A DNA stretch of 64,000 bases from Herbidospora daliensis. GTDB taxonomy: Bacteria > Actinomycetota > Actinomycetes > Streptosporangiales > Streptosporangiaceae. The DNA lies in contig NZ_BBXF01000001.1 of NCBI RefSeq assembly GCF_001570585.1, positions 675,691 through 739,690 of the forward strand, read 5' to 3'. How positions within the stretch are numbered: the stretch's first letter is position 1; each line of letters begins with the position of its first letter. Shown here piece after piece: positions 1 to 64,000 of this stretch. The translations under genes were made by a program, and so were the position numbers. The notes beneath the pieces were generated by a model, which was given only the letters and a program-made list of their open reading frames with translations, made no database searches and was not told the origin of the DNA.

Positions 1-1
1 C

Positions 2-511
2 ACCACCCTGCCCCGGCGCACCCCGGTCGTCACCCCGATCGCCGGCCTGACCTGGGCCGACCCCGGCACCGGCGGCACCTCGGCCGGCGTCACCGCCGAC
101 GGGAGGGTGCTGACCTGGGGCGACAACACCCACGGCGCGCTCGGCACCGGCTCGGCGGCCCCCTACGAGACCGCCGCGCACCCGGTCGCGGTGCTCACCT
201 CGCGGGTGAGCACGATCTCGGTCGGCCGCTCGACCACCCTGGCCCTGGTCGGCAACCAGCCCGACCCGACGCCGACGAGCCCGCCGGCCACGGTGGCGGT
301 GCCCGACGTGACGGGCCTGTTCGAGGACACCGCGATCACCCGGATCGCCGAGCACGGCCTGACACTCGGCTCGGTGACCCAGTGGGTCGACCGGTTGTGC
401 AGTGAGGTCGGCCAGGTGACCGAGCAGGATCCGGCCCCCGGCGTCGTCGTGCCGCGCGGCCACGAGGTGAACATCACCGTCGCCGTCGCCCCGGCCGGGC
501 CGTGTCCGTGA
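2..511 (+). CDS. RCC1-repeat and PASTA-domain protein, 3' end only
   Basis: The reading frame is open from the left edge, so this is the C-terminal ~169 residues of a longer gene. The first part carries an RCC1-type blade signature (W-G-D-N...G-A-L-G-T-G), normally one of several repeats forming a beta-propeller. After a Pro/Thr-rich linker comes one PASTA domain (VPDVTGL...AITRIAEHGL...V..QDPAPG..V..G..V.I.V), a fold that binds cell-wall fragments or beta-lactams in other proteins. The combination suggests an extracytoplasmic wall-associated protein. The signal peptide and remaining repeats would lie outside the window, so the full architecture cannot be judged. Confidence 0.75.
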   Translation, partial: TTLPRRTPVVTPIAGLTWADPGTGGTSAGVTADGRVLTWGDNTHGALGTGSAAPYETAAHPVAVLTSRVSTISVGRSTTLALVGNQPDPTPTSPPATVAVPDVTGLFEDTAITRIAEHGLTLGSVTQWVDRLCSEVGQVTEQDPAPGVVVPRGHEVNITVAVAPAGPCP

Positions 512-606
512 GCGCCCGGACGGCCCCGCCGCCCCGGAACGACCAGCGCCGCCCGAAGCCGCCGCCGAAGCCGAAGAACGTCGGCGGCGCCCGTTAGGTT
601 GGCCCG

Positions 607-1164
607 GTGACGTCACCCCGAACCGTCGAAGAAGCCGTCCAGGCCGAGTCGTCCGGCCGGCCGCCGCGTTACCTGTTCTTCTGGGGCCACCGCCCGTCCC
701 GCGACGGCGGGGTGGGCGCGGGCTGCCTGAGCCAGTGGTGGGAGGCCGAATTCACCGAAGACGGCCACGTCTTCCGCTCGGCCGAGCACTACATGATGGC
801 CCACAAGGCGTGGTTGTTCGACGACGCCGAGACGGCCGCCGGGATCCTCGCGGCGGCCCACCCGGGCGAGGCCAAGAAGCTGGGCCGCCAGGTCCGCGGC
901 TTCGACGACGCCGTCTGGACCGCCCACCGCTACGACATCGTGGTCCGGGGCAGCACCGCCAAGTTCGCCGCCCATGCCGACCTGCGCGCGTTCCTGCTCG
1001 GCACCCGCGACCGGGTGCTGGTCGAGGCCAGCCCCTACGACCGCGTCTGGGGCATCGGCCTGACCGCGAGCGACGAACGGGCCGCCTCGCCCACGACCTG
1101 GCGCGGCCTCAACCTGCTCGGCTTCGCCCTGATGGAGGCCCGGGATCGGCTGACGGAAGGGTGA
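607..1164 (+). CDS. NADAR (YbiA-like) family N-glycosidase
   Basis: A 185-aa protein with the NADAR/YbiA layout: an N-terminal Y-L-F-F-W-G-H segment, S-Q-W-W, an F-x-S-A-E-H-Y-M-M core, and C-terminal N-P/W-G-I-G and G-x-N-x-L-G-x-A-L-M motifs. Family members hydrolyse N-glycosidic bonds of phosphorylated riboflavin intermediates, and some remove ADP-ribose from guanine in nucleic acids; which substrate applies here cannot be read from sequence. It starts with GTG. Its last 56 bases overlap the 3' end of kdpD on the opposite strand. It stands alone on its strand. Confidence 0.85.
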   Translation: MTSPRTVEEAVQAESSGRPPRYLFFWGHRPSRDGGVGAGCLSQWWEAEFTEDGHVFRSAEHYMMAHKAWLFDDAETAAGILAAAHPGEAKKLGRQVRGFDDAVWTAHRYDIVVRGSTAKFAAHADLRAFLLGTRDRVLVEASPYDRVWGIGLTASDERAASPTTWRGLNLLGFALMEARDRLTEG

Positions 1165-3646
1165 CCGTCATGGTCAGCCCGCCGCCCGGCGTCTCGTCGG
1201 GGGTGAGCGCGCCGCCCATCGCCTCGGCCAGCCCTCGCGACAGTGCGAGACCGAGCCCGACCCCCGAGTGGGTGTCGCGGTCGCCGAGGCGCTGGAACGG
1301 CTGGAAGACCTGGTCGTGGGCCTCGGGCGGGATGCCGGGGCCGCGGTCGACGACGCGGATCTCCACCTTGTTGTCGTGGGAGCTGGCCGTGACCAGCACG
1401 GAGTCGGGGCTGTAGCGCAGCGCGTTCGACACCAGGTTGGCCAGCACCCGTTCGAGCAGCGCCGGGTCGGCGGTCACCTCGGGCAGGTCGTCGGGCACGT
1501 CGATGCGCACCCGCAGGTCCTCGACCGCCCTGGGCAGCACCTCCGCCAGCGCGACCGGCTGGAGGGCCACGCCGAGCACCCCGGCCTGGAGCCGGCTCAT
1601 GTCGAGGAGGTTCTCCACCAGCCGGGTCAGTTTCACCAGCGACTCGTCGGCGGTGGCGAGCAGTTCGGCCTGGTCGGCGGCTGACCACGTCACGTCGGTG
1701 CTGCGCAGGCCCTCGACCGCCGCCTTGGCCGAGGCGAGGGGGGTGCGCAGGTCGTGGCTGACGGCGGCGAGCAGGGCGGTGCGCATCCGGTCGGCCTCGG
1801 CCAGCGGTTTGGCCTGTTCCGCTTCGGCCTCCAGGCGGCGCTGGCGCAGCGCGACGGCCGTCTCGGCGGCGAACGCCTCCAGGACGCGGCGGTCGGAGGC
1901 GCCCAGCAGGCGGCCCCGCACCGCGAGCACCAGGTTCTCGTCGATCACCACGTCGGTGTCGGCGGCGCCGGGGCTGGTGCACGGCACCCCTCCGGAGGTG
2001 GCGACGATGCGCCACGCCTCGGGGTCGGCGCGGTCGTCGAGGGCGGGGGCGGTGGCGCGTTCGAGGAGGGTGACGGAGGTGAGGCCGTAGGTCTCGCGGA
2101 GGCGGGCCAGCAGGGAGGGCAGGGCCGCCTCGCCGCGCAGCACGTGGCCCGCCAGGGTCGACAGCACCTCGGCGTCGGCGCCCGCCATGGCGGCCTCGCG
2201 GGTGCGGCGGGCCGCCAGGTCGACCACCAGGCTCACCATGACGGCGACCAGGACGTACACGAAGAGAGCCAGCAGGTTCTGCGGGTCGGCGACGGTGATC
2301 TTGTCGACCGGCGGGGTGAAGAAGTAGTTCAGCAGCAGGAAGCCGACGACGGCGGCCGTGATCGCCGGCGACATGCCGCCGACCAGGGCGACCATCACGA
2401 CCAGCAGCAGGAACAGCAGGATCTCGCTGGGCAGCGCGAGCAGGTCGCGCAGCGGGTAGACGACGGCGGTCAGCGCGGGCATGCCGATCAGCGCCGTCGC
2501 CCATCCGGCGAGGCGTCGGGTGCGGGTCAGCGCGGCCCGGGAGCCGGGCCGGGGCAGGCCCCTGCGGGCCTGCTGATGGGTGATCATGTGGACGTCGATC
2601 GAGCCCGACCGCGCGATCGTCTCGGCCCCGACCCCGCGGAAGAGGATCTGCGCCAGCCGCCCCCGCCGCGACGCGCCCAGCACCAGCTGGGTGGCGTTGA
2701 CCCCGCGCGCGAAGTCGAGCAGCGCCCGGGGCACGTCGTCGCCGACGACCTGGTGGTAGGTCCCGCCGAGCGCCTCGACCAGGGCGCGCTGCCGGGCCAG
2801 GTTGACCGGGTCGCCGCCGACCAGCCCGTCGCCCTGGGTGACGTGCACGGCGAGCAGGTCGGCGCCCTTGGTCCAGGTGGTGACCCGGGCCGCGCGCCGG
2901 ATCAGGGTGTCGCCCTCGGGCCCGCCGGTCAGGGCGACGACGACGCGTTCGCGCGCCTCCCACGTGGTGGCGATGCCGTGTTCGGCGCGGTAGCGGTCGA
3001 GCTGGTCGTCGACCCGTCCGGCCACCCAGAGCAGCGCCAGTTCGCGCAGCGCGGTCAGGTTGCCGACCCGGAAGTAGTTCGACAGCGCCGCGTCGACCTT
3101 CTCGGGCGCGTAGACGTTGCCGTGGGCCATGCGGCGGCGCAGCGCCTCGGGCGACATGTCGACCAGCTCGATCTGGTCGGCCCGGCGCACCACCTCGTCG
3201 GGCACCGTCTCCCGCTGCGGCACGCCGGTGATCTCCTCGACGACGTCGTTCAGCGATTCCAGGTGTTGCACGTTCACCGTCGTGACGACGTCGATGCCGG
3301 CGTCGAGCAGCTCCTCGACGTCCTGCCAGCGTTTGGCGTTGCGCGACCCCGGCACGTTGGTGTGCGCGAGCTCGTCGACCAGGGCGACCTTGGGGCGGCG
3401 GGCGAGCACGGCGTCGACGTCCATCTCGGTGAACAGCGTGCCCCGGTAGGGCAGCTCGCGGCGCGGCACCGCCTCCAGGCCGGTGAGCAGCGTGGCCGTC
3501 TTGGGGCGGCCGTGGGTCTCGACCAGGCCGACCACGACGTCGCGGCCGCGTTCGGCGGCGCGGCGGCCCTCGCCGAGCATGGCGAAGGTCTTGCCGACGC
3601 CCGGGGCCGCGCCCAGGTAGACGCGCAGGCGGCCCCGGGCCGTCAT
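1109..3646 (-). CDS. kdpD: Osmosensitive K+ channel sensor histidine kinase KdpD
   Basis: An 845-aa full-length KdpD. The N-terminal KdpD domain has Walker A G-A-A-P-G-V-G-K-T (residues 12-20), then a universal-stress-protein-like domain, four closely spaced membrane segments (about 395-490), a GAF-like region, a HisKA box S-H-D-L-R-T-P-L with phospho-acceptor His631, and a HATPase domain with N and G boxes. In the family it senses K+ limitation or ionic stress and phosphorylates KdpE. Its ATG overlaps the kdpC stop by four bases, so it is the last gene of the operon. No kdpE follows; the next gene is convergent and unrelated, so the response regulator must be elsewhere. Confidence 0.96.
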   Translation of the reverse strand: MTARGRLRVYLGAAPGVGKTFAMLGEGRRAAERGRDVVVGLVETHGRPKTATLLTGLEAVPRRELPYRGTLFTEMDVDAVLARRPKVALVDELAHTNVPGSRNAKRWQDVEELLDAGIDVVTTVNVQHLESLNDVVEEITGVPQRETVPDEVVRRADQIELVDMSPEALRRRMAHGNVYAPEKVDAALSNYFRVGNLTALRELALLWVAGRVDDQLDRYRAEHGIATTWEARERVVVALTGGPEGDTLIRRAARVTTWTKGADLLAVHVTQGDGLVGGDPVNLARQRALVEALGGTYHQVVGDDVPRALLDFARGVNATQLVLGASRRGRLAQILFRGVGAETIARSGSIDVHMITHQQARRGLPRPGSRAALTRTRRLAGWATALIGMPALTAVVYPLRDLLALPSEILLFLLLVVMVALVGGMSPAITAAVVGFLLLNYFFTPPVDKITVADPQNLLALFVYVLVAVMVSLVVDLAARRTREAAMAGADAEVLSTLAGHVLRGEAALPSLLARLRETYGLTSVTLLERATAPALDDRADPEAWRIVATSGGVPCTSPGAADTDVVIDENLVLAVRGRLLGASDRRVLEAFAAETAVALRQRRLEAEAEQAKPLAEADRMRTALLAAVSHDLRTPLASAKAAVEGLRSTDVTWSAADQAELLATADESLVKLTRLVENLLDMSRLQAGVLGVALQPVALAEVLPRAVEDLRVRIDVPDDLPEVTADPALLERVLANLVSNALRYSPDSVLVTASSHDNKVEIRVVDRGPGIPPEAHDQVFQPFQRLGDRDTHSGVGLGLALSRGLAEAMGGALTPDETPGGGLTMTVTLPSADPGPPSGRSRAG

Positions 3647-4401
3647 CGGTCCAGGTCCAGGTTCAGGGCCAGGACGTTGACGCCGGGTTCACCCATGAAG
3701 CCGATGGCGGGGACGTCGGTATGGCGGCGGACAAGGGCGCGGACCTCTTCGACCGGGCGGCCGCGTTCCCTCGCGACTCGGGCGGCCTGGAGGTCGGCGT
3801 ACCTGACCGAGATGTGCGGGTCGAGGCCCGACCCGCTCGCGGTCACCGCGTCCGGCGGGACGGTCCACCGGGCGCCGCCCCTGATGGGCACGGTCCGCCC
3901 GGCCGCATAGCTCTGTCCCTTTTGGGCGCATTCGACGTTCACTCCCTGATATTCGGTCATGAAGGGCACCGCCGGGCACGGTTCGTTCACGCTGACCACC
4001 CGGCCCGGGAAGACCTTGAGCACCGCGCCGACCCCCGAGCCGGTGCAGAACGGCCGGGCGCCGCTCACCCCCTCCCGCTCCCCGACCCGCTTGGATCGGG
4101 CGCAGACCTGGGTGAGCAGGCTGGGTCTCCCCGGTACGTCGACCACGCTCTCCGGCCCGAGGTTGCTCGCCCCGGTGCGGAGCATGTCGTAGCCGGTGGC
4201 CGACGGGCGGCTCTGGAAGTAGCGGGGGCTCCCGGCGAAGTCCTGCGCGATCAGCCGGCTGCCCTTGGCGAGGAGCGAGCCGTCGGCCTTGTGCCGGAAG
4301 AACACCTGGGCCACGCCCAGGACGACGAGCGGGTAGAGGCCGCCCGCGACGACGGTCAGCACGAGGAGGGCGCGGACCGCCACGCCGAGCCGCCGGGTCA
4401 C
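3643..4401 (-). CDS. kdpC: Potassium-transporting ATPase subunit KdpC, with an unusual insertion
   Basis: A 252-aa single-pass subunit of the high-affinity K+ pump. An N-terminal membrane anchor (about residues 8-32) is followed by the family motifs Q-S-R-P-S-A (63-68), S-N-L-G-P (79-83) and [12 protein letters not shown] (187-198). KdpC is normally about 190-220 residues. The excess lies between the last two motifs, where about 60 residues include four cysteines (100, 119, 142, 158), possibly two disulfides on the outside. The GTG start was chosen because it overlaps the kdpB stop (GTGA) and gives the correct membrane-anchored N-terminus. Its stop overlaps the kdpD ATG. Confidence 0.95.
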
Positions 4402-6362
4402 GACAACCCCGGCAGGTGGTGGATCAGCAGGTCGATCAGCTTGATCCCGGCGAACGGGGCCAGCACGCCGCCCAGTCCGTAGACGAGCAGGTTGCGGCTG
4501 AGCAGCGCCGACGCGTTCGCCGGACGGTAGGCGACGCCGCGCAGCGCGAGCGGGATCAGCGCCACGATGACCAGCGCGTTGAAGACCACCGCCGACAGGA
4601 TCGCCGACTGCGGGGTGGCCAGGCGCATCACGTTCAGCGTGCCGAGGCCCGGATAGACGGCGGCGAAGACGGCCGGGATGATCGCGAAGTACTTGGCGAT
4701 GTCGTTGGCGATGGAGAACGTGGTCAGCGCGCCCCGGGTGATGAGCAGCTGCTTGCCGATCTCGACGATCTCGATGAGCTTGGTCGGGTTGGAGTCGAGG
4801 TCGACCATGTTCCCGGCCTCCTTGGCGGCCGAGGTGCCGGTGTTCATGGCGACGCCGACGTCGGCCTGGGCCAGGGCGGGGGCGTCGTTGGTGCCGTCGC
4901 CGGTCATCGCGACCAGGCGGCCGCCGCGCTGCTCGCTCTTGATCAGGGCGAGCTTGTCTTCGGGGGTGGCCTCGGCGAGGAAGTCGTCCACGCCCGCCTC
5001 GTCGGCGATGGCCCTGGCGGTGAGGGGGTTGTCGCCGGTGATCATGACGGTCCTGATGCCCATGCGGCGCATCTCGTCGAAGCGTTCGCGCATGCCCTGT
5101 TTGACGACGTCCTTGAGGTGGATCACGCCGAGCACCCGGCCGCGTTCGGCCACCACGAGCGGGGTGCCGCCGCCGGCCGCGATGGCGTCGACCAGCGGGC
5201 CGATCTCGTCGGCGGGGTGGCCGCCAACGTCGCGCACCCATGTCATGACTGCGGTCGCGGCGCCCTTGCGGATCTGCCGGTCGCCGACGTCGACGCCGCT
5301 CATCCGGGTGCGGGCCGAGAACGGCACCCAGTGCGCCCCGGCGACCGGGCGTTCGCGCAGGCCGAAGTGCTCCTTGGCGTAGACGACGATCGAGCGGCCC
5401 TCGGGGGTGTCGTCGGCGAGGCTGGAGAGCTGCGCGGCCTCGGCGAGGTCGCGCAGGTCGACGCCCTCGGCGGCCTCGAAGGCGGCGGCCTGCCGGTTGC
5501 CGAGCGTGATGGTGCCGGTCTTGTCGAGCAGCAGGGTGGTGACGTCGCCGGCCGCCTCGACCGCCCGGCCGCTCATGGCCAGCACGTTGCGCCGCACCAG
5601 CCGGTCCATCCCGGCGATGCCGATGGCCGACAGCAGCGCCCCGATGGTGGTCGGGATCAGGCAGACCAGCAGCGCGACGAGCGTCACCCCGGTGACCCCG
5701 TCGGCCGTCAGGGCGGCCGAGTCGGGCACGCCGGGGTTGACGGCCTTGGAGTGGATCGCCATCGGCTGCATGGTGGCGGTGGCGACGAGGAAGACGACGG
5801 TCAGCGCGGCGAGCAGGATGTTCAGCGCGATCTCGTTGGGGGTCTTCTGCCGGTTCGCGCCCTCGACCAGGGCGATCATGCGGTCGACGAAGCTCTCCCC
5901 CGGCTTCTGGGTGATCCGGACGACGATCCGGTCGGACAGCACCTTGGTGCCGCCGGTGACGGCGCTGCGGTCGCCGCCCGACTCGCGGATGACCGGGGCC
6001 GACTCGCCGGTGATGGCCGACTCGTCGACGCTGGCGATGCCCTCGATCACGTCGCCGTCGCCCGGGATCACCTGGCCCGCCTCCACCACGACGACGTCGC
6101 CCGTCCGGGGCGCGACCGCGGGCCGGGCCGCGCGCAGCGACGCGGCCTGCGCCCGGCCCCGGTCTTCGGCGACCGACTCGGCCAGGTTGGCGAACAGCAC
6201 GGTCAGCCAGAGCCACACGACGACCGCCCAGGCGAAGAAGCCGGGCGTCACGATGGCCAGGACGGTCGCGGCGACCGCGCCCACCTCGACGACGAACATA
6301 ACCGGGTTGCGCCACATCGTCAGCGGGCTGAGCTTGGCCAGCGCGCCGAGGAGGGCGGTCAT
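4398..6362 (-). CDS. kdpB: Potassium-transporting ATPase ATP-binding subunit KdpB
   Basis: A 654-aa P-type ATPase, the energising subunit of KdpFABC. Visible motifs are T-G-E-S of the actuator domain, the phosphorylation motif D-K-T-G-T-I-T with Asp280, M-I-T-G-D-N and T-G-D-G-T-N-D-A-P of the P domain, plus the expected membrane segments. The ATG is placed at the four-base overlap with the kdpA stop (ATGA), giving an N-terminus beginning M-T-A-L-L-G. Length and motif order are normal for the family. Confidence 0.97.
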
Positions 6363-7999
6363 CCGCCGACGCCTTCGGCCAGCGGCCCGAGGGCCAGCGC
6401 GGGCAGGAAGGTCAGCGCCACCACGACGACCGTCACGCCGACGACCAGGCCGACGAACTGCGGCCGGTGGGTGGGCAGGGTGCCGGCCGACGACGGCACG
6501 GGCGTCTGCCGGGCCAGCGACCCGGCCAGGGCCAGCACGAACACGATCGGCACGAACCGGCCCACCAGCATGGCGACGCCGAGGGCGACGTCCCACCACG
6601 GGGTGCCGGTGGTCAGCCCGGCGAACGCCGACCCGTTGTTGTTGGCGGCGCTGGCGAAGGCGTAGAGGACCTCGGAGAGGCCGTGGGGGCCGGTGTTCAG
6701 CATCCCGGCGAGGCCCGCCCGGTTGGCCAGGGCCAGCGCCGTGCCGGTCAGCACCAGGACCGGGGTGACCAGGAAGTAGAGCGAGGCGAGCTTGATCTCC
6801 CGGGCGGCGATCTTCTTGCCGAGGTACTCGGGGGTGCGGCCGACCATCAGGCCCGCCACGAAGACGGTGATCACGGCCAGGATCAGCAGGCCGTAGAGGC
6901 CCGAGCCGACCCCGCCGGGGGCGACCTCGCCGAGCATCATGTTGACCATGGTCATCATCCCGCCGAGCGGGGTGAACGAGTCGTGCGCCGCGTTGACCGC
7001 GCCGGTCGAGGTCAGGGTCGTCGACGCGGCGAAGGTGGCGCTCTCGGACAACCCGAACCGGACCTCCTTGCCCTCCATGGCCATGCCGGCGGCCTGCGGG
7101 ACGGTGGCGGCGGCGCGCAGCTCGAAGACGTTCGTCAGCACGACCGAGGCGACGGCGATGACCGCGACGACGGCGGCCAGGGCGTATCCCTGGCGGTTCT
7201 GGCCCACCATCCGGCCGAAGGCGCGCGGCAGCGCGACCGGGATGAGCAGCATCAGCAGGTTCGCCAGCCAGTTGGTCCAGCCGTTCGGGTTCTCCCACGG
7301 GTGCGCGGAGTTGGCGGCGTAGAACCCGCCGCCGTTGGTGCCGAGTTGTTTGACCGCCTCCTGGCTCGCGACCGGCCCGCCGGTCAGCGTGGTCGTGCCG
7401 CCCAGGGCGGCGGGCACCTCGTGGGGGCCGGCCAGGTTCTGCACCACGCCGCCCGCGACCAGCAGGACCGCGCCCGCGAAGGCGAGCGGGAGCAGGATCC
7501 GGTACGTCCCTCGGACCAGGTCGGCCCAGAAGTTGCCGATCGTGGTGCTGCCGCTGCGGGCGAACCCGCGCACCAGGGCCATCGCGACCGCGAGGCCGAC
7601 GGCGGCCGACACGAAGTTCTGCACCGCCAGGCCGCTCATCTGGACGAGGTGCCCCATGGTGTTCTCCCCGGCGTAGGACTGCCAGTTCGTGTTGGTCACG
7701 AAGCTGACGGCCGTGTTCCAGGCCACGTGGTCGGTGACCGGCGGGAAGCCGAGGGACAGGAAGAGGTGGTTCTGGACGCGCTGGAAGACGTACAGGAACA
7801 GGATCGAGACCAGCGAGAAGGCCAGCACCGACCGCGCGTAGCCCGGCCACCGCTGCTCCCGGCGCGGCGCGACGCCGAGCAGGCGGTAGGTCAGCCGTTC
7901 GGCCCGGGTGTCGGAGGTGCCCGAGTAGACCCGGTGGATGTGGTCGCCCAGCGGCCGGTAGAGCAGCGCCAGCACGACGACCAGGGTGAGCGCGGTCAC
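6359..7999 (-). CDS. kdpA: Potassium-transporting ATPase channel-like subunit KdpA
   Basis: A 546-aa polytopic protein homologous to K+ channel/SKT transporters, forming the K+-selective entry of the pump. It shows the family's filter-like segments ([18 protein letters not shown] and [10 protein letters not shown]) and about ten hydrophobic helices. It starts with GTG, which overlaps the kdpF stop (GTGA). Four-base overlaps on both sides imply translational coupling through kdpFABC. Confidence 0.97.
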
Positions 8000-8088
8000 C
8001 GGAACCGCTCCGGGAACAGCAGCGCCACCACGACGTAGGCCGTCAGCACGACCGCGCCCACGAGCCCGATGAGGTTGACGGCGCTCAC
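7996..8088 (-). CDS. kdpF: KdpF small subunit
   Basis: A 30-aa single-helix membrane peptide read directly from the minus strand (starts [10 protein letters not shown], ends F-P-E-R-F-R). The L-L-F-P-E-R-F ending is characteristic of KdpF, which stabilises the KdpABC complex. It starts with GTG, overlapping the preceding peptide's stop by four bases, and its own stop overlaps the kdpA start. Confidence 0.92.
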
Positions 8089-8171
8089 AACCGCTCGACC
8101 GCCTTCACCAGCAGGGCGAGCAGCACGAAGGACACGATCGTCAGCACGACGAGGATCAGGTCACCCCACAT
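8085..8171 (-). CDS. 28-aa membrane peptide at the head of kdpFABCD
   Basis: A minus-strand ORF encoding 28 residues: M-W-G-D, then a hydrophobic helix (about 5-22), then a charged tail K-A-V-E-R-L. Its ATG lies inside the last codons of the upstream permease gene, and its stop overlaps the kdpF start by four bases. This unbroken chain of overlaps argues that it is translated. From memory, similar short hydrophobic peptides precede kdpF in other actinomycetes, but I cannot verify that here. A second KdpF-like accessory helix is one possible role. Confidence 0.7.
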
Positions 8172-10041
8172 GGACGTGCGGCCTCCTCAGCGGATCGGGC
8201 TCGGCGAGCCGCAGCACCTCACGGGTCAGCGGCGGCACGTCGCCGCCGCCGAAGATCAGATAGCGGAGCATCGCGTTGATCGGGTTGCCCTCGGTCCAGT
8301 GGAAGTAGATGTTGGGCACCCGGCCGGTCCGGTCGCGCAGGTAGAGCAGCAGCGCGGCCAGCGCGTTGGACACCGTCGAGCTCTCCACGTTCAGCACCTT
8401 GTGCCCGAACCGCTCCTCGCCCCGCACGTAGAGCTCGGTCTCGAACTCCGAGGCGTCGTTGACGGTGACCTCGACGAACATCGCCTGCTCCGAGGTGCGC
8501 AGCCGGTGCATGAACCAGTTCTCGCGCAGCTTGTCGTTGTACTCGGCCTGGTCGCGGCGCTGCGGCTCGTTGGCGATGAGGTGCAGCTCCCCGGCGCAGC
8601 ACTCGTTGACGAACTCCTCGGCCAGCGGGTCGAGCCGCACCCGCGTCACCCGCAGCTCGGTCGACCGCGTCGCCCGCGAGATCAGCGAGGTGACCACGAT
8701 GGCCACGATGAAGAACGCGGCGATCTTGACGCCGTCGGGCCGCTCGATCACGTTGTCGACCAGCGTGTACGTCAGCACCGCGCTGATGATCCCGAAGGCC
8801 CACGCCGCTTTGCGCCGCCCCTTGGCCCGGGTCGACAGGCAGCTCGCGACGGCCGCCGACAACATCAGCACCAGCACGCCGGTGGCGTAGGCCCCGGCCT
8901 GCTGGTCGACGTCGGCGTCGAAGATGAAGGTGATCACGAAGGCGATGACGGTGAGGATCAGCACCAGCGGCCGGACCGCCGAGGTCCATTCGGGGGCCAT
9001 GCCGTAGCGCGGCAGGAAACGGGGGACGAGGTTGATCAGCCCGGCCATCGCCGAGGCCCCGGCGAACCAGAGGATGGCGATGGTGCTGACGTCGTACAGG
9101 GTGCCGAACCAGTCGCCCAGATAGGCGTGCGCGAGGTAGGCGAGGGCCCGGCCGTTGGCGCTGCCGCCGGGCTGGAACTCGTGCGCGGGAATCAGCAGGG
9201 TCGTCACGAAGCTGCTAAGGATCAGGAACACGCTCATGATCAGGGCGGCCGCGGTGAGCATCTTGCGGGCCGACCTGATGCGCTGCGGGATGTCGCCCCT
9301 GATGACGGGCATCACCGCGACCCCGGTCTCGAAGCCCGACAGGCCCAGCGCCAGCCGGGGCATCACCAGCAGCGCCAGCCCGATCATGGCCAGCGGGGAG
9401 GCGTGCCGGGCCTCCAGCAGCCGGTCCCACTGGCCGAACACGGCCGGATTCGCCGCGACGTGCTCGATGGCGACCGCCACGACCACGGCGTTCAGCGCCA
9501 GGTAGAGCGCCACGAGCACGGTCGCCACCCCGACGGCCTCGGTGAAACCGGCCAGGAAGATCGCGCCGAGGGCGGCCAGCAGCACGAGCGTGACCGGGAT
9601 CTCCTGGCCGTCGAGCCAGCGGGGCGCGAAGGGGTTCTCCAAGATGTGGGCGGTCGCGTCGGCCGCCGACAGGGTCATCGTGATGACGAAGTCGGTGGCG
9701 GCGAAGCCGAGCAGGCAGAGCACGAACAGCTTGCCCTGCCAGGCCGGGACCAGCCGCTCCAGCATCGCGATCGAGCCGGCGCCGTGGGGGCTCTCGCCGG
9801 CGACGTACCGGTAGACGGGCAGCGCCCCGAGCAGGGTGAGGGCCACCAGGAACAGGGTCGCGACGGGTGACAACGCGCCCGCCGCGAGGGCGGCGATGCC
9901 CGGCTGGTAGCCCAGGGTGGAGAAGTAGTCGACGCCGGTCAGGCACATGACCCGCCACCAGGCGTGCTTCTCCTCCGGCCCCTGTTCCAGGTGGCTGCGG
10001 TCGGCCGTGAGCCCGTTCAGGAGCCACTCCCGCAGGGCCAC
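8161..10041 (-). CDS. APC-superfamily permease, probably linked to K+ uptake
   Basis: A 626-aa transporter with about twelve membrane segments in residues 30-460, including the APC-like helix-1 region ([12 protein letters not shown]) and G-A-G-S-I-A-M. A hydrophilic cytoplasmic domain of about 160 residues follows. Automated naming would call it an amino-acid transporter. Its overlap with the kdp genes downstream, plus the size and the long C-terminal tail reminiscent of the KimA-type K+ importer, make K+ transport at least as likely (inference). The GTG start has a strong GGAGG-type ribosome-binding site, which lies inside a perfect hairpin. Confidence 0.8.
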
Positions 10042-10045
10042 GGCA

Positions 10046-10069
10046 CCCCCTCCTCATCTGTGGAGGGGG
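10046..10069 (-). promoter_or_regulatory. Hairpin enclosing the permease ribosome-binding site
   Basis: On the minus strand, CCCCCTCC (10069-10062) pairs perfectly with GGAGGGGG (10053-10046) across an 8-base loop. The 3' arm is the Shine-Dalgarno sequence of the permease, ending four bases before its GTG. Folding would hide the ribosome-binding site. There is no U-run after it, so it is unlikely to be an intrinsic terminator. Confidence 0.5.
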
Positions 10070-10076
10070 AGATTTC

Positions 10077-10382
10077 TCATGATCGCAGGTGGCCGTCGAA
10101 GAACCCGACGGGGGTGGCCTGTTCCCGCTGGGGCACGCCGTCGAGGCGCTGCCCGAGGGTCTGGGTGAAGGCCAGGAACGCCTCGAAGCGCATCAGGATC
10201 TGCAGGTCCTCGGTCGTGACGACGTGCACGAAGGTCAGGCCGTCGTCGAGCCGGTAGGACTGGTAGGTGATCTCGCCGGGCCTCTCCTTGGCGAGTTCGG
10301 CGAAGACGGCCTCCAGGAGGCGCACGTTCTCCTCGGCCTTCTCCTGGTCGGCGACGCGGTAGCGGATGATCTGGGTCGGCAT
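10077..10382 (-). CDS. Small ferredoxin-fold protein, antibiotic-biosynthesis-monooxygenase-like
   Basis: A 101-aa protein with the alternating strand/helix pattern of the dimeric alpha/beta-barrel (ABM) superfamily: I-I-R-Y-R-V at the start, a long helix with E-E-N-V-R-L-L-E-A-V-F-A-E-L, then T-F-V-H-V-V as the next strand. Such proteins act as small oxygenases, isomerases or ligand binders; no catalytic residues can be assigned. It ends 35 bp before the permease start on the same strand, so it may share a transcript with the permease/kdp genes. Confidence 0.55.
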   Translation of the reverse strand: MPTQIIRYRVADQEKAEENVRLLEAVFAELAKERPGEITYQSYRLDDGLTFVHVVTTEDLQILMRFEAFLAFTQTLGQRLDGVPQREQATPVGFFDGHLRS

Positions 10383-10529
10383 GGCCGGACCCTATCGGGC
10401 GGAGTCACGAACGCCCCATTTCGCCGGAAACACTCCTCTTTCCAGGGGGCTTCCCGAGCGATCTTGGAAAAACTGTCGGCAGGACGTGACAGAGTGTCGT
10501 CATCCGAAAATCTGTTCGAAGGAGCTCGT

Positions 10530-11291
10530 ATGCTCACGACCGACTACCTGCCGGGCGCCCCCTGCTGGATCGACCTCGGCTCGCCCGACGTCGACGCCTC
10601 GACCACGTTCTACGCCTCGGTGCTCGACTGGGGCTTCCAGTCGGCCGACCCCGACTCGGGCGGCTACGGCTTCTTCCTCCACGACCGCAAGGTCGTCGCC
10701 GCGGCCGGCCCGCTGACCGAGGAGAGCACCGGCTCGGCCTGGACCATCTACTTCGCCACCCCCGACGCCGACGAGGCCGTGGCCCGCGCCGAGAAGGCGG
10801 GCGGCACGATCAGGGTCGCCCCCTACGACGTGTTCGACCAGGGCCGCACCGCCGCCCTGACCGACCCGGCCGGGGCCGACTTCGCGATCTGGCAGGGCCG
10901 GGGCCGCAAGGGCCTCGACACCGTGACCGAGCCCGGCAGCCTGGGCTGGACCGAGCTCTACGTCGCCAGCCCGCCCGCCGTCGCGCCCTTCTACCAGGCG
11001 GCGCTCGACCACGAGTCGATCGAGGCCACCGTCGCCGGGGTCGGCTACACGACGATCCGGCTGCCCGGCGGCGACCGCCCGACGATCGGCGGCGTGATCA
11101 CCCTCAACCCCGGCACCAAGCCGTTCTGGCTGCCCTACTTCGAGGTCAGAGACGTCGACGCGGCCGTCGAGGCGACCGTCTCCGAGGGCGGCACCATCCT
11201 CGACCCGCCCGTTTCCGTCGAGAGCGTGGGCCGGTTCGCGGTCCTGGCCGACCAGTTCGGCGCCCGCTTCGCCGTGATCACCAGCGGCTGA
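10530..11291 (+). CDS. Two-domain VOC (glyoxalase-fold) protein
   Basis: A 253-aa protein with two VOC half-domains. The first begins P-C-W-I-D-L-G-S-P-D and continues F-Y-x-x-V-L-D-W-G-F; the second begins G-W-T-E-L-Y-V and A-P-F-Y-Q-A-A-L. This is the layout of the mycobacterial CFP30B/27-kDa antigen type. Members bind or convert small molecules, sometimes through a metal. The ATG is set by a GAAGGAG ribosome-binding site five bases upstream; the longer open frame upstream lacks one. It is transcribed alone, divergent from the ABM-like gene. Confidence 0.8.
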   Translation: MLTTDYLPGAPCWIDLGSPDVDASTTFYASVLDWGFQSADPDSGGYGFFLHDRKVVAAAGPLTEESTGSAWTIYFATPDADEAVARAEKAGGTIRVAPYDVFDQGRTAALTDPAGADFAIWQGRGRKGLDTVTEPGSLGWTELYVASPPAVAPFYQAALDHESIEATVAGVGYTTIRLPGGDRPTIGGVITLNPGTKPFWLPYFEVRDVDAAVEATVSEGGTILDPPVSVESVGRFAVLADQFGARFAVITSG

Positions 11292-11424
11292 ACCGGGCGA
11301 TTTAACACAACGACCTCCCGTTTCACATCGTGGTTACAAACGGGCAATGGACTCGAAATGGCTTCTTGGCAATCTCGGCGTGGCGGCCAATCGACGTGGC
11401 CCGCCTCCGAGGAAGGGAAAGACG

Positions 11425-12444
11425 TTGGCGTTCAAGGCCGAGTACATCTGGATTGACGGCACTGAGCCGACCCCGAAGCTCCGGTCCAAGACCAAGGTGC
11501 TGGCGGACGGCGCCGAGCTCCCCACCTGGGGCTTCGACGGTTCGAGCACGAACCAGGCCGAGGGCCACGCCTCCGACTGCGTGCTCAAGCCGGTCTTCTC
11601 GTGTCCCGACCCCATCCGGGGCGGCGACAACGTGCTGGTGCTGTGTGAGGTCTACAACGTCGACGGCTCGATCCACCCGACCAACACCCGGGCGCTGCTG
11701 ACCCCGATCGCCGAGCGTTACGCCGACCAGCAGTCGTGGTTCGGCATCGAGCAGGAGTACACCTTCTTCAAGGACGGCCGCCCCTACGGCTTCCCGGTCG
11801 GCGGCTACCCCGGCCCGCAGGGCCCCTACTACTGCGGCATCGGCGCCGACGAGGTCGTCGGCCGTGACATCGTCGAGGCCCACATGGACGCCTGCATCGA
11901 GGCGGGCCTGGCGATCTCCGGCATCAACGCCGAGGTCATGCCCGGCCAGTGGGAGTTCCAGATCGGCCCGGCCGGTCCCGTCGAGGTCTCCGACCACATG
12001 TGGATGGCCCGCTACCTGCTCTACCGGATCGCCGAAGACTACGGCGTGTCCGCCACGCTCGACGCCAAGCCCGCCAAGGGCGACTGGAACGGCGCCGGCG
12101 CCCACACCAACTTCTCCACCAAGGCCATGCGCGAGGGCTACGACGCGATCATCGCGGCCTGCGAGGCGCTCGGCGGCGAGGGCAAGGTCGAGGAGCACAT
12201 CGCCGGCTACGGCTTCGGCATCGAGCAGCGCCTCACCGGCCACCACGAGACCGCGCCCTACAACGTCTACAGCTACGGCGTGTCCAACCGCGGCGCCTCG
12301 GTCCGCATCCCGTGGCAGGTCGAGGTCGACAAGAAGGGCTACATCGAAGACCGTCGCCCCAACGCCAACGCCGACCCCTACGTGGTCACCCGCCTGCTGG
12401 TGAACACCTGCTGCTCGGTCCTCGAGACCAAGGACCTGGTGTAA
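11425..12444 (+). CDS. glnII: Glutamine synthetase type II (eukaryote-like)
   Basis: A 339-aa glutamine synthetase of the short GSII class, which makes glutamine from glutamate, ammonia and ATP. Family motifs: A-F-K-A-E-Y-I-W-I-D-G at the N-terminus, L-P-T-W-G-F-D-G-S-S-T, E-Q-E-Y-T-F, the M-P-G-Q-W-E-F-Q-I-G ATP/glutamate segment, and G-A-G-A-H-T-N-F-S-T-K. Upstream codons are in frame, but the family N-terminus and a GAGGAAGGG ribosome-binding site eight bases before it place the start at a TTG codon. A strong hairpin follows the stop. Confidence 0.95.
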   Translation: MAFKAEYIWIDGTEPTPKLRSKTKVLADGAELPTWGFDGSSTNQAEGHASDCVLKPVFSCPDPIRGGDNVLVLCEVYNVDGSIHPTNTRALLTPIAERYADQQSWFGIEQEYTFFKDGRPYGFPVGGYPGPQGPYYCGIGADEVVGRDIVEAHMDACIEAGLAISGINAEVMPGQWEFQIGPAGPVEVSDHMWMARYLLYRIAEDYGVSATLDAKPAKGDWNGAGAHTNFSTKAMREGYDAIIAACEALGGEGKVEEHIAGYGFGIEQRLTGHHETAPYNVYSYGVSNRGASVRIPWQVEVDKKGYIEDRRPNANADPYVVTRLLVNTCCSVLETKDLV

Positions 12445-12473
12445 CCGCACGGTCCCACCGCAGTCGCGGCTCC

Positions 12474-12504
12474 GGCCCCTTCGCGCCCTCGGCGCGGAGG
12501 GGCC
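12474..12504 (+). terminator. Hairpin terminator after glnII
   Basis: Arms of 14 bases (12474-12487 and 12491-12504) pair completely apart from one G-U pair, with a 3-base loop. It begins 29 bases after the glnII stop. There is no T-run, as is common for high-GC actinomycete terminators. Confidence 0.6.
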
Positions 12505-12709
12505 GCGCCCGTTCCGGCGGTCCGTTACCCGGGAATCGGACGACACCGCCCCCCGGTGCGCACCGGCCCCTACGGAGGCGCGCAAGAATCATGCAGATGC
12601 TTACACGATTTGCATGACTATGCGTGGAATGCGACGGTGATGCACGTTAATGCTGGGCAGCGTTTCGGCCGTCGCTGTAAAGTCGCTGTGAGAAACCAGG
12701 CAAGTGATC

Positions 12710-15496
12710 ATGGTGCCGCCGATGAATGATCATTCTGCCCCCCTGGTCGGCCGGCGGGACGTGCTGAATGATCTTCGGGGGTCGCTGGACGCGATCGTGA
12801 GCGGGGAGTTCCGGCTGCTCGCGCTCGTCGGCGAGCCCGGAGCCGGGAAGACCCGGCTGCTGGCCGAGCTCGAAACCCTCGCCGCCGAACGCGGCTGCCT
12901 CACCCTCTGGGGCCGGGCCGCCGAGTTCGAGCAGGTCATGCCGTTCTCCGCCCTGGTCGACGCCCTCGACGGCCACCTCGAAGAGACCCGCCACGAACAT
13001 CCGGAGCCGGGCGCCCCGGGTCACGACGCGCAGTTGCTGGCCTCCGTCTTCCCCGCGCTCGGCGCGACCGCCGAGCCCTCCGACGACGTGTCCGCGCTGG
13101 CCCGTTACCGCCTCTACCGCGCCGTCGCGCAGCTCCTCGCCCGGATCGCCCGGCCCGGCGGGCTGGTGCTGGTGCTCGACGACGTCCACTGGGCCGACGA
13201 CGCCACGGTCGAGTTCCTCGACCACGTCAGCCGGCACTCCCCCAAGGCGCCGCTGCTGGTCGTGGTGGCCTACCGGCCGAAGCAGGCCCCGCCCCGGCTC
13301 GCCCTCGGCGGTGAGCGCGTGATCATCGGGCCGCTCTCGGAGGAGGAGGCCGGGGAGCTGCTCGGGCCCCACGTGACCAGGAGCCGCAAGAAGGCCCTCT
13401 ACGACGCCAGCGAGGGCAACCCCTTCTACTTACAGGCCCTGGCCCGGATCGAGGCCGGCGACCTGCCCGGCTCCAAGACCGACGCGCTCACCATGGAGCT
13501 GCGCGACCTGTCGGGCGACGCGCTGATCGTCGTCCAGGGCGCGGCGGTGGCCGCCGACGAGTTCGAGGCGGGCCTGGCCGCCGTGGCCGCCAGGGTGCCG
13601 CTGTCGACCGCCCTCGACGCGCTCGACGAACTGGTCGACCGCGACCTGGTGCGGCCCGGCGCGGGCGGGCGGTTCCGCTTCCGTCATCCGCTGGTGCGGC
13701 AGGCGGCGTACGAGTCGGCCAAGGCCGGGTGGCGGTTGTCGGCCCATCGGCGGGTCGCCGAGCGGCTGGCCGAGGTCGACGCCCCGGCCACGCTGCGCGC
13801 CGTCCACGTGGAGCGTTCGGCGGCGTTCGGCGACCGCGACGCGGTCGACGTGCTGGTGAACGCCGCCCGGCAGGTCGCCACCACCGCGCCGGCGACCTCG
13901 GCCCACTGGCTGCAGGCCGCGCTCGGGCTGCTGCCCGACGACACCCCCGACCGGCTCGACCTGCTGCTGGAACTGGCCCGCAACCAGACCGTCAGCGGCC
14001 GCCTCACCGAGGCCAGGAACACCGCCTACGAGGTGCTGCGGCTGCTCCCCCGCGACGACTACGCCCGCCGCGCGCAGGCCGCCCGCTTCTGCGCCCTGGT
14101 CGAGCGGCTGCTCGACCGGCCGGGCGAAGGCCGGGCCGTGCTGGTGTCGGAACTGCGGGAGATCCCCGAACCGCGGCTCCCGGCGGCGCTGCCGATGCGG
14201 CTGCGCCTGGTGGCCGAGAGCCTGATGCGCGGCGACCACCGCGCCGGGCAGGCCGTGCTCGACTTCATGCCCGACGACAGCGACGACCCCGGCCTGCGGC
14301 TGGCCATCGCGATGTTGCGCCCGATGACCGCCTACGCCGGCCACCGCGTCGAGGAGGCACTCGGCCACGTCGCCGCCGCGCAGGCGCTGGCCGAGACCAC
14401 CCCCGAGATCCACCAGCTCGCCTGGATGGACACCGTCGCCTGGATGTGCTGGTCGGAGATCTGGCTCGGGCAGCACCTGCCGGCCCTGGCCCGGTTCGAG
14501 CGGGCCATCGCGGCGGTGAAGGCGACCGGGCAGACCTTCATCCTGACCAACATGCTGGCCGGGCTGGCCCGCCTCAACGGCGTGCTCGGCCGCATCCCCG
14601 AAGGCCAGATCGCCGCCGAGGAGTCGGCCGAGATCGCCCTGCTGCTCAACTCCGGCTACGCCCGCGTGGTCGCCATGGCCCAGCAGAGCCTGCTCGCGGG
14701 CGCGGCCGGCGACGACGAGGACGCCATCCGCCTCGGCCACGAGGCCGCCACCTCGGGCGTCAGCGTCAGCGAGTGGCCGGGCGCGCAGGCCCGCTTCGCC
14801 TACGCCACCGCCCTGGCCAACTCGGGCCGCATCGACGACGAGGCCGTCGCGGCCGTCGAGGAGGACTTCGCCGGCGACCGGCTGGAGGAGTTCAGCATGC
14901 TCGCCTTCTGCGAGACCATGGCCTGCGCCCACGCCGCGAGGAACGAGCCGAAGGAGTCGGTCGCCTGGGCCGAGCGGGCGGCCGCGATGGCCCGCCCGGA
15001 GCTGGAGCTCACCGACGGGCTGGCCCGCCTGGCCCGCGCCCACGCGACGGTCGGCGCGGAGGCCGAGGAGCTGGCCCTGACCGCCGCCGAGATCCTCACC
15101 AGGGCCGGCCACCGGCTCGACGCCGGGCGGGCGCTGCTGCGGGCGGGCGTGGCGTGCGTCGACGGGGGCCGCAAACGGGCCGCGCTGCCGCATCTGGAGG
15201 CGGCCCACGAGATCTTCACCGCGTGCGGGGCCCGGGGCATGGCCGCCGCGGCGGTGCGGGAACAGCGCCGCGCCGGCAAGCGGGTGGCGGCGGCGCGGGC
15301 CACGGGGGCCCACGGGCTGACGGGACGGGAACTGGAGATCGCCCGGCTGGTCGCCGAGGGGTGCAGCAACCAGCAGATCGCGACCCGCCTGCACATCTCG
15401 GTACGCACCGTCGAAACGCATCTGACCAGGGCGTTCGAGAAGCTCGGGGTGACCTCTCGCGGCGGCATGACGGCCGCGCTCGGCCAGCTCGGCTGA
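12710..15496 (+). CDS. LAL-type LuxR-family transcriptional regulator with AAA ATPase
   Basis: A ~928-aa large ATP-binding LuxR regulator. The N-terminal ATPase has Walker A G-E-P-G-A-G-K-T (about residues 41-48) and Walker B L-V-L-V-L-D-D-V-H-W. A long helical TPR-like middle follows, and the C-terminal LuxR HTH reads L-T-G-R-E-L-E-I-A-R-L-V-A-E-G and T-V-E-T-H-L-T-R-A-F-E-K-L-G. In the family, ligand and ATP binding control DNA binding. Starts at 12704 (GTG), 12710 or 12722 (ATG) are all possible; 12710 has the best-spaced AGG. It lies 71 bp upstream of the hydrolase/GMC pair, its likely target. Confidence 0.85.
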   Translation: MVPPMNDHSAPLVGRRDVLNDLRGSLDAIVSGEFRLLALVGEPGAGKTRLLAELETLAAERGCLTLWGRAAEFEQVMPFSALVDALDGHLEETRHEHPEPGAPGHDAQLLASVFPALGATAEPSDDVSALARYRLYRAVAQLLARIARPGGLVLVLDDVHWADDATVEFLDHVSRHSPKAPLLVVVAYRPKQAPPRLALGGERVIIGPLSEEEAGELLGPHVTRSRKKALYDASEGNPFYLQALARIEAGDLPGSKTDALTMELRDLSGDALIVVQGAAVAADEFEAGLAAVAARVPLSTALDALDELVDRDLVRPGAGGRFRFRHPLVRQAAYESAKAGWRLSAHRRVAERLAEVDAPATLRAVHVERSAAFGDRDAVDVLVNAARQVATTAPATSAHWLQAALGLLPDDTPDRLDLLLELARNQTVSGRLTEARNTAYEVLRLLPRDDYARRAQAARFCALVERLLDRPGEGRAVLVSELREIPEPRLPAALPMRLRLVAESLMRGDHRAGQAVLDFMPDDSDDPGLRLAIAMLRPMTAYAGHRVEEALGHVAAAQALAETTPEIHQLAWMDTVAWMCWSEIWLGQHLPALARFERAIAAVKATGQTFILTNMLAGLARLNGVLGRIPEGQIAAEESAEIALLLNSGYARVVAMAQQSLLAGAAGDDEDAIRLGHEAATSGVSVSEWPGAQARFAYATALANSGRIDDEAVAAVEEDFAGDRLEEFSMLAFCETMACAHAARNEPKESVAWAERAAAMARPELELTDGLARLARAHATVGAEAEELALTAAEILTRAGHRLDAGRALLRAGVACVDGGRKRAALPHLEAAHEIFTACGARGMAAAAVREQRRAGKRVAAARATGAHGLTGRELEIARLVAEGCSNQQIATRLHISVRTVETHLTRAFEKLGVTSRGGMTAALGQLG

Positions 15497-15567
15497 ATGT
15501 ACGAGTTTTCCACGATGTAGGGGTGTGCCCCGCCTTGGCATTGTGGGACCCGAGAGGAGGCGGACTC

Positions 15568-16659
15568 ATGCGCATAGCCCGGTTCACCAACGACGGCGTC
15601 AGCGACGCCGAGATCACCATGCACCCGTTCCCGACCGACGACGGCCTGGGCCTCGAACTGACCCGGTTCTTCCGGGCCGATTCCGACGACGTCGTGCTGC
15701 TGCTGCACGGTCTGCCCGCCTCCACCGACATGTTCATCATGCCGGAGCACGTCAACCTGGTGACCTACCTGCTCAACAACGGGCTGACCGACGTCTGGTC
15801 CCTGGATTTCCGGATGAGCTGCCGGCACCCCTACGACACCGAGACCCACCGCTTCACCCTCGACGACATCGCGCTGTTCGACCACCCGGCCGGGCTGGCC
15901 GAGCTGCGCCGCCACATCGGGCCGCGCAAGCGCATCCACGTGATCGCGCAGTGCCTCGGGTCGGTGTCGTTCATGATGAGCCTGGCCGCCGGGCTGGTCG
16001 ACGGCATCGCCAGCGTCACCTCCAACAGCGTCGCCCTGGTCACCCACGTGCCGACCTGGTCGAAGCTGAAGCTGGCGTTCGGGCCGGGCTTCTTCGACTA
16101 CGTCGCCGGGGTGCCGTTCCTCGACCCCCGGTTCGGCGACGCGCCGGTCATGACGCGCGGCTGGATGATCTCGCGGATGGTGTCGCTGTTCCACCGCGAG
16201 TGCGACGTGCGCTCGTGCCACATGATCAGCTTCATGTGGGGGGCCGGGAACCCGGGCCTGTGGAGCCACGAGAACCTCGCCGAGGAGACCCACCACCGGG
16301 TGGCCGACCTGTTCGGCGCCAACGGCGTCCACTACTACCGGCACATGCGGAAGATGGTGCGCGCCGGCCACGCCGTCCGCCACGACGACCGGTTCCGCGA
16401 GCTGCCTGCCGACTACCTGGCGGCCGCCGCCGACGTCGACGTGCCGGTGCTGTTCCTCACCGGCGACCGCAACCATGTCTTCACCGACTCCAACATCGTC
16501 TGCCACGAGCTCATGTCGCGGCACAACCCGGGGCTGCACGAGCTGCGCGTGCTGCCCGGCTACGGCCACGTCGACCCCATCATCGGCAAGAACGCGCACC
16601 TCGACGTCTTCCCGCACATCCTCGACTTCATCAAGAGGAGCAGCGGTGGAACACGTTGA
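15568..16659 (+). CDS. Alpha/beta hydrolase with a Cys in the nucleophile-elbow position
   Basis: A 363-aa alpha/beta hydrolase. The oxyanion region is L-L-L-H-G-L-P-A-S, and a candidate acid/His pair is T-G-D-R-N-H and G-Y-G-H-V-D-P. Where most members have G-x-S-x-G, this reads A-Q-C-L-G-S, so the nucleophile would be Cys, as in dienelactone hydrolase. Start: ATG with AGAGGAGG eight bases upstream. The end overlaps the GMC oxidoreductase gene by 14 bases. In other actinobacteria, related hydrolases are coupled or fused to GMC oxidoreductases thought to act on sterol- or lipid-like alcohols, so joint action is likely (inference). Confidence 0.8.
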   Translation: MRIARFTNDGVSDAEITMHPFPTDDGLGLELTRFFRADSDDVVLLLHGLPASTDMFIMPEHVNLVTYLLNNGLTDVWSLDFRMSCRHPYDTETHRFTLDDIALFDHPAGLAELRRHIGPRKRIHVIAQCLGSVSFMMSLAAGLVDGIASVTSNSVALVTHVPTWSKLKLAFGPGFFDYVAGVPFLDPRFGDAPVMTRGWMISRMVSLFHRECDVRSCHMISFMWGAGNPGLWSHENLAEETHHRVADLFGANGVHYYRHMRKMVRAGHAVRHDDRFRELPADYLAAAADVDVPVLFLTGDRNHVFTDSNIVCHELMSRHNPGLHELRVLPGYGHVDPIIGKNAHLDVFPHILDFIKRSSGGTR

Positions 16660-18826
16660 CGCGGTGGTCGTCGGCTCCGGCTTCGGCGGGGCCGTGGCGG
16701 CCTACCGGCTGGCCGAGGCGGGCCTGTCGGTCGTCGTGCTCGAACGCGGCCGTCCCTACCCGCCCGGCAGCTTCCCGCGCAGCCCCGCCCAGATGAGCCG
16801 CGCGTTCTGGGACCCGTCCGAGGGCCTCCACGGCATGTACGACGTGTGGAGCTTCGGCTCGTGCGACTCGATCGTCTCCAGCGGCCTCGGCGGCGGCTCG
16901 CTCATCTACGCCAACGTGCTGCTGCGCAAGGACGAGGAGGCGTTCGTCACCGAGTCGCCGCTCCCGGGCGGCGGCCACGAGAACTGGCCGGTCGGCCGGG
17001 CCGACCTCGACCCCCACTACGACGAGGTCGAGCGCATGCTCGGCGCCACCACCTACCCGATCGACCGCCCGGCCTACCGCGACACGCTGAAGACGCGGGT
17101 GATCCAGGACGCCGCGGCCGAGCTGGGCCTCGACTTCTCGCTGCCGCCGCTGGCGGTGGCCTTCGCCCCCAAGCCGGGCGCCGAGCCGGGCCTGGGCCTG
17201 CCGATCGTCGAGCCCGAATACGGCAGCCTGCACGGCGCCGCCCGGCACACCTGCCGGCTCTGCGGCGAGTGCAACATCGGCTGCAACGAGGGCGCCAAGA
17301 ACAGCCTCGACCACAACTACCTGTCCGCCGCCCGCCACAAGGGCGCCGACATCCGGACCCTGCACGAGGTGAAGTCGATCACCCCGCGCACCGGCGGCGG
17401 CTACGACATCGGCTACGTGCAGCACGACCCCACGACCGGCCCGCATTCGATCAGCTGCGACGCGCTGGTGCTGGCCGCGGGGACGTACGGCACGGTGAAG
17501 CTGCTGTTGTCGAACCGGCACGCGCTGCCCGGCATGAGCCACATGCTGGGCACCCGGTTCTCCGGCAACGGCGATCTGATCGCGTTCCTGCTGCGGGCCA
17601 AGGACCGGCCCGTGGCGGCGTCGAAGGGACCGGTCATCACGAGTGTGGTCAGGTTGCCGGGGTCGGCGTACATCCAGGAGGGCGGGTTCCCCGCCTTCGT
17701 CGACTGGATAGCGGAGGCCGCCGACGTCGGCGACGAGTTCAAGCGGGCGGTCAGGTTCGCGCTGGAGCGCGTACGGGGCCTGGTCACCCGCGACCACAAC
17801 CTGTCGGCCGAGTTCGCCCGCCTCATGGGGAGAGGCGAGCTCTCGGACCGGTCACTGCCGATGCTGGCCATGGGGCGCGACGTCCCCGACGGCATCCTGC
17901 GTCTGTCGGGCGACCGGCTGGTCCTCGACTGGACGGCCGAGACCAGCGACGCGTATTTCGACCGGGTGCGCGGCACGATCCGCCGGATCGGCGACGTGCT
18001 GGGCGCCGACTACTCCGACGCGCCGCTGAAGCGGGTGGTCACCGTCCACCCGCTCGGCGGCGCGCCGATGGGCCGCCACATCGGCGAGGGCGTCGTCGAC
18101 GCCGACGGCCAGGTCTTCGGGCACGAGGGCCTGTACGTCGCCGACGGCGCCGCCATGCCCGGCCCGGTGGGGGCCAATCCGGCCCTGACCATCGCGGCCA
18201 TGGCCGACCGGCTGGCCACACGGCTGGCCGACCGAATGACCACGACGAAGAAGGCACGTCTGATGGGAATCCGCACGGTCACCGGGCTCTCCTTCACCGA
18301 GGAGATGCGCGGTTCGCTCGACGGCACCGATCCGGTCAGCTTCCGGATCACCATCACGGCCGACGACGTCGACCGCTTCCTCGCCGAGCCCGACCACACG
18401 GCACGGGCGGAGGGATGGATAGACGCCGCTGTCTGCGGGGGCCGGCGTCCCATCGAGCGGGGCTGGTTCAACCTCTTCGCACCCGGAGAGGCGCCCGATC
18501 GCCGGGAGATGCGGTATCTGCTGCACTTCCGCGACGGCGAGGGCCGGCCCCGCACTCTGGCGGGGATCAAGAACGTCGAGCACGGGCCGCCCACGCGGCT
18601 CTGGCTCGACACGTCGACGTTGCACACGCGGCTGCTCGAAGGCCACGTCCAGGAGGACGACCCGGCGAAGCCGCTCGGTTCGGGCACCATGCACATCTCG
18701 CCGTCCGACCTGGCGCGCATGCTGACGACGTTCAAGACGACGGGGCCGAACGGGCTGGCGGCGCTGGCCCGGTTCGGCACCTTCTTCCTGGGCGAGCTCT
18801 GGGACGTCTACGGGCCGGGACGGTAG
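16646..18826 (+). CDS. GMC-family FAD oxidoreductase (cholesterol-oxidase-like)
   Basis: A 726-aa protein. The N-terminus is a Rossmann FAD site (V-V-V-G-S-G-F-G-G-A-V-A-A) and the C-terminal part of the core has V-T-V-H-P-L-G-G-A-P-M-G and A-N-P-A-L-T-I-A-A-M, as in GMC/cholesterol oxidases. A cysteine motif C203-x2-C206-x2-C209-x3-C213 stands out. From about residue 535 a further ~190-residue domain of unknown fold follows. The GTG start has an AGAGGAG site and overlaps the hydrolase gene. The 3' end overlaps the convergent LigD-like gene by 19 bp. Substrate unknown; a sterol or long alcohol is plausible. Confidence 0.85.
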   Translation: MEHVDAVVVGSGFGGAVAAYRLAEAGLSVVVLERGRPYPPGSFPRSPAQMSRAFWDPSEGLHGMYDVWSFGSCDSIVSSGLGGGSLIYANVLLRKDEEAFVTESPLPGGGHENWPVGRADLDPHYDEVERMLGATTYPIDRPAYRDTLKTRVIQDAAAELGLDFSLPPLAVAFAPKPGAEPGLGLPIVEPEYGSLHGAARHTCRLCGECNIGCNEGAKNSLDHNYLSAARHKGADIRTLHEVKSITPRTGGGYDIGYVQHDPTTGPHSISCDALVLAAGTYGTVKLLLSNRHALPGMSHMLGTRFSGNGDLIAFLLRAKDRPVAASKGPVITSVVRLPGSAYIQEGGFPAFVDWIAEAADVGDEFKRAVRFALERVRGLVTRDHNLSAEFARLMGRGELSDRSLPMLAMGRDVPDGILRLSGDRLVLDWTAETSDAYFDRVRGTIRRIGDVLGADYSDAPLKRVVTVHPLGGAPMGRHIGEGVVDADGQVFGHEGLYVADGAAMPGPVGANPALTIAAMADRLATRLADRMTTTKKARLMGIRTVTGLSFTEEMRGSLDGTDPVSFRITITADDVDRFLAEPDHTARAEGWIDAAVCGGRRPIERGWFNLFAPGEAPDRREMRYLLHFRDGEGRPRTLAGIKNVEHGPPTRLWLDTSTLHTRLLEGHVQEDDPAKPLGSGTMHISPSDLARMLTTFKTTGPNGLAALARFGTFFLGELWDVYGPGR

Positions 18827-19989
18827 GCGGCCCACGGGTCGAAGTCGACTTCGAGGGGCTCCTGCGGGGGCCTCTCGTCTTCGGGCACGTGCTGGAGGTT
18901 GACCCGGATGCGCGTCCAGGTCGACGACCGTCCGCGCATCGAGTCGACGAGGACGTCGGCGGGTTCGAGCCGCGCGGCCGCCTCGGGGTGGCGCCGTCTC
19001 CAGTTCTCCAGCGCCCGCAGCGCCGGCTCCTTCTTCTCGGAGCGGGCGATCTCGATGACGGGGAACTTCTGCGGGTTCTTCGGCCGGGGCCCCTGCGCCT
19101 TGGCGAGCGCGAGCAGCGAGTCGAGCGAGCCCTCGACCCCGTCCATGGCGGCCCACGGGTCGCCGCGTTCCTCGAAGCGGGCGGCGACCGTCTCCATCGT
19201 GAACTCGGTCGGGTCGCAGTCGGGCACTTCGTCCCAGGTCAGCGGGGTCGACACCCAGCCCGTCGGGCGCACGGAGTAGGCGCTGACGGTGGTGCGGTCG
19301 CGGGCGTTCTGGTTGAAGTCGACGAAGACGCCCTGCCGCTCCTCCTTCCACCAGTGGGAGGTGGCGAGCTCGGGGGCGCGCCGCTCGACCTCGCGGGCCA
19401 CCGCCTCGGCGGCCTTGCGCACCTGCGGGTAGGTCCAGCCGGGCGCGATCGGCGCGTAGACGTGGAAGCCGCGCGAGCCCGACGTCTTCGGGAACGGCGT
19501 CAGGCCGTGCTCGGTCAGGACATCGCGGGCGGTCAGCGCGACCTGGATGATGTCGGGCCACGGCACGCCCGGCACCGGGTCGAGGTCGACGCGCAGCTCG
19601 TCGGGGTGGTCGATGTCGGGGAAACGCACCGAGTGGGGGTTGAGGTCGACGCAGCCCAGGTTGACGCACCACACGACGGTCGCCAGGTCACGTCCGACGA
19701 CCTCTTCGGCGCTGCGCCCGCTCGGGTAGCGGAACTCGGCGACGTCGATCCAGTCAGGCCGCTTGGCGGGCGCCCGCTTCTGGAAGAACGGCTCCTCGTC
19801 GACGCCGTGGACGAAGCGTTTGAGCACGGTCGGCCGGTCGGCGACCCCCCTCAGGGCTCCCCCGCCGACCGACAGGTAGTAGCGGACCAGGTCGAGCTTG
19901 GTGTGGCCGGTGCGCGGGAAGACCACCCGATCGGGATTGGTGATCGTGACCTCGCGCCCGCCGACCTCCACGATCTCCGCGCCGGGCAT
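18808..19989 (-). CDS. LigD-type primase-polymerase (archaeo-eukaryotic primase family)
   Basis: A 393-aa stand-alone polymerase domain of the LigD/NHEJ type. Visible motifs: T-N-P-D-R-V-V-F-P and T-K-L-D-L-V-R-Y-Y at the N-terminus, the metal-binding R-V-D-L-D-P, T-S-G-S-R-G-F-H-V-Y-A-P-I, and a late V-S-A-Y-S-V-R. Such proteins extend or fill DNA ends with nucleotides or ribonucleotides during end joining. Neither Ku nor the ligase/nuclease domains are adjacent. The ATG was preferred over an upstream GTG because AAGGTGAG gives a proper ribosome-binding site. Confidence 0.88.
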   Translation of the reverse strand: MPGAEIVEVGGREVTITNPDRVVFPRTGHTKLDLVRYYLSVGGGALRGVADRPTVLKRFVHGVDEEPFFQKRAPAKRPDWIDVAEFRYPSGRSAEEVVGRDLATVVWCVNLGCVDLNPHSVRFPDIDHPDELRVDLDPVPGVPWPDIIQVALTARDVLTEHGLTPFPKTSGSRGFHVYAPIAPGWTYPQVRKAAEAVAREVERRAPELATSHWWKEERQGVFVDFNQNARDRTTVSAYSVRPTGWVSTPLTWDEVPDCDPTEFTMETVAARFEERGDPWAAMDGVEGSLDSLLALAKAQGPRPKNPQKFPVIEIARSEKKEPALRALENWRRRHPEAAARLEPADVLVDSMRGRSSTWTRIRVNLQHVPEDERPPQEPLEVDFDPWAAYRPGP

Positions 19990-20019
19990 GTCTCTCACCT
20001 TAATTCTTGAGACAGATTC

Positions 20020-20967
20020 CTAGCGCGAGCCACGACCGGCCTCCGGCCGTCCGCGTCCCGCTTCGGCGTCGATCTCCGCCCGGGTGGGCATCGAGGTCGA
20101 CGCGCCGGGCCGCCGCACCGACAGCGCGGCGGCCGCGGTGGCGAACTCCAGGGCCTCCTTCGCGGTACGGCCCTCCGTCCGGGCGACCGTGAACGCCCCC
20201 GCGAAGGTGTCGCCGGCGGCGGTCGTGTCGATCGCCTCGACCGGGCGGCCGGGCACCCGGAGGCGTGAGCCGTCCCGTGAGCCGTAGATCGCCCCGTCGG
20301 CACCAAGGGTGACCACCACCTCGGGAACCAGCGTCAGAAGCGCTTCCAGCGCCTCCTCCGGCGCTGTGAGACCGGTGATGGCGGCAGCTTCGTGCTCATT
20401 GGGCAGGAGAAGCCCCACGGCGTCCAGAAGCTCCCTCGGCAGCGGCACGACCGGCGCGGGCGTCAGCACCACCAGCCCGGAGAAGGCCCGGGCCGCCGCG
20501 ACGACGGCGGGCATGGGCAGTTCCAGCTGGAGCAGGAGGGCGTCCGTCGCGCGGCCCTCGGCGCCCGAGTCGGCGCAGCGGCCGTGCGGAGCGGTCCCGG
20601 AGACGGTCCGGGCGTCCTCCGGGGTCACCTTCCCGTTGGCGCCGGGGACGACGATGATCGAGTTGGCCCCGCCGTCCTCGACGACGATGTGCGCGACGCC
20701 CGACGGCCCTTCGGCGGTGCGCAGCCCCCCGGTGTCCACACCTGACCGGTCGAGCGCGGCGCGCAGCTCGGCGCCGAACCCGTCGGAGCCCACCGCGCCG
20801 ACGAACCGGACGTCTCCCCCCGCAAGTGCCGATGCAATTGCTTGGTTGGCCCCTTTTCCACCACAGATAGTGCGGAATTCCCGGCCTGTGACAGTTTCTC
20901 CCAGGTCAGGGGCTTTTTTCACGTACGCGACGAGGTCCATGTTGGCGCTACCGAACACAGTGATCAT
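20020..20967 (-). CDS. rbsK: Ribokinase (PfkB family)
   Basis: A 315-aa PfkB-family sugar kinase: N-terminal G-S-A-N-M-D, C-G-G-K-G-A-N-Q-A (PfkB signature 1), P-N-E-H-E-A, and the catalytic D-T-T-A-A-G-D-T-F-A-G-A (signature 2 with the base Asp). It phosphorylates ribose at O5. A second ATG three codons upstream (20976) exists but sits only one base from the GGGGAG site; the chosen ATG has about ten bases of spacing. No ribose transporter is adjacent. Confidence 0.88.
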   Translation of the reverse strand: MITVFGSANMDLVAYVKKAPDLGETVTGREFRTICGGKGANQAIASALAGGDVRFVGAVGSDGFGAELRAALDRSGVDTGGLRTAEGPSGVAHIVVEDGGANSIIVVPGANGKVTPEDARTVSGTAPHGRCADSGAEGRATDALLLQLELPMPAVVAAARAFSGLVVLTPAPVVPLPRELLDAVGLLLPNEHEAAAITGLTAPEEALEALLTLVPEVVVTLGADGAIYGSRDGSRLRVPGRPVEAIDTTAAGDTFAGAFTVARTEGRTAKEALEFATAAAALSVRRPGASTSMPTRAEIDAEAGRGRPEAGRGSR

Positions 20968-21046
20968 GGATTCCATACTCCCCTCTGCGAACGACTCGGC
21001 CCGTCGACTCCACTAATTCGCCCGTAAGGTCCTAGAATCCGCCGGT

Positions 21047-21916
21047 GTGAACGAAGGTCATGACGTTCCGGCGAAGCTCCCCACCCGGGAGCGCTCGTCA
21101 CGCCCGGGTGGAGGCGGCCGCCACCGGCGCCCGCTGCCCGTCACGCTGCCCGCCGACGCGCCCGTCTTGGTGCTCGCGGTCCCGGGCGCGGTCGACGACG
21201 TCGTGACCGAACTGGCGACCACGATCAGGGTCGACAACCCGACCCTCGACCTGCGCCTGATCTCGCTCAGCGACGGCGGGGCCGACCTCGCCAAGGAATT
21301 CGCCGCCATCGGCAACGCCCGCACCTCCGACGGCCACGCCGCCATCACGGTACCCCTCGTCACCGGCCCCCACCCGCGCGTCATGCGTTCGGTCCGCGAG
21401 GCCGCCCGCGAGAGCGAGGCCGACGTGGTCGTCACCGACCCGCTCGGCCCCCACCCGCTGCTGGCCGAGGCCCTGCACGTCCGCCTCGCCGAGAAGGGCC
21501 TGGCCCGCGCCGACCGCATCCGGCTCTTCAACGTCACCTCGCCCGTCGACGGCATCATCGTGGCCACGGTCGGCGGCGACGAGTCGGCCCGCGGCGCCGA
21601 CGCCACGGCGGTCCTGCTGGCCGCCCGGCTGGCCCTGCCGGTCGTCCCGGCCGCCTTCGACGGCCGCCCGACGGTGGCCGACGCGGCCGAGCGGCTGCGC
21701 AACATCGGCGCCTCCCGCATCGCCCTGGCCCCGTTCATCATCGGCCCGGAAGCCGACGCCGACCGGGTGAGCGCTCTCACCGAGAACTACAACTGCGCCG
21801 CGCCCCTGGGCGCCCACGAGGCGGTCGGCCGCCTGGTGACCCTGCGCTACGGCACCGTCTGGGGCAGCCTCGACCCCGACTACGACGAGGAACTCACCGA
21901 AGACGACCCCCACTAG
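21047..21916 (+). CDS. CbiX/sirohydrochlorin-chelatase-like protein
   Basis: A 289-aa protein with a basic, disordered N-terminus (1-35) and two half-domains resembling the class II chelatase fold: V-L-V-L-A-V-P-G-A-V-D near the start and an A-P-F-I-I-G-P-E-A-D segment late in the second half. Classic members insert cobalt or iron into sirohydrochlorin. The usual N-terminal metal-binding G-H-G-T is replaced by V-P-G-A here, so enzymatic activity is doubtful. GTG start; no tetrapyrrole genes nearby. Confidence 0.5.
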   Translation: MNEGHDVPAKLPTRERSSRPGGGGRHRRPLPVTLPADAPVLVLAVPGAVDDVVTELATTIRVDNPTLDLRLISLSDGGADLAKEFAAIGNARTSDGHAAITVPLVTGPHPRVMRSVREAARESEADVVVTDPLGPHPLLAEALHVRLAEKGLARADRIRLFNVTSPVDGIIVATVGGDESARGADATAVLLAARLALPVVPAAFDGRPTVADAAERLRNIGASRIALAPFIIGPEADADRVSALTENYNCAAPLGAHEAVGRLVTLRYGTVWGSLDPDYDEELTEDDPH

Positions 21917-21949
21917 GCCGCAAGCCGGTCACAAGTCGGCCCGGCTCCA

Positions 21950-22363
21950 ATGGGGGACGTGAAACGACGTATCCTCACGGCCGTCGCGGCCGCCGCGCTG
22001 ACCCTGACCGCCACCCCGGCCCACGCCGCCCCCACCACCTGGAAGTGGGGCGGCATCCACTCCACCGACGGCTGGGCCACCGCCTGGGGCAAGATCACCG
22101 TCGGCCAGTCGGGCCACCACGTCTCCGGCAACCTCGACGACTCCCACGGCCGCACCTGCTCCTGGCTCCTGATCAGGTCCATGAGCGCCACCAACGGCAA
22201 GTGGCGGACGCACGGCATCTACAACTGCGTCACCGGCACCGGCACGTTCAGGAAGAACCTGGGCGGCGTGCTCCAGATCCGCGCCCAGGTCTGCCGCGGC
22301 ACCGCCAAGAAGCCCGTCAACAAGTGCTCGAAGTGGAAGACCATCTGGACGCAAGGGGGCTAG
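21950..22363 (+). CDS. Small secreted protein of unknown function
   Basis: A 137-aa protein with a Sec signal peptide (basic M-K-R-R, hydrophobic stretch, cleavage likely after T-P-A-H-A-A). The mature part is about 110 residues with four Cys and many Trp, Gly and Lys, consistent with a compact disulfide-bonded beta domain. I do not recognise a family. An alternative GTG start at 21959 would begin directly at M-K-R-R. The stop overlaps the convergent DUF2203-like gene. Confidence 0.6.
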   Translation: MGDVKRRILTAVAAAALTLTATPAHAAPTTWKWGGIHSTDGWATAWGKITVGQSGHHVSGNLDDSHGRTCSWLLIRSMSATNGKWRTHGIYNCVTGTGTFRKNLGGVLQIRAQVCRGTAKKPVNKCSKWKTIWTQGG

Positions 22364-22722
22364 GGCAGCCGACGGCGGCCGGCGAAGCCGAGCGTGGTCA
22401 GGTGGTACCACGACAACGACGACTCGCCCTCCAGCCAGCACAACCGGACCGACTCGCCGTCGAGCACCGACGGGAAGTCGATCAGGAACGGCGCCAGGCC
22501 CTTCACCTCGATGCCGGTCTCGGTGAACCACCCGATCGTCTCTGCCAGCCGCGCCTCGTACGCCTTCGACTCGGCCAGCCCGCCCAGCCGGGAGTGGCCG
22601 GAGGCGCGCAGGTCGAGCGTCAGCTCGGCCAGATCGGCCCGCAGGTCGACGAGCACGATCGCGCGGGCCAGCACCTCGGGCATGAGGGCGTCGGCCTCGT
22701 CGAGGTCGAAGGTTCGGTCCAT
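22360..22722 (-). CDS. DUF2203-family protein
   Basis: A ~120-aa protein with the DUF2203 signatures: an N-terminal F-D-L-D-E-A-D-A-L-M-P segment, a predicted helical hairpin, a G-I-E-V-K-G-L...I-D-F-P core and the terminal S-W-Y-H-L-T-T-L-G-F-A-G-R-R. Function in the family is unknown. The ATG at 22722 follows the stop of the phosphotransferase gene by one base, implying translational coupling; an in-frame ATG at 22734 is also possible. Confidence 0.75.
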   Translation of the reverse strand: MDRTFDLDEADALMPEVLARAIVLVDLRADLAELTLDLRASGHSRLGGLAESKAYEARLAETIGWFTETGIEVKGLAPFLIDFPSVLDGESVRLCWLEGESSLSWYHLTTLGFAGRRRLP

Positions 22723-22723
22723 G

Positions 22724-23557
22724 TCAGAGATCATTCACGGTGTCGCGGAGGATCGTCCAGCCGAACGCGTCGTCGTCGCCGTCTCCGTGGGGCCGCGTGA
22801 ACCTCGTCGCCTCGACGGCGACGTCGTTGAGCCGCCAGCGCAGCCGGTAGAGGTCGAGCAGCCACGAAAGCGTGCCCTCGGTCTCGCCCAGCAGCCACAG
22901 GTCGCGCTCGGGGTGGCTGATCAGGGCGGTGTCCCAGTCGATGAGCCGCCAGCCGTCGCGGGTGCGCATCGTGTTGCCCGGATGGGGCTCGCCGTGCGTG
23001 AGCACCATCCGGTCACGCATCTTCAGGGCGTCGTGGACGAGGGAGTCGTACCGGCCGAAGTGCTCTTTCAGCACCTCGGCGCGGCCGGCGAGCAGGTCGG
23101 CGGCGCGCGCCCCGAACGGGCCCTCACCCGGGGTGAAGGCCAGCACCGAGTCGCGGCCGGGGATCTGGAACGTGTCAAAACGGGCCTGACAGACCGGCGA
23201 CCGGTGCACCTCGCGGACCATGCGCAGGGTCGCGGCGCGGTGCTCGGGGGAGCTGAACTCGCCCCATTCGAAGCTCTCTCCGGTCAGGTACGGGTAGAGC
23301 TGGAGCGTCCACCGCCCGACGGTCACCAGAGGAGCGGCGGGCGCGACCCCGACGGAGGGCGGAACCGCGCCGAGGGCGGCCGCCAGCGCGTCGTGGGGCT
23401 TGTCGTCGGCGGTCACGAACCAGTCGTCGCCGGCCTTCCAGTGGTGGCTGCCGAAGCCCAGCGGCAGGTAGTCGAGGCCGGGAATGTCCAGGTTCCATGA
23501 CTCCCGCATCACAGTCCGGAGAAGATCGGCTGGGAGTTCCCGGGGAGGCGTGAGCAT
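22724..23557 (-). CDS. Phosphotransferase-family (APH-like) kinase
   Basis: A 277-aa aminoglycoside-phosphotransferase-fold protein with the catalytic L-T-H-G-E-P-H-P-G-N loop (Brenner-type, Glu in place of the usual Asp) and the metal-binding L-I-D-W-D-T motif. These enzymes phosphorylate small alcohols or drugs; the substrate is unknown. It is coupled to the DUF2203 gene downstream and diverges from the M6 protease gene. Confidence 0.8.
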   Translation of the reverse strand: MLTPPRELPADLLRTVMRESWNLDIPGLDYLPLGFGSHHWKAGDDWFVTADDKPHDALAAALGAVPPSVGVAPAAPLVTVGRWTLQLYPYLTGESFEWGEFSSPEHRAATLRMVREVHRSPVCQARFDTFQIPGRDSVLAFTPGEGPFGARAADLLAGRAEVLKEHFGRYDSLVHDALKMRDRMVLTHGEPHPGNTMRTRDGWRLIDWDTALISHPERDLWLLGETEGTLSWLLDLYRLRWRLNDVAVEATRFTRPHGDGDDDAFGWTILRDTVNDL

Positions 23558-23582
23558 GACACGAGTACTAACAGAGTGACGG

Positions 23583-23609
23583 TTGATCCACCAAACGCGC
23601 TTATATAAC
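23583..23609 (+). promoter_or_regulatory. Putative promoter of the M6 protease gene
   Basis: TTGATC (23583-23588) and TATAAC (23604-23609) lie 15 bases apart in an AT-richer 62-bp divergent spacer. The -10 box ends ten bases before the protease ATG and no ribosome-binding site is visible, so the mRNA may be leaderless. Confidence 0.4.
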
Positions 23610-23619
23610 GTGACATTTT

Positions 23620-25719
23620 ATGAAACGCCCCCTCAGGCTGCTGGTCGCGGCAGCGCTGCTCGCACCCCTCGCCTTAGCGAACGCCACCCAAGCGTTCGCC
23701 GCAGAACCCCTCCCCGACACGGAGACCCCGTGGCGGTACGACCACTGGCCCCAGACCCAGCCGTGGCAGCAGGACGAGCCGGCCTCCGCGCTGCGGACGC
23801 TCGGCGGCCACTCGGACATGCCGAAGCCGATCGACCCGCAGAACTGGGAGAACCCCGACCACATGACGTGGTCGGACTACAAGAAGCCCCCCGGCACGTC
23901 GTGGAACGACCCGAACGTCAAGGGCAGCGACCGCACCTTCAAGGGCGCTCTGGTCCTGCTCGACTACCCGAACCAGCCGTTCGTGGTGACGCAGCCGCAG
24001 GGCTCGACGGTGTTCAAGAACCCGTCGGCGCAGGCCCACGACATCCCGCGTGACCAGGTCGCCAAGTTCTACCAGGACTTCCTGAACACGCCGAACGACC
24101 TGAACAAGGGCCACACCATCCACGAGTACTGGATGGAGGACTCGGGCGGCCGCATCGGCGTCGAGCTCACCGGCTTCGGCCCGTACCAGATGCCGGGCAA
24201 GGACCACGAGTACGCGCTGGAGTACCAGCGCGCCGCGTGCCCGGCGGGCGACTCGTGCAACAAGAACCTGCGCAACGACGGCAACGCCGCGTGGCTCGCC
24301 GGCGTCGGCCAGGAGGTCGCCGACCAGTTCGACTTCGTCTTCTACCTGAGCGCGGGCCAGGACGAGTCGTCGACCTGGCAGGAGTTCGGGATGATGAAGT
24401 TCCCGACCAAGGAGGACGTGACCGACGAGTTCGGTCCCGACGACCCCGCCCTGCCCAACTGGTCGGCCACCCGCTACGTCGACTGGACCTCCTGGCAGGC
24501 CGGCTCCACCTTCTGGCCGAACGCCCGCTTCGGCGTCGACTCGGTCCAGGCCGAGAGCTCTGGCATGGGCGTCTACGCCCACGAGCTGTCGCACATCTTC
24601 GGCATCGCCGACAACTACAACAACCCCTATGGGGTGCCGGTACGCCGGGCGTACACCGGCATCTGGGAGATGCTCAGCCGGGGCAGCTTCAACGGCCCTG
24701 GCGGCCCGCACAGCCGCTGGCTGATCCCGCCGACCGGCGGCGGCTCGATGGGCGCCCAGCACATGCTGCGCAACAAGATCAAGCTGAACATGGTCGACGA
24801 GCAGAACGTGCTGCGCCTCAACCGTGACCAGCTCGACGAGTCGGGCCTGGTCGTCGCCGACGTGACCGCCCGCGCCGTCCAGCCCGGCGCCAAGGGCCTG
24901 TCGGGCGTCAACATCGCCTTCCAGAGCGGCGACAAGTCCCCCGCCTGCCAGTGGCAGACCGACCCGCTGTGCGACGGCGGCAACTACAACAACTACACCG
25001 TCGAGGTCGTCGACCGCATGGGCGCCGACTCGTTCACGCCCGACTCGGGCGTCCTGATCGCCAAGACCAAGGACCAGGACTCCGCGCCGTTCGAGTGGGT
25101 CGTGGACGCCAACCCGCAGGACATCGGCATGACCGACTACGTCCTGCCCGACGGCACCGCCGTCCCGATCACGATCGGCGACTACCGCCAGCTCTCCGAC
25201 GCCCTGTTCAAGGCCGGCGCCGACAGCGGTTCGGAGTACGAGTTCAAGGACGAGGCCAACCGGCTGCACTTCTACGTCCTGGACCTTCGTCGGGCGAAGG
25301 ACGGGACGTTGTCGTACAAGGTGGCCGTGCGCTCGCTCGACGGCTCGGGCCCGCAGAAGCGCGGCGTCCGCGTCCTGCCCTCGGCCGGCATCACCCTGGG
25401 CGACGGCATGGCGACCTGCAAGTTCCCGCTGACCAACACCGGCAAGTCCGCGACCTCTGCCGCGGCGCACCCGGAGGACGTGTCGGCGTACGCGAAGAGC
25501 GACGTCTACCGCCTGTCGACCTCGGTGAACGGCAAGGGCTGGTCGGTCAACGTGCCGAACTTCCTGACCTCGGCCGAGTTCGGCAAGACGGTGACGGTGC
25601 CGGTCCACGCGATCCGCGCCAAGGGCGGCAGCCTGCTGGCGACGATCAAGCTGACCGCGACCTCGGAGAGCGACCCGACGAAGAAGGCTACGGCGACCTG
25701 CCTGGCCATCGGCCGGTAG
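23620..25719 (+). CDS. Secreted M6-family metalloprotease (immune-inhibitor-A-like)
   Basis: A 699-aa protein with a Sec signal peptide (M-K-R-P-L-R-L..., cleavage near Q-A-F-A-A). The zinc motif is H-E-L-S-H (321-325) followed by I-F-G-I-A-D, the M6 signature. A Gly-rich region follows, then a C-terminal region from about 560 resembling an Ig-like/NPCBM-associated domain (A-T-C-K-F-P-L-T-N-T-G). Such enzymes degrade extracellular proteins. It stands alone with its own promoter and terminator. Confidence 0.9.
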   Translation: MKRPLRLLVAAALLAPLALANATQAFAAEPLPDTETPWRYDHWPQTQPWQQDEPASALRTLGGHSDMPKPIDPQNWENPDHMTWSDYKKPPGTSWNDPNVKGSDRTFKGALVLLDYPNQPFVVTQPQGSTVFKNPSAQAHDIPRDQVAKFYQDFLNTPNDLNKGHTIHEYWMEDSGGRIGVELTGFGPYQMPGKDHEYALEYQRAACPAGDSCNKNLRNDGNAAWLAGVGQEVADQFDFVFYLSAGQDESSTWQEFGMMKFPTKEDVTDEFGPDDPALPNWSATRYVDWTSWQAGSTFWPNARFGVDSVQAESSGMGVYAHELSHIFGIADNYNNPYGVPVRRAYTGIWEMLSRGSFNGPGGPHSRWLIPPTGGGSMGAQHMLRNKIKLNMVDEQNVLRLNRDQLDESGLVVADVTARAVQPGAKGLSGVNIAFQSGDKSPACQWQTDPLCDGGNYNNYTVEVVDRMGADSFTPDSGVLIAKTKDQDSAPFEWVVDANPQDIGMTDYVLPDGTAVPITIGDYRQLSDALFKAGADSGSEYEFKDEANRLHFYVLDLRRAKDGTLSYKVAVRSLDGSGPQKRGVRVLPSAGITLGDGMATCKFPLTNTGKSATSAAAHPEDVSAYAKSDVYRLSTSVNGKGWSVNVPNFLTSAEFGKTVTVPVHAIRAKGGSLLATIKLTATSESDPTKKATATCLAIGR

Positions 25720-25740
25720 TCGTCTCGCCGGATTGAGACC

Positions 25741-25775
25741 AGGGCGGCCCTTCTCCCCAGGGGCCGCCCTTTTCT
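25741..25775 (+). terminator. Intrinsic terminator after the M6 protease gene
   Basis: AGGGCGGCCC (25741-25750) and GGGCCGCCCT (25761-25770) form a perfect 10-bp stem with a 10-base loop, followed by a T-rich TTTCT tail, 21 bases after the protease stop. Confidence 0.85.
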
Positions 25776-25870
25776 CTGCGATTAAAATGGAGCTCCAGCT
25801 CGATTCGGCGTCAACGCGAATCACGACCCGCGCGTCATTCCCTTCGATCACCACCCGAAGGGAATTCGAG

Positions 25871-26932
25871 ATGCCCGCCAGAAAGAAGCGACCTGCGCCG
25901 AAGCCGAAGACCGGAAGGATAGTCGGCGGGGGAATTCTGGCGGTGACCGGAATAGGCGGATTCTTATGGGCCGGAATCGCCGATTGGTCCCCCGTTCTGC
26001 GTGTGGTCTTCGCCGGGGCGGCGCTCACAGGAATCGGGCTCATCATCTACGCGCTGAAAGATCAGCGGAGGATCCCGGTCGTCATCGCGAATGTCGGATT
26101 GATCTGCGCCGGGGCGGCGGGTCTCGCGGCGGTCCCCTTCGACTCCGATGACAAACCCGTGCCGCCCCCCTCACCGTCGCCATCGCCGTCGCAGACCAGC
26201 AGTCGACAGCCGCCGATCAAGGTGGACCTCGTCCGGATCGAACCCAACGACGACTCCAACGTGTGGGCCACCCGCGAACCACTGGCCCTCACCCCCGCCC
26301 AGTTGCGGGAGTGGGATGCGGCCGAAGACGACGACGCCTGGATCCTGGCCAAAGGCGGCGTCTACGTCGGGCAGACCGAAACGCGGATCGTCATCAAGGG
26401 CAACCACGTCACGCCCGTGACGCTGGTGGGCATGAGAGCGATCTCCACCTGCGAGGAGCCGCTGAACGGGTCGTACTTGACCAACCCCAACCAGGGGATC
26501 ACCGAGATCGCCAAGGTCGGCTTCGACCTCGACCGGCCGAATCCCGAAGCGGCCTCCGTGGTGGTGGACGAACTGGGCCACCCGGTCGAGGACGAAGAGG
26601 GAAAGATCGAAATGCGCGGCGTCTTCCTCAAGGAGGCCAAGGACGTCCGTCTGGAGAAGGACGAGCCCGTCACTTTCCGGGTGTACGCCCAGGTCACCCG
26701 GTTCTACTGCACATACGTCATCCGGATCGAGACGCTCTCCAACGGGGAGATCTCCCAGACCACCATTGACAACAACGGCCAGCCGTTCCGGTTGACCGGC
26801 CATGCCAAGGGCGCCGACTTCGCCGGATATCGCGACGTCTACTTCGGCGGGCTCTGGAACAAAAGCGTCGGCTGGGCCCGGGGCAAGCGGACCGCAGACG
26901 GCCGGTGGCAGCCCCGAAACCCCGCTTGGTGA
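25871..26932 (+). CDS. Membrane-anchored protein of unknown function
   Basis: A 353-aa protein. A Lys/Pro-rich cytoplasmic N-terminus leads into three hydrophobic helices (about 17-35, 42-60, 68-85), a Pro/Ser linker (about 95-110), then a ~240-residue presumably extracytoplasmic domain. No family is recognised. The start has AAGGG eight bases upstream; the longer upstream frame lacks a ribosome-binding site. Local base composition is less GC-rich than neighbouring genes at the 5' end. It ends two bases from the convergent propeller gene. Confidence 0.65.
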   Translation: MPARKKRPAPKPKTGRIVGGGILAVTGIGGFLWAGIADWSPVLRVVFAGAALTGIGLIIYALKDQRRIPVVIANVGLICAGAAGLAAVPFDSDDKPVPPPSPSPSPSQTSSRQPPIKVDLVRIEPNDDSNVWATREPLALTPAQLREWDAAEDDDAWILAKGGVYVGQTETRIVIKGNHVTPVTLVGMRAISTCEEPLNGSYLTNPNQGITEIAKVGFDLDRPNPEAASVVVDELGHPVEDEEGKIEMRGVFLKEAKDVRLEKDEPVTFRVYAQVTRFYCTYVIRIETLSNGEISQTTIDNNGQPFRLTGHAKGADFAGYRDVYFGGLWNKSVGWARGKRTADGRWQPRNPAW

Positions 26933-26934
26933 CC

Positions 26935-27969
26935 TCAGGGAGACCAGGCGACGGCCGTGACGCCACGGACGCCCCCGGGTTCGAGAGTGAGCGCTCCGGA
27001 GTCGACGATGCCCACGGCGTCCACCGCGACCCGGCCCACGACGTCCAGCCGTCGGCCGTCAGGCCCGTGATCCTGGCGGATCGCCCGCTCTCCCGTGGGA
27101 GTCCACCGGTCGCCGCGGAGCCGGTACACCTCCGGCTCGACCTGCCGCACCCGTGGGTCAGCGCAGGCGGGGCCCAGGATTAGCGATGCGTACACCTCTC
27201 CGCGCCGATCGAACCAGACGGCCCGGGTGTGCCATCGTCGGTTCCCCGCCACCTGTGGCGGTGCCACGGTGAGTTGCCGGCCCGACTTGAGGTCGACCAC
27301 CACCGGGGTGCCGGTGTTGTTGCAGATCCCGCCGTGGCCTTGGGCGATGTAGGCCATGCGGCTGCCCTCGTGGTCGAACGCCGCCCCGGCCGGTGGCCGG
27401 GACCCACTGCTGACCGCGAGAGGCCAGAAGCGCCCGTCCGATGACAGGCGATACATCCGCTGAGGACCCCCGGAGAACTCCGAATTCTCGCGCAGCACGA
27501 CGCCGTCGGGCCGGGTGGACGCGCCGACGATCACCAGTGGCGGCCAGTTGCCCTCCGAGAGGGTCAGCCGTCCTACGTCGCCGGTCAGCGGATAGGTGAG
27601 CAGTTCGGCATTCTCCGCACCCGGGTCATCGGAGACCAGCAGGTGGCCGTGGAACGCGATGCGGTCACACACGCAGGCCCACGTACGAGTGGCGCCGCCG
27701 ACGCGCGTCGAGGCGAGACCGATCTGGCTGACCTTGCCGGAGTCCCTGGTCATCAGCCAGGCCAGTCGGCTGCCGTCCGGCGACCATTGCAGTTGCCGGA
27801 CCGTCCATTCCCCCGGAACCACCCCTAGAATGCGATTCGGTGCAATCATGATATTTTTGGACGTCGCGTAAGCGTAACGCGCGGCACGTTCAGGCCCGCT
27901 TCCCGACGCGGCCGCCGTCAAGGTCACGGATAATACGAGAATGGCCGTCGGCCGTCTCCAGGCGTTCAT
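26935..27969 (-). CDS. Exported TolB/WD40-like beta-propeller protein
   Basis: A ~344-aa protein with an N-terminal signal sequence (A-W-R-R-P-T-A-I-L-V-L-S) and repeated blade-like motifs such as L-Q-W-S-P-D-G-S-R-L-A-W and H-E-G-S-R-M-A-Y-I-A, typical of TolB-type six-bladed propellers. Role unknown, probably binding at the cell surface. The ATG has a GGAGGA site six bases upstream. Possibly related in function to the convergent membrane protein, but nothing proves it. Confidence 0.65.
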   Translation of the reverse strand: MNAWRRPTAILVLSVTLTAAASGSGPERAARYAYATSKNIMIAPNRILGVVPGEWTVRQLQWSPDGSRLAWLMTRDSGKVSQIGLASTRVGGATRTWACVCDRIAFHGHLLVSDDPGAENAELLTYPLTGDVGRLTLSEGNWPPLVIVGASTRPDGVVLRENSEFSGGPQRMYRLSSDGRFWPLAVSSGSRPPAGAAFDHEGSRMAYIAQGHGGICNNTGTPVVVDLKSGRQLTVAPPQVAGNRRWHTRAVWFDRRGEVYASLILGPACADPRVRQVEPEVYRLRGDRWTPTGERAIRQDHGPDGRRLDVVGRVAVDAVGIVDSGALTLEPGGVRGVTAVAWSP

Positions 27970-28018
27970 CGTCAATCCTCCGGAATACTTTCCGGATCAC
28001 GTTAACGGCTGATTCTCG

Positions 28019-28858
28019 TCAGTGTTCATGGTCCAATCCCGGTTTATGTTCGTAGAGCCATTCCACGTTGGCCCGGCTCGTCTCGTCGGCCGGTGTGTAG
28101 ACCACGATCCGTGACTCCGCCGGCGCGCCCAGCGCCAGGCTCGTGCTGATCAGGTTCAGCAGTCCCACAGCCGGATGCTTCATGATCTTGGTCCGCCGCC
28201 ACGACCGGGCCACGTCATGCGCCGCCCACATCCGGGCGAACTCCGCGCTCTCCATCGTCAGCCGGTCGATGAAGGTCGTCCAGGCCGGTTCGCCCAGGTG
28301 CCGCCCGTACGCCGCCCGGAAGGTCGCGACCATCTGCGGCAGTTCCTCCTCGCGGTTCATCATGACCGCGCAGCAGCCGGGGCCGTTCAGCATCTGCCAC
28401 AACGCGTTGCGCTCGCAGCGCGGCACGGTCACCAGGCGGCAGAACAGGGCGGCGTACGACTCGTTCCAGGCCAGCAAGTCGTAGCGGGCGTTGTAGACGG
28501 CCGCCGGGAGCGGGGCCAGGCCGTCGAGGATGACCCTGACCGCGGGGTCGAGGTCGGCCTCGTCGGGGTCGCCGGCCGCGCCGCCGGGGACGTCGGCCAG
28601 GCGGTAGAGGTGTTCGCGTTCGGTCGCGTCGAGCTGGAGGGTGCGGGCCACCGCGTCGAGGACCTGGCCCGAGACGTTGATCGGGCGGCCCTGTTCCAGC
28701 CACGTGTACCAGGTCACGCCGACCCCGGCCAGCTGGGCGACCTCCTCGCGGCGCAGGCCGGGGGTGCGGCGGCGGGTGCCGGGTGGCAGGCCCACGTCTT
28801 CGGGGGTGATGCGGGCACGGCGGTTCTTCAGGAAGGCGGCGAGTTCTCCACGCACCAT
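28019..28858 (-). CDS. XRE regulator with MmyB-like ligand domain
   Basis: A 279-aa regulator. The N-terminal HTH includes R-R-T-P-G-L-R-R-E-E-V-A-Q-L-A-G-V-G-V-T-W-Y-T-W-L-E-Q-G, the hallmark of the MmyB family, followed by the PAS-like ligand-binding domain (Y-N-A-R-Y-D-L-L-A-W-N; W-x-x-H-D-V). Family members are thought to bind fatty acids or other ligands and usually control an adjacent gene. It is divergent from an MFS transporter across 67 bp, the likely target. Confidence 0.88.
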   Translation of the reverse strand: MVRGELAAFLKNRRARITPEDVGLPPGTRRRTPGLRREEVAQLAGVGVTWYTWLEQGRPINVSGQVLDAVARTLQLDATEREHLYRLADVPGGAAGDPDEADLDPAVRVILDGLAPLPAAVYNARYDLLAWNESYAALFCRLVTVPRCERNALWQMLNGPGCCAVMMNREEELPQMVATFRAAYGRHLGEPAWTTFIDRLTMESAEFARMWAAHDVARSWRRTKIMKHPAVGLLNLISTSLALGAPAESRIVVYTPADETSRANVEWLYEHKPGLDHEH

Positions 28859-28925
28859 GGTGCCCCCAATACCAGGATAAGCAGGCTCTTAGTAACTGGA
28901 TGAGCGTCGCGTCACTCTACTCGTC

Positions 28926-30245
28926 ATGACCCTTGTCGTTAACCGGTCGCGGCCCCTTCTGGGGCTGATCCTGACCGGTCAGTTCATGGCGATCCTCGAC
29001 GTGTCGATCGTCAACGTCGCCGCGCCCACCATCCAGTCCGACCTGGCCGCGTCCGGAGCGGAGCTCCAGCTGATCGTGGCGGGGTACACGATCGCGTACG
29101 CGATGCTGCTCGTCACCGGGGCCCGGCTCGGCGGGCGGTCGGGGTATCGGCGGTGGTTCCTCGCCGGGCTCGCCGTGTTCACCGTGGCGTCGCTGCTCTG
29201 CGGGCTGGCCCCGGGCGCGGCCGCGCTCGTCGTCTTCCGGTTGCTTCAGGGCGCGGGAGCCGCCCTGATGGTGCCGCAGGTGCTCAGTCTCATCCAGGTC
29301 GGCATTCCGCAGGAGGGGCGGGCCCGCGCGCTGGGGATCTACGCCGCGGTCATCTCCCTCGCGGCGGTCGCCGGGCAGATCCTCGGCGGGCTGCTCGTCA
29401 CGCTCGACCTGTTCGGCAGCTCGTGGCGGCCGATCTTCCTGGTCAACGTGCCCATCGGGGCGGCGCTGCTGTGGCTGGGCGCGCGGAACCTGCCCGCCGA
29501 CGAACCCCGGCCGGGGCGGGGGCTCGACCTGCCGGGGCTGTTCACGCTGTCGCTGGCGACGAGCCTGGTCGTGGTGCCGCTCGTGCTCGAGCGCGGCTGG
29601 GTGGTCATGGTCGCGGGCGCGCTGGTCTTCGCCGGGTTCGTGGTGATCCAGCGCCGGGCCGCGCATCCGCTCATCCCGGGGCGGCTGCTCCGGGTTCCCG
29701 GGCTCGTGGCGGCGGGGGTCGCGATCTTCGGGGCGATGGCCGTGTACGGCGGATTCCTGTTCTCCAACGCCCTGCACCTGCAGAACGACCTGCACGACTC
29801 CCCGCTGCGGGCGGGGCTGACCTTCGTGCCGATGGCGGCGGCGTTCGCGGTGGTGAGCCTCAACTGGAAGCGGGTGCCCGCCCGGTTGCACCGGCGGCTG
29901 ATCGTCTCGGCCTTCTTGGTCGTGGCGCTCGGGCTGGTCGCGCTGGCCGGGGTGTTCTCCGGGGGCGGGCACGGGCTGCCGTACCTGCTGGTCGTGCTGG
30001 CGGTGGTCGGGGCCGGGATGGCGGGGGCGTTCAGCCCGCTCATGACGGTCGCGCTGGCCCGGGTGGCGCCCGCCGACGCGCCGGACGCCAGCGGCCTGCT
30101 CGCGATGATGCTGCAGTTGGGTCAGGTCGTGGGGGTCGCCGCGTTCGGGACGCTGTTCCTCAGCGGCGGGTCGATCTCGGTCACGATGACGGGCCTGGCC
30201 GCGACCGCGCTCGCGTCCGCCGTCGCGGCCAGGTGGCTTCGGTAG
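28926..30245 (+). CDS. MFS drug-efflux transporter (EmrB/QacA type)
   Basis: A 439-aa polytopic permease. It contains the DHA2 motif D-V-S-I-V-N-V-A-A-P-T-I, motif A G-A-R-L-G-G-R-S-G-Y-R-R, and motif C G-Q-I-L-G-G-L-L-V-T. It is slightly short for a 14-helix DHA2 member; hydrophobicity suggests 12-14 helices. Presumed proton-coupled export of a toxic compound. It is divergent from the MmyB-type regulator, which probably represses it. Confidence 0.88.
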   Translation: MTLVVNRSRPLLGLILTGQFMAILDVSIVNVAAPTIQSDLAASGAELQLIVAGYTIAYAMLLVTGARLGGRSGYRRWFLAGLAVFTVASLLCGLAPGAAALVVFRLLQGAGAALMVPQVLSLIQVGIPQEGRARALGIYAAVISLAAVAGQILGGLLVTLDLFGSSWRPIFLVNVPIGAALLWLGARNLPADEPRPGRGLDLPGLFTLSLATSLVVVPLVLERGWVVMVAGALVFAGFVVIQRRAAHPLIPGRLLRVPGLVAAGVAIFGAMAVYGGFLFSNALHLQNDLHDSPLRAGLTFVPMAAAFAVVSLNWKRVPARLHRRLIVSAFLVVALGLVALAGVFSGGGHGLPYLLVVLAVVGAGMAGAFSPLMTVALARVAPADAPDASGLLAMMLQLGQVVGVAAFGTLFLSGGSISVTMTGLAATALASAVAARWLR

Positions 30246-30252
30246 GGGCCCG

Positions 30253-30819
30253 CTAGTAGGAGCACTGCACCACGAGGTCGTCGATGTCCGACGCCGCGGT
30301 CGACCCCGAGCCCGCCGGGTTCACGATGGCGAACCTGACCACGACGTCGGTGCGCCGGGCGGTCCAGCCCGCCGTCACCTGCCGGTAGTTCCGCGTCCCG
30401 TCGGGGGTGAGCTGGGCGAACGCGATGTACGTCCACGTGTCCGGGTCGATGACCTCGACGTTCAGGAAGACGTTCCGGCCGGTCACGTTGGCCCAGACGC
30501 CCAGGCCGCACCGCGCGCCCGGGTGGGCGGACACCGGCGTGAGCTGGATCGTCCGCCTGATCGAGCACCACTCTCCCTGATCCAGCGCGTAGATGTGGGC
30601 GAGCCCGCTTCCCGAACGCGGCGTCAACCCCCAGCCGCTCCACGAGGGTGTGCCGCAGATCTCCGGGTCGGTGCTCGCCCACCTCAGGCGGGCGGGCGGC
30701 GGGGACTCGAAGCCGTCGGTCAACTGCCAGATCCCGGCGGACGCCGGGGCGGCCGGGAGCAGCGCGGTCGTGAGGACCGCCGCCGCGAACAGGCGTAAGG
30801 CTGAGCGCATCGATCTCAT
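30253..30819 (-). CDS. Secreted protein of unknown function, possible carbohydrate-binding fold
   Basis: A 188-aa protein with a clear signal peptide (M-R-S-M-R-S-A-L-R-L-F..., cleavage near A-P-A-S-A). The mature domain opens L-T-D-G-F-E-S-P-P-P and is rich in beta-strand patterns (N-V-F-L-N-V-E-V-I; D-V-V-V-R-F-A-I-V-N) ending I-D-D-L-V-V-Q-C, resembling jelly-roll carbohydrate-binding modules. The ATG gives a proper signal peptide; the much longer frame upstream does not look coding. Its stop is seven bases from the convergent MFS gene. Confidence 0.6.
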   Translation of the reverse strand: MRSMRSALRLFAAAVLTTALLPAAPASAGIWQLTDGFESPPPARLRWASTDPEICGTPSWSGWGLTPRSGSGLAHIYALDQGEWCSIRRTIQLTPVSAHPGARCGLGVWANVTGRNVFLNVEVIDPDTWTYIAFAQLTPDGTRNYRQVTAGWTARRTDVVVRFAIVNPAGSGSTAASDIDDLVVQCSY

Positions 30820-30893
30820 GCCCGCATTGTCGCCACCGCGCCCCCTGCTGTTGACCCTGGACTTTTCGCCGTCCGGCCCCAGGGTCGCGGTCG

Positions 30894-31787
30894 CTAGAGG
30901 CGGGCCCGCCAGATGTCGAGGGCCATGTAGGGCCGCATGCCCATCGACGTGTAGAGGCCCAGGGCGGGCGTCACGTTGTTGGTGTCGACGTCGAGGATGG
31001 TGCCGACCCGGCCGCGCCGGTAGTCGGCGGCGAAGGCGCGGCTGAGCAGCAGCTTGCCGAGGCCCCGGCCGCGGTGGCCGGGGAGCACCGCCAGGCGCTG
31101 GACGTAGCCGCAGTTCTCGTCGGGCACGAAGTTGTCGGTGCCCATGAGGGCGGCGGCCGGCTTGCCGTGCACGCGGGCGAGCAGCAGCTGACTCCAGTCG
31201 TTGCTGCTGGACGCCTCGCGCGCCTCGTACCACTCGTCGTAGGTGCGCTCGTAGGCGCCGAAGTGCTCGGCGAAGCCGAGTTCCAGCACGCGGTGGACGT
31301 CGCGGAGCAGGGGTTCCTTGTCGAAGGCGGCGGCCTCCACGGTGACGCCGGGCAGGAACAGCACCTCGGGCTGCTCGGTGTGGTCGACGCGCATGCGGTG
31401 GAAGGTGGTCGCGTAGGTGAAGCCGCGCGACTCGACGGCCCGCCGCTGGGCGGCGTCCTGGGCGTACACCCCGATTTCGGCGGTGACGCCGGTGAAGCGG
31501 CCGAGGACCCGCTCCCACAACGCCTCGGCCGCGCCGGGGGTGCGGGCGCGCACGTCGAGCATGACCTCGTCGGTGCGGCCCTTGCGCATGGCCTGGCCGA
31601 AGCCGGTCAGGCGGCCGTCCTCGAAGCAGAGCCAGCCGTCGGTCGCCGGGTCGAAGTCGGGGTCGACGAGCAGGTCGGCGATGTCGTCGAGGGTGGAGTC
31701 GGGGCGGCCGACCACCGCCGTGTCGAGTTCGGCGATCAGGTCGAAGATCGCCTGCGCGTCCGCCGGTTTCGGCCGGGTGAGTTCCAT
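30894..31787 (-). CDS. Tandem GNAT acetyltransferase
   Basis: A 297-aa protein with two GNAT domains. The C-terminal one is canonical: V-Q-R-L-A-V-L-P-G-H-R-G-R-G-L-G-K-L-L-L for acetyl-CoA binding, then D-V-D-T-N-N and L-G-L-Y-T-S-M-G-M. The N-terminal half is degenerate. Size and two-domain layout resemble mycothiol synthase MshD, but the acceptor is not determinable and the organism may encode MshD elsewhere. Confidence 0.75.
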   Translation of the reverse strand: MELTRPKPADAQAIFDLIAELDTAVVGRPDSTLDDIADLLVDPDFDPATDGWLCFEDGRLTGFGQAMRKGRTDEVMLDVRARTPGAAEALWERVLGRFTGVTAEIGVYAQDAAQRRAVESRGFTYATTFHRMRVDHTEQPEVLFLPGVTVEAAAFDKEPLLRDVHRVLELGFAEHFGAYERTYDEWYEAREASSSNDWSQLLLARVHGKPAAALMGTDNFVPDENCGYVQRLAVLPGHRGRGLGKLLLSRAFAADYRRGRVGTILDVDTNNVTPALGLYTSMGMRPYMALDIWRARL

Positions 31788-31843
31788 GGCTCTTTTATAG
31801 GATTGCGCGCTTGTCAGGGGCTTGTGAATTCATTGGAGACGGT

Positions 31844-32872
31844 ATGGGCAGAGACCGGGCGACGGTCCGGGACGTCGCGGCGGCGACCGGGTTGTCCATC
31901 GCCACCGTCTCGCGGGTGCTCAACGGGCAGGCCAACGTCGCGCCGCACACCCGTGAGCTGGTGCTCGCGGCCGTCGGCCGCCTCGGTGACCAGGCGCCCC
32001 GGCCGCGCGCCGAGCAGGCCGCCGGGGCGGTGTTCGTGCGCTGCCCCTACCTGCTGACCGACTACTTCGGCCTCATCGTGTCGTCGGTCGCCGAGACCAT
32101 CGACCTGCACGGCCGCCAGCTGATCCTGAACGCGGGCGAGGCCGCCCAGCCGGCCGAGACGCTCGAATCCCTGCCGGGCCGCTCAGGGATCGCGGGCGCG
32201 ATCCTGATCCTGCCTCCGGAAGAGCCTTCGGTCCTTGTACGGCTCCGCGACCGGGGTTTCCCGTTCGTGGTCGTCGACCCGCGCACCCCGCCCGCCAAGG
32301 ACATGGCCGCCGTGTCGGCCGCCCACTTCGCCGGGGGCCGGGCCGTGATGGCCCACCTGGTGGGCCTGGGCCACCGCCGGGTCGGCATCATCGGCGGGCC
32401 GGTCGAGTGGCTGGCCGCCGAGGCGCGGCTGGCCGGGTACACCGCCGCGCTGGCCGGGGCGGGCGTGCTGCCGGCGCCGGAGCTGACCCGGGCGGTGGTC
32501 GAGCCGAACACGCGCAACGGGCACCGGGCCGCGGCCGAGCTGCTCGACCTGCCCGAGCGGCCGACGGCGCTGGTGGCGTTCAACGACAAGATGGCCGTCG
32601 GCGCGATGTGGGCCGCCGCCGAGCGCGGCCTGTCGATCCCGGGCGACCTGTCGATCGCCGGTTTCGACGACATCGACGTGAGCCGCGCGACGAGCCCGGC
32701 CCTGACCACGGTGCGTCAGCCCCTGCAGGAGATGGGCCGCACGGCGGTCACCCTGCTCATGCGGATCCTCGGCCGGCAGGCCGTCGAGGCGCTGCACGTG
32801 TCGCTGGGCGCCGAGCTGGTCGTGCGTGGATCCACTGGACCGGTCCCGGCTGTTCCAGCTGTTTCACACTGA
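31844..32872 (+). CDS. LacI-family transcriptional regulator
   Basis: A 342-aa repressor. HTH: A-T-V-R-D-V-A-A-A-T-G-L-S-I-A-T-V-S-R-V-L-N-G. The periplasmic-binding-like domain has G-H-R-R-V-G-I-I-G-G and P-G-D-L-S-I-A-G-F-D-D-I-D, ending T-T-V-R-Q-P. The ATG has a GGAG site seven bases upstream. The GH30 gene starts 116 bases after its stop; a palindrome between them is a likely operator, so it probably controls the glycosidase in response to a sugar. Confidence 0.92.
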   Translation: MGRDRATVRDVAAATGLSIATVSRVLNGQANVAPHTRELVLAAVGRLGDQAPRPRAEQAAGAVFVRCPYLLTDYFGLIVSSVAETIDLHGRQLILNAGEAAQPAETLESLPGRSGIAGAILILPPEEPSVLVRLRDRGFPFVVVDPRTPPAKDMAAVSAAHFAGGRAVMAHLVGLGHRRVGIIGGPVEWLAAEARLAGYTAALAGAGVLPAPELTRAVVEPNTRNGHRAAAELLDLPERPTALVAFNDKMAVGAMWAAAERGLSIPGDLSIAGFDDIDVSRATSPALTTVRQPLQEMGRTAVTLLMRILGRQAVEALHVSLGAELVVRGSTGPVPAVPAVSH

Positions 32873-32874
32873 GC

Positions 32875-32916
32875 TTGACAGGATTTGTCGTGCGTGTTGT
32901 GCTGTGGCGCACAGCA
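32875..32916 (+). promoter_or_regulatory. Putative GH30 promoter with LacI-type operator
   Basis: A consensus -35 TTGACA (32875-32880) follows directly after the lacI-type gene. Seventeen bases on lies a weak -10 (TGTGCT), overlapped by the palindrome TGCTGTG-GCG-CACAGCA (32900-32916), a perfect 7-bp inverted repeat with the CG-centred symmetry typical of LacI-family operators. Confidence 0.5.
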
Positions 32917-32988
32917 AGGTTTCTTTCCTGTTTCATTTGTTACATGGTCCGCCAGCCGGCGTCCCGCGGACCGCGAAAGGAATCAACG

Positions 32989-34860
32989 GTGTCACCTCCC
33001 CTTCGCCGGGCCGTCGCGATCGGCGCCGCCCTCGCCACCACCGCGGCGTTACTGACGGCCGCTCCCGCCGCGTACGCCGCCAACGAGACCGTCAACGTCT
33101 GGCTCACCACCACCTCCGACGGGGGCGGCCGGAACGTCACCCGCGGCCTCCAGCAGCAGTCGCCCGTCACCTTCAGCACCACCGCCGGCGGGGCCACCCA
33201 CACGATCACGGTCAACGAGAACACGACGTACCAGACCTTCGAGGGCGGCGGCGCGTCGATCACCGACACCACCGCCCACCTGTTCCGCGGCGGCGCGATC
33301 AGCGCGGCCACCCGCGACGCGGTGATGCGCCGCCTGTTCCACCCGGTCGACGGCATCGGCCTGTCGTTCGTGCGCAACCCGATCGGGGCATCCGACCTGT
33401 CCCGGCCGGGCAACGTGTCGCTCGACGACACCTGCTGCAACCTCAACGACTTCGGCGCCAACGGCTACGACACCAACGTGCGGCTGCTCACCCAGCAGGC
33501 CAAGCAGCTCAACCCGCAACTGCGGGTGAAGGGCGTGCCGTGGAGCGCCCCCGGCTGGATGAAGGACAACGGCCGGATGGACCAGATGGGCTGGCTCCAG
33601 TCGCAGTATTACTCGATGTACGCCCAGTACTTCGTCAAGTACATCCAGAGCTACCAGGCGATCGGCGTGCCGGTCGACTACGTCTCGGTCCAGAACGAGC
33701 CCAACTGCTGCCAGGCGGGCAACCCGACCGCGATGAACTACCCCGGCATGAGCTGGAACTCCTCCGGCCTGGTCGAGCTGACCAAGAACCACATCTACCC
33801 GGCGTTCCGGGCGGCCGGCATCAGCACCAAGGTGATGGTGCACGACTGGAACTACGGCGACTACAACCAGATCGGCGCCGGCCTGCTGGCCGACCCGGCG
33901 GTGCGCAACGACCCGCTGTTCGCCGGCATCGCCTGGCACGGCTACTTCGGCGACCCGAACGTCGGCACGCAGGTGCACAACCAGTATCCGAACGTGAACC
34001 AGTTCTCGACGGAGCACTCGGGCGGCACCTGGATCGGCAACCAGCACAACGAAGACATGTCGGACATCGTGAACTACACCCGGAACTGGTCGAAGAGCAT
34101 CGTCAAGTGGTCGCTCGCGCTCAACCAGTCGATGGGCCCGCACAACGGCGGCTGCGACGTCTGCACCGGCCTGGTCACCGTCCAGGAGGGCGGCTCCCGC
34201 GCCGGCCAGGTCGACAACACGATCGAGTACTACACGACCGGTCACCTGACCAAGTTCGTCAAGCCCGGCGCGGCCCGCGTCGACTCGACCGCCAACGGCA
34301 CCGTCCAGAACGTGGCCTGGAAGAACACCGACGGCACCAAGGCCCTGATCGCCCACAACGGCACCACCTCGTCGCAGTCGGTGCGCGTCAACTGGGGCAA
34401 CCAGGCCTTCACCTACACCCTCCCGGCCCGGACCACCGCCACCTTCACCTGGACCGGCACCCAGAGCGGCGGCGGGGGCGGCACCACCGGCCAGATCACC
34501 GGCCTGGGCGGCAAGTGCGTCGACGTCGCCGGGGCCAGCACGGCCAACGGCGCGGCGGTGCAGCTCTACACCTGCAACGGCACCGCCGCCCAGCAGTGGA
34601 CCCGCCCCGGCGACGGCACCATCCGCGCCTTCGGCAAGTGCCTCGACGTCACCGGGCAGAGCACCGCCAACGGCGCGCAACTCCAGTTGTGGACGTGCGG
34701 CGGCACCGCCAACCAGCAGTGGACGTACACCTCCGGCCGGGACCTGGTGAACCCGGTGTCCGGCAAGTGCGCCGACGCCACGGGCAACTCCAGCGCCGAC
34801 GGGACCCGGCTGCAGATCTGGACCTGCGGCGGCACGGCCAATCAGAAGTGGAACGCCTAG
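32989..34860 (+). CDS. Secreted GH30 glycoside hydrolase with RICIN (CBM13) domain
   Basis: A 623-aa exported enzyme. Signal peptide: S-P-P-L-R-R-A-V-A-I..., cleavage near A-A-Y-A-A. The catalytic barrel has the GH30 features F-E-G-G-G-A-S-I-T-D, acid/base Glu237 in S-V-Q-N-E-P-N and nucleophile Glu342 in F-S-T-E-H-S-G-G. A Gly linker (about 500) leads to a ~120-residue ricin-type trefoil with three G-K-C-x-D repeats and Q-x-W motifs. Likely substrate is a beta-1,6-glucan or related polysaccharide. Start: GTG with GAAAGGA upstream. LacI regulator upstream, terminator downstream. Confidence 0.9.
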   Translation: MSPPLRRAVAIGAALATTAALLTAAPAAYAANETVNVWLTTTSDGGGRNVTRGLQQQSPVTFSTTAGGATHTITVNENTTYQTFEGGGASITDTTAHLFRGGAISAATRDAVMRRLFHPVDGIGLSFVRNPIGASDLSRPGNVSLDDTCCNLNDFGANGYDTNVRLLTQQAKQLNPQLRVKGVPWSAPGWMKDNGRMDQMGWLQSQYYSMYAQYFVKYIQSYQAIGVPVDYVSVQNEPNCCQAGNPTAMNYPGMSWNSSGLVELTKNHIYPAFRAAGISTKVMVHDWNYGDYNQIGAGLLADPAVRNDPLFAGIAWHGYFGDPNVGTQVHNQYPNVNQFSTEHSGGTWIGNQHNEDMSDIVNYTRNWSKSIVKWSLALNQSMGPHNGGCDVCTGLVTVQEGGSRAGQVDNTIEYYTTGHLTKFVKPGAARVDSTANGTVQNVAWKNTDGTKALIAHNGTTSSQSVRVNWGNQAFTYTLPARTTATFTWTGTQSGGGGGTTGQITGLGGKCVDVAGASTANGAAVQLYTCNGTAAQQWTRPGDGTIRAFGKCLDVTGQSTANGAQLQLWTCGGTANQQWTYTSGRDLVNPVSGKCADATGNSSADGTRLQIWTCGGTANQKWNA

Positions 34861-34884
34861 CCATCTGAATGGGGTGTGAAGGGG

Positions 34885-34915
34885 TGGCCGGACCTCGGGG
34901 GGTCCGGCCATCTTC
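34885..34915 (+). terminator. Intrinsic terminator after the GH30 gene
   Basis: TGGCCGGACC (34885-34894) and GGTCCGGCCA (34901-34910) form a perfect 10-bp stem with a 6-base loop, followed by TCTTC, 24 bases after the stop. Confidence 0.85.
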
Positions 34916-35048
34916 GCGTCCGGCCTTGACCACCGGATGGCCTCAGACGCCCGTGACCTGCCGCACCCCGCGCGGCCGGTTGGCGCCGGGTGTGGCGCGG
35001 TTCGAAGGTGGCGGTCGGTGCCGGGGTGGGCGTGAGCCGTAACGGAAG

Positions 35049-36005
35049 CTAGTTGTTGATCTGGGGTTTGCCTTTGCCCTTGAAGAAGATGCCGGGGAAG
35101 CCGGCGGTCTCGAAGCCGAGGCTCGGGTTGTTGGCGAGCTTCGACCTCGTGATGTGCAGGGTCCCGCTGTTGTCGTTGCTGACGAAGAAGATCGCGCCGC
35201 CGCCCTCGTTGGCGCGGTTGTTCCGGATGGTCGAGCCGGAGATCGTGACGGTGAAGAGGTTGCCGTCCATGTAGAGCGCGCCGCCGCTGCCGCCGCCGGG
35301 TTTGCCGCTGCGGGCCGGGTTCGCGCCCGAGCCGGTGGCGCGGTTGCCGGTGAAGACGCTGTCGACGATCACCCACGAGACGCCGATGCTGCTCAGCGCG
35401 CCGCCGTTGGCGCAGGTCCCGTTGGTGAAGCGGCTCTTCCTGACGGTGACGGGCAGGTCGCGGTACTGGTCGAGCACGCGGATGGCCGCGCCGCCCAGGT
35501 CGGGGCCGCTCGCCTCGCAGCGGTTGCGGGTGAAGGTCGTGTTGCTGACCGACAGGCGCCCGCCCCGGACGAACACGGCGCCACCGCCGCCGCCCTCGGC
35601 GCGCTGCCCGATCGAGTTGCCGTCGGCGAACCCGATGTTCTTGATCGTCAGCCGGGGGGTGGCCTGGTCCTGGCAGTGGGAGGTGGTCCAGACCTGGGCC
35701 TTGTCGCAGGTGTTCATGTAGAGGACGCGGCGCCGGCCCATGCCGCTGAGGGTGACCTTGCCGCCGCCGTCGAGGATCACGTCGCGGCTGGTGTTGCGCA
35801 CCTTCGCGGTGGCGGTCATCTTGATCGTGACCGGCTTCGGGCCGCACGAGAAGCGGATGGTCCCGCCCCTGGCGACCGCTCTGACGACGGCCTGTGAGGT
35901 GCAGCTCGCGGGGGTTCCCGTGCCGACGACCTGGACGGCCGCCGCCTGAGCCGGGGCCGCCGGGAGCACGGAGACGAGCAGGACGGCGGGAAGCAGGAGA
36001 CGCAT
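35049..36005 (-). CDS. Secreted right-handed beta-helix protein
   Basis: A 318-aa protein with a signal peptide (M-R-L-L-L-P-A-V..., cleavage near A-Q-A-A-A). The mature part shows repeated beta-helix coils with G-G-G-A-V-F-V, G-G-A-L and G-G-G-A-I-F-F, each followed by T-F-T-x-N-R or S-x-I-x-N-N, the pattern of polymorphic-outer-membrane-like/pectate-lyase-type helices. Probably surface or polysaccharide binding; no catalytic site can be assigned. Confidence 0.75.
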   Translation of the reverse strand: MRLLLPAVLLVSVLPAAPAQAAAVQVVGTGTPASCTSQAVVRAVARGGTIRFSCGPKPVTIKMTATAKVRNTSRDVILDGGGKVTLSGMGRRRVLYMNTCDKAQVWTTSHCQDQATPRLTIKNIGFADGNSIGQRAEGGGGGAVFVRGGRLSVSNTTFTRNRCEASGPDLGGAAIRVLDQYRDLPVTVRKSRFTNGTCANGGALSSIGVSWVIVDSVFTGNRATGSGANPARSGKPGGGSGGALYMDGNLFTVTISGSTIRNNRANEGGGAIFFVSNDNSGTLHITRSKLANNPSLGFETAGFPGIFFKGKGKPQINN

Positions 36006-36066
36006 CTGGCGAACGTTACTCCTGGGACGTTCCGGCGTGAAACGGCACGTTCCACGCCGGAACCGT

Positions 36067-36603
36067 CTACCACCAGGTGTTGTTGCCCCGCGCCAGCCGC
36101 CACAGCCGGTCGGTGGAGTTCTGGTCGGCGTCGAGGTGCAGCGAGTCCCAGCCGCCCCCGGCCTCCCACGTCGCGACGGTGATCGCCAGGTTCGGGTTCA
36201 CCCGGGGCCGGAACGCCCCCCACCCGGTGGGCGTGTCGGCGTAGGTCTCCTCGGCCCGCCGCGACCAGTCCTGCAGCTTCGACCCGTCGCACGCCCGGAT
36301 GACGAGCGGGTCACCGGCCACCGGATCGGCCGTGCCCGGCTGCAGGCACTTGTTCGCCAGTTCGTTCCTGAAGACGGTGTAGCCGTCGGACCGTTCGTCG
36401 ACCGTCCAGCGCGCGGTCGTGTACTGATAGGCGGGCGACCGCAGGCTGATCACCCGGGCGCCCTCGGCGGTGCCGTTGTCGGCCACCGCGAGGCGGCTGC
36501 CGTCCATCCGGTTGTAGACGCGGATGTCGGTGGTGTGGTCGGCGTACGCCGGACTCGCGGCCCCAACCAGACAGACCACGACGATCGGCACGATGCTTCG
36601 CAC
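36067..36603 (-). CDS. Secreted RICIN-type beta-trefoil lectin-like protein
   Basis: A 178-aa protein with a signal peptide (V-R-S-I-V-P-I-V-V-V-C-L-V, cleavage near S-P-A-Y-A). Trefoil motifs: N-K-C-L-Q-P-G..., D-P-L-V-I-R-A-C-D-G-S-K-L-Q-D-W-S and D-R-L-W-R-L-A. Likely a carbohydrate-binding protein without a catalytic domain. The GTG was chosen because a GGGGAAGGGGAAG ribosome-binding region precedes it and it creates a signal peptide; the longer frame upstream does not. Confidence 0.7.
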   Translation of the reverse strand: MRSIVPIVVVCLVGAASPAYADHTTDIRVYNRMDGSRLAVADNGTAEGARVISLRSPAYQYTTARWTVDERSDGYTVFRNELANKCLQPGTADPVAGDPLVIRACDGSKLQDWSRRAEETYADTPTGWGAFRPRVNPNLAITVATWEAGGGWDSLHLDADQNSTDRLWRLARGNNTWW

Positions 36604-36867
36604 AGTCGGCTTCCCCTTCCCCAGGCGGACGCCCTTCCGGCTCCACTTATACACACCCTCCGCCGGATACCGTCGGACCTGGGATTTTCCGCACGCCCGG
36701 ACGCTACCGGATGACCCCGGACGGCCACGGATTTCCCCGGAATTTTTCCGCCATATCCGCACATCGGCTCGCCGATTGAAATTCAGTAACTAATGGTGCA
36801 TGCCATCACGACAGGCATTACTCTCACAATTGCCACGGTTATCACCGCGTCCAGAAACGGATCCCCC

Positions 36868-37275
36868 ATGCGTGATGAGCTCGCCGGCAAGGCCTCCCGA
36901 GACCTGCTCCGCGACACGGCGGTCGGCCTGCGGGTCGACGCCGGCAACCCGTCACTCAAAGAGGTCGAGAAGGCCGCCACGGCCCTGTGCGCTGAGGAAG
37001 ACCACGCGGGCTGGGTGCGCTTACCCGACTCGACCCTGTCCGACTACCTGTCGGGCCGCCGCGACGTGCTGCCCGACTGGCGGTTCATCCACACGTTCGT
37101 GGTGGTGTGCCACCGCCTGGCGATCGCCAACGGCCTCGACCCGGAACCGCTGCGCGACCTGAAGGCGACGTTCGGGGCGCTCTGGAAGGCGGCCAAGCAC
37201 AAGGAGAAGGGCTCGCTGACGGTGATCACTCCGCTCCCCTACCGTCAGTACGACATCCTGGAACCGACAATCTGA
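36868..37275 (+). CDS. Small protein with divergent HTH-like segment
   Basis: About 135 residues from the preferred ATG (M-R-D-E-L-A-G-K-A-S). A segment P-D-S-T-L-S-D-Y-L-S-G-R-R with D-W-R-F-I-H-T-F-V-V-V-C resembles the shortened XRE-like HTH found at the N-terminus of many actinomycete regulatory or conflict-system proteins. No effector domain follows. An in-frame ATG at 36793 would add a hydrophobic stretch. Function unknown. The last 50 bases overlap the convergent MmyB-type gene. Confidence 0.55.
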   Translation: MRDELAGKASRDLLRDTAVGLRVDAGNPSLKEVEKAATALCAEEDHAGWVRLPDSTLSDYLSGRRDVLPDWRFIHTFVVVCHRLAIANGLDPEPLRDLKATFGALWKAAKHKEKGSLTVITPLPYRQYDILEPTI

Positions 37276-38077
37276 CCTCGACCGAGGCGGAGGCCAGCAG
37301 GGCGAGCTTCTCCGCGGCCTCCCCGCCCGGCTCGGGATGGTAGATCACCAGCATCAGCCCGTCGGTCCCGCTGACGGCGAGCTTCTCGCGGTCGAGCCGG
37401 AGCTCGCCGACCTGGGGATGGTCGAAGGTGAGCGTGGCCCCGAGCCGCCCGGCGACGTCGTGCCGTCCCCACAACCGGCGGAAGTGCTCACTGGCGAGGG
37501 AGAGCTCCCCCACGAGCTCGATGAACCGCGGATCGTCGATGTCGCTGCCGACCGACTGCCGGAACCCGGCCAGCAGCACCGCCGTGGCGCGCTCCCAGTC
37601 GGGGAAGAGGGCCTGCTCGGCGGGGTCGAGGAAGACGTCCCTCAGCCGGTTGCCGCCCGCCTTCAACCTCGGCGAGATCGCCGTCGCCAGCGCGTTGGCC
37701 GTCAGCACGTCGAGATAGCGGCCCTCGACGAAGGCGGGGAACGGGAGTGCGGCGACCAGCCGTGCGGTGCTCGCCGGCACGACCTCTTTCCGTGACCGTC
37801 TCCGCGCGCGGCGGGGCTTCTCCTCGGCGAGCCCGAGGAGATAGGAGTCGTCGTCCAGCCGGAGGACCCGGGCGATCGCCTGGAGGACCTGGACGGAGGG
37901 GTGTCGGTCGCGGCCCTGCTCCAGGCGGAGGTAGTACTCGGCGCTGATCCCCGCGAGCATCGCGACCTCCTCGCGCCGCAGGCCCGGCACCCGGCGGGTG
38001 CCCAGAGACGGGATGCCGACCTGGTCGGGGGTGACCAGTTCGCGCCGGGCACGGAGGTACTCGCCCAGAAGGTTCAT
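37226..38077 (-). CDS. XRE regulator with MmyB-like ligand domain
   Basis: A ~283-aa regulator with the MmyB HTH (R-R-V-P-G-L-R-R-E-E-V-A-M-L-A-G-I-S-A-E-Y-Y) and the C-terminal PAS-like domain (L-W-G-R-H-D-V-A-G-R; F-D-H-P-Q-V-G-E-L). The ATG giving M-N-L-L-G-E-Y-L-R-A-R-R was chosen over a longer frame. It is divergent from an SDR reductase 104 bp away, its probable target, the usual arrangement for this family. Confidence 0.88.
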   Translation of the reverse strand: MNLLGEYLRARRELVTPDQVGIPSLGTRRVPGLRREEVAMLAGISAEYYLRLEQGRDRHPSVQVLQAIARVLRLDDDSYLLGLAEEKPRRARRRSRKEVVPASTARLVAALPFPAFVEGRYLDVLTANALATAISPRLKAGGNRLRDVFLDPAEQALFPDWERATAVLLAGFRQSVGSDIDDPRFIELVGELSLASEHFRRLWGRHDVAGRLGATLTFDHPQVGELRLDREKLAVSGTDGLMLVIYHPEPGGEAAEKLALLASASVEVRLSVPGCRTDGRGAE

Positions 38078-38181
38078 GCTTCTCACGGTATTCGGGGTCG
38101 GCCGGTGCCTGCCTGTCCCTGTCACTACCAGTGTCGGGAGGGACCTGGCCGGCCTTTCGGCAGGCCCGCAGCCTTGACGGC

Positions 38182-39147
38182 ATGACTCAGCAACGTGTTC
38201 TCGTCACCGGCGGGTCCGGCTTCGTCGCCGGGCACTGCATCCTCCACCTGCTCGACCAGGGATACGACGTCCGCACCACCGTGCGGTCGGCTTCCGGCGT
38301 GCTTCCCAGCGCCGACCTGACCGTCGTCACCGCCGACCTCCTCAGCGACGACGGGTGGGCCGACGCCGTCGACGGGGTCGACTTCGTGCTCCACGTGGCC
38401 TCACCGGTGCGCCTCGGACCGGTGGACGACGAAAACGACGTGATCGCCCCCGCTCTCGACGGGACCGTGCGGGTGCTCCGGGCGGCGAAGGAGGCCGGGG
38501 TCCGGCGGGTCGTGCTCACCTCCGCCTTCCACGCGGCCGGCTTCGGGCATCCGCCCACCGACCACACCTTCACCGAGGAGGACTGGTCCGTCGTGGACGG
38601 GCCGGGGATGGACGCCTACGGGCGGGCCAAGACGCTGGCCGAACGGGCGGCCTGGGACTTCGCGGCCGGGGGGCCGATGGAGCTGGTGACCCTGCTGCCG
38701 GTGGCGGTGATGGGGCCGATCCTGGGCGGGCAGATCACCGGGGCGAACCACATCCTCCGGGAGCTCCTGGAGGGGCGGGTTCCCGGGTCTCCCGGGATGT
38801 GGATTCCTGTCGTGGACGTACGGGACGTGGCCGGAGCCCACGTCGCGGCGATGACCGAAGGGGCGGCCGCGGGGCACCGGTTCCTGCTGTCGAGCGGCCC
38901 GGCCATGACGGTGCGGGAGATCGGGGGGCTTCTCCGTGACCATCTGGCGGAGTCGGCGCCTGAGGTGGCGGCGCGGATCGGGGCGTTGTTCTCTTCTGAG
39001 GACGGGGAGACGGAGCGGGCCAAGAGGGTGTCGAGCGAGAAGGCTCGGCGGGTTCTGGGATGGCGGCCACGAGCCTCGGAGGAGGCCGTCAGGGCGGGGG
39101 CGGACAGCATGATCGAAAGCGCGGCCAAGCGATCAGACGTTTCATGA
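38182..39147 (+). CDS. Extended SDR reductase (dihydroflavonol-reductase-like)
   Basis: A 321-aa NAD(P)-dependent epimerase/reductase: N-terminal V-T-G-G-S-G-F-V-A-G nucleotide site, H-V-A-S-P, T-S-A-F, and the active-site Y-G-R-A-K (YxxxK). Close to the family that reduces aldehydes/ketones such as dihydroflavonols or cinnamoyl-CoA; substrate unknown. It is paired with the divergent MmyB-type regulator. Confidence 0.87.
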   Translation: MTQQRVLVTGGSGFVAGHCILHLLDQGYDVRTTVRSASGVLPSADLTVVTADLLSDDGWADAVDGVDFVLHVASPVRLGPVDDENDVIAPALDGTVRVLRAAKEAGVRRVVLTSAFHAAGFGHPPTDHTFTEEDWSVVDGPGMDAYGRAKTLAERAAWDFAAGGPMELVTLLPVAVMGPILGGQITGANHILRELLEGRVPGSPGMWIPVVDVRDVAGAHVAAMTEGAAAGHRFLLSSGPAMTVREIGGLLRDHLAESAPEVAARIGALFSSEDGETERAKRVSSEKARRVLGWRPRASEEAVRAGADSMIESAAKRSDVS

Positions 39148-39193
39148 CCACACTGGCCAAACCGTCACATCCTCACTACCTGCGGCGAACCCA

Positions 39194-39216
39194 CTTTCTG
39201 TCAGTTTGACAAGAAG
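39194..39216. promoter_or_regulatory. Palindromic operator candidate upstream of the Nudix regulator
   Basis: Two 10-base arms (39194-39203 and 39207-39216) flank GTT and match in 8 of 10 positions; the inner TGTCA-GTT-TGACA is perfect. It ends 14 bases before the GTG of the Nudix gene, placing it over the promoter/start. NrtR-type Nudix regulators bind comparable palindromes, so autoregulation is likely. Confidence 0.5.
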
Positions 39217-39230
39217 CTACGGTGGGCCGG

Positions 39231-39929
39231 GTGAGCGATTGGGAGGCACCCCGCGTTCTGCTGGCGGTGGATCTGGTGATCCTGACCGTCCGCGGCTCTA
39301 CGCTGCAGGTCCTGCTCGTGGAGCGCGGGGTCGAGCCGTTCGAGGGCGCGCTCGCCCTGCCCGGCGGATTCCTCCGGGACCTCGACGAAGACATCCCGGC
39401 GGCCGCCCGGCGGGAACTCGAAGAAGAGGCCGGGCTCGCCGACGAGCCGCACCTCGAACCCCTCGGCGTCTACGGCGAACCGGGACGCGACCCGCGGGGG
39501 CGGGTGATCTCGGTGGCGCATCTGGCGATCGCGCCGCGGCTGCCGGAGCCGGTCGCGGGCACCGACGCGGCCGAGGCGTGGTGGAAGCCGGTGGACGACG
39601 TGTTGTCCGGCCGGCTGGAACTGGCCTTCGACCATCGGCGCATCGTCGCCGACGGCGTCGAGCGGGCCAGGGCGAAACTGGAGCATTCGGCTCTCGCCAC
39701 CGCGTTCTGTGGCGAGACCTTCACCATCTCAGAGCTGCAACAGGTGTACGAGGCCGTCTGGGGCGTGCAACTCGACCCCAGGAACTTCTACCGCAAGGTT
39801 CAGCGCGCCCAGGGGTTCATCGTTCCCGCCGGGCCGTCGCTGCGCCCGGGGAACGGCCGCCCGGCCCGGCTCTTCAGAGCGGGCCCCGTCCACACCCTGA
39901 ATCCCCCCATGGTCCGCTCCGCCCACTAA
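39231..39929 (+). CDS. Nudix-domain protein with winged-helix C-terminus (NrtR-like)
   Basis: A ~232-aa protein. The N-terminal Nudix domain carries P-G-G-F-L then E-x7-R-E-L-E-E-E-A-G-L, the Nudix box with one extra residue in its first spacer. The C-terminal part (about 140-230) has T-F-T-I-S-E-L-Q-Q-V-Y-E-A-V-W and N-F-Y-R-K-V, the winged-helix DNA-binding half of NrtR-type regulators, which sense ADP-ribose and control NAD genes. Alternative GTG at 39222. It ends ten bases before the nucleoside-phosphorylase-like gene, so it probably heads and controls that operon. Confidence 0.82.
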   Translation: MSDWEAPRVLLAVDLVILTVRGSTLQVLLVERGVEPFEGALALPGGFLRDLDEDIPAAARRELEEEAGLADEPHLEPLGVYGEPGRDPRGRVISVAHLAIAPRLPEPVAGTDAAEAWWKPVDDVLSGRLELAFDHRRIVADGVERARAKLEHSALATAFCGETFTISELQQVYEAVWGVQLDPRNFYRKVQRAQGFIVPAGPSLRPGNGRPARLFRAGPVHTLNPPMVRSAH

Positions 39930-39939
39930 GGAGACGCAC

Positions 39940-41085
39940 GTGACCAAGCCCTCCACGATCATCCTCACCGCCCTCGACCTGGAGTACGAGGCGGTCAAGG
40001 CACACCTCACCGGCGTCGAGACGCACCGCCACCGGGCCGGCACCCTCTTCGAGACCGGCCGCATCGGCGGCTGCCGGGTCGTCCTCGGCCTGGTCGGCAC
40101 CGGTAACCAGGCCGCCGCGGTCATCACCGAGCGGGCCATCACCGAGTTCGAGCCGTCGGCCGTGTTGTTCGTCGGCGTGGCGGGAGCGCTGTGGCCCCAC
40201 ATCGAACTCGGCGACGTCGTGGTCGCCAACCGGGCGTACGCCTACCACGGCCTGACCAGCGAGGACGACGGCGACAAGGCCCGCCCGCGAGCCTGGCAGA
40301 CCTCCCACTGGGCCGAGCAGATCGCCCATCACCTGGTTCGCGGCAACGCCTGGACCAAGTATCTGGCGCCCGGAGCAGAGATCCCGAAAGTCCACTTCGG
40401 GCCGATCGCGGCCGGTGAGGTCGTGCAGGACTCGGCCATCTCCGCGCACGCCAAATGGGTGCGGCAGACGTACAACGACGCCAAGGCCATCGAGATGGAG
40501 GCCGCCGGAGTGAGCGAGGCGGCGCATTTGAACGGGTCGCTGCCCGTCGTGGTCATCCGAGGCATCAGCGACCGGGCCGACGGCACCAAGGTCACCTCCG
40601 ACGGAGCGGGCTGGCAGCAGCGGGCCGTCACGAACGCGGCGGCGCTGGCCGCCGCGCTGACCGAGGAAATGTCCAAGGAGATCAAACCGAGGAACGACCC
40701 CAGAAAGGCGGCCGGCAAGCCCATGAACGAGCGCGTGACGAACATCGCCCGAGGCAACGCCCGAGTCGGCGTCATGGCCGGCGCCATTCACGGCGACGTG
40801 AACCTGAACCAGGCGCCCGAGGAGCGGGAGGACCCCGAGGTCCTGCTCGCGGAGTTGCGCCGCAGGCTCGGCGCGGCCAGGCGTGATGGGGTCGTCGACG
40901 AGGCCACCTACAGCCACGCCGGTCAGGAGATCGACACCGCGGCCGACTCTCTGGCAGAGGGAACGTCCGAGGGCAAGAGCACCGCGCTCATCGCGCTGAA
41001 GAAGGTGAACGGCCTGCTCATGGACGTGGCCGACCTCGCCGCACGGGTCGTGGCCATAATCGCGGCGATCAAGGGCTTAGGGTGA
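39940..41085 (+). CDS. Nucleoside-phosphorylase-like effector with C-terminal signalling motif
   Basis: A 381-aa protein. Residues 1-245 form a PNP/MTAN-type nucleoside phosphorylase or hydrolase domain: G-V-A-G-A-L (79-84), E-L-G-D-V-V-V-A (89-96), A-I-E-M-E-A-A-G (183-190) and G-I-S-D-R-A-D (208-214; Asp211 is the expected purine-binding acid). Residues 268-290 hold G-N-A-R-V-G-V-M-A-G-A-I-H-G-D-V, resembling amyloid/RHIM-like motifs linking effectors to sensors in actinobacterial conflict systems. A helical tail follows (296-381). Start: GTG with AAGGAGA six bases upstream. GTGA overlap with the next gene. The likely activity is nucleotide or NAD-precursor cleavage (inference). Confidence 0.8.
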   Translation: MTKPSTIILTALDLEYEAVKAHLTGVETHRHRAGTLFETGRIGGCRVVLGLVGTGNQAAAVITERAITEFEPSAVLFVGVAGALWPHIELGDVVVANRAYAYHGLTSEDDGDKARPRAWQTSHWAEQIAHHLVRGNAWTKYLAPGAEIPKVHFGPIAAGEVVQDSAISAHAKWVRQTYNDAKAIEMEAAGVSEAAHLNGSLPVVVIRGISDRADGTKVTSDGAGWQQRAVTNAAALAAALTEEMSKEIKPRNDPRKAAGKPMNERVTNIARGNARVGVMAGAIHGDVNLNQAPEEREDPEVLLAELRRRLGAARRDGVVDEATYSHAGQEIDTAADSLAEGTSEGKSTALIALKKVNGLLMDVADLAARVVAIIAAIKGLG

Positions 41086-43064
41086 ACGAGACCGTCAACC
41101 ATGTAGAGGACTCCATGGTCGGCGTTCTGGCCGACGTCGTTCACAACGTCTACCAGAACTTCTACGAGCAGGCGAAAGCCTTAACGGCTGCCGAGTCTTT
41201 CGATATCGGTCTGGGCTACCTGCACAGAGGGGTGCCCGACAAAGCCAGGGAGCACATCACCGACGCGGTGACCCGTGGCCATGTGAGCAGCCGATCCTAT
41301 CTCTATTTGCTGCTCGCCCTGCTGAGCGGCCGCACTCTTCAACAGGTGGAGAAGTCCGAGTTCGAGCTGCTGCGTTCCCTGCGGAGCAAGCTGGAAGACC
41401 AGGCCGGCGACTCGTGGTCACAGGCGATCCGTGCGATCAACGATCTTCTGGCCACGCTGGTGAAAGAGGACCTCGACCCGCAGGCTGTCAACGACCGGCT
41501 TAAGGAGGTCCATCCCGAAAGGCGAGAAGAGATCCTTCGCCATCTGGACATCTTCCTCAACGGCCCCATTCTCGATGGCCTATGGACACGGACGTCCGAC
41601 TCGGCGAACGAGAACCGCTTCGAGAACAACCGTCTCGAGAGGGCCTGGAAGTTCTTCCACCCCGAACCGGCCGGCGCGCGGGCGCGGCTGCCCATGCCGA
41701 GCCGAGTGACCTTTGGCGACCGGGCGCGCGCCTACGCGTACACGGGGGTCGGCACGTGGTGTCTGCTCTGGCTGGTCGTGGTCGCGTGGCAGAGCAACTG
41801 GTCGGCTGCGGTCGTCGGTCTCCTCCTCTTCGCGGGCGGAGCCCGCCTAGCCGTTCTCGACCTGTCCGAATGGCGTTCCGCGCAGCCGCGAAAAACGGTC
41901 GGATTCAGCCGCCTTCCCCGCGTGGCCGCCCCGGCAGGAGGTTTTGCGAACAAGGTCGATCGGAAGTTAGACCAACTCTTCGCGAAATACGCTCAGGAAG
42001 ACATCACCCGGGCCGTTTGGCTGGAGGAGACCCAAGACGCGCGCAGCGTCCTTCGAGATGAGATCGTCGAAATCTACAGAGACGAGAGAACCAGCGCGGA
42101 CGAGGTCGCGTGGCTCATCGAACACTTGGTGGCCGGCATCAGAGCGCGTTGGGAGAAAGGGACCCTGCGAGACTCCGGTGAGCCGCGCGCTGTCCCCTTC
42201 TCCAGGAAGGCCTTGGTGGCCTGCGGGGCCGTCGCCGTGCTCGTCGGCACCGCAATCATGACATGGAGCGCCATCCACATCCGGCCGGTCACCGGACTGC
42301 TCGACACCACGGTTCTCCTCGCCTGCGTGTGGGCCGCCGTCGGGCGATGGTCCTTCATCCGCGCGGAGCGACGAAGGGCCGAGGCAGAGACGGCAAAGTA
42401 CAAAGCCGTCATGGCCGATCGGTTGGCCGCTTACGAGAGGTGGAAGCAGCAGCTGGCCGACAGGCCAAACGACACCGAGATGGCCGAATGGCTCGACCAC
42501 GACCGCAAAGCGCTGCTGGCCGAAGCCATGACCCGCTGGAAGCTCACGGCGAGGGACATCGTCGCGCACACCTTCATCGAAAGGCCCTTGCGGCCATATG
42601 AAAGAGCCCGTCTGGCCGACGGCCCGTGGCGCTATTCGCGGTATCGCATCCAGGTGCTGCTGCTGACTAGTGACGGCGTCCGGCAGATCGGTATGAGCCT
42701 CGAATTTCTCAACGGTGAAATTCGCCCCGGAGTTCGGTTCAGCTACCAGTACGACAAGGTGGTGTCCGCGAAGGTGCAGCCGGTCTTCGGCCGAATGACC
42801 TTCGAGCTCACGCTGGTCAACGGCGACCCCATCAAGATCACCGTGGCCGATGAGGACGCGGACCTGCCCGAGGTCACCGAGCTGACGCTCGACGCGGCCG
42901 GCCTCGGCAACACCCTGCACCTCCTCGAGGGGATCGCGGCGGAGGGCAAACGGTGGATCGGCAACGAGCGGGCGCGGGAGCGGGAAAAGGTGAAGGAGCT
43001 CGCGGAGGCCGCAAGGGTGATCTTCGACGGGCCGTCCAGTGATCCGCCAATGTCCACTGTCTAG
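41082..43064 (+). CDS. Multi-pass membrane protein with helical-repeat N-terminus, partner of the phosphorylase
   Basis: A 660-aa protein of no named family. Residues 11-27 contain S-M-V-G-V-L-A-D-V-V-H, matching the partner's motif at V-G-V-x-A-x-x-(V/I)-H. Residues 30-165 are helical and TPR-like (Y-L-H-R-G-V-P-D-K-A-R-E-H-I). Membrane pairs lie at about 218-257 and 376-424, each followed by charged helices. Residues 505-620 look like a beta-rich PH-like domain (Y-R-I-Q-V-L-L-L-T-S-D-G; V-V-S-A-K-V). It overlaps the phosphorylase gene by GTGA, so the two are co-translated. A membrane-bound sensor or scaffold is likely (inference). Confidence 0.75.
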   Translation: MNETVNHVEDSMVGVLADVVHNVYQNFYEQAKALTAAESFDIGLGYLHRGVPDKAREHITDAVTRGHVSSRSYLYLLLALLSGRTLQQVEKSEFELLRSLRSKLEDQAGDSWSQAIRAINDLLATLVKEDLDPQAVNDRLKEVHPERREEILRHLDIFLNGPILDGLWTRTSDSANENRFENNRLERAWKFFHPEPAGARARLPMPSRVTFGDRARAYAYTGVGTWCLLWLVVVAWQSNWSAAVVGLLLFAGGARLAVLDLSEWRSAQPRKTVGFSRLPRVAAPAGGFANKVDRKLDQLFAKYAQEDITRAVWLEETQDARSVLRDEIVEIYRDERTSADEVAWLIEHLVAGIRARWEKGTLRDSGEPRAVPFSRKALVACGAVAVLVGTAIMTWSAIHIRPVTGLLDTTVLLACVWAAVGRWSFIRAERRRAEAETAKYKAVMADRLAAYERWKQQLADRPNDTEMAEWLDHDRKALLAEAMTRWKLTARDIVAHTFIERPLRPYERARLADGPWRYSRYRIQVLLLTSDGVRQIGMSLEFLNGEIRPGVRFSYQYDKVVSAKVQPVFGRMTFELTLVNGDPIKITVADEDADLPEVTELTLDAAGLGNTLHLLEGIAAEGKRWIGNERAREREKVKELAEAARVIFDGPSSDPPMSTV

Positions 43065-43074
43065 GGTCGAAACC

Positions 43075-43665
43075 ATGGATTACGTACGTTTGGGGCAGAC
43101 CGGTCTCAAGGTCAGCCGCATCTGTCTCGGCATGATGAGCTACGGCCAGCCCAGCGAAGCCGCCAGCTGGATCCTCCCCGAAGACCAGTCCGAACCCCTG
43201 GTCCGCCAAGCCGTAGAAGCCGGCGTCACCTTCTTCGACACCGCCGACGTCTACTCCGCCGGCGCCTCGGAAGTCGTCACCGGCAACCTGCTCAGGAAGT
43301 TCTTCGAGAGCAGAGACGACTACGTCCTCGCGACGAAGGTCTTCTTCCCCGTCCGCCAAGGCCAGAACGACAAGGGCCTGTCGCGCAAGCACATCATGGC
43401 CGCCATCGACGACTCCCTCACCCGCCTGGGCACCGACTTCGTCGACCTCTACCAGATCCACCGCTGGGACGACGAAACCCCCATCGAAGAGACGATGGAA
43501 GCCCTCCACGACGTCGTGAAGGCCGGCAAAGCGAGATACATCGGCGCGAGCTCGATGCGCGCCTGGCAGTTCGCCAAGGCCCAGCACGTCGCGGAGGTCA
43601 ACGGCTGGACCAAGTTCGTGTCGATGCAGAACCACTACAACAAGTACTTCACTTGTCGCGGGTAG
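43075..43665 (+). pseudogene. Aldo/keto reductase, 5' half, interrupted by the integrated element
   Basis: Residues 1-189 are a normal aldo/keto reductase N-terminus with the catalytic tetrad Asp55, Tyr60, Lys88 and His129 (D-T-A-D-V-Y; L-A-T-K-V; Y-Q-I-H-R). After Asn189 (in N-H-Y-N) the frame runs seven foreign residues into the element and stops. The missing part continues at 55799. Joining the halves at the 8-bp repeat gives an unbroken 324-aa protein of normal length. The gene starts ten bases after the membrane-protein gene, so it may have been the last gene of that operon. Confidence 0.93.
43634..43641. repeat. attL core (ACTACAAC)
   Basis: The eight bases ACTACAAC here and at 55791-55798 are the only identity at the two junctions, and they fall exactly where the split aldo/keto reductase resumes. 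A short core is expected of large serine integrases. Confidence 0.85.
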
Positions 43666-44088
43666 AAGACCATCACCGTGTAAAGCGACCCCGGATTCCT
43701 CGACGAGACGACGAAGGCCGGTTGAGCTGCCGAAATGCTCCCAGCCATACCGCCCGAGGCCAGATCCGCAAGCCTAAAAGATCTTCAAGCAAGCCCGATC
43801 AGCGACGAGTTTCTCTACAAGGTCAAGGCGGCCCGCCTTTCGGCAGGCCGCGTAGAGGCGTGTAGCCCGCTCCACCCACGCCCAGCAATGTCGACTGGAA
43901 TCAATGCCAGATAAGCATCAGAACGTTTTCATGGGTTTATCTGGGCGGTACTATTGACCAATCGCAAACGAAGATCGAAAAGATGAACGATAACGGTCGG
44001 GTCATAATTCATCCGACGTCGGACCCAAATTCATCACCTCGAACCGGATGACTCCACGAGGTGCTACCTCAACAGGTCGGATTAAGAT
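43642..44088. other. Left end of the element, mostly non-coding
   Basis: Between attL and the first clear gene I see only one short ORF (43735-43914). A/T content rises sharply from about 43900. In the excised circle this stretch would lie directly upstream of the integrase gene, so it may carry the integrase promoter and half of attP. Confidence 0.4.
43735..43914 (+). CDS. Possible 59-aa small ORF near attL
   Basis: An ATG-initiated 59-residue frame with a plausible soluble segment (S-L-K-D-L-Q-A-S-P-I-S-D-E-F-L-Y-K-V-K). It has no convincing ribosome-binding site and no recognised family. It could be a decayed gene end or a small excision factor, but nothing proves translation. Confidence 0.25.
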   Translation: MLPAIPPEARSASLKDLQASPISDEFLYKVKAARLSAGRVEACSPLHPRPAMSTGINAR

Positions 44089-44772
44089 TTGATCCCGCTT
44101 CAAACCATCATAAATATTTCAACTTTCACAGTAGGCGCCATAGCGGTCCTTATGCTGATTTTCGGCTTCGTTAGATATGTAACATCTAGCAGAGAGTCGT
44201 CTACTGTACAATCCGCCAAGAATGTCATCCTATATGCCATCACTGGCCTGGCAATCGCACTCTTGTTGAACGCGATCATGGTTTTTGTCTTAGGAGACCT
44301 AAGCTGGGATCTCCAAATCGATACACTATGGCTCCTGGTCGCAATCTTCATTATCGTTGCAGTGGTGGCAGCGTATTTCCTTGTGGCTTATGTGTTCCAA
44401 AAGCGTCTGGCCGCCGAAATCAAAAAAGAGCGCATAAGGTTGAGTTCAAACAATTTATCCCAACTAATAACCATCCTCGAAAATACGCCAAGCGACTTTT
44501 TCTTGGAAGTTCTCCGTGAGGCGCGCGACGGTGGAACGGAAATCAACTATCAGGCACTGGCCCAAAGACGCCATGACAGTAAGTTTGGTACCGACCGCCA
44601 TTTCGATAGAGGTTTCGACCTACTCGAAGTAAGCGATAGCGAGGATTCTGCTCCCGCCGTCAGGGCCATAGCTTCGGGGCTTGATGCCATCTTCCGAAAG
44701 TTGGGCCCCCCACCCGAAGGCAGCATCAAAGACGTTAAGCATCCCGTTCGGGGCGATGGCGGTCGCACATGA
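44089..44772 (+). CDS. Membrane protein with type IV secretion pilin-like N-terminus
   Basis: A 227-aa protein starting with TTG. Residues 1-70 show two hydrophobic helices separated by V-R-Y-V-T-S-S-R-E-S-S-T-V-Q-S-A-K-N-V, then A-I-T-G-L-A-I-A-L-L. This closely follows the helix-S/A-K-N-helix pattern of small VirB2/TrbC-like pilins (T4SS_pilin type) of Gram-positive bacteria. A third helix (about 82-104) leads to a cytoplasmic, charged tail (105-227). It overlaps the next gene by ATGA. Codon use is much less GC-biased than the chromosome, indicating recent acquisition. Transfer function or a membrane effector are both possible. Confidence 0.6.
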   Translation: MIPLQTIINISTFTVGAIAVLMLIFGFVRYVTSSRESSTVQSAKNVILYAITGLAIALLLNAIMVFVLGDLSWDLQIDTLWLLVAIFIIVAVVAAYFLVAYVFQKRLAAEIKKERIRLSSNNLSQLITILENTPSDFFLEVLREARDGGTEINYQALAQRRHDSKFGTDRHFDRGFDLLEVSDSEDSAPAVRAIASGLDAIFRKLGPPPEGSIKDVKHPVRGDGGRT

Positions 44773-45191
44773 CTAAGAATACTCCGAACAACTCGGATGC
44801 CAGTGGGCTTGAAATTGCGCTGCAATGGGCTGAGCTTCCGACCGATCACTTGCAAGTTGCTCTCGCCGCCCTAGAACCCCAGCTGCAGCGAGAGCACGAA
44901 ATTAGAAAGATTAAATTACAGCACGATCGCGAAAGCATCAAGGAGCGACGCAATCACCTTTTGTATATGACAGGACTCTATATGGCGTTTACCATTTCAG
45001 TTGGAGCCATCGCTGGAGCAACGGTCGCAGGGTTAGAGGGAAACCTTCCCCTCGCCCTCATTTTGTGCGGACCTACAATTCTATCCATCATTGGAATATT
45101 CGCCCTCAGGAAGAGTTCTGCCTCGCAGATCCGCGAAGCTTCCAAACAACAGAAAGAACTGCTAGCTTCGGCGCAATTAATGCAGCCTTGA
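44769..45191 (+). CDS. Small membrane protein with coiled coil
   Basis: A 140-aa protein. Residues 35-62 form a charged helix (Q-L-Q-R-E-H-E-I-R-K-I-K-L-Q-H-D-R-E), followed by two membrane helices (about 65-88 and 95-112) and a charged C-terminal helix. No family is recognised. Its ATG overlaps the stop of the pilin-like gene, so the two are co-expressed and probably act together at the membrane. Low-GC codon use as in its partner. Confidence 0.6.
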   Translation: MTKNTPNNSDASGLEIALQWAELPTDHLQVALAALEPQLQREHEIRKIKLQHDRESIKERRNHLLYMTGLYMAFTISVGAIAGATVAGLEGNLPLALILCGPTILSIIGIFALRKSSASQIREASKQQKELLASAQLMQP

Positions 45192-45313
45192 CTAGCTGTA
45201 CGTGTCGCCGAAGACGCCTTTCGGGGAGGCGATCAACTTAACCAAAAATCTCATAGTATTAGTGGTCACTAGGCGGCCGAGCCCCCGCGTGGGCATCGAA
45301 ATCATGATCGTGA

Positions 45314-46620
<1,307 letters not shown>

Positions 46621-46799
46621 TGGACCTCCGAAACAGACCGAGCAAGCGGGGGCTATCACTCGGCGCTCCTCGTCCGCACCCCGAGGAGCCATGCCGTTCC
46701 GGAGGAGTCATAGGAATTGGCTGCCGCGCGGCTTCCGTTCCTCAGTCGCTGGCGCTCCCTGCGGTACGGGTCCACTTGCCATCGGAATATCCCAGCCGA

Positions 46800-47141
46800 T
46801 CACCGTTGATCGCTTGGAAGACCCCCCATGTTCAGCGGCCCCCAGAATGCGCGGGAGTCCCCGTAAATCGGTGGGACAACGTGGCTCTCACGTGCCCTTA
46901 CGTATTGCTCACTGAGACGATGAGCCGCCCCGGCGACGCTGTGGGCGTAGGTGGCGAGAGGGTGCCCGCGACGACTGAGGCCGGGAGCCTGCCACCAGAT
47001 CACCACCCCATCGGCCCGCGCGATCAGGCCATGCCAGATGCACACCGCCACCAGGCCGCGATTGAGCTCGACGAGGTAACTGGGCACGTTGCGCCTGGCC
47101 AGTTCGGCGATGAGTTGTTCTCCGGCCATGCGGGCGCTCAC
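46800..47141 (-). CDS. Small conserved-looking protein, partner of the XRE regulator region
   Basis: A ~113-aa protein starting with GTG that overlaps the stop of the upstream small gene (GTGA). The N-terminus reads A-G-E-Q-L-I-A-E-L-A-R-R and contains L-V-A-V-C-I-W-H-G-L-I-A-R-A-D-G-V-V-I-W-W, a beta-rich Trp-containing segment I recall from small actinomycete proteins near XRE regulators (recollection, not checked). A second start at 47129 is possible. Function unknown. Confidence 0.5.
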   Translation of the reverse strand: MSARMAGEQLIAELARRNVPSYLVELNRGLVAVCIWHGLIARADGVVIWWQAPGLSRRGHPLATYAHSVAGAAHRLSEQYVRARESHVVPPIYGDSRAFWGPLNMGGLPSDQR

Positions 47142-47371
47142 CAGCCCACCACCGGACCAGCCATTTCGGCCGTGCGCATCCGGTCACGAAGATCGTGGAT
47201 GTCGGTGGAGTCGACGATCACGGGGCAGGTGGCGGGCCAGGCCGCGAAGGCCCAGAACCGTCGACTGGCGACGCCGTAGAAGACCACCCAGGCCGATTCG
47301 ACGAGATCGAGACCCGCAGCCGTCGCCCTCATCGCCGCGTCCCAGTTGGGTTCCCCGGGCTCAGTCTTCAC
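47138..47371 (-). CDS. Small conserved-looking protein, first of the pair
   Basis: About 77 residues from a GTG start, or 64 from the ATG at 47332. Core: A-A-G-L-D-L-V-E-S-A-W-V-V-F-Y-G-V-A-S-R-R then I-V-D-S-T-D-I-H-D-L-R-D-R-M-R-T-A-E-M. No known domain. It is co-translated with the following small gene and divergent from the XRE regulator about 275 bp away, suggesting the three belong together. Confidence 0.5.
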   Translation of the reverse strand: MKTEPGEPNWDAAMRATAAGLDLVESAWVVFYGVASRRFWAFAAWPATCPVIVDSTDIHDLRDRMRTAEMAGPVVGW

Positions 47372-47646
47372 TCCCGGTGGACCGTTTATGTCCCGGTACC
47401 GTACGCCTCTAGCATGTTGCACGGGTCGCGCACCTCCACGTGTGCGATCAAGGATCCGTCCTCGTGTGCTCGCACTTGGGCGGATCCGACTTATCCGGCA
47501 TTTGCGGCAAGAGTTGATCGTCTGCCACTTACTCGGGATCTGCCGCAAGCATGTCTAGACTCGTAGTTGGATGACCACGGATTCCTTGTCCGCATGGCGT
47601 CCGCACTCTGCGGACAAACAAATCCGCCACGACCGAAGGGCCGATC

Positions 47647-48852
47647 TTGGAGAAATTCGGCGCAGCCTTACGCCGTCTGCGTGGTGATCTCACGACTCGC
47701 GAACTCGCCAGCCGTGCCGCCGTATCCAAGAGCCACATTTCCGATTTGGAGACAGGCCGACGCGCTCCCAGCGCACAAGTCGCCACTGCTCTCGACAGGG
47801 CGCTTTCCGCCAACGGCGAGTTGGTCGCGCTCTACTCCCGATCGATCTCTGCCGCACCGCATTACCAAGCACCCGCAGAAGCATCGGGAACGACGGACTA
47901 CGTTTCGGAGATCCGAGACACGAACCTCCACCTGATCGCTCTCGACTCACGGTACGGAGGAACCGGAATCGCGGACGTCGCGCTTCAGGCGTTCCGTTCC
48001 GCAAGGCGAACGATCGCGACCGGGGCGCACACCGCCAACGAAACCGACCTCCAGGCCGCCACAGGCGAAACCGGTGAGATCGCTGCTTGGTGCCTGTACG
48101 ACGGAGACCGACTGGACGAGTCACGCGTCGTCACCCACGAGGCGATGTTCATGTCCCGGCTCGCAGGTGACCGGGCCATGGAACTCTTCTCACTCTCCCA
48201 TCTGGCCCTGATCGACCTACATCAGCGACACTCACGCGACGCCTTACGCATCGCCGAGAGCGTCATGGATCCCGGATTCGTCGCCCCTCGGCTCGGAGCT
48301 CTTTTCAAGATCCGGGCAGCCCGCGCGCTGGCTCAATCAGGAGACCGGCGCCGATCGCTCGAGACTCTCGCCCAGGCCGAGAGCGCGTTGCTCGACTCGG
48401 TTCATCCGCATGACCCTCACTGGACGTGGTGGCTGGACTCCTCGGAGATGGCTGTTCAAAGAGGCCTGCTCTATCTGGAGTTGGGTGAGTACTCGGCGGC
48501 GATGCCTCACCTAAACGACGCCGCGCACGGCCGGATACGCCGCGACCCCTACGCCCCGGCGAATGGCACGAGCATCACAGCGCACGGCGAAGAATGGGGC
48601 CGCGCGGCGTACAACGACCTGATTCATCTCTTCCTGGCGCTGGCCATGGCGGAGGCGTGGTCAGACGCCGAGTCGATCGCCGCGACTGTCACCGAGTTCA
48701 CCCGCGAGGTGGTCTCGGCCCGCAGTGAGGTGATGTTGAAGACGGCCGTCAGGCTCGTCTTCTCGGCAAGTCCTCAGGGGGGACCATCAGGGAGCCTGCT
48801 CGATCTCTCGGAGGAAATCTGCCGCGCTCGAGCGTGGTCCGTCACTCGGTAG
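47647..48852 (+). CDS. XRE regulator with helical-repeat (TPR-like) domain
   Basis: A 401-aa protein. The HTH spans residues 5-55: A-L-R-R-L-R-G-D-L-T-T-R-E-L-A-S-R-A-A-V-S-K-S-H-I-S-D-L-E-T-G. The remaining ~330 residues are helical with repeat-like spacing, as in Streptomyces NsdA/BldB-neighbour-type regulators. It starts with TTG, with AAGGG eight bases upstream. It may set the element's lysogeny-like state or control the two small divergent genes. A hairpin follows its stop. Confidence 0.8.
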   Translation: MEKFGAALRRLRGDLTTRELASRAAVSKSHISDLETGRRAPSAQVATALDRALSANGELVALYSRSISAAPHYQAPAEASGTTDYVSEIRDTNLHLIALDSRYGGTGIADVALQAFRSARRTIATGAHTANETDLQAATGETGEIAAWCLYDGDRLDESRVVTHEAMFMSRLAGDRAMELFSLSHLALIDLHQRHSRDALRIAESVMDPGFVAPRLGALFKIRAARALAQSGDRRRSLETLAQAESALLDSVHPHDPHWTWWLDSSEMAVQRGLLYLELGEYSAAMPHLNDAAHGRIRRDPYAPANGTSITAHGEEWGRAAYNDLIHLFLALAMAEAWSDAESIAATVTEFTREVVSARSEVMLKTAVRLVFSASPQGGPSGSLLDLSEEICRARAWSVTR

Positions 48853-49172
48853 AAAACCGTGCCGTGATGCGTCCATAGAAGTGCACGTCGGCGCACTTCT
48901 TCATAATGCGCAATACTGCCGATATGTCATTGCATATGACGCGGACGACACAAGAGCCACAAATGCATTGCTCTTTGTGCTGGATTAATTCTCAAAGACA
49001 GCATGCATCATATTGATGGATACACAAGCGATTGAGTATATCCATTTCCTTGAACAGAGGCGCCGCAACTTCAACACGATGGCTTTCTGCCCAGATAACC
49101 GATCGCCGGCCGACTATGACGGAGATTCGAGGTAAGCGATCATCCAAATGCATCCTCATGGAAGTAACGAGT
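48853..49172. other. AT-richer intergenic region between convergent genes
   Basis: Apart from the hairpin at 48877-48900 I see no gene or recognisable element. GC content drops clearly from about 48900 and stays low through the NTPase-kinase gene, marking a composition boundary. Confidence 0.5.
48877..48900 (+). terminator. Hairpin after the XRE regulator gene
   Basis: AGAAGTGC (48877-48884) and GCACTTCT (48893-48900) pair perfectly with an 8-base loop, 25 bases after the stop. No long T-run follows, so terminator function is probable but not certain. Confidence 0.45.
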
Positions 49173-51848
49173 TCAATCGTCGACCGACGAAATACCGCCT
49201 CCACGCATCAGCCTCTCAACAGGAAGGACGACGGCATTCGCGAGGGAGACGTTACAAACGGTACAATGAGTGACGACCAGAGGGCTGATATGCCCGTGAA
49301 TACAGGCGTAGCCGGATAGAATCTCAGTTGGCGCTTCCCCCCAATAATCGGGGCGCATCATCGAGCGGATATCGACAGGGCGAGTGTCCGTCACCTCCCA
49401 ACCTTGTTCAGACGGGGTCGAGGAGTCATCAGAGGTGAAAGTTTGGCCCTCCGGAGTCAAGCGTAGGGCGTCGATAATATCTGCTGGAACACGAAAACGA
49501 TCCTCGGGATGGAGTGCGACTATTTTTCTAATCACCTCGCGTAGCTGTGGAGTCGCATCGAAACCCTCCATAATCAAGTTCCCACTGATTATATTGGCCA
49601 CCACAGCTGGTAAATTATCTGCATTCTCATACGGAATCCGACCGGTCAGCGCAAAGCACATAACCACTCCGAGGGAATAGATGTCACCCCTGATGTCGAC
49701 AGGCATGCTGGAGATGCTTTCTGGAGACATGTACGCGGGGGTGCCGATCAGAAGGTTCGCATCGGTGACAACGGTCATATCTGAGCGTTTAGCAATTCCG
49801 AAGTCAATGATGACCGCTCCCGATGAAGGCGTCATCATAATGTTGGATGGCTTAAGATCGAGGCGAAAGACTCCTTGTAGCCTTAAATATTCTAGAGCTT
49901 CGGCCACCTGTAACGCCATCAGTGTCACATCCTCAGACGGAAGAGGTCCTTGGGTGTCAACCAATTCCTGGAGCGTAATCCCATCAATCAGATCCATGAT
50001 AAGGATAGGTAGGCCGTCGTCTCCAGAAATGACCTCCAGAGTTCGGACAATGCGCGGATGACGAAGCACGACCGCGATCGTGGCTTCTCGGTCGTAACGA
50101 GACGCCAGCTCAGGATTCAAGCGGTCGCCACTGTGTGGCATCTTAACGGCGACTTCACGTCTAAGTCTTTTGTCGCGAGCGCGGTAGACACGGCTCATTC
50201 CGCCTTCCCCGATCAGTTCGACCAGTTCGTATCGATCAGCAATGGTCCGCAATACCGACTCCAACACGGTCCCGTCCATAGACTGGCCAGCGGATCCCGC
50301 AGTTGTAGAAGTGTCCAAACCCAGCGGTACTCGGAGTGACACAGCTAGCGCCGCACGCTCGCTCTCATTGCCCCATGCAATGCCCAGAAGTTGAGCCGCA
50401 ACCTCATCGGCGAGTTTGTAAGAGACGACACCGCCTTCAGCCTCTTGGCCGACCATCGTGGCGTCTGCGCGCTCAGGGTCGCGCACCACGACAAGAATTT
50501 CATGGTCTGTCAGGTGACGCAGGAGACGATTGACGCTTCGGCGGGCGATACGAAGGAGCGGATCTAGTTCAGGTTCCTCGGCGGAACCCTCAATATCCAG
50601 TACTGTGAAGGAATCCCCTTGCCGCCTGAGAATCCAGTCCACAACGTAATAGCCCATCAGCCGCCATCGATCCTCGTCGATCTCCTCACGGAACAACCGC
50701 TCGCGGTGTCCTCTGCTGAAATACGCTCCTAGCAATTCCTCCAGCCGGGCGTAGAAAGCCACACGGACTTTGTCTGCATCATCGATTACTAAGAAAGGGC
50801 GGCCTCGCTCCCAGCGGATAAGATCTCCGAATTCTTGGAGAAGGCGACGCGGAACCCCTCGCGCCTTGAAGCGTAAATAGCTTGCGAGCTCATGGGCCGC
50901 TGGCGAGTCCCCGTCCTTTAGAACATGCTTGACGAGCATGTCAGGCGCATGCCAAATACAGGGAACATAGCGGCGCCATGCGAAAACACTTTCGTACACA
51001 CCGTTGCCTCGACTGGAATCACGGACCGCGTGGTCATGGAGATCGGGTCCAGCGGCCACCAAGAAATGCGCTCCACGCATTGTCAACGTATTTTTGATAC
51101 TACTGAGCAGGTGTTGCACTTCGTTCAGCCCATCCGGGCTTGATGTCAATTTATCGACTTCATCGAGGACGATTACGAGGTGTACCTTCGCTACTTTTCG
51201 ACGCCACCAGCGCCGGGCCGGTGCCGGGCGGCTGAGGAGCTTTATGATACGAGCTAGGTCGTGTTCGACATCGCTTTCCGCATAGGTGAGGTAAGAAGCC
51301 TCCATGGCGAGCGACTTGGTGCGTTTGGTGGAAAAGCCGACGCTCGGGACGAGCCAACCCGCCGGACCACTGAGCTTCTTAATGGCTGTACCCACCCCCA
51401 GCTGCAGCGAGGTCCCACGCTCCGACGCATCGGATCGGGTTTGCTTTATCCCGATCGACGTTCTAATGTATGCCAACATGAGCGCACGCTGAGTTGTTTC
51501 ATCCAGGCGTGCAATGACGTTCTCATCCGCGAGCGCCTCATAAAGACGGCGAACGATCGCGAACAATAGATGCTCTGCCGCAATGGGGCGTGCGACATTA
51601 ATAATGATCGGTACCACGATTTCGCCGGTCGTAGTGCTGGAGATGACTCCCAGAGCTTGCATTATAATTGTACTTTTCCCCACACCGCGGAATCCGGTGA
51701 TAAGAAACGTTCCACCCTTGGACTGTTCAAGTCGCTGCCTGAGCTCTTGAATAAGGCCCTGATTACCAAGAAGGGGAAGATCCTTCTCATCCACTTGAAG
51801 TGGTTCGTGAACGTATCGAAAAGATTCTTTCAGGGGTAGCCTTAGCAT
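49173..51848 (-). CDS. AAA-type NTPase fused to Hanks-type kinase and zinc ribbon
   Basis: An 891-aa single polypeptide. Residues 20-350 form a P-loop NTPase with Walker A G-F-R-G-V-G-K-S-T (52-60) and Walker B H-L-V-I-V-L-D-E-V-D-K (223-233). A winged-helix-like region follows (about 425-485). Residues 540-800 are a Ser/Thr kinase: G-E-G-G-M-S-R-V, Lys569, catalytic loop R-L-D-L-K-P-S-N with Asp664, D-F-G 682-684 and S-P-E 708-710. The residue before Asp664 is Leu, so it is a non-RD kinase. The tail has C849-x3-H853...C862-x2-C865, a zinc ribbon. Low-GC codon use. Nucleotide-sensing switch, possibly phage defence (inference). Confidence 0.85.
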   Translation of the reverse strand: MLRLPLKESFRYVHEPLQVDEKDLPLLGNQGLIQELRQRLEQSKGGTFLITGFRGVGKSTIIMQALGVISSTTTGEIVVPIIINVARPIAAEHLLFAIVRRLYEALADENVIARLDETTQRALMLAYIRTSIGIKQTRSDASERGTSLQLGVGTAIKKLSGPAGWLVPSVGFSTKRTKSLAMEASYLTYAESDVEHDLARIIKLLSRPAPARRWWRRKVAKVHLVIVLDEVDKLTSSPDGLNEVQHLLSSIKNTLTMRGAHFLVAAGPDLHDHAVRDSSRGNGVYESVFAWRRYVPCIWHAPDMLVKHVLKDGDSPAAHELASYLRFKARGVPRRLLQEFGDLIRWERGRPFLVIDDADKVRVAFYARLEELLGAYFSRGHRERLFREEIDEDRWRLMGYYVVDWILRRQGDSFTVLDIEGSAEEPELDPLLRIARRSVNRLLRHLTDHEILVVVRDPERADATMVGQEAEGGVVSYKLADEVAAQLLGIAWGNESERAALAVSLRVPLGLDTSTTAGSAGQSMDGTVLESVLRTIADRYELVELIGEGGMSRVYRARDKRLRREVAVKMPHSGDRLNPELASRYDREATIAVVLRHPRIVRTLEVISGDDGLPILIMDLIDGITLQELVDTQGPLPSEDVTLMALQVAEALEYLRLQGVFRLDLKPSNIMMTPSSGAVIIDFGIAKRSDMTVVTDANLLIGTPAYMSPESISSMPVDIRGDIYSLGVVMCFALTGRIPYENADNLPAVVANIISGNLIMEGFDATPQLREVIRKIVALHPEDRFRVPADIIDALRLTPEGQTFTSDDSSTPSEQGWEVTDTRPVDIRSMMRPDYWGEAPTEILSGYACIHGHISPLVVTHCTVCNVSLANAVVLPVERLMRGGGISSVDD

Positions 51849-52241
51849 CTATCCCCAGCCTCCCAACACGCTTGTTTCAACTATTGAGCGTAGTCATATG
51901 ATCACCCATGGTGGGCGACATTGGCAATAGCTGGCCTACGATCACGAACTATCAAAATTCTTCGCCATGAGGGAGCGCACAGTTCGCAGCTAGCTACAAC
52001 GAGGAGGGCTTGCGGGATCGTTCGGCAAGGGTGGCGGCACTATTCGGCCGCCCAAAACGTCGAGTTGAACTAAAGTGTTAGTCATCAATGACCGTAATCG
52101 ACCCGCAGTCACCTTGGCTGATAGCGCGACCTCGTGAGGCGCCGGAGCTTGCTTCCGCCGTAGCCATCCTCCGCCCGCCGAACTCGATTTGCTCGCCCTA
52201 CAGGTCCCCATGGCATTCCGCCGGCCCACCACTCCCGCCGT
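51849..52241. other. Intergenic region between rep and the NTPase-kinase gene
   Basis: About 390 bp without a convincing gene. It should contain the promoter of the minus-strand NTPase-kinase gene. GC content rises again towards the rep side. Short open frames here have no ribosome-binding site or recognisable sequence. Confidence 0.45.
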
Positions 52242-53660
52242 TCAACTCTGAGAAACCTGCCGTCGTTCGTTCTCACGCTTGATGCGCCGGGCCGTCGACA
52301 CCTGTTGCCGAGCGATCTCGGCCCAGAAGTGTTCGCCCTTGCCGTGCCCACTCCCCGCGTACCGCCACTGCAACATGGTCACCGTCTCCCGGTCATCCTC
52401 TGCCAGTCCCAAGGACGCGCGAGCCAACGACCTCCGGTAGTTCGCGCGGACCTGGCGGAGAGCGCCCAAGGTCGTCGAGTACTGGCGGGACCTGGTCGAG
52501 AAGTGGCCCCGATAACCGAGCATGTGCGCCCACTGTTTGAGTCGTAGGCGGTCGAAGCCCGGCATCATCGACAGCGCCCAGCAGGTGTAGATCATCCTCC
52601 GGGCGTGCTCGCTCACCTTGAGGTCGTCGATCTGTTCGGGACGTCTCACCCGCCGGTCCACCGTTCCCGCCGACTCAGCGCCCTTGGTGGCGTACTTAGC
52701 GATGTAGGCCGCCACCCTGCCGTCTGTCATGCCGCCCAGTTCCGCGCCGAGGTAGACCGGCTGCACGTCGAGTTGCCGACCCCACCGCAGGACGACGCGA
52801 CGCCCCTCGTCTCCGCGTACTCCTGTCAAGGCCGTCACCTTTACTCGTTCGGCAGTTCGCCTGATCGCCTCGTCCAGCAGGGGAACGGTTGCCCAGGACG
52901 GAGGAGGATCGCCAGGACCGGCCGGGCCGTCGAGCCGAATCACGGCGTGGAAGTGAACCAAGCCGCGCGTCTGGTATTCGGCAACCTTGGCGTAGGAGAC
53001 GCGCAGGTTCCGCCGCAACTCGGCACGGGAGATGCCACGCTGCCCGGCGAGGGTGGTCAGCACGTCCCGAGTGAAGCAGCGCCACAGCTCCCCGGCATGA
53101 GCGTTCCACAGGACCGCGCCCGAGTAGTCGAAGCAGTCCGCGCAGATGGGCTGTCCTAGCCGCGAGTCGTCCTGACCATGACGCACCCGGCACCCTTCCG
53201 GCCGCCCATGCACACAGAGCGGATCGCCCCGCCGAGGACGGCACAACAGAGCCTTGCCCGCACGCTCACGACGGGAGTGCACCGCCCCGAAGGACGGCGC
53301 GGTGAACGTGGCGAACACGCGAGGATGCGCGCTGACCTCCTCTGGCACGCCCTTGCCGCCCTGCAACCCGGAGATGATCAGGTGGAAGGTGTCGTCTCGG
53401 TACACCTCAGAGCAGGCCGGGCACCGGGAGGCCCGCCTGTTTCCGCAGGCGGTCAGCAGGTAGCCGGTAGGTTCGTCAGCCGTCCGGTAGGTCTCGACGA
53501 TCTCGCCGGTCTGCGCGTCGGCAACGTACCGCTCACCATGCAGCCGGATCGGTTGAGCGCACCCACCCGTGGCCTTGACCATCTGCTGCCAGCGAGGAAA
53601 GTCCGGCAGCCCCGCCCGTTCGGCAGCGGCGTACATGTCGGCGGTGAAGGGACCGGTCAT
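52242..53660 (-). CDS. RepSA-like HUH replication initiator
   Basis: A 472-aa replication initiator of the pSAM2/RepSA type. Cys-rich N-terminal zinc region (A-C-G-N-R-R-A-S-R-C-P-A-C), then D-C-F-D-Y-S-G-A-V-L-W-N-A-H, the HUH metal motif G-L-V-H-F-H-A-V-I-R-L-D-G, and the catalytic-tyrosine region Y-I-A-K-Y-A-T-K-G. It nicks DNA at an origin for rolling-circle replication of the excised circle. The ATG is set by a four-base ATGA overlap with the preceding small gene; the longer frame upstream is discounted. Confidence 0.92.
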   Translation of the reverse strand: MTGPFTADMYAAAERAGLPDFPRWQQMVKATGGCAQPIRLHGERYVADAQTGEIVETYRTADEPTGYLLTACGNRRASRCPACSEVYRDDTFHLIISGLQGGKGVPEEVSAHPRVFATFTAPSFGAVHSRRERAGKALLCRPRRGDPLCVHGRPEGCRVRHGQDDSRLGQPICADCFDYSGAVLWNAHAGELWRCFTRDVLTTLAGQRGISRAELRRNLRVSYAKVAEYQTRGLVHFHAVIRLDGPAGPGDPPPSWATVPLLDEAIRRTAERVKVTALTGVRGDEGRRVVLRWGRQLDVQPVYLGAELGGMTDGRVAAYIAKYATKGAESAGTVDRRVRRPEQIDDLKVSEHARRMIYTCWALSMMPGFDRLRLKQWAHMLGYRGHFSTRSRQYSTTLGALRQVRANYRRSLARASLGLAEDDRETVTMLQWRYAGSGHGKGEHFWAEIARQQVSTARRIKRENERRQVSQS

Positions 53661-53833
53661 GAGGCCATCGCCTCCTCGCCAGTAGACGAGGAGGCGGGTT
53701 CGTCGATGTCGCCACTGATCTCGACACCGAGGATGCAGCCGATTCGCTGCCACTTCTGTTCTGACCACCGGGGGCGTTCGGCAGCTTTCTTCCTGCCCCA
53801 CTCACGAGCTGAGGTTGCAGGGCGCAAAGTCAA
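53657..53833 (-). CDS. Small protein translationally coupled to Rep
   Basis: A 58-aa protein starting at TTG. The start is decided by a perfect AGGAGG seven bases upstream. The sequence is basic then acidic (S-A-R-E-W-G-R-K-K; S-E-Q-K-W-Q-R-I-G-C-I-L-G-V-E-I). Its TGA overlaps the rep ATG. Similar-sized genes precede rep in other actinomycete elements; a regulator of Rep or excision factor is possible but unproven. Confidence 0.7.
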   Translation of the reverse strand: MTLRPATSAREWGRKKAAERPRWSEQKWQRIGCILGVEISGDIDEPASSSTGEEAMAS

Positions 53834-54222
53834 GCGGTGACCTCCTAACTCTCGAAGGAGTGGAGGCACGCCAGAAAGCAAGCTCACAGGTGGGGCCGTC
53901 GCCGCGCGCAGCAGTGCCAGCGCTGACGACAAGCCCAGACGAGTCGCTTCATCGAGAGTTATTTGGAGGCAATCATGTATTGGCTATTTGGTGTGGAAAC
54001 GTTCTCCACTGGCGCCACCCGGCGGCCGAGAGCCCACCCCAGCCTCATCTTTTATTTTTGTTTGTTGGCTTAGGTCAGCGATTCGCGGTCGAACAAACCG
54101 CTGGGGAGCTACCCCGCGCCAGGCGCCACCCCGGCATGCGACTCGTAGTTGCCTGAGAGCCACTCGCGTGTCTCCGTGCCATCTACAACTACCAGGCCAC
54201 ACCGACAGTTCCCGAACGTGAT
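53834..54222. other. Intergenic region between integrase and the rep operon
   Basis: About 390 bp. It holds the AGGAGG site of the rep operon at 53841-53846 and presumably the operon promoter. An AT-rich patch lies near 54050-54070. I see no credible gene. Confidence 0.5.
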
Positions 54223-55764
54223 TCAGCCTTCAGACCAAATGGGGTCCAGGAGGTCGGGATTGAATACTTTGCTCCCCTTGATCCCCGGATAAACGATCAC
54301 CGCTCGAAACGCCTCGCGCAGATAGGCCCGCTTCGTGGACAGCGGCATACCGCCTTCCTCCTCCGGCAGATACCAGCGTCGACGGAAGTCCTCCACATCG
54401 ATGACCTGCCGGGCCGTCTCGCGCTCCACCGCCGCCGTGTGCCTCTTCGACTCGCCGCGAAGGCGAGCGATGGTCTTCTCCAGGTCGCCGGCCAACTGGA
54501 AGAACAGGTCATTGGACATGCCGCCGGAATTCCACTGAACAGAGAGCGCCTTAAGACGTACTTGCGCGTCGTTCAGTTCTTTCGCGCCCGCCCACTCCTG
54601 AGGCCGGACTCCCTGCCGCCGGCCCATCTCCTTGTCTTCGAGACTCGCCAGCAGCGCCTCAGAGATGAACTCGTCCACGAGGTCACCCCGCCGCGAGACA
54701 CCACCGCAGCCGCCCTCTGACTTGGACGGGCAGGCATATGCGTGCTGCCTGACATCCGTCTGCCCGGTCACCCGCAGTTTGGTGTTGCACAGAACGCCGT
54801 CCGGCCCCGCCTTCCCACACCGCAGGATGCCGACCAGCAGATAGCGCGCGTCCCGGTAGTCCGGCGAATGAGCCGGACCAAGTTCGCCGTTCCGCCGGAC
54901 GAAGTGACCCTTTCGCCCGTCGAACATGTCGCGGATGGTCTGCCATTCCTCCGGAGAGATGATCGTCTCCCAGACGCCTTCCACCGGGTTGCCGTCAGGA
55001 CCACGGACGAGTTCCCCGCCGATCTCCCGCCACCCGCACAGACGCGGGTTCGTCAGCACGACCTTGAGCGACCGCGAGATCCAGTCGTTGCCGAGGCTGG
55101 TCTTCACGCCGAGGCGCTGCCACTCCATGACGATCGAATACACCGACCGGCCACCGATGAAGTCCCGGGCCGCCTTGCGCACAAGATCGGCCTCAGCCGG
55201 GTCGAGAGTGCGTCGGTCGTCCTTCCACCCGAACGGTCGAGGCCCGCCACTCGGTACGCCGCGCTGTGCCCGCGACTGGTGAGAAGTGCGCATCCGGCGC
55301 TGCATCTTGCGGACCTCCATCTTGGAGATCACCGCCCCGAACAGGCCCATGCTCTCCACGTCTTCGCTGTACAGGTCCTTGACCTGCCGCTTGTCGGCGT
55401 AGACCCGCCCGTCGCGGTGAGTGAAGGCATCCACGACCCGCTCGTAGTCACCGGGACGCCGCACCAGCCTGTCATCAGCGACAACGACCAGGCCGGAAAC
55501 AGGAGCGCCCTCGGACAGCTTGCCCGCCTTGAGGACCTTCAGCAGGAGCTCGAAGTCATCGCGCACTACATCCATCTTGGCGGCCGACTTGTCGTTGTCG
55601 GTGAACTCCGCCACCACGACCCAGCCATTCTGCTTGGCTGTCTCGTGGTTGATGCGGTGCTGGTCCTCCACGCTGTGCTCATCCCGCCGAAGGTCGGCGG
55701 AGGCGCGAGCGTAGGACACGACCGGGATCATCCCGCTGGTCAGCGCTACCGAGAGCTTCTGCAT
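54223..55764 (-). CDS. int: Large serine recombinase (integrase)
   Basis: A 513-aa serine integrase. Resolvase domain: S-Y-A-R-A-S with catalytic Ser22 and downstream D-D-R-L-V-R-R. Recombinase domain: G-G-P-R-P-F-G-W-K-D-D-R. Zinc ribbon with C-x-x-A-G...C-N-T-K and Y-A-C-P...G-C-G-G. C-terminal coiled coil (about 390-440). The ATG at 55764 follows a weak GAGG; an upstream TTG (55791) begins inside the attR core, and an internal ATG is also possible. The gene is adjacent to attR, as expected. In the integrated state its upstream DNA is host coding sequence. Confidence 0.94.
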   Translation of the reverse strand: MQKLSVALTSGMIPVVSYARASADLRRDEHSVEDQHRINHETAKQNGWVVVAEFTDNDKSAAKMDVVRDDFELLLKVLKAGKLSEGAPVSGLVVVADDRLVRRPGDYERVVDAFTHRDGRVYADKRQVKDLYSEDVESMGLFGAVISKMEVRKMQRRMRTSHQSRAQRGVPSGGPRPFGWKDDRRTLDPAEADLVRKAARDFIGGRSVYSIVMEWQRLGVKTSLGNDWISRSLKVVLTNPRLCGWREIGGELVRGPDGNPVEGVWETIISPEEWQTIRDMFDGRKGHFVRRNGELGPAHSPDYRDARYLLVGILRCGKAGPDGVLCNTKLRVTGQTDVRQHAYACPSKSEGGCGGVSRRGDLVDEFISEALLASLEDKEMGRRQGVRPQEWAGAKELNDAQVRLKALSVQWNSGGMSNDLFFQLAGDLEKTIARLRGESKRHTAAVERETARQVIDVEDFRRRWYLPEEEGGMPLSTKRAYLREAFRAVIVYPGIKGSKVFNPDLLDPIWSEG

Positions 55765-55790
55765 GCGCCTCATCATGCATGAGATGCGCA

Positions 55791-55798
55791 ACTACAAC
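55791..55798. repeat. attR core (ACTACAAC)
   Basis: Identical to attL at 43634-43641. Host reading frame resumes immediately after it with the L-L-Y-R-E-E-E-R-E segment that normally follows N-H-Y-N in this reductase family. Confidence 0.85.
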
Positions 55799-56206
55799 CT
55801 CCTCTACCGCGAGGAGGAACGCGAGATGATCCCGCTCTGCGCCGACCAAGGCGTCGGTCTCATCCCCTGGTCCCCTTTGGCAAGGGGCCTCCTGGCCCGC
55901 GCCGGCCAAACCCGCCACACCACCCGCCAGGAAGGCGACGGCGACCGCCAGCGTTTCCTCTACGGCGGCCCCGGCGACGCCGACGTCCTGGCCAAGGTCG
56001 CCGAACTGGCAGCAGAGCGCGGCACAGCCCCGGCGACCCTCGCGCTGGCCTGGCTGCTCCACCAGCCCGGCATGGTCGCCCCCATCATCGGCGCCACGAA
56101 AGACGGCCACATCGCCGACGCCCTGGCCGCCATCGGCCTCGACCTGTCAGACAAGGAACGGGCAACCCTGGAAGAGGGCTACCAGCCCAGGTCAGCCCAC
56201 TTCTGA
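55799..56206 (+). pseudogene. Aldo/keto reductase, 3' half, separated by the integrated element
   Basis: Encodes the last 135 residues of the interrupted reductase: L-L-Y-R-E-E-E-R-E-M-I-P-L-C, G-L-I-P-W-S-P-L-A-R-G and the coenzyme-binding P-I-I-G-A-T-K. It cannot be translated as a normal reductase here, although an in-frame ATG within the element end could give a truncated, inactive fragment. Codon use is that of the chromosome, so the split is recent. Its end overlaps the convergent cold-shock gene by 15 bases. Confidence 0.93.
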
Positions 56207-56410
56207 AACCGACACCGCCCGATACGGATACCCGTCCTGCCCCGGCGCCTCGAACTCCAGGTCGACGGCCTGCCCGGCCCTCAGCGCCCGGTAGCCGTCG
56301 GCCTGGATGTGGCTGAAGTGCGCCCAAGCGCCCCCGGGCGTCTCCGGCGAGTCGATCACTCCCCACCCGAGGTCGGCGTGCCACTCCCGTACGACCCCTC
56401 GAACGCCCAT
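56192..56410 (-). CDS. Cold-shock-domain-like small protein
   Basis: A 72-aa OB-fold protein with modified RNA-binding motifs: G-W-G-V-I-D in place of G-F-G-F-I and A-W-A-H-F-S-H-I in place of V-F-V-H-F-S-A-I, then D-L-E-F-E-A-P-G-Q-D-G. Related to CspA but with atypical aromatic residues. It probably binds single-stranded nucleic acid. It stands alone. Confidence 0.8.
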   Translation of the reverse strand: MGVRGVVREWHADLGWGVIDSPETPGGAWAHFSHIQADGYRALRAGQAVDLEFEAPGQDGYPYRAVSVSEVG

Positions 56411-56433
56411 ACCCGGACGATACAGTCGCGACC

Positions 56434-57768
56434 ATGGCGCCCATCGAGTTGTTCCAGCGTGTCGCGGCCACCGTCCCGGCCTATGCCGCCTTCCTGAGGG
56501 AACACGCCGTCGACCCCGCCGCGATCAGGACGCCGGAGGACTTCGCGACGCTCCCCTTCACGACGAAGGACAACTACACCCGCCGCCACCCCCTCAACGA
56601 CCTCTGCCGCGACGGCGTGCTCCAGGGCATGATCGCCGTCTCCTCCGGCTCGACCGGCGAGCCGTCGTTCTGGGCCAGGACCGCCGACGACGAGAAGGTC
56701 ATCGCCGACCGCTTCGCCCAGGTCATGGACGGCTTCGGCAGAAGACCGACGCTGGCCGTCGTCTGCTTCTCCCTCGGCACCTGGGTAGGCGGCCTGTTCA
56801 CGCTGGCCTGCATCAGGCACCTGCAGGACCGCGGCTACCCCATCACCGTCGTCGCCCCGGGCAACAACCCCGCGGAGATCCAAAGGGTGGTGCCCCAGTT
56901 GGCCCCGCTCGCCGAGCAGACGGTCCTGTTCGGCTACCCGCCGTTCGTCAAGGATGTCATCGACACCCTCGACCTCCCCTGGGCGTCGTACAACATCAAG
57001 ATCGTGACCGCGGGTGAGGTCTTCTCCGAGGAGTGGCGTTCGCTGGTGGCCGAGCGGGCCGGGATCGCCGACCCGGTCACCTCCTTCGCGTCCCTGTACG
57101 GCACCGCCGACGCCGGCGTCCTGGGCAACGAGACACCCCTGTCCATCGAGATCAGGCGCCATCTGGCCGCCCACCCGGAGAAGGCCAGGGAGCTGTTCAA
57201 GGCCGACCGCCTGCCGACGCTGGTCCAGTACGACCCGGCGGTCCGCTACTTCGAGGAGTGCGACGGCACCCTGCTGTTCAGCGGCGACAACGGCATCCCG
57301 CTGATCCGCTACCACATCGCCGACGAGGGCGGCCTGATCCCCTACGCCGACATGCTGCGACAAATTGGAATCCGCCCGCAGCACGACGGTCCCGAGCTCC
57401 CGTTCGTCTACGTCTTCGGCCGCAGCCGCTTCGCCGTCTCCTTCTACGGCGCGAACGTCTACGCCGAAAACATCTCCGTCGGCCTGGAACAACCCGAGGT
57501 CAACAAGGCGGTGACCGGCAAGTTCGTGCTGAGCGCCCCCGAAAGCGCCGACGGCCTGCACGTCACCGTCGAGCTGGCCCCGGGCCACGACCCGTCGGAA
57601 GACCTCGCCAAGGAGATCGCCGCCCAGATCGTCACCCATCTCCGGCGGCTGAACAGCGAGTTCGCCCATTACGTCCCCGAGCGCAGGCAGCTGCCGCTGG
57701 TCACGTTGCGGCCCTACGCCGACCCCGCCGACTTCCCGCCCGGCGTCAAGCACCGCTATGTACGCTGA
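56434..57768 (+). CDS. PaaK-like AMP-dependent ligase
   Basis: A 444-aa adenylate-forming enzyme resembling phenylacetate-CoA ligase. Motifs: S-S-G-S-T-G-E-P (70-77, phosphate loop), S-L-Y-G-T-A-D-A-G (substrate/ATP motif), and a C-terminal subdomain beginning G-R-S-R-F-A-V-S-F-Y-G. It would activate an aryl or acyl acid to its CoA thioester; the substrate is unknown. PolX starts five bases after its stop, though a functional link is not obvious. Confidence 0.85.
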   Translation: MAPIELFQRVAATVPAYAAFLREHAVDPAAIRTPEDFATLPFTTKDNYTRRHPLNDLCRDGVLQGMIAVSSGSTGEPSFWARTADDEKVIADRFAQVMDGFGRRPTLAVVCFSLGTWVGGLFTLACIRHLQDRGYPITVVAPGNNPAEIQRVVPQLAPLAEQTVLFGYPPFVKDVIDTLDLPWASYNIKIVTAGEVFSEEWRSLVAERAGIADPVTSFASLYGTADAGVLGNETPLSIEIRRHLAAHPEKARELFKADRLPTLVQYDPAVRYFEECDGTLLFSGDNGIPLIRYHIADEGGLIPYADMLRQIGIRPQHDGPELPFVYVFGRSRFAVSFYGANVYAENISVGLEQPEVNKAVTGKFVLSAPESADGLHVTVELAPGHDPSEDLAKEIAAQIVTHLRRLNSEFAHYVPERRQLPLVTLRPYADPADFPPGVKHRYVR

Positions 57769-57773
57769 TCGAC

Positions 57774-59453
57774 ATGGCACGGGCGAATGACGAGGCCGCT
57801 GCGGCCCTGGAAGAGTACGCCGAACTGTTCGCGCTGAACGGCGGCGACGCCTTCCGGGTGCGCAGCTACCAGAAGGCGGCCAAGTCGATCGCCGGTTACC
57901 CCGACGACCTGCGCGAGACGCCGGTGCGGCAGATCCCGGGCGTCGGCGAGGCGATCGCGAAGAAGATGGAGGAGTTCCTCGAACGGGGCAGCTTCCGGCA
58001 GCTCGACGACCTGCGGTCGAAGGTGCCCGACGGGGTGCGCAGGCTGACGAAGGTCCCGACCCTCGGGCCGAAGAAGGCGCTGTTCCTGTTCCAGGAGCTC
58101 GGCATCGACTCGCCCGCCGCGCTCGAACAGGCGATCAAAGACGGCCGGCTCAAGGGGCTGAAGGGCTTCGGGCCGAAGACCGAGGAGAACATCCTCAAGG
58201 GCATCGCCCAGATGGCCGAGACCCGCGTGCATCTGGGCGTCGCGGCCGAGCTGGCCGACCGGGTGATGGCCTCGCTCGACGCCGACCACATGACGTTCGC
58301 CGGGTCGTTGCGGCGCATGCGCGACACGGTCGGCGACATCGACATCCTGGCCGTGGGCTCGCCCGAGCTGATGGAGACCTTCGCCGCGCAGCCCTACGTC
58401 ACCGAGGTGATCGCGCGGGGCGAGAAGAAGACGTCGGTCCGCACCGACCGGGGGCTCCAGGTCGACCTTCGGCTGGTGCCGGAGGAGTCGTGGGGGGCCG
58501 CGCTGATCTACTTCACGGGGTCGAAGGAGCACAACGTCCACCTGCGTGAGATGTGTGTGAAGAAGGGGTGGAAGCTGTCCGAGTACGGACTCTTCGACGC
58601 CGACGACAACGTGATCGCCGCCGCCACCGAGGAGGACATCTACGCCGCGCTCGGCATGGAGTGGATCCCGCCGACGCTGCGCGAAGACGGCGGCGAGATC
58701 CAGGCGGCGCTCAAGCACGAGCTGCCCCGGCTGGTCACCCTCGACGACCTGAAGGGCGACCTGCACACCCACACCGACCTGACCGACGGCATCGCCACCC
58801 TCGAAGACATGCTGGCCGCCGCCGCCAAGCGCGGCTACGCCTACTACGCCGTCACCGACCACGCCCCCGACCTGGTCATGCAGCGCATGACGCTGGAGAA
58901 GGCACTGGCGCAGCGGGCCCGGCTCGACGAGCTGCAGAAGAGCTATCCGGACATGCGGCTGCTCCACGGCAGCGAGCTCAACATCGGGCCCGACGGGTCG
59001 GTCGACTGGCCCGAGGAGATCCTGGCGGGCTTCGACGTCTGCGTCGCCAGCGTGCACTCCCACTTCAACCAGTCACGCGACGAGATGACCCGCCGGTTCA
59101 TCGCCGCCTGCGAGAACCCGCAGGTCGACATCATCGGCCACCCGACCACCCGCAAGATCGGCAAGCGGCCGGGCGTCGACGCCGACTGGGACGCGGTCTT
59201 CCGCGCCGCCGCCCGCACCGGCACCGCGCTGGAGATCGACGCCTACCCCGACCGCGCCGACCTGCCCTCCGACCTGGTCCGCCTGGCCCGCCACCACGGC
59301 GTCAAGTTCTCCATCGACAGCGACTCCCACGCCATCCCCCACCTCGACAACCAGAAGTTCGGCGTCGGCATCGCCCAGCGCGGCTGGCTGACCCCCGACG
59401 ACGTGATCAACACCTGGCCGATCGAGAAACTGCTGCACTTCCTCGGCCGCTGA
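57774..59453 (+). CDS. polX: PolX-family DNA polymerase/3'-5' exonuclease
   Basis: A 559-aa bacterial PolX. An N-terminal helix-hairpin-helix region (I-P-G-V-G-E-A-I-A-K-K; L-G-P-K-K-A) precedes the polymerase palm with G-S-L-R-R-M and the metal residues in V-G-D-I-D-I-L, then V-D-L-R-L. The C-terminal PHP domain has G-D-L-H-T-H-T-D-L-T-D-G, H-G-S-E-L-N-I and D-S-D-S-H. It fills gaps and proofreads in base-excision or end repair. The start was chosen at M-A-R-A-N-D-E. Confidence 0.92.
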   Translation: MARANDEAAAALEEYAELFALNGGDAFRVRSYQKAAKSIAGYPDDLRETPVRQIPGVGEAIAKKMEEFLERGSFRQLDDLRSKVPDGVRRLTKVPTLGPKKALFLFQELGIDSPAALEQAIKDGRLKGLKGFGPKTEENILKGIAQMAETRVHLGVAAELADRVMASLDADHMTFAGSLRRMRDTVGDIDILAVGSPELMETFAAQPYVTEVIARGEKKTSVRTDRGLQVDLRLVPEESWGAALIYFTGSKEHNVHLREMCVKKGWKLSEYGLFDADDNVIAAATEEDIYAALGMEWIPPTLREDGGEIQAALKHELPRLVTLDDLKGDLHTHTDLTDGIATLEDMLAAAAKRGYAYYAVTDHAPDLVMQRMTLEKALAQRARLDELQKSYPDMRLLHGSELNIGPDGSVDWPEEILAGFDVCVASVHSHFNQSRDEMTRRFIAACENPQVDIIGHPTTRKIGKRPGVDADWDAVFRAAARTGTALEIDAYPDRADLPSDLVRLARHHGVKFSIDSDSHAIPHLDNQKFGVGIAQRGWLTPDDVINTWPIEKLLHFLGR

Positions 59454-59562
59454 AAAGCCTTTCATCCGTTACCGCTCCCGCCCGGCCGGCGCCGACCCCC
59501 GCCCCCGGCCGGGCGCCGCATCCGGCGCCCCGCACCCGCTCCCGGCGGCCCGCCGCCACGCC

Positions 59563-60345
59563 TCAGAAGGCCACCCGATCACCGACGGCCAGCTCGCCCG
59601 AACGCACGACTTCGGCGTAGACGCCCAGGCAGGGCGACCCGTCGACGCGGTTGTCCCGCAGGAGGGTCCTGACCGCCTCGGCGCTGCGGGGCAGGTCGCC
59701 GTGGGCGAGCGTCGGAACCGCGCAGCGCGGGGTCGGCGCGAGCACCCGCAGCACCACCGGCCCGACGGCGAGCTCCCGCCCGGTCCAGTCGTTCTCGGCG
59801 TAGGGCGTGGAATCGGGCAGGTCGAGCACCAGGTTGGGCCGGTAACGCACCATGTCAGCGCCGGCCCGGTCGAGCGTGGCGCTGGTCACCAGGTGGATCG
59901 CGGCGTAGTCGACGAAGTTGCCGCCCGGCGTGCCCTGGCCGATCCGCAGGTGGACGAAGGGCACGTCGGCGTCGACCCCGGCGTCCATGACCGCTTCGGG
60001 GTCGGGGCGGCCGACCGTCGCGCCCTCGGGCCGGGTGGTCACCAACCGGACCTCGCGCCCCAGCGCCCGTGAGACGGCGTCGGCGGCGTGGCCGGCCGGC
60101 ACGGTGCGGCCGTCGGGACAGCGGATCCGCGGGGTCCCGCCGTCCCATTGGGCGGCGAAACCGAGCAGGTCGCGCCACAGGCGCGGGTGTTTGGCGCTGG
60201 CCACCATCCCGGTCGCCACGTCGAGCAGCGCGGCCACCCGGTCGCCTTCGACGCCCTGCTCGGTCACGGCCGCCGCCTCGACGTCCTCGCCGAGCATCGA
60301 CTTGACCGGGTAGCGCCGCAGCGCCGTCACGGATCCCTGGCTCAT
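59563..60345 (-). CDS. MOSC-domain protein
   Basis: A 260-aa protein with the MOSC N-terminal barrel (L-R-R-Y-P-V-K-S-M-L-G-E) and MOSC core (R-Y-R-P-N-L-V-L-D-L; P-T-P-R-C-A-V-P-T with the conserved Cys). Related proteins bind molybdenum cofactor and reduce N-hydroxylated compounds. The ATG overlaps the stop of the hydrolase gene (ATGA), so they are co-translated. Confidence 0.87.
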   Translation of the reverse strand: MSQGSVTALRRYPVKSMLGEDVEAAAVTEQGVEGDRVAALLDVATGMVASAKHPRLWRDLLGFAAQWDGGTPRIRCPDGRTVPAGHAADAVSRALGREVRLVTTRPEGATVGRPDPEAVMDAGVDADVPFVHLRIGQGTPGGNFVDYAAIHLVTSATLDRAGADMVRYRPNLVLDLPDSTPYAENDWTGRELAVGPVVLRVLAPTPRCAVPTLAHGDLPRSAEAVRTLLRDNRVDGSPCLGVYAEVVRSGELAVGDRVAF

Positions 60346-61214
60346 GCCGTCGGATGGTACTTGGCGAGGAACGCGCGGATCAGCGCCGCGACCTCGTCTC
60401 CGGCGCTCTCCAGCAGGAAGTGGCCGCCGTCGAACAGGTGGACCTCCGCGTGCGGGGTGTCGCGGGCGAAGGCGCGGGCCCCGTCGGGTCCGAAGAAGGG
60501 GTCGTGCACGCCCCAGGCCGCCAGCACCGGCACCTGCCGGGTCCGCAGCCACTCGTGCAGCGCCGGGTAGAGCGGCGGGTTGGTGGCGTAGTCGAGGAAC
60601 AGCCGCAGCTGGATCTCCGCGTTGCCGGGCCGCGAGATGAAGGCGTGGTCGAGGTGCCAGGTGTCGGGGCTGACGACGCTCTCGTCCTCGACGCCGGTGA
60701 CGTACTGGCCGCGGATCGACTCCAGCGTGAAGGCCGTCCGCAGGGCCGCCTCGTTGGCCGGGCTCTGGTCGCGCTGGTAGTCCCAGACGGCCTGCCAGCC
60801 GGAGGGGACGAAGCCCTCGTCGTAGCCGTTGCCGTTCTGGGTGATCACCGCGACGACCGCGCCGGGGTCGCGCAGCGCCAGCCGCCAGCCGATCGGGGCG
60901 CCGTAGTCCTGCACGCCGATCGCGTAGCGGGCGACGCCCAACTGGCCGAGCAGCCCGGCGGTGAGGTCGGCCAGCGCGTCGAAGCCGTAGTCGAACTCGG
61001 TGACCGGCGGCGCGTCGGAGAGCCCGAACCCGAGGTGGTCGGGCGCGATGACCCGATAGCCCGCCAGCCGCGGGATCAGGTTGCGGAACATGAACGAGCT
61101 GGTCGGGAAGCCGTGCAGCAGCACGATCGTCGGCAGGTCGGGTGATCCGGTCTCGCGGTAGAAGAGCCGATGCCCGTCGACCGTGGCGTACCGGTGGTGG
61201 ACCACAGTATCCAT
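60342..61214 (-). CDS. Alpha/beta hydrolase, epoxide-hydrolase/dehalogenase-like
   Basis: A ~290-aa hydrolase with L-L-H-G-F-P-T-S-S, nucleophile elbow G-V-Q-D-Y-G-A-P-I-G (Asp nucleophile, as in epoxide hydrolases and haloalkane dehalogenases), and a late G-G-H-F-L-L-E with the catalytic His. The ATG was chosen because an AAAGGTGG site lies eight bases upstream. The gene is divergent from a CGNR regulator, with a matching putative operator next to each start codon, so it is probably induced by its substrate. Confidence 0.87.
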   Translation of the reverse strand: MDTVVHHRYATVDGHRLFYRETGSPDLPTIVLLHGFPTSSFMFRNLIPRLAGYRVIAPDHLGFGLSDAPPVTEFDYGFDALADLTAGLLGQLGVARYAIGVQDYGAPIGWRLALRDPGAVVAVITQNGNGYDEGFVPSGWQAVWDYQRDQSPANEAALRTAFTLESIRGQYVTGVEDESVVSPDTWHLDHAFISRPGNAEIQLRLFLDYATNPPLYPALHEWLRTRQVPVLAAWGVHDPFFGPDGARAFARDTPHAEVHLFDGGHFLLESAGDEVAALIRAFLAKYHPTA

Positions 61215-61301
61215 CGTTCTAACCACCTTTCATCTTGATGACGGTTAGATCGTAGGCAGACGAGGTGTAACCTTGTCAACAACCGAATGGAGGTTAGAAC
61301 G
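61215..61301. promoter_or_regulatory. Divergent control region with three GGTTAGAWCG sites
   Basis: GGTTAGAACG occurs at 61292-61301 on the plus strand and, inverted, at 61224-61215, each directly before a start codon. A third copy, GGTTAGATCG (9/10), is at 61243-61252. Spacing and symmetry suggest binding sites for the CGNR regulator that control both genes. Confidence 0.6.
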
Positions 61302-61303
61302 AC

Positions 61304-61819
61304 GTGGTCGACGACGAAGGGCTGCTCCTGGCCCTGCTCAACACCACCCCGACCATCTCGGGCGAGGTGACCGACCTGCTCGCCGACCCCGAGACGGCCC
61401 GCGCCTGGCTGACCGAGCACGCGGGTGAGGAGGCGCTCGGCGAAGACCTCGGCCTGCTGCGCTCGACCCGCGACACGCTGCAAGCTCTGATCCACGACCG
61501 GGCCGCGCCCGCGGCGCTCGCGCCCGCGCTCGACGGCGTCGGCTACCGGCCGCTCCTCGACGACACGGGCCTCGCCTGGCGGCTCTCGACCCCGCGCGAC
61601 CACGCGCTGGCCGCCCGCGCCGTGGTGGCGTGGGACGCCCTGCGGCGCACCGCGCCCGGCCGGCTGCGCGCCTGCGAGAACACCGACGAGTGCACGCTGT
61701 TCCTCGTCGACCGCTCCAAGAGCAACAGCGCCCGGTGGTGCTCGATGGCCGGGTGCGGCAACCGCATGAAGGCCCGCCGCCACTACGAACGGCGGCGGAA
61801 CACGCGCGCCGCCGACTGA
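61304..61819 (+). CDS. CGNR zinc-finger regulator
   Basis: A 171-aa protein with an N-terminal helical ligand-like domain (ABATE type) and the C-terminal CGNR zinc finger: L-R-A-C...C-T-L-F-L-V-D, W-C-S-M-A-G-C-G-N-R-M-K-A-R-R-H-Y. Such proteins are DNA-binding repressors. GTG start. It is divergent from the hydrolase/MOSC operon, which it probably controls. Confidence 0.88.
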   Translation: MVDDEGLLLALLNTTPTISGEVTDLLADPETARAWLTEHAGEEALGEDLGLLRSTRDTLQALIHDRAAPAALAPALDGVGYRPLLDDTGLAWRLSTPRDHALAARAVVAWDALRRTAPGRLRACENTDECTLFLVDRSKSNSARWCSMAGCGNRMKARRHYERRRNTRAAD

Positions 61820-62158
61820 CCGGGAGACCCCCGGAGTGCCGCCCGCGAGAGCGGTAGATCACAATGGGTACAGGCAGCCAGAGATCATGGCATACGGCAA
61901 GATGGGGTATTTGTTCGACGCCATCGTGGCGCACCCGGTGATCGTCGAGTAGCGAAGTGTTACCTTTGCGGAAGGTTCGCTGGTTTTCGTGCAGCTCGCG
62001 GGGGTTCGCGGGGGGCTGGCCGCCTATGGGGGAAGTACGGGGAGTCGATTCCGCGCTGTCAGAATCGCTCCTTGGAGACGTCTTGGTAACGCCCCGGTAA
62101 CCGCTCCTGAGGAGGATGGGGGCGGAATCCGGCGGAGAACGACAGGGGGAGGTTGCCC
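61820..62158. other. Intergenic region upstream of the WS/DGAT gene
   Basis: About 340 bp. It contains a possible 21-residue ORF (61887-61952). Its right part, from about 61960, should contain the promoter and 5' leader of the acyltransferase gene, with a GGGGGAGG ribosome-binding site just before 62159. No conserved RNA structure is recognised. Confidence 0.5.
61887..61952 (+). CDS. Possible 21-aa peptide
   Basis: An ATG-initiated short frame encoding M-A-Y-G-K-M-G-Y-L-F-D-A-I-V-A-H-P-V-I-V-E. The sequence is amphipathic and protein-like rather than random, but its ribosome-binding site is weak. It could be a small peptide gene or chance. Confidence 0.3.
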   Translation: MAYGKMGYLFDAIVAHPVIVE

Positions 62159-63589
62159 ATGGGCCAGCTCACGGCACTCGACGCGCAGTTCCTCAGCACC
62201 GAGTCCGAAACGACGGTCACCCACGTCGCCGGCGTCGCCGTCCTTGACGGCAGCGTCACCCGCGACCGGCTGGTCGCGCTGCTGCGCGACCGCGTCCACC
62301 TCGCACCGCCGCTGCGGATGCGCCTCGCCGACGTGCCCTTCGGGCTCGACCGGCCCTACTGGACCGAAGACGACGACTTCGACGTCGCCGACCACGTCCA
62401 CGAGTCGACCCTGCGGCACGAAGACGAACTCGCCGTCCACGTCGCCCGGCTCCACGCCCGCAAGCTCGACCGGAGCCGCCCGCTCTGGGAGATGCACCTG
62501 ATCCACGGCCTCGGCGAGGGCCGCGTCGCCGTCTACACGAAGGTCCACCACGCCGCCATCGACGGCGTGTCGGGCTCGGAGATCCTCGGCGCGTTCCTCG
62601 ACCTGACGCCCGAGCAGCGGCAGGTCGAGCCGCCCTCCGCCGACACGCCGCGCGCCAAGGCGCCCAACCCGGCCGAGATGCTCGCCGGGGCGTTCGGCCG
62701 CCTGCTGTCCCAGCCCGGCGACGCGGTGCGGTCGCTGACCCGCGCGGTCGCCGACCTCGACGCGATGCCGGTCTCCGGCGGCCTGCCCGGCGCCCACCGG
62801 CTGGCCAGCGCCGCCCGCCGCCTGCTCGGCGAGAAGCCGCTGCCGCCGCTGCCCTCGCTGGCCGCGCCGCGCACCCCGTTCAACGGCCCGATCACCCGCA
62901 TGCGGACCTTCGCCTACGGGTCGATCGCGCTCAGCGACGTCAAGCACGTCGGCCGCTCGTTCGGCATGAGCGTCAACGACGTCGTGATGACGGTCGTGTC
63001 GGGCGCGCTGCGGTCGTGGCTGGAGGAGCACGCCGCGCTGCCCGGCCAGCCGCTGGTGGCGGCGGTCCCGGTGGCGGTGCGCACCAACAAGGGCCACGAG
63101 ACCATCGGCAACCAGATCTCCGCGATGATCACCCCGCTGGCCACCGACGTCGCCGACCCCGAGGAGCGCCTGTCGGCGGTCAGGGGCCTGATGGCCACCG
63201 CCAAGCGCCGCTTCGCGGTGTCCCGCACGAACTGGCTCAACGACCTCTGCTCGGTGCTGCCCGCCCCGATCGCCGGCCTCGCGACCCCCCACCTGTTCCG
63301 GCTGGCCGGCAAGGTCACGCCCGGGGTGAACCTGATCGTGTCGAACGTGCCCGGCCCGCAGCTGCCGCTCTACCTGTGCGGCGCCCGGCTGCTGGCCTAC
63401 TACCCGATGTCGGTGCTCACCGACCTGACGGGCGGCCTGTCGATCACGTGCCTCTCCTACGACGGCAGCCTCGACTTCGGCGTCGTCGCGTGCCCGGCCA
63501 GAGTGCCGGACGTCTGGCGGATCATGGACCACCTGCGCGAGGCGATGGCCGAGTTGGTGAAACTGGCCGACGCGGTCGACGTGGAGTGA
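62159..63589 (+). CDS. WS/DGAT acyltransferase
   Basis: A 476-aa wax-ester synthase/diacylglycerol acyltransferase. The active-site motif is H-H-A-A-I-D-G (130-136), with the C-terminal family segments S-V-N-D-V-V-M-T-V, G-N-Q-I-S and N-L-I-V-S-N-V-P-G-P. It esterifies fatty acyl-CoA to alcohols or diacylglycerol for storage lipids. Strong ribosome-binding site. No lipid genes adjacent. Confidence 0.93.
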   Translation: MGQLTALDAQFLSTESETTVTHVAGVAVLDGSVTRDRLVALLRDRVHLAPPLRMRLADVPFGLDRPYWTEDDDFDVADHVHESTLRHEDELAVHVARLHARKLDRSRPLWEMHLIHGLGEGRVAVYTKVHHAAIDGVSGSEILGAFLDLTPEQRQVEPPSADTPRAKAPNPAEMLAGAFGRLLSQPGDAVRSLTRAVADLDAMPVSGGLPGAHRLASAARRLLGEKPLPPLPSLAAPRTPFNGPITRMRTFAYGSIALSDVKHVGRSFGMSVNDVVMTVVSGALRSWLEEHAALPGQPLVAAVPVAVRTNKGHETIGNQISAMITPLATDVADPEERLSAVRGLMATAKRRFAVSRTNWLNDLCSVLPAPIAGLATPHLFRLAGKVTPGVNLIVSNVPGPQLPLYLCGARLLAYYPMSVLTDLTGGLSITCLSYDGSLDFGVVACPARVPDVWRIMDHLREAMAELVKLADAVDVE

Positions 63590-63602
63590 CCGCAGGGTGA
63601 CC

Positions 63603-64000
63603 TCAGGCCGACTCGCGGACCACCAGGCGGGTCGGCACGGTCACCGACTCGATCTGATCGGCGCCGTCGATCAGGTCGAGCAGGATCCTGACCGTCTCCT
63701 CGGCGATCTCGGTCAGCGGCTGCCTGACGGTGGTCAGCGGCGGGTGGGTCGACATGGCGACGTCGGAGTCGTCGAAGCCGCCGACCGCCACGTCGTCGGG
63801 CACCCTGCGGCCGGCCGCGCGCAGCGTCGCCAGGGCGCCGGACGCCATCACGTCGGAGGCGCAGAAGACGGCGTCGAGGTCGGGGGAGCGCTCCAGGAGG
63901 CGGGCCATCGCGACCTCGCCCGAGCGGCGGGTCCAGTCGCCGTGTTCGATCAGCTTCTTGGCGGCGCGGCGGCCCAGGACGTCGGTGAAGCCTTCGAGGC
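63603..64000 (-). CDS. LacI-family regulator, 3' end only
   Basis: The C-terminal ~131 residues of a LacI-type repressor that continues past the right edge. It contains D-A-V-F-C-A-S-D-V-M-A-S-G-A-L, P-D-D-V-A-V-G-G-F-D-D and P-P-L-T-T-V-R-Q-P, all in the effector-binding domain. The DNA-binding domain is outside the window, so the target cannot be guessed. Confidence 0.88.
   Translation of the reverse strand, partial: LEGFTDVLGRRAAKKLIEHGDWTRRSGEVAMARLLERSPDLDAVFCASDVMASGALATLRAAGRRVPDDVAVGGFDDSDVAMSTHPPLTTVRQPLTEIAEETVRILLDLIDGADQIESVTVPTRLVVRESA

Follow-up and report, generated by a model that had tools for sequence, protein, structure and literature searches.

An ORC/STAND-like ATPase fused to a non-RD Ser/Thr kinase in an integrative element of Herbidospora daliensis: a mobile family with a possible role in conflict signalling

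In bacteria as in plants, NLR-like ATPases that turn on an effector have a central place in immunity. In the STAND kinases PknK and AcoK, an N-terminal kinase is fused to a STAND-type NTPase, and TPR-like regions come after it, so that NTPase-gated kinases are already known in this domain order; to our knowledge, no characterised bacterial NLR-like ATPase has a protein kinase as its directly fused C-terminal output.

Regarding published work on related proteins, PknK was studied in PMC9045387, PMC7159879 predicted active kinases fused to zinc ribbons in conflict neighbourhoods of actinobacteria, and PMC8195603 predicted that KAP and STAND ATPases act as switches in conflict systems. Integrative elements of the AICE type carry a serine or tyrosine integrase, RepSA and cargo, and the cargo lists from Frankia include protein kinases and an aldo/keto reductase (PMC3218068).

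The window analysed here is a stretch of 64,000 nucleotides of the Herbidospora daliensis genome (contig NZ_BBXF01000001.1), and the gene of interest occupies positions 49173-51848 of its minus strand; the frame is open, has no internal stops, and encodes 891 aa that join in one chain an ORC/Cdc6-STAND-like AAA+ ATPase, a winged-helix region, a non-RD kinase and a zinc ribbon. Like PknK and AcoK, the protein holds a Ser/Thr kinase and a STAND-type NTPase in one polypeptide, but the order of the two domains is reversed, with the NTPase first and the kinase second. No description of this NTPase-first order, or of the fusion family, was found in the literature searched. In window coordinates, the gene and its parts are as follows:

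49173..51848, minus strand: gene for the NTPase - winged helix - non-RD kinase - zinc ribbon protein, 891 aa
50739..51848, minus strand: AAA+/STAND-like NTPase domain, about aa 1-370 (Pfam AAA_16; ORC/Cdc6-like fold; ORC4 by profile)
51669-51695 and 51150-51176, minus strand: Walker A and Walker B, inside the NTPase domain
50349..50684, minus strand: winged-helix-like region, about aa 389-500 (AlphaFold2 secondary structure)
49434..50249, minus strand: PknB-like kinase domain, aa 534-805 (Pfam Pkinase; fold match to M. tuberculosis PknB)
49842-49865, minus strand: R-L-D-L-K-P-S-N, with catalytic D664 at 49857-49859
49254..49304, minus strand: zinc-ribbon-like Cys/His cluster C849, H853, C862, C865 (motif spacing)

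An earlier note, made from the letters of this DNA, had described this four-part fusion; Pfam, the motifs and the AlphaFold2 model agree on it, so that the observation is confirmed, and on firmer ground than its author could know. Pfam recognises AAA_16 at aa 30-248 (41.9 bits, cut-off 32.6) and Pkinase at aa 540-785 (135.6 bits). In the AlphaFold2 model (pLDDT 74, built with 15 sequences), the AAA+ core is followed by the winged-helix-like region (helices 389-408, 416-424 and 436-448, then strands 452-456 and 476-479), a flexible linker (506-532) and the kinase; after it the chain has another flexible segment (806-843) and ends in a small domain, where the zinc-ribbon-like spacing reads C849-x3-H853-x8-C862-x2-C865. 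Walker A (GFRGVGKST) lies at aa 52-60 as the earlier note had it, with K58 and not Lys59 as its lysine, while the Walker B that it had placed at 223-233 is present as VIVLDEVDK at aa 225-233.

As for the class of the NTPase, Foldseek and VIA lists obtained with the full-length protein were filled by kinases and were uninformative. With the NTPase model alone, which is of low confidence (pLDDT 67-74), archaeal and eukaryotic Orc/Cdc6 proteins matched best: the top Foldseek matches were archaeal Orc1/Cdc6 (E 2.6e-7), and VIA returned Orc1 as the best match (Z 12.4, rmsd 5.0 over 222), together with RdrA (Z 10.8), the plant NLR NRC2 (Z 10.6) and TnsC (Z about 10-11). A single-protein sequence search of the NTPase against the PDB gave chance matches only; a profile of 21 NTPase sequences had human Orc4 as its best match (E 5e-4). 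The residues D229 and E230 are invariant, and K58 is nearly so in the full alignment. In the low-confidence model, an AAA+ core with both Walker motifs is followed by a winged helix, as in the ORC/Cdc6 initiators and the STAND ATPases (NB-ARC/NLR, Avs; RdrA, TnsC, BrxC), whereas in sequence the resemblance to them does not extend beyond about 75 residues around Walker A. The Pfam model KAP_NTPase falls just below its cut-off on aa 43-280 (19.9 bits against 20.0), and AAA_16 fits the protein better. Hence, the NTPase is assigned to the broad ORC/STAND-like class, and to no narrower family because the confidence of the model is modest. Pfam finds no TPR, LRR, WD40 or other repeat in the 891-aa protein; unlike STAND ATPases with such a sensor after the NTPase, it has a protein kinase, and then the zinc ribbon, in the C-terminal place.

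The kinase domain is PknB-like, and aligns with M. tuberculosis PknB over 256 residues with Z 32.2, rmsd 1.8 and about 35% identity. The beta-3 lysine K569, the alpha-C glutamate E588, the catalytic D664 in R-L-D-L-K-P-S-N, K666, N669 and the DFG aspartate D682 are invariant across 15 aligned sequences, and this complete set predicts an active Hanks-type Ser/Thr kinase. The arginine of the RD motif is replaced by Leu in the window protein, by Leu, Ile, Val or Phe in its relatives and by Gly in L077, the acidobacterial copy; the non-RD character that the earlier note had pointed out is a conserved trait of the family, present in all 32 sequences read, in contrast to the other readable kinases of the same genome, which are RD in 37 cases out of 39. 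The accompanying proposal that the kinase is probably not activated by loop phosphorylation is weak: 14 of the 15 aligned rows share T695, a threonine in the activation loop, and loop autophosphorylation may therefore still occur. The literature found on non-RD kinases in defence was plant work, with no bacterial case.

Compared with curated families, the protein reaches 208.2 bits with NCBIfam PknB_PASTA_kin, far under the cut-off of 450, and 63.9 bits with BREX_PglW against a cut-off of 990, so that by these cut-offs neither the PASTA kinases nor PglW, which the earlier note had named beside Stk2 as a precedent, are close relatives; Pfam finds no PASTA domain in it, and the HRD arginine of the PknB/PASTA kinases of actinobacteria is L, I, V or F here. 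NCBIfam MADS6 (MAD6, methylation-associated defence) gives 121.3 bits against a cut-off of 460. Finally, PADLOC matches the protein to PD-T4-6 with 218.9 bits and gives more to two ordinary kinases of this genome (243.9 and 227.8), so the match is non-specific and was rejected as evidence of defence.

The kinase gene sits in a serine-integrase/RepSA element of 12,165 bp that splits an aldo/keto reductase gene, and the features of this element are the following:

43039..43641, plus strand: 5' part of the split aldo/keto reductase target gene
43634..43641: attL core ACTACAAC, 8 bp
43852..45370, plus strand: second variable slot, near attL, with two membrane-protein ORFs (44089-44772 and 44769-45191)
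45401..46387, plus strand: cargo aldo/keto reductase, also in the element of congener G301
47647..48852, plus strand: XRE-HTH/NsdA-like TPR regulator, left border of the slot, also in the G301 element
48853..52218: cargo slot with the kinase gene, 3366 bp
52242..53801, minus strand: RepSA-type replication initiator, right border of the slot (Pfam RepSA 533.8 bits)
54223..55791, minus strand: large serine recombinase (integrase) that starts at attR (Pfam Resolvase/Recombinase)
55791..55798: attR core ACTACAAC, 8 bp
55799..56206, plus strand: 3' part of the split aldo/keto reductase target gene

The target gene is whole in five of the six congeners, and in one of them, G299, the empty site reads straight through the same 8 bp. 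The element has the integrase with flanking att sites and the RepSA of AICEs, and differs from those described (PMC3218068) in that no FtsK/SpoIIIE-type Tra translocase was found among its Pfam-scanned ORFs; therefore, it is a mobilisable or remnant form. Another congener, G301, carries a related element at the same site, with about 87-92% identity in the backbone. Between the stop codon of the regulator (48852) and the end of repSA (52219) there are 3366 bp in the window, and about 345 bp of unrelated DNA in G301, with a possible ORF of 107 aa and no kinase; the second slot of G301 holds a different gene, of 459 aa (L096 17079-18455). The content of the slot differs between the two elements, so the kinase is replaceable cargo, either gained in the window element or lost from that of G301. 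This agrees with the earlier description of the gene as AT-rich cargo of an integrative element: GC is 54% in the kinase slot, 65% in the element backbone and 71% in the rest of the window. The G301 cargo genes (459 and 107 aa) had no Pfam or PADLOC match, and were rejected as recognisable defence genes.

Two minor points concern the integration site. The aldo/keto reductase carried as cargo (45401-46387) is different from the aldo/keto reductase whose gene the element sits in. In G297 and G298 (L081 and L083 among the loci compared), short matches to the recombinase gene (54792-55024) lie beside the intact target gene, which suggests that other such elements, or their remnants, occupy the same place.

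The NTPase-kinase core recurs at about 30 other loci, with 31-67% identity in the NTPase, and its hosts include Streptosporangiaceae, Streptomyces, Micromonospora, Frankia and one acidobacterial MAG. A search of 84,980 species with an alignment as query, where a single-protein query had matched nothing, gave 30 loci from Nonomuraea, Planobispora, Actinomadura, Thermomonospora, Amycolatopsis, Micromonospora, Glycomyces, Streptomyces, Wenjunlia, Frankia and one Acidobacteriia MAG. Within the order, 347 genomes were surveyed: 15 besides the window genome have a clear homologue, in some cases truncated or deleted, and another three have fragments or weak matches; none of the six congeners has a homologue, and none was found on phage, plasmid or viral contigs. 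The Actinomadura copies are polyphyletic in the family tree. The order NTPase then kinase holds in every copy read, and close pairs are under purifying selection (dN/dS 0.12-0.53); a core kept at about 30 loci under such selection indicates that the fusion is not due to chance.

What varies in the family are the ends. Zinc ribbon plus FHA ends occur in L030 and L043 (FHA by Pfam) and in L031 and L032 (aligned extension), HTH_17 ends in L040 and L042 (by Pfam) and in L035, L037 and L039 (similar sequence), and L077 ends in HEAT and FHA; a second kinase, of the RD type, is C-terminal in L030 and N-terminal in L038, and other copies have a kinase without any added end module. The 891-aa protein has no FHA domain after its zinc ribbon. 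By eye, L039 has an N-terminal extension with a transmembrane stretch ahead of the NTPase, and that of L042 combines such a stretch with the look of a degenerate kinase; also by eye, L010, the only weak match at the level of the phylum, is a distant KAP-like membrane protein.

Regarding mobility elsewhere, a different integrative element, which has a serine recombinase and a gene that is FtsK-like by eye, carries L033 at its end, L068 adjoins a Tn3-type transposase, and one family copy adjoins a gene that is IS30-like by eye; most relatives lie outside recognisable elements. Two congeners, L037 and L040, have the gene in common in surroundings that are almost entirely different, and in two Micromonospora species (L061/L062) a unit of 3.46 kb is 99.9% identical between unrelated flanks. 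Outside integrative elements, the kinase gene moves alone; a conserved partner gene was looked for across the loci compared and rejected, as none was present.

Neighbours were taken as the genes within four of each family copy (n=184). Few of them match PADLOC at E <= 1e-15 among the matches listed, which is not clearly more than in the control, 2 of 39 window genes; the immediate neighbours are mostly metabolic enzymes (Pfam, among the matches listed). Three copies are linked to restriction-type genes. In L044 (8991-14521), the kinase copy comes immediately after McrB and McrC, which share its strand, and is internally deleted, with the Walker B region gone. In L041 (7609-12087), it is flanked by a ScoMcrA-like sulfur-binding HNH enzyme (E 2.7e-57) and a same-strand DUF4231 membrane protein, and in L062 (14775-20240) a fusion of 1822 aa, made of an HsdM-type N6-methylase, NACHT, pentapeptide and WD40 parts, is three genes from the kinase. 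Against background rates of 33 McrC matches in 121 genomes and an estimated 1.8 or so N6-methylases per genome, about 0.08 McrC or N6-methylase neighbours are expected in the 30 loci and 2 were seen, with a nominal P of 0.003 that assumes genomes of 7500 genes and a ten-gene window and comes from a test picked after the matches were seen. All three copies come from one part of the family, and they seem to be related; with a post hoc test and assumed sizes, this makes the excess a rough lead.

In the portion of PMC7159879 devoted to GAP1-N2 conflict neighbourhoods, a same-chain NTPase is not described for their kinase-zinc ribbon-beta domain proteins, and the PP2C and vWA partner genes of those neighbourhoods are absent among the neighbour families listed here. 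As an observation apart, L034 (3033-9927) of Actinomadura hibisca has two more kinases (558 and 556 aa) beside the kinase fusion, and a protein of 1120 aa adjoining it that is without a Pfam or PDB match.

The earlier note had proposed a defence protein in which an NTPase sensor switches on a toxic kinase, to be sought in defence islands and abandoned if close homologues were chromosomal without mobile or defence links. The fusion itself was found again, and the outcome for its surroundings is mixed: most copies lie between ordinary metabolic genes, and, on the other side, two are in integrative elements, one is beside Tn3, one is beside an IS30-like gene and three are restriction-linked. A defence role for the kinase fusion, with a toxic kinase as its output, is possible, and the defence reading stays plausible.

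The reading tentatively placed first here is that the 891-aa protein belongs to a family of AAA+/STAND-gated Ser/Thr kinases, so far undescribed and spread horizontally, whose likeliest role is conflict signalling. The gene would have been captured as cargo in the replaceable slot of an AICE-like integrative element. The ORC/STAND-like ATPase and the winged helix would sense a trigger, and upon ATP binding the ATPase module would oligomerise, bringing the kinase domains together and switching them on; the C-terminal modules, a zinc ribbon in this protein and FHA or HTH_17 in others of the family, may direct the kinase towards DNA or phosphorylated partners. The response to phage or other invading DNA would then proceed via phosphorylation of host targets. 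The published predictions of kinase-zinc ribbon proteins and KAP/STAND switches in conflict systems make such a role reasonable. It is favoured by the fused architecture and the fold, the catalytic invariants, the conserved non-RD motif, purifying selection and patchy spread, as well as by the slot swap between sister elements and the restriction-type neighbours of three related copies. Against it stand the lack of PADLOC enrichment, the metabolic neighbours, the absence from phage, plasmid and viral contigs, and the origin of the restriction-linked copies from one family part, with one internally deleted; besides, the presumed sensor half is well conserved (mean column identity is 62% in the NTPase and 39% in the whole alignment), unlike fast-evolving defence sensors. 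A narrower form of the conflict reading, which is possible though less likely than not, sees a single-gene defence family where the ORC/STAND-like ATPase directly gates the non-RD kinase, the FHA, zinc-ribbon and HTH_17 ends are interchangeable, and the gene travels as a solo cassette among chromosomes, integrative elements and restriction loci.

Ordinary accessory regulation comes close behind conflict signalling, and is a serious competitor: an ATPase-regulated Ser/Thr kinase, spread horizontally and with no defence role, would tune transcription, development or metabolism. The mostly metabolic neighbours are what it predicts, FHA and HTH_17 ends are standard signalling or DNA-binding modules, and the kinase is PknB-like in a phylum that carries such kinases by the dozen (51 matches in the H. 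daliensis genome); the NTPase is also more conserved than a sensor of invaders should be. However, patchiness and repeated relocation, the swap of the cargo slot and the restriction-type neighbours of three copies are odd for a housekeeping regulator. With ordinary signalling as its role, the family would still be one of mobile kinases, labelled PD-T4-6 by defence-gene models without good reason.

It is unlikely that the kinase serves the element by controlling its excision, replication, transfer or stable maintenance; its gene does lie between the regulator and repSA of the element, and L033 is likewise at the end of an integrative element, a different one that encodes a serine recombinase and, by eye, an FtsK-like protein, but the G301 sister element keeps the common backbone genes without a kinase, and most relatives are not in recognisable elements. 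Least probable of all is that the window copy is decaying cargo without present function that lost an FHA behind the zinc ribbon, because, despite broken or internally deleted copies elsewhere (L046, and also L044, L070 and L074, which are internally deleted or frameshifted) and the FHA extension of its nearest relatives (L030, L031, L032 and L043), its catalytic motifs are all intact with no internal stop and many intact relatives also lack FHA; a frameshifted FHA remnant was rejected, no trace being found downstream in any frame.

The family offers about 30 natural variants with a conserved non-RD kinase that is catalytically intact by sequence, and the window and G301 elements are a natural plus/minus pair at one site; as a result, ATPase gating and host protection can be tested directly. 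Immediately upstream of the disrupted aldo/keto reductase gene, the window also has a gene pair (39940-43064) for a nucleoside-phosphorylase-like protein (PADLOC match 'Effector, PN-superfamily') and then a protein of 660 aa. The stretch 39115-43073 is missing from G299, and G298 and G300 have relatives of the gene for the 660-aa protein close to this site; the pair may be a second accessory island at this site, possibly with a role in conflict.
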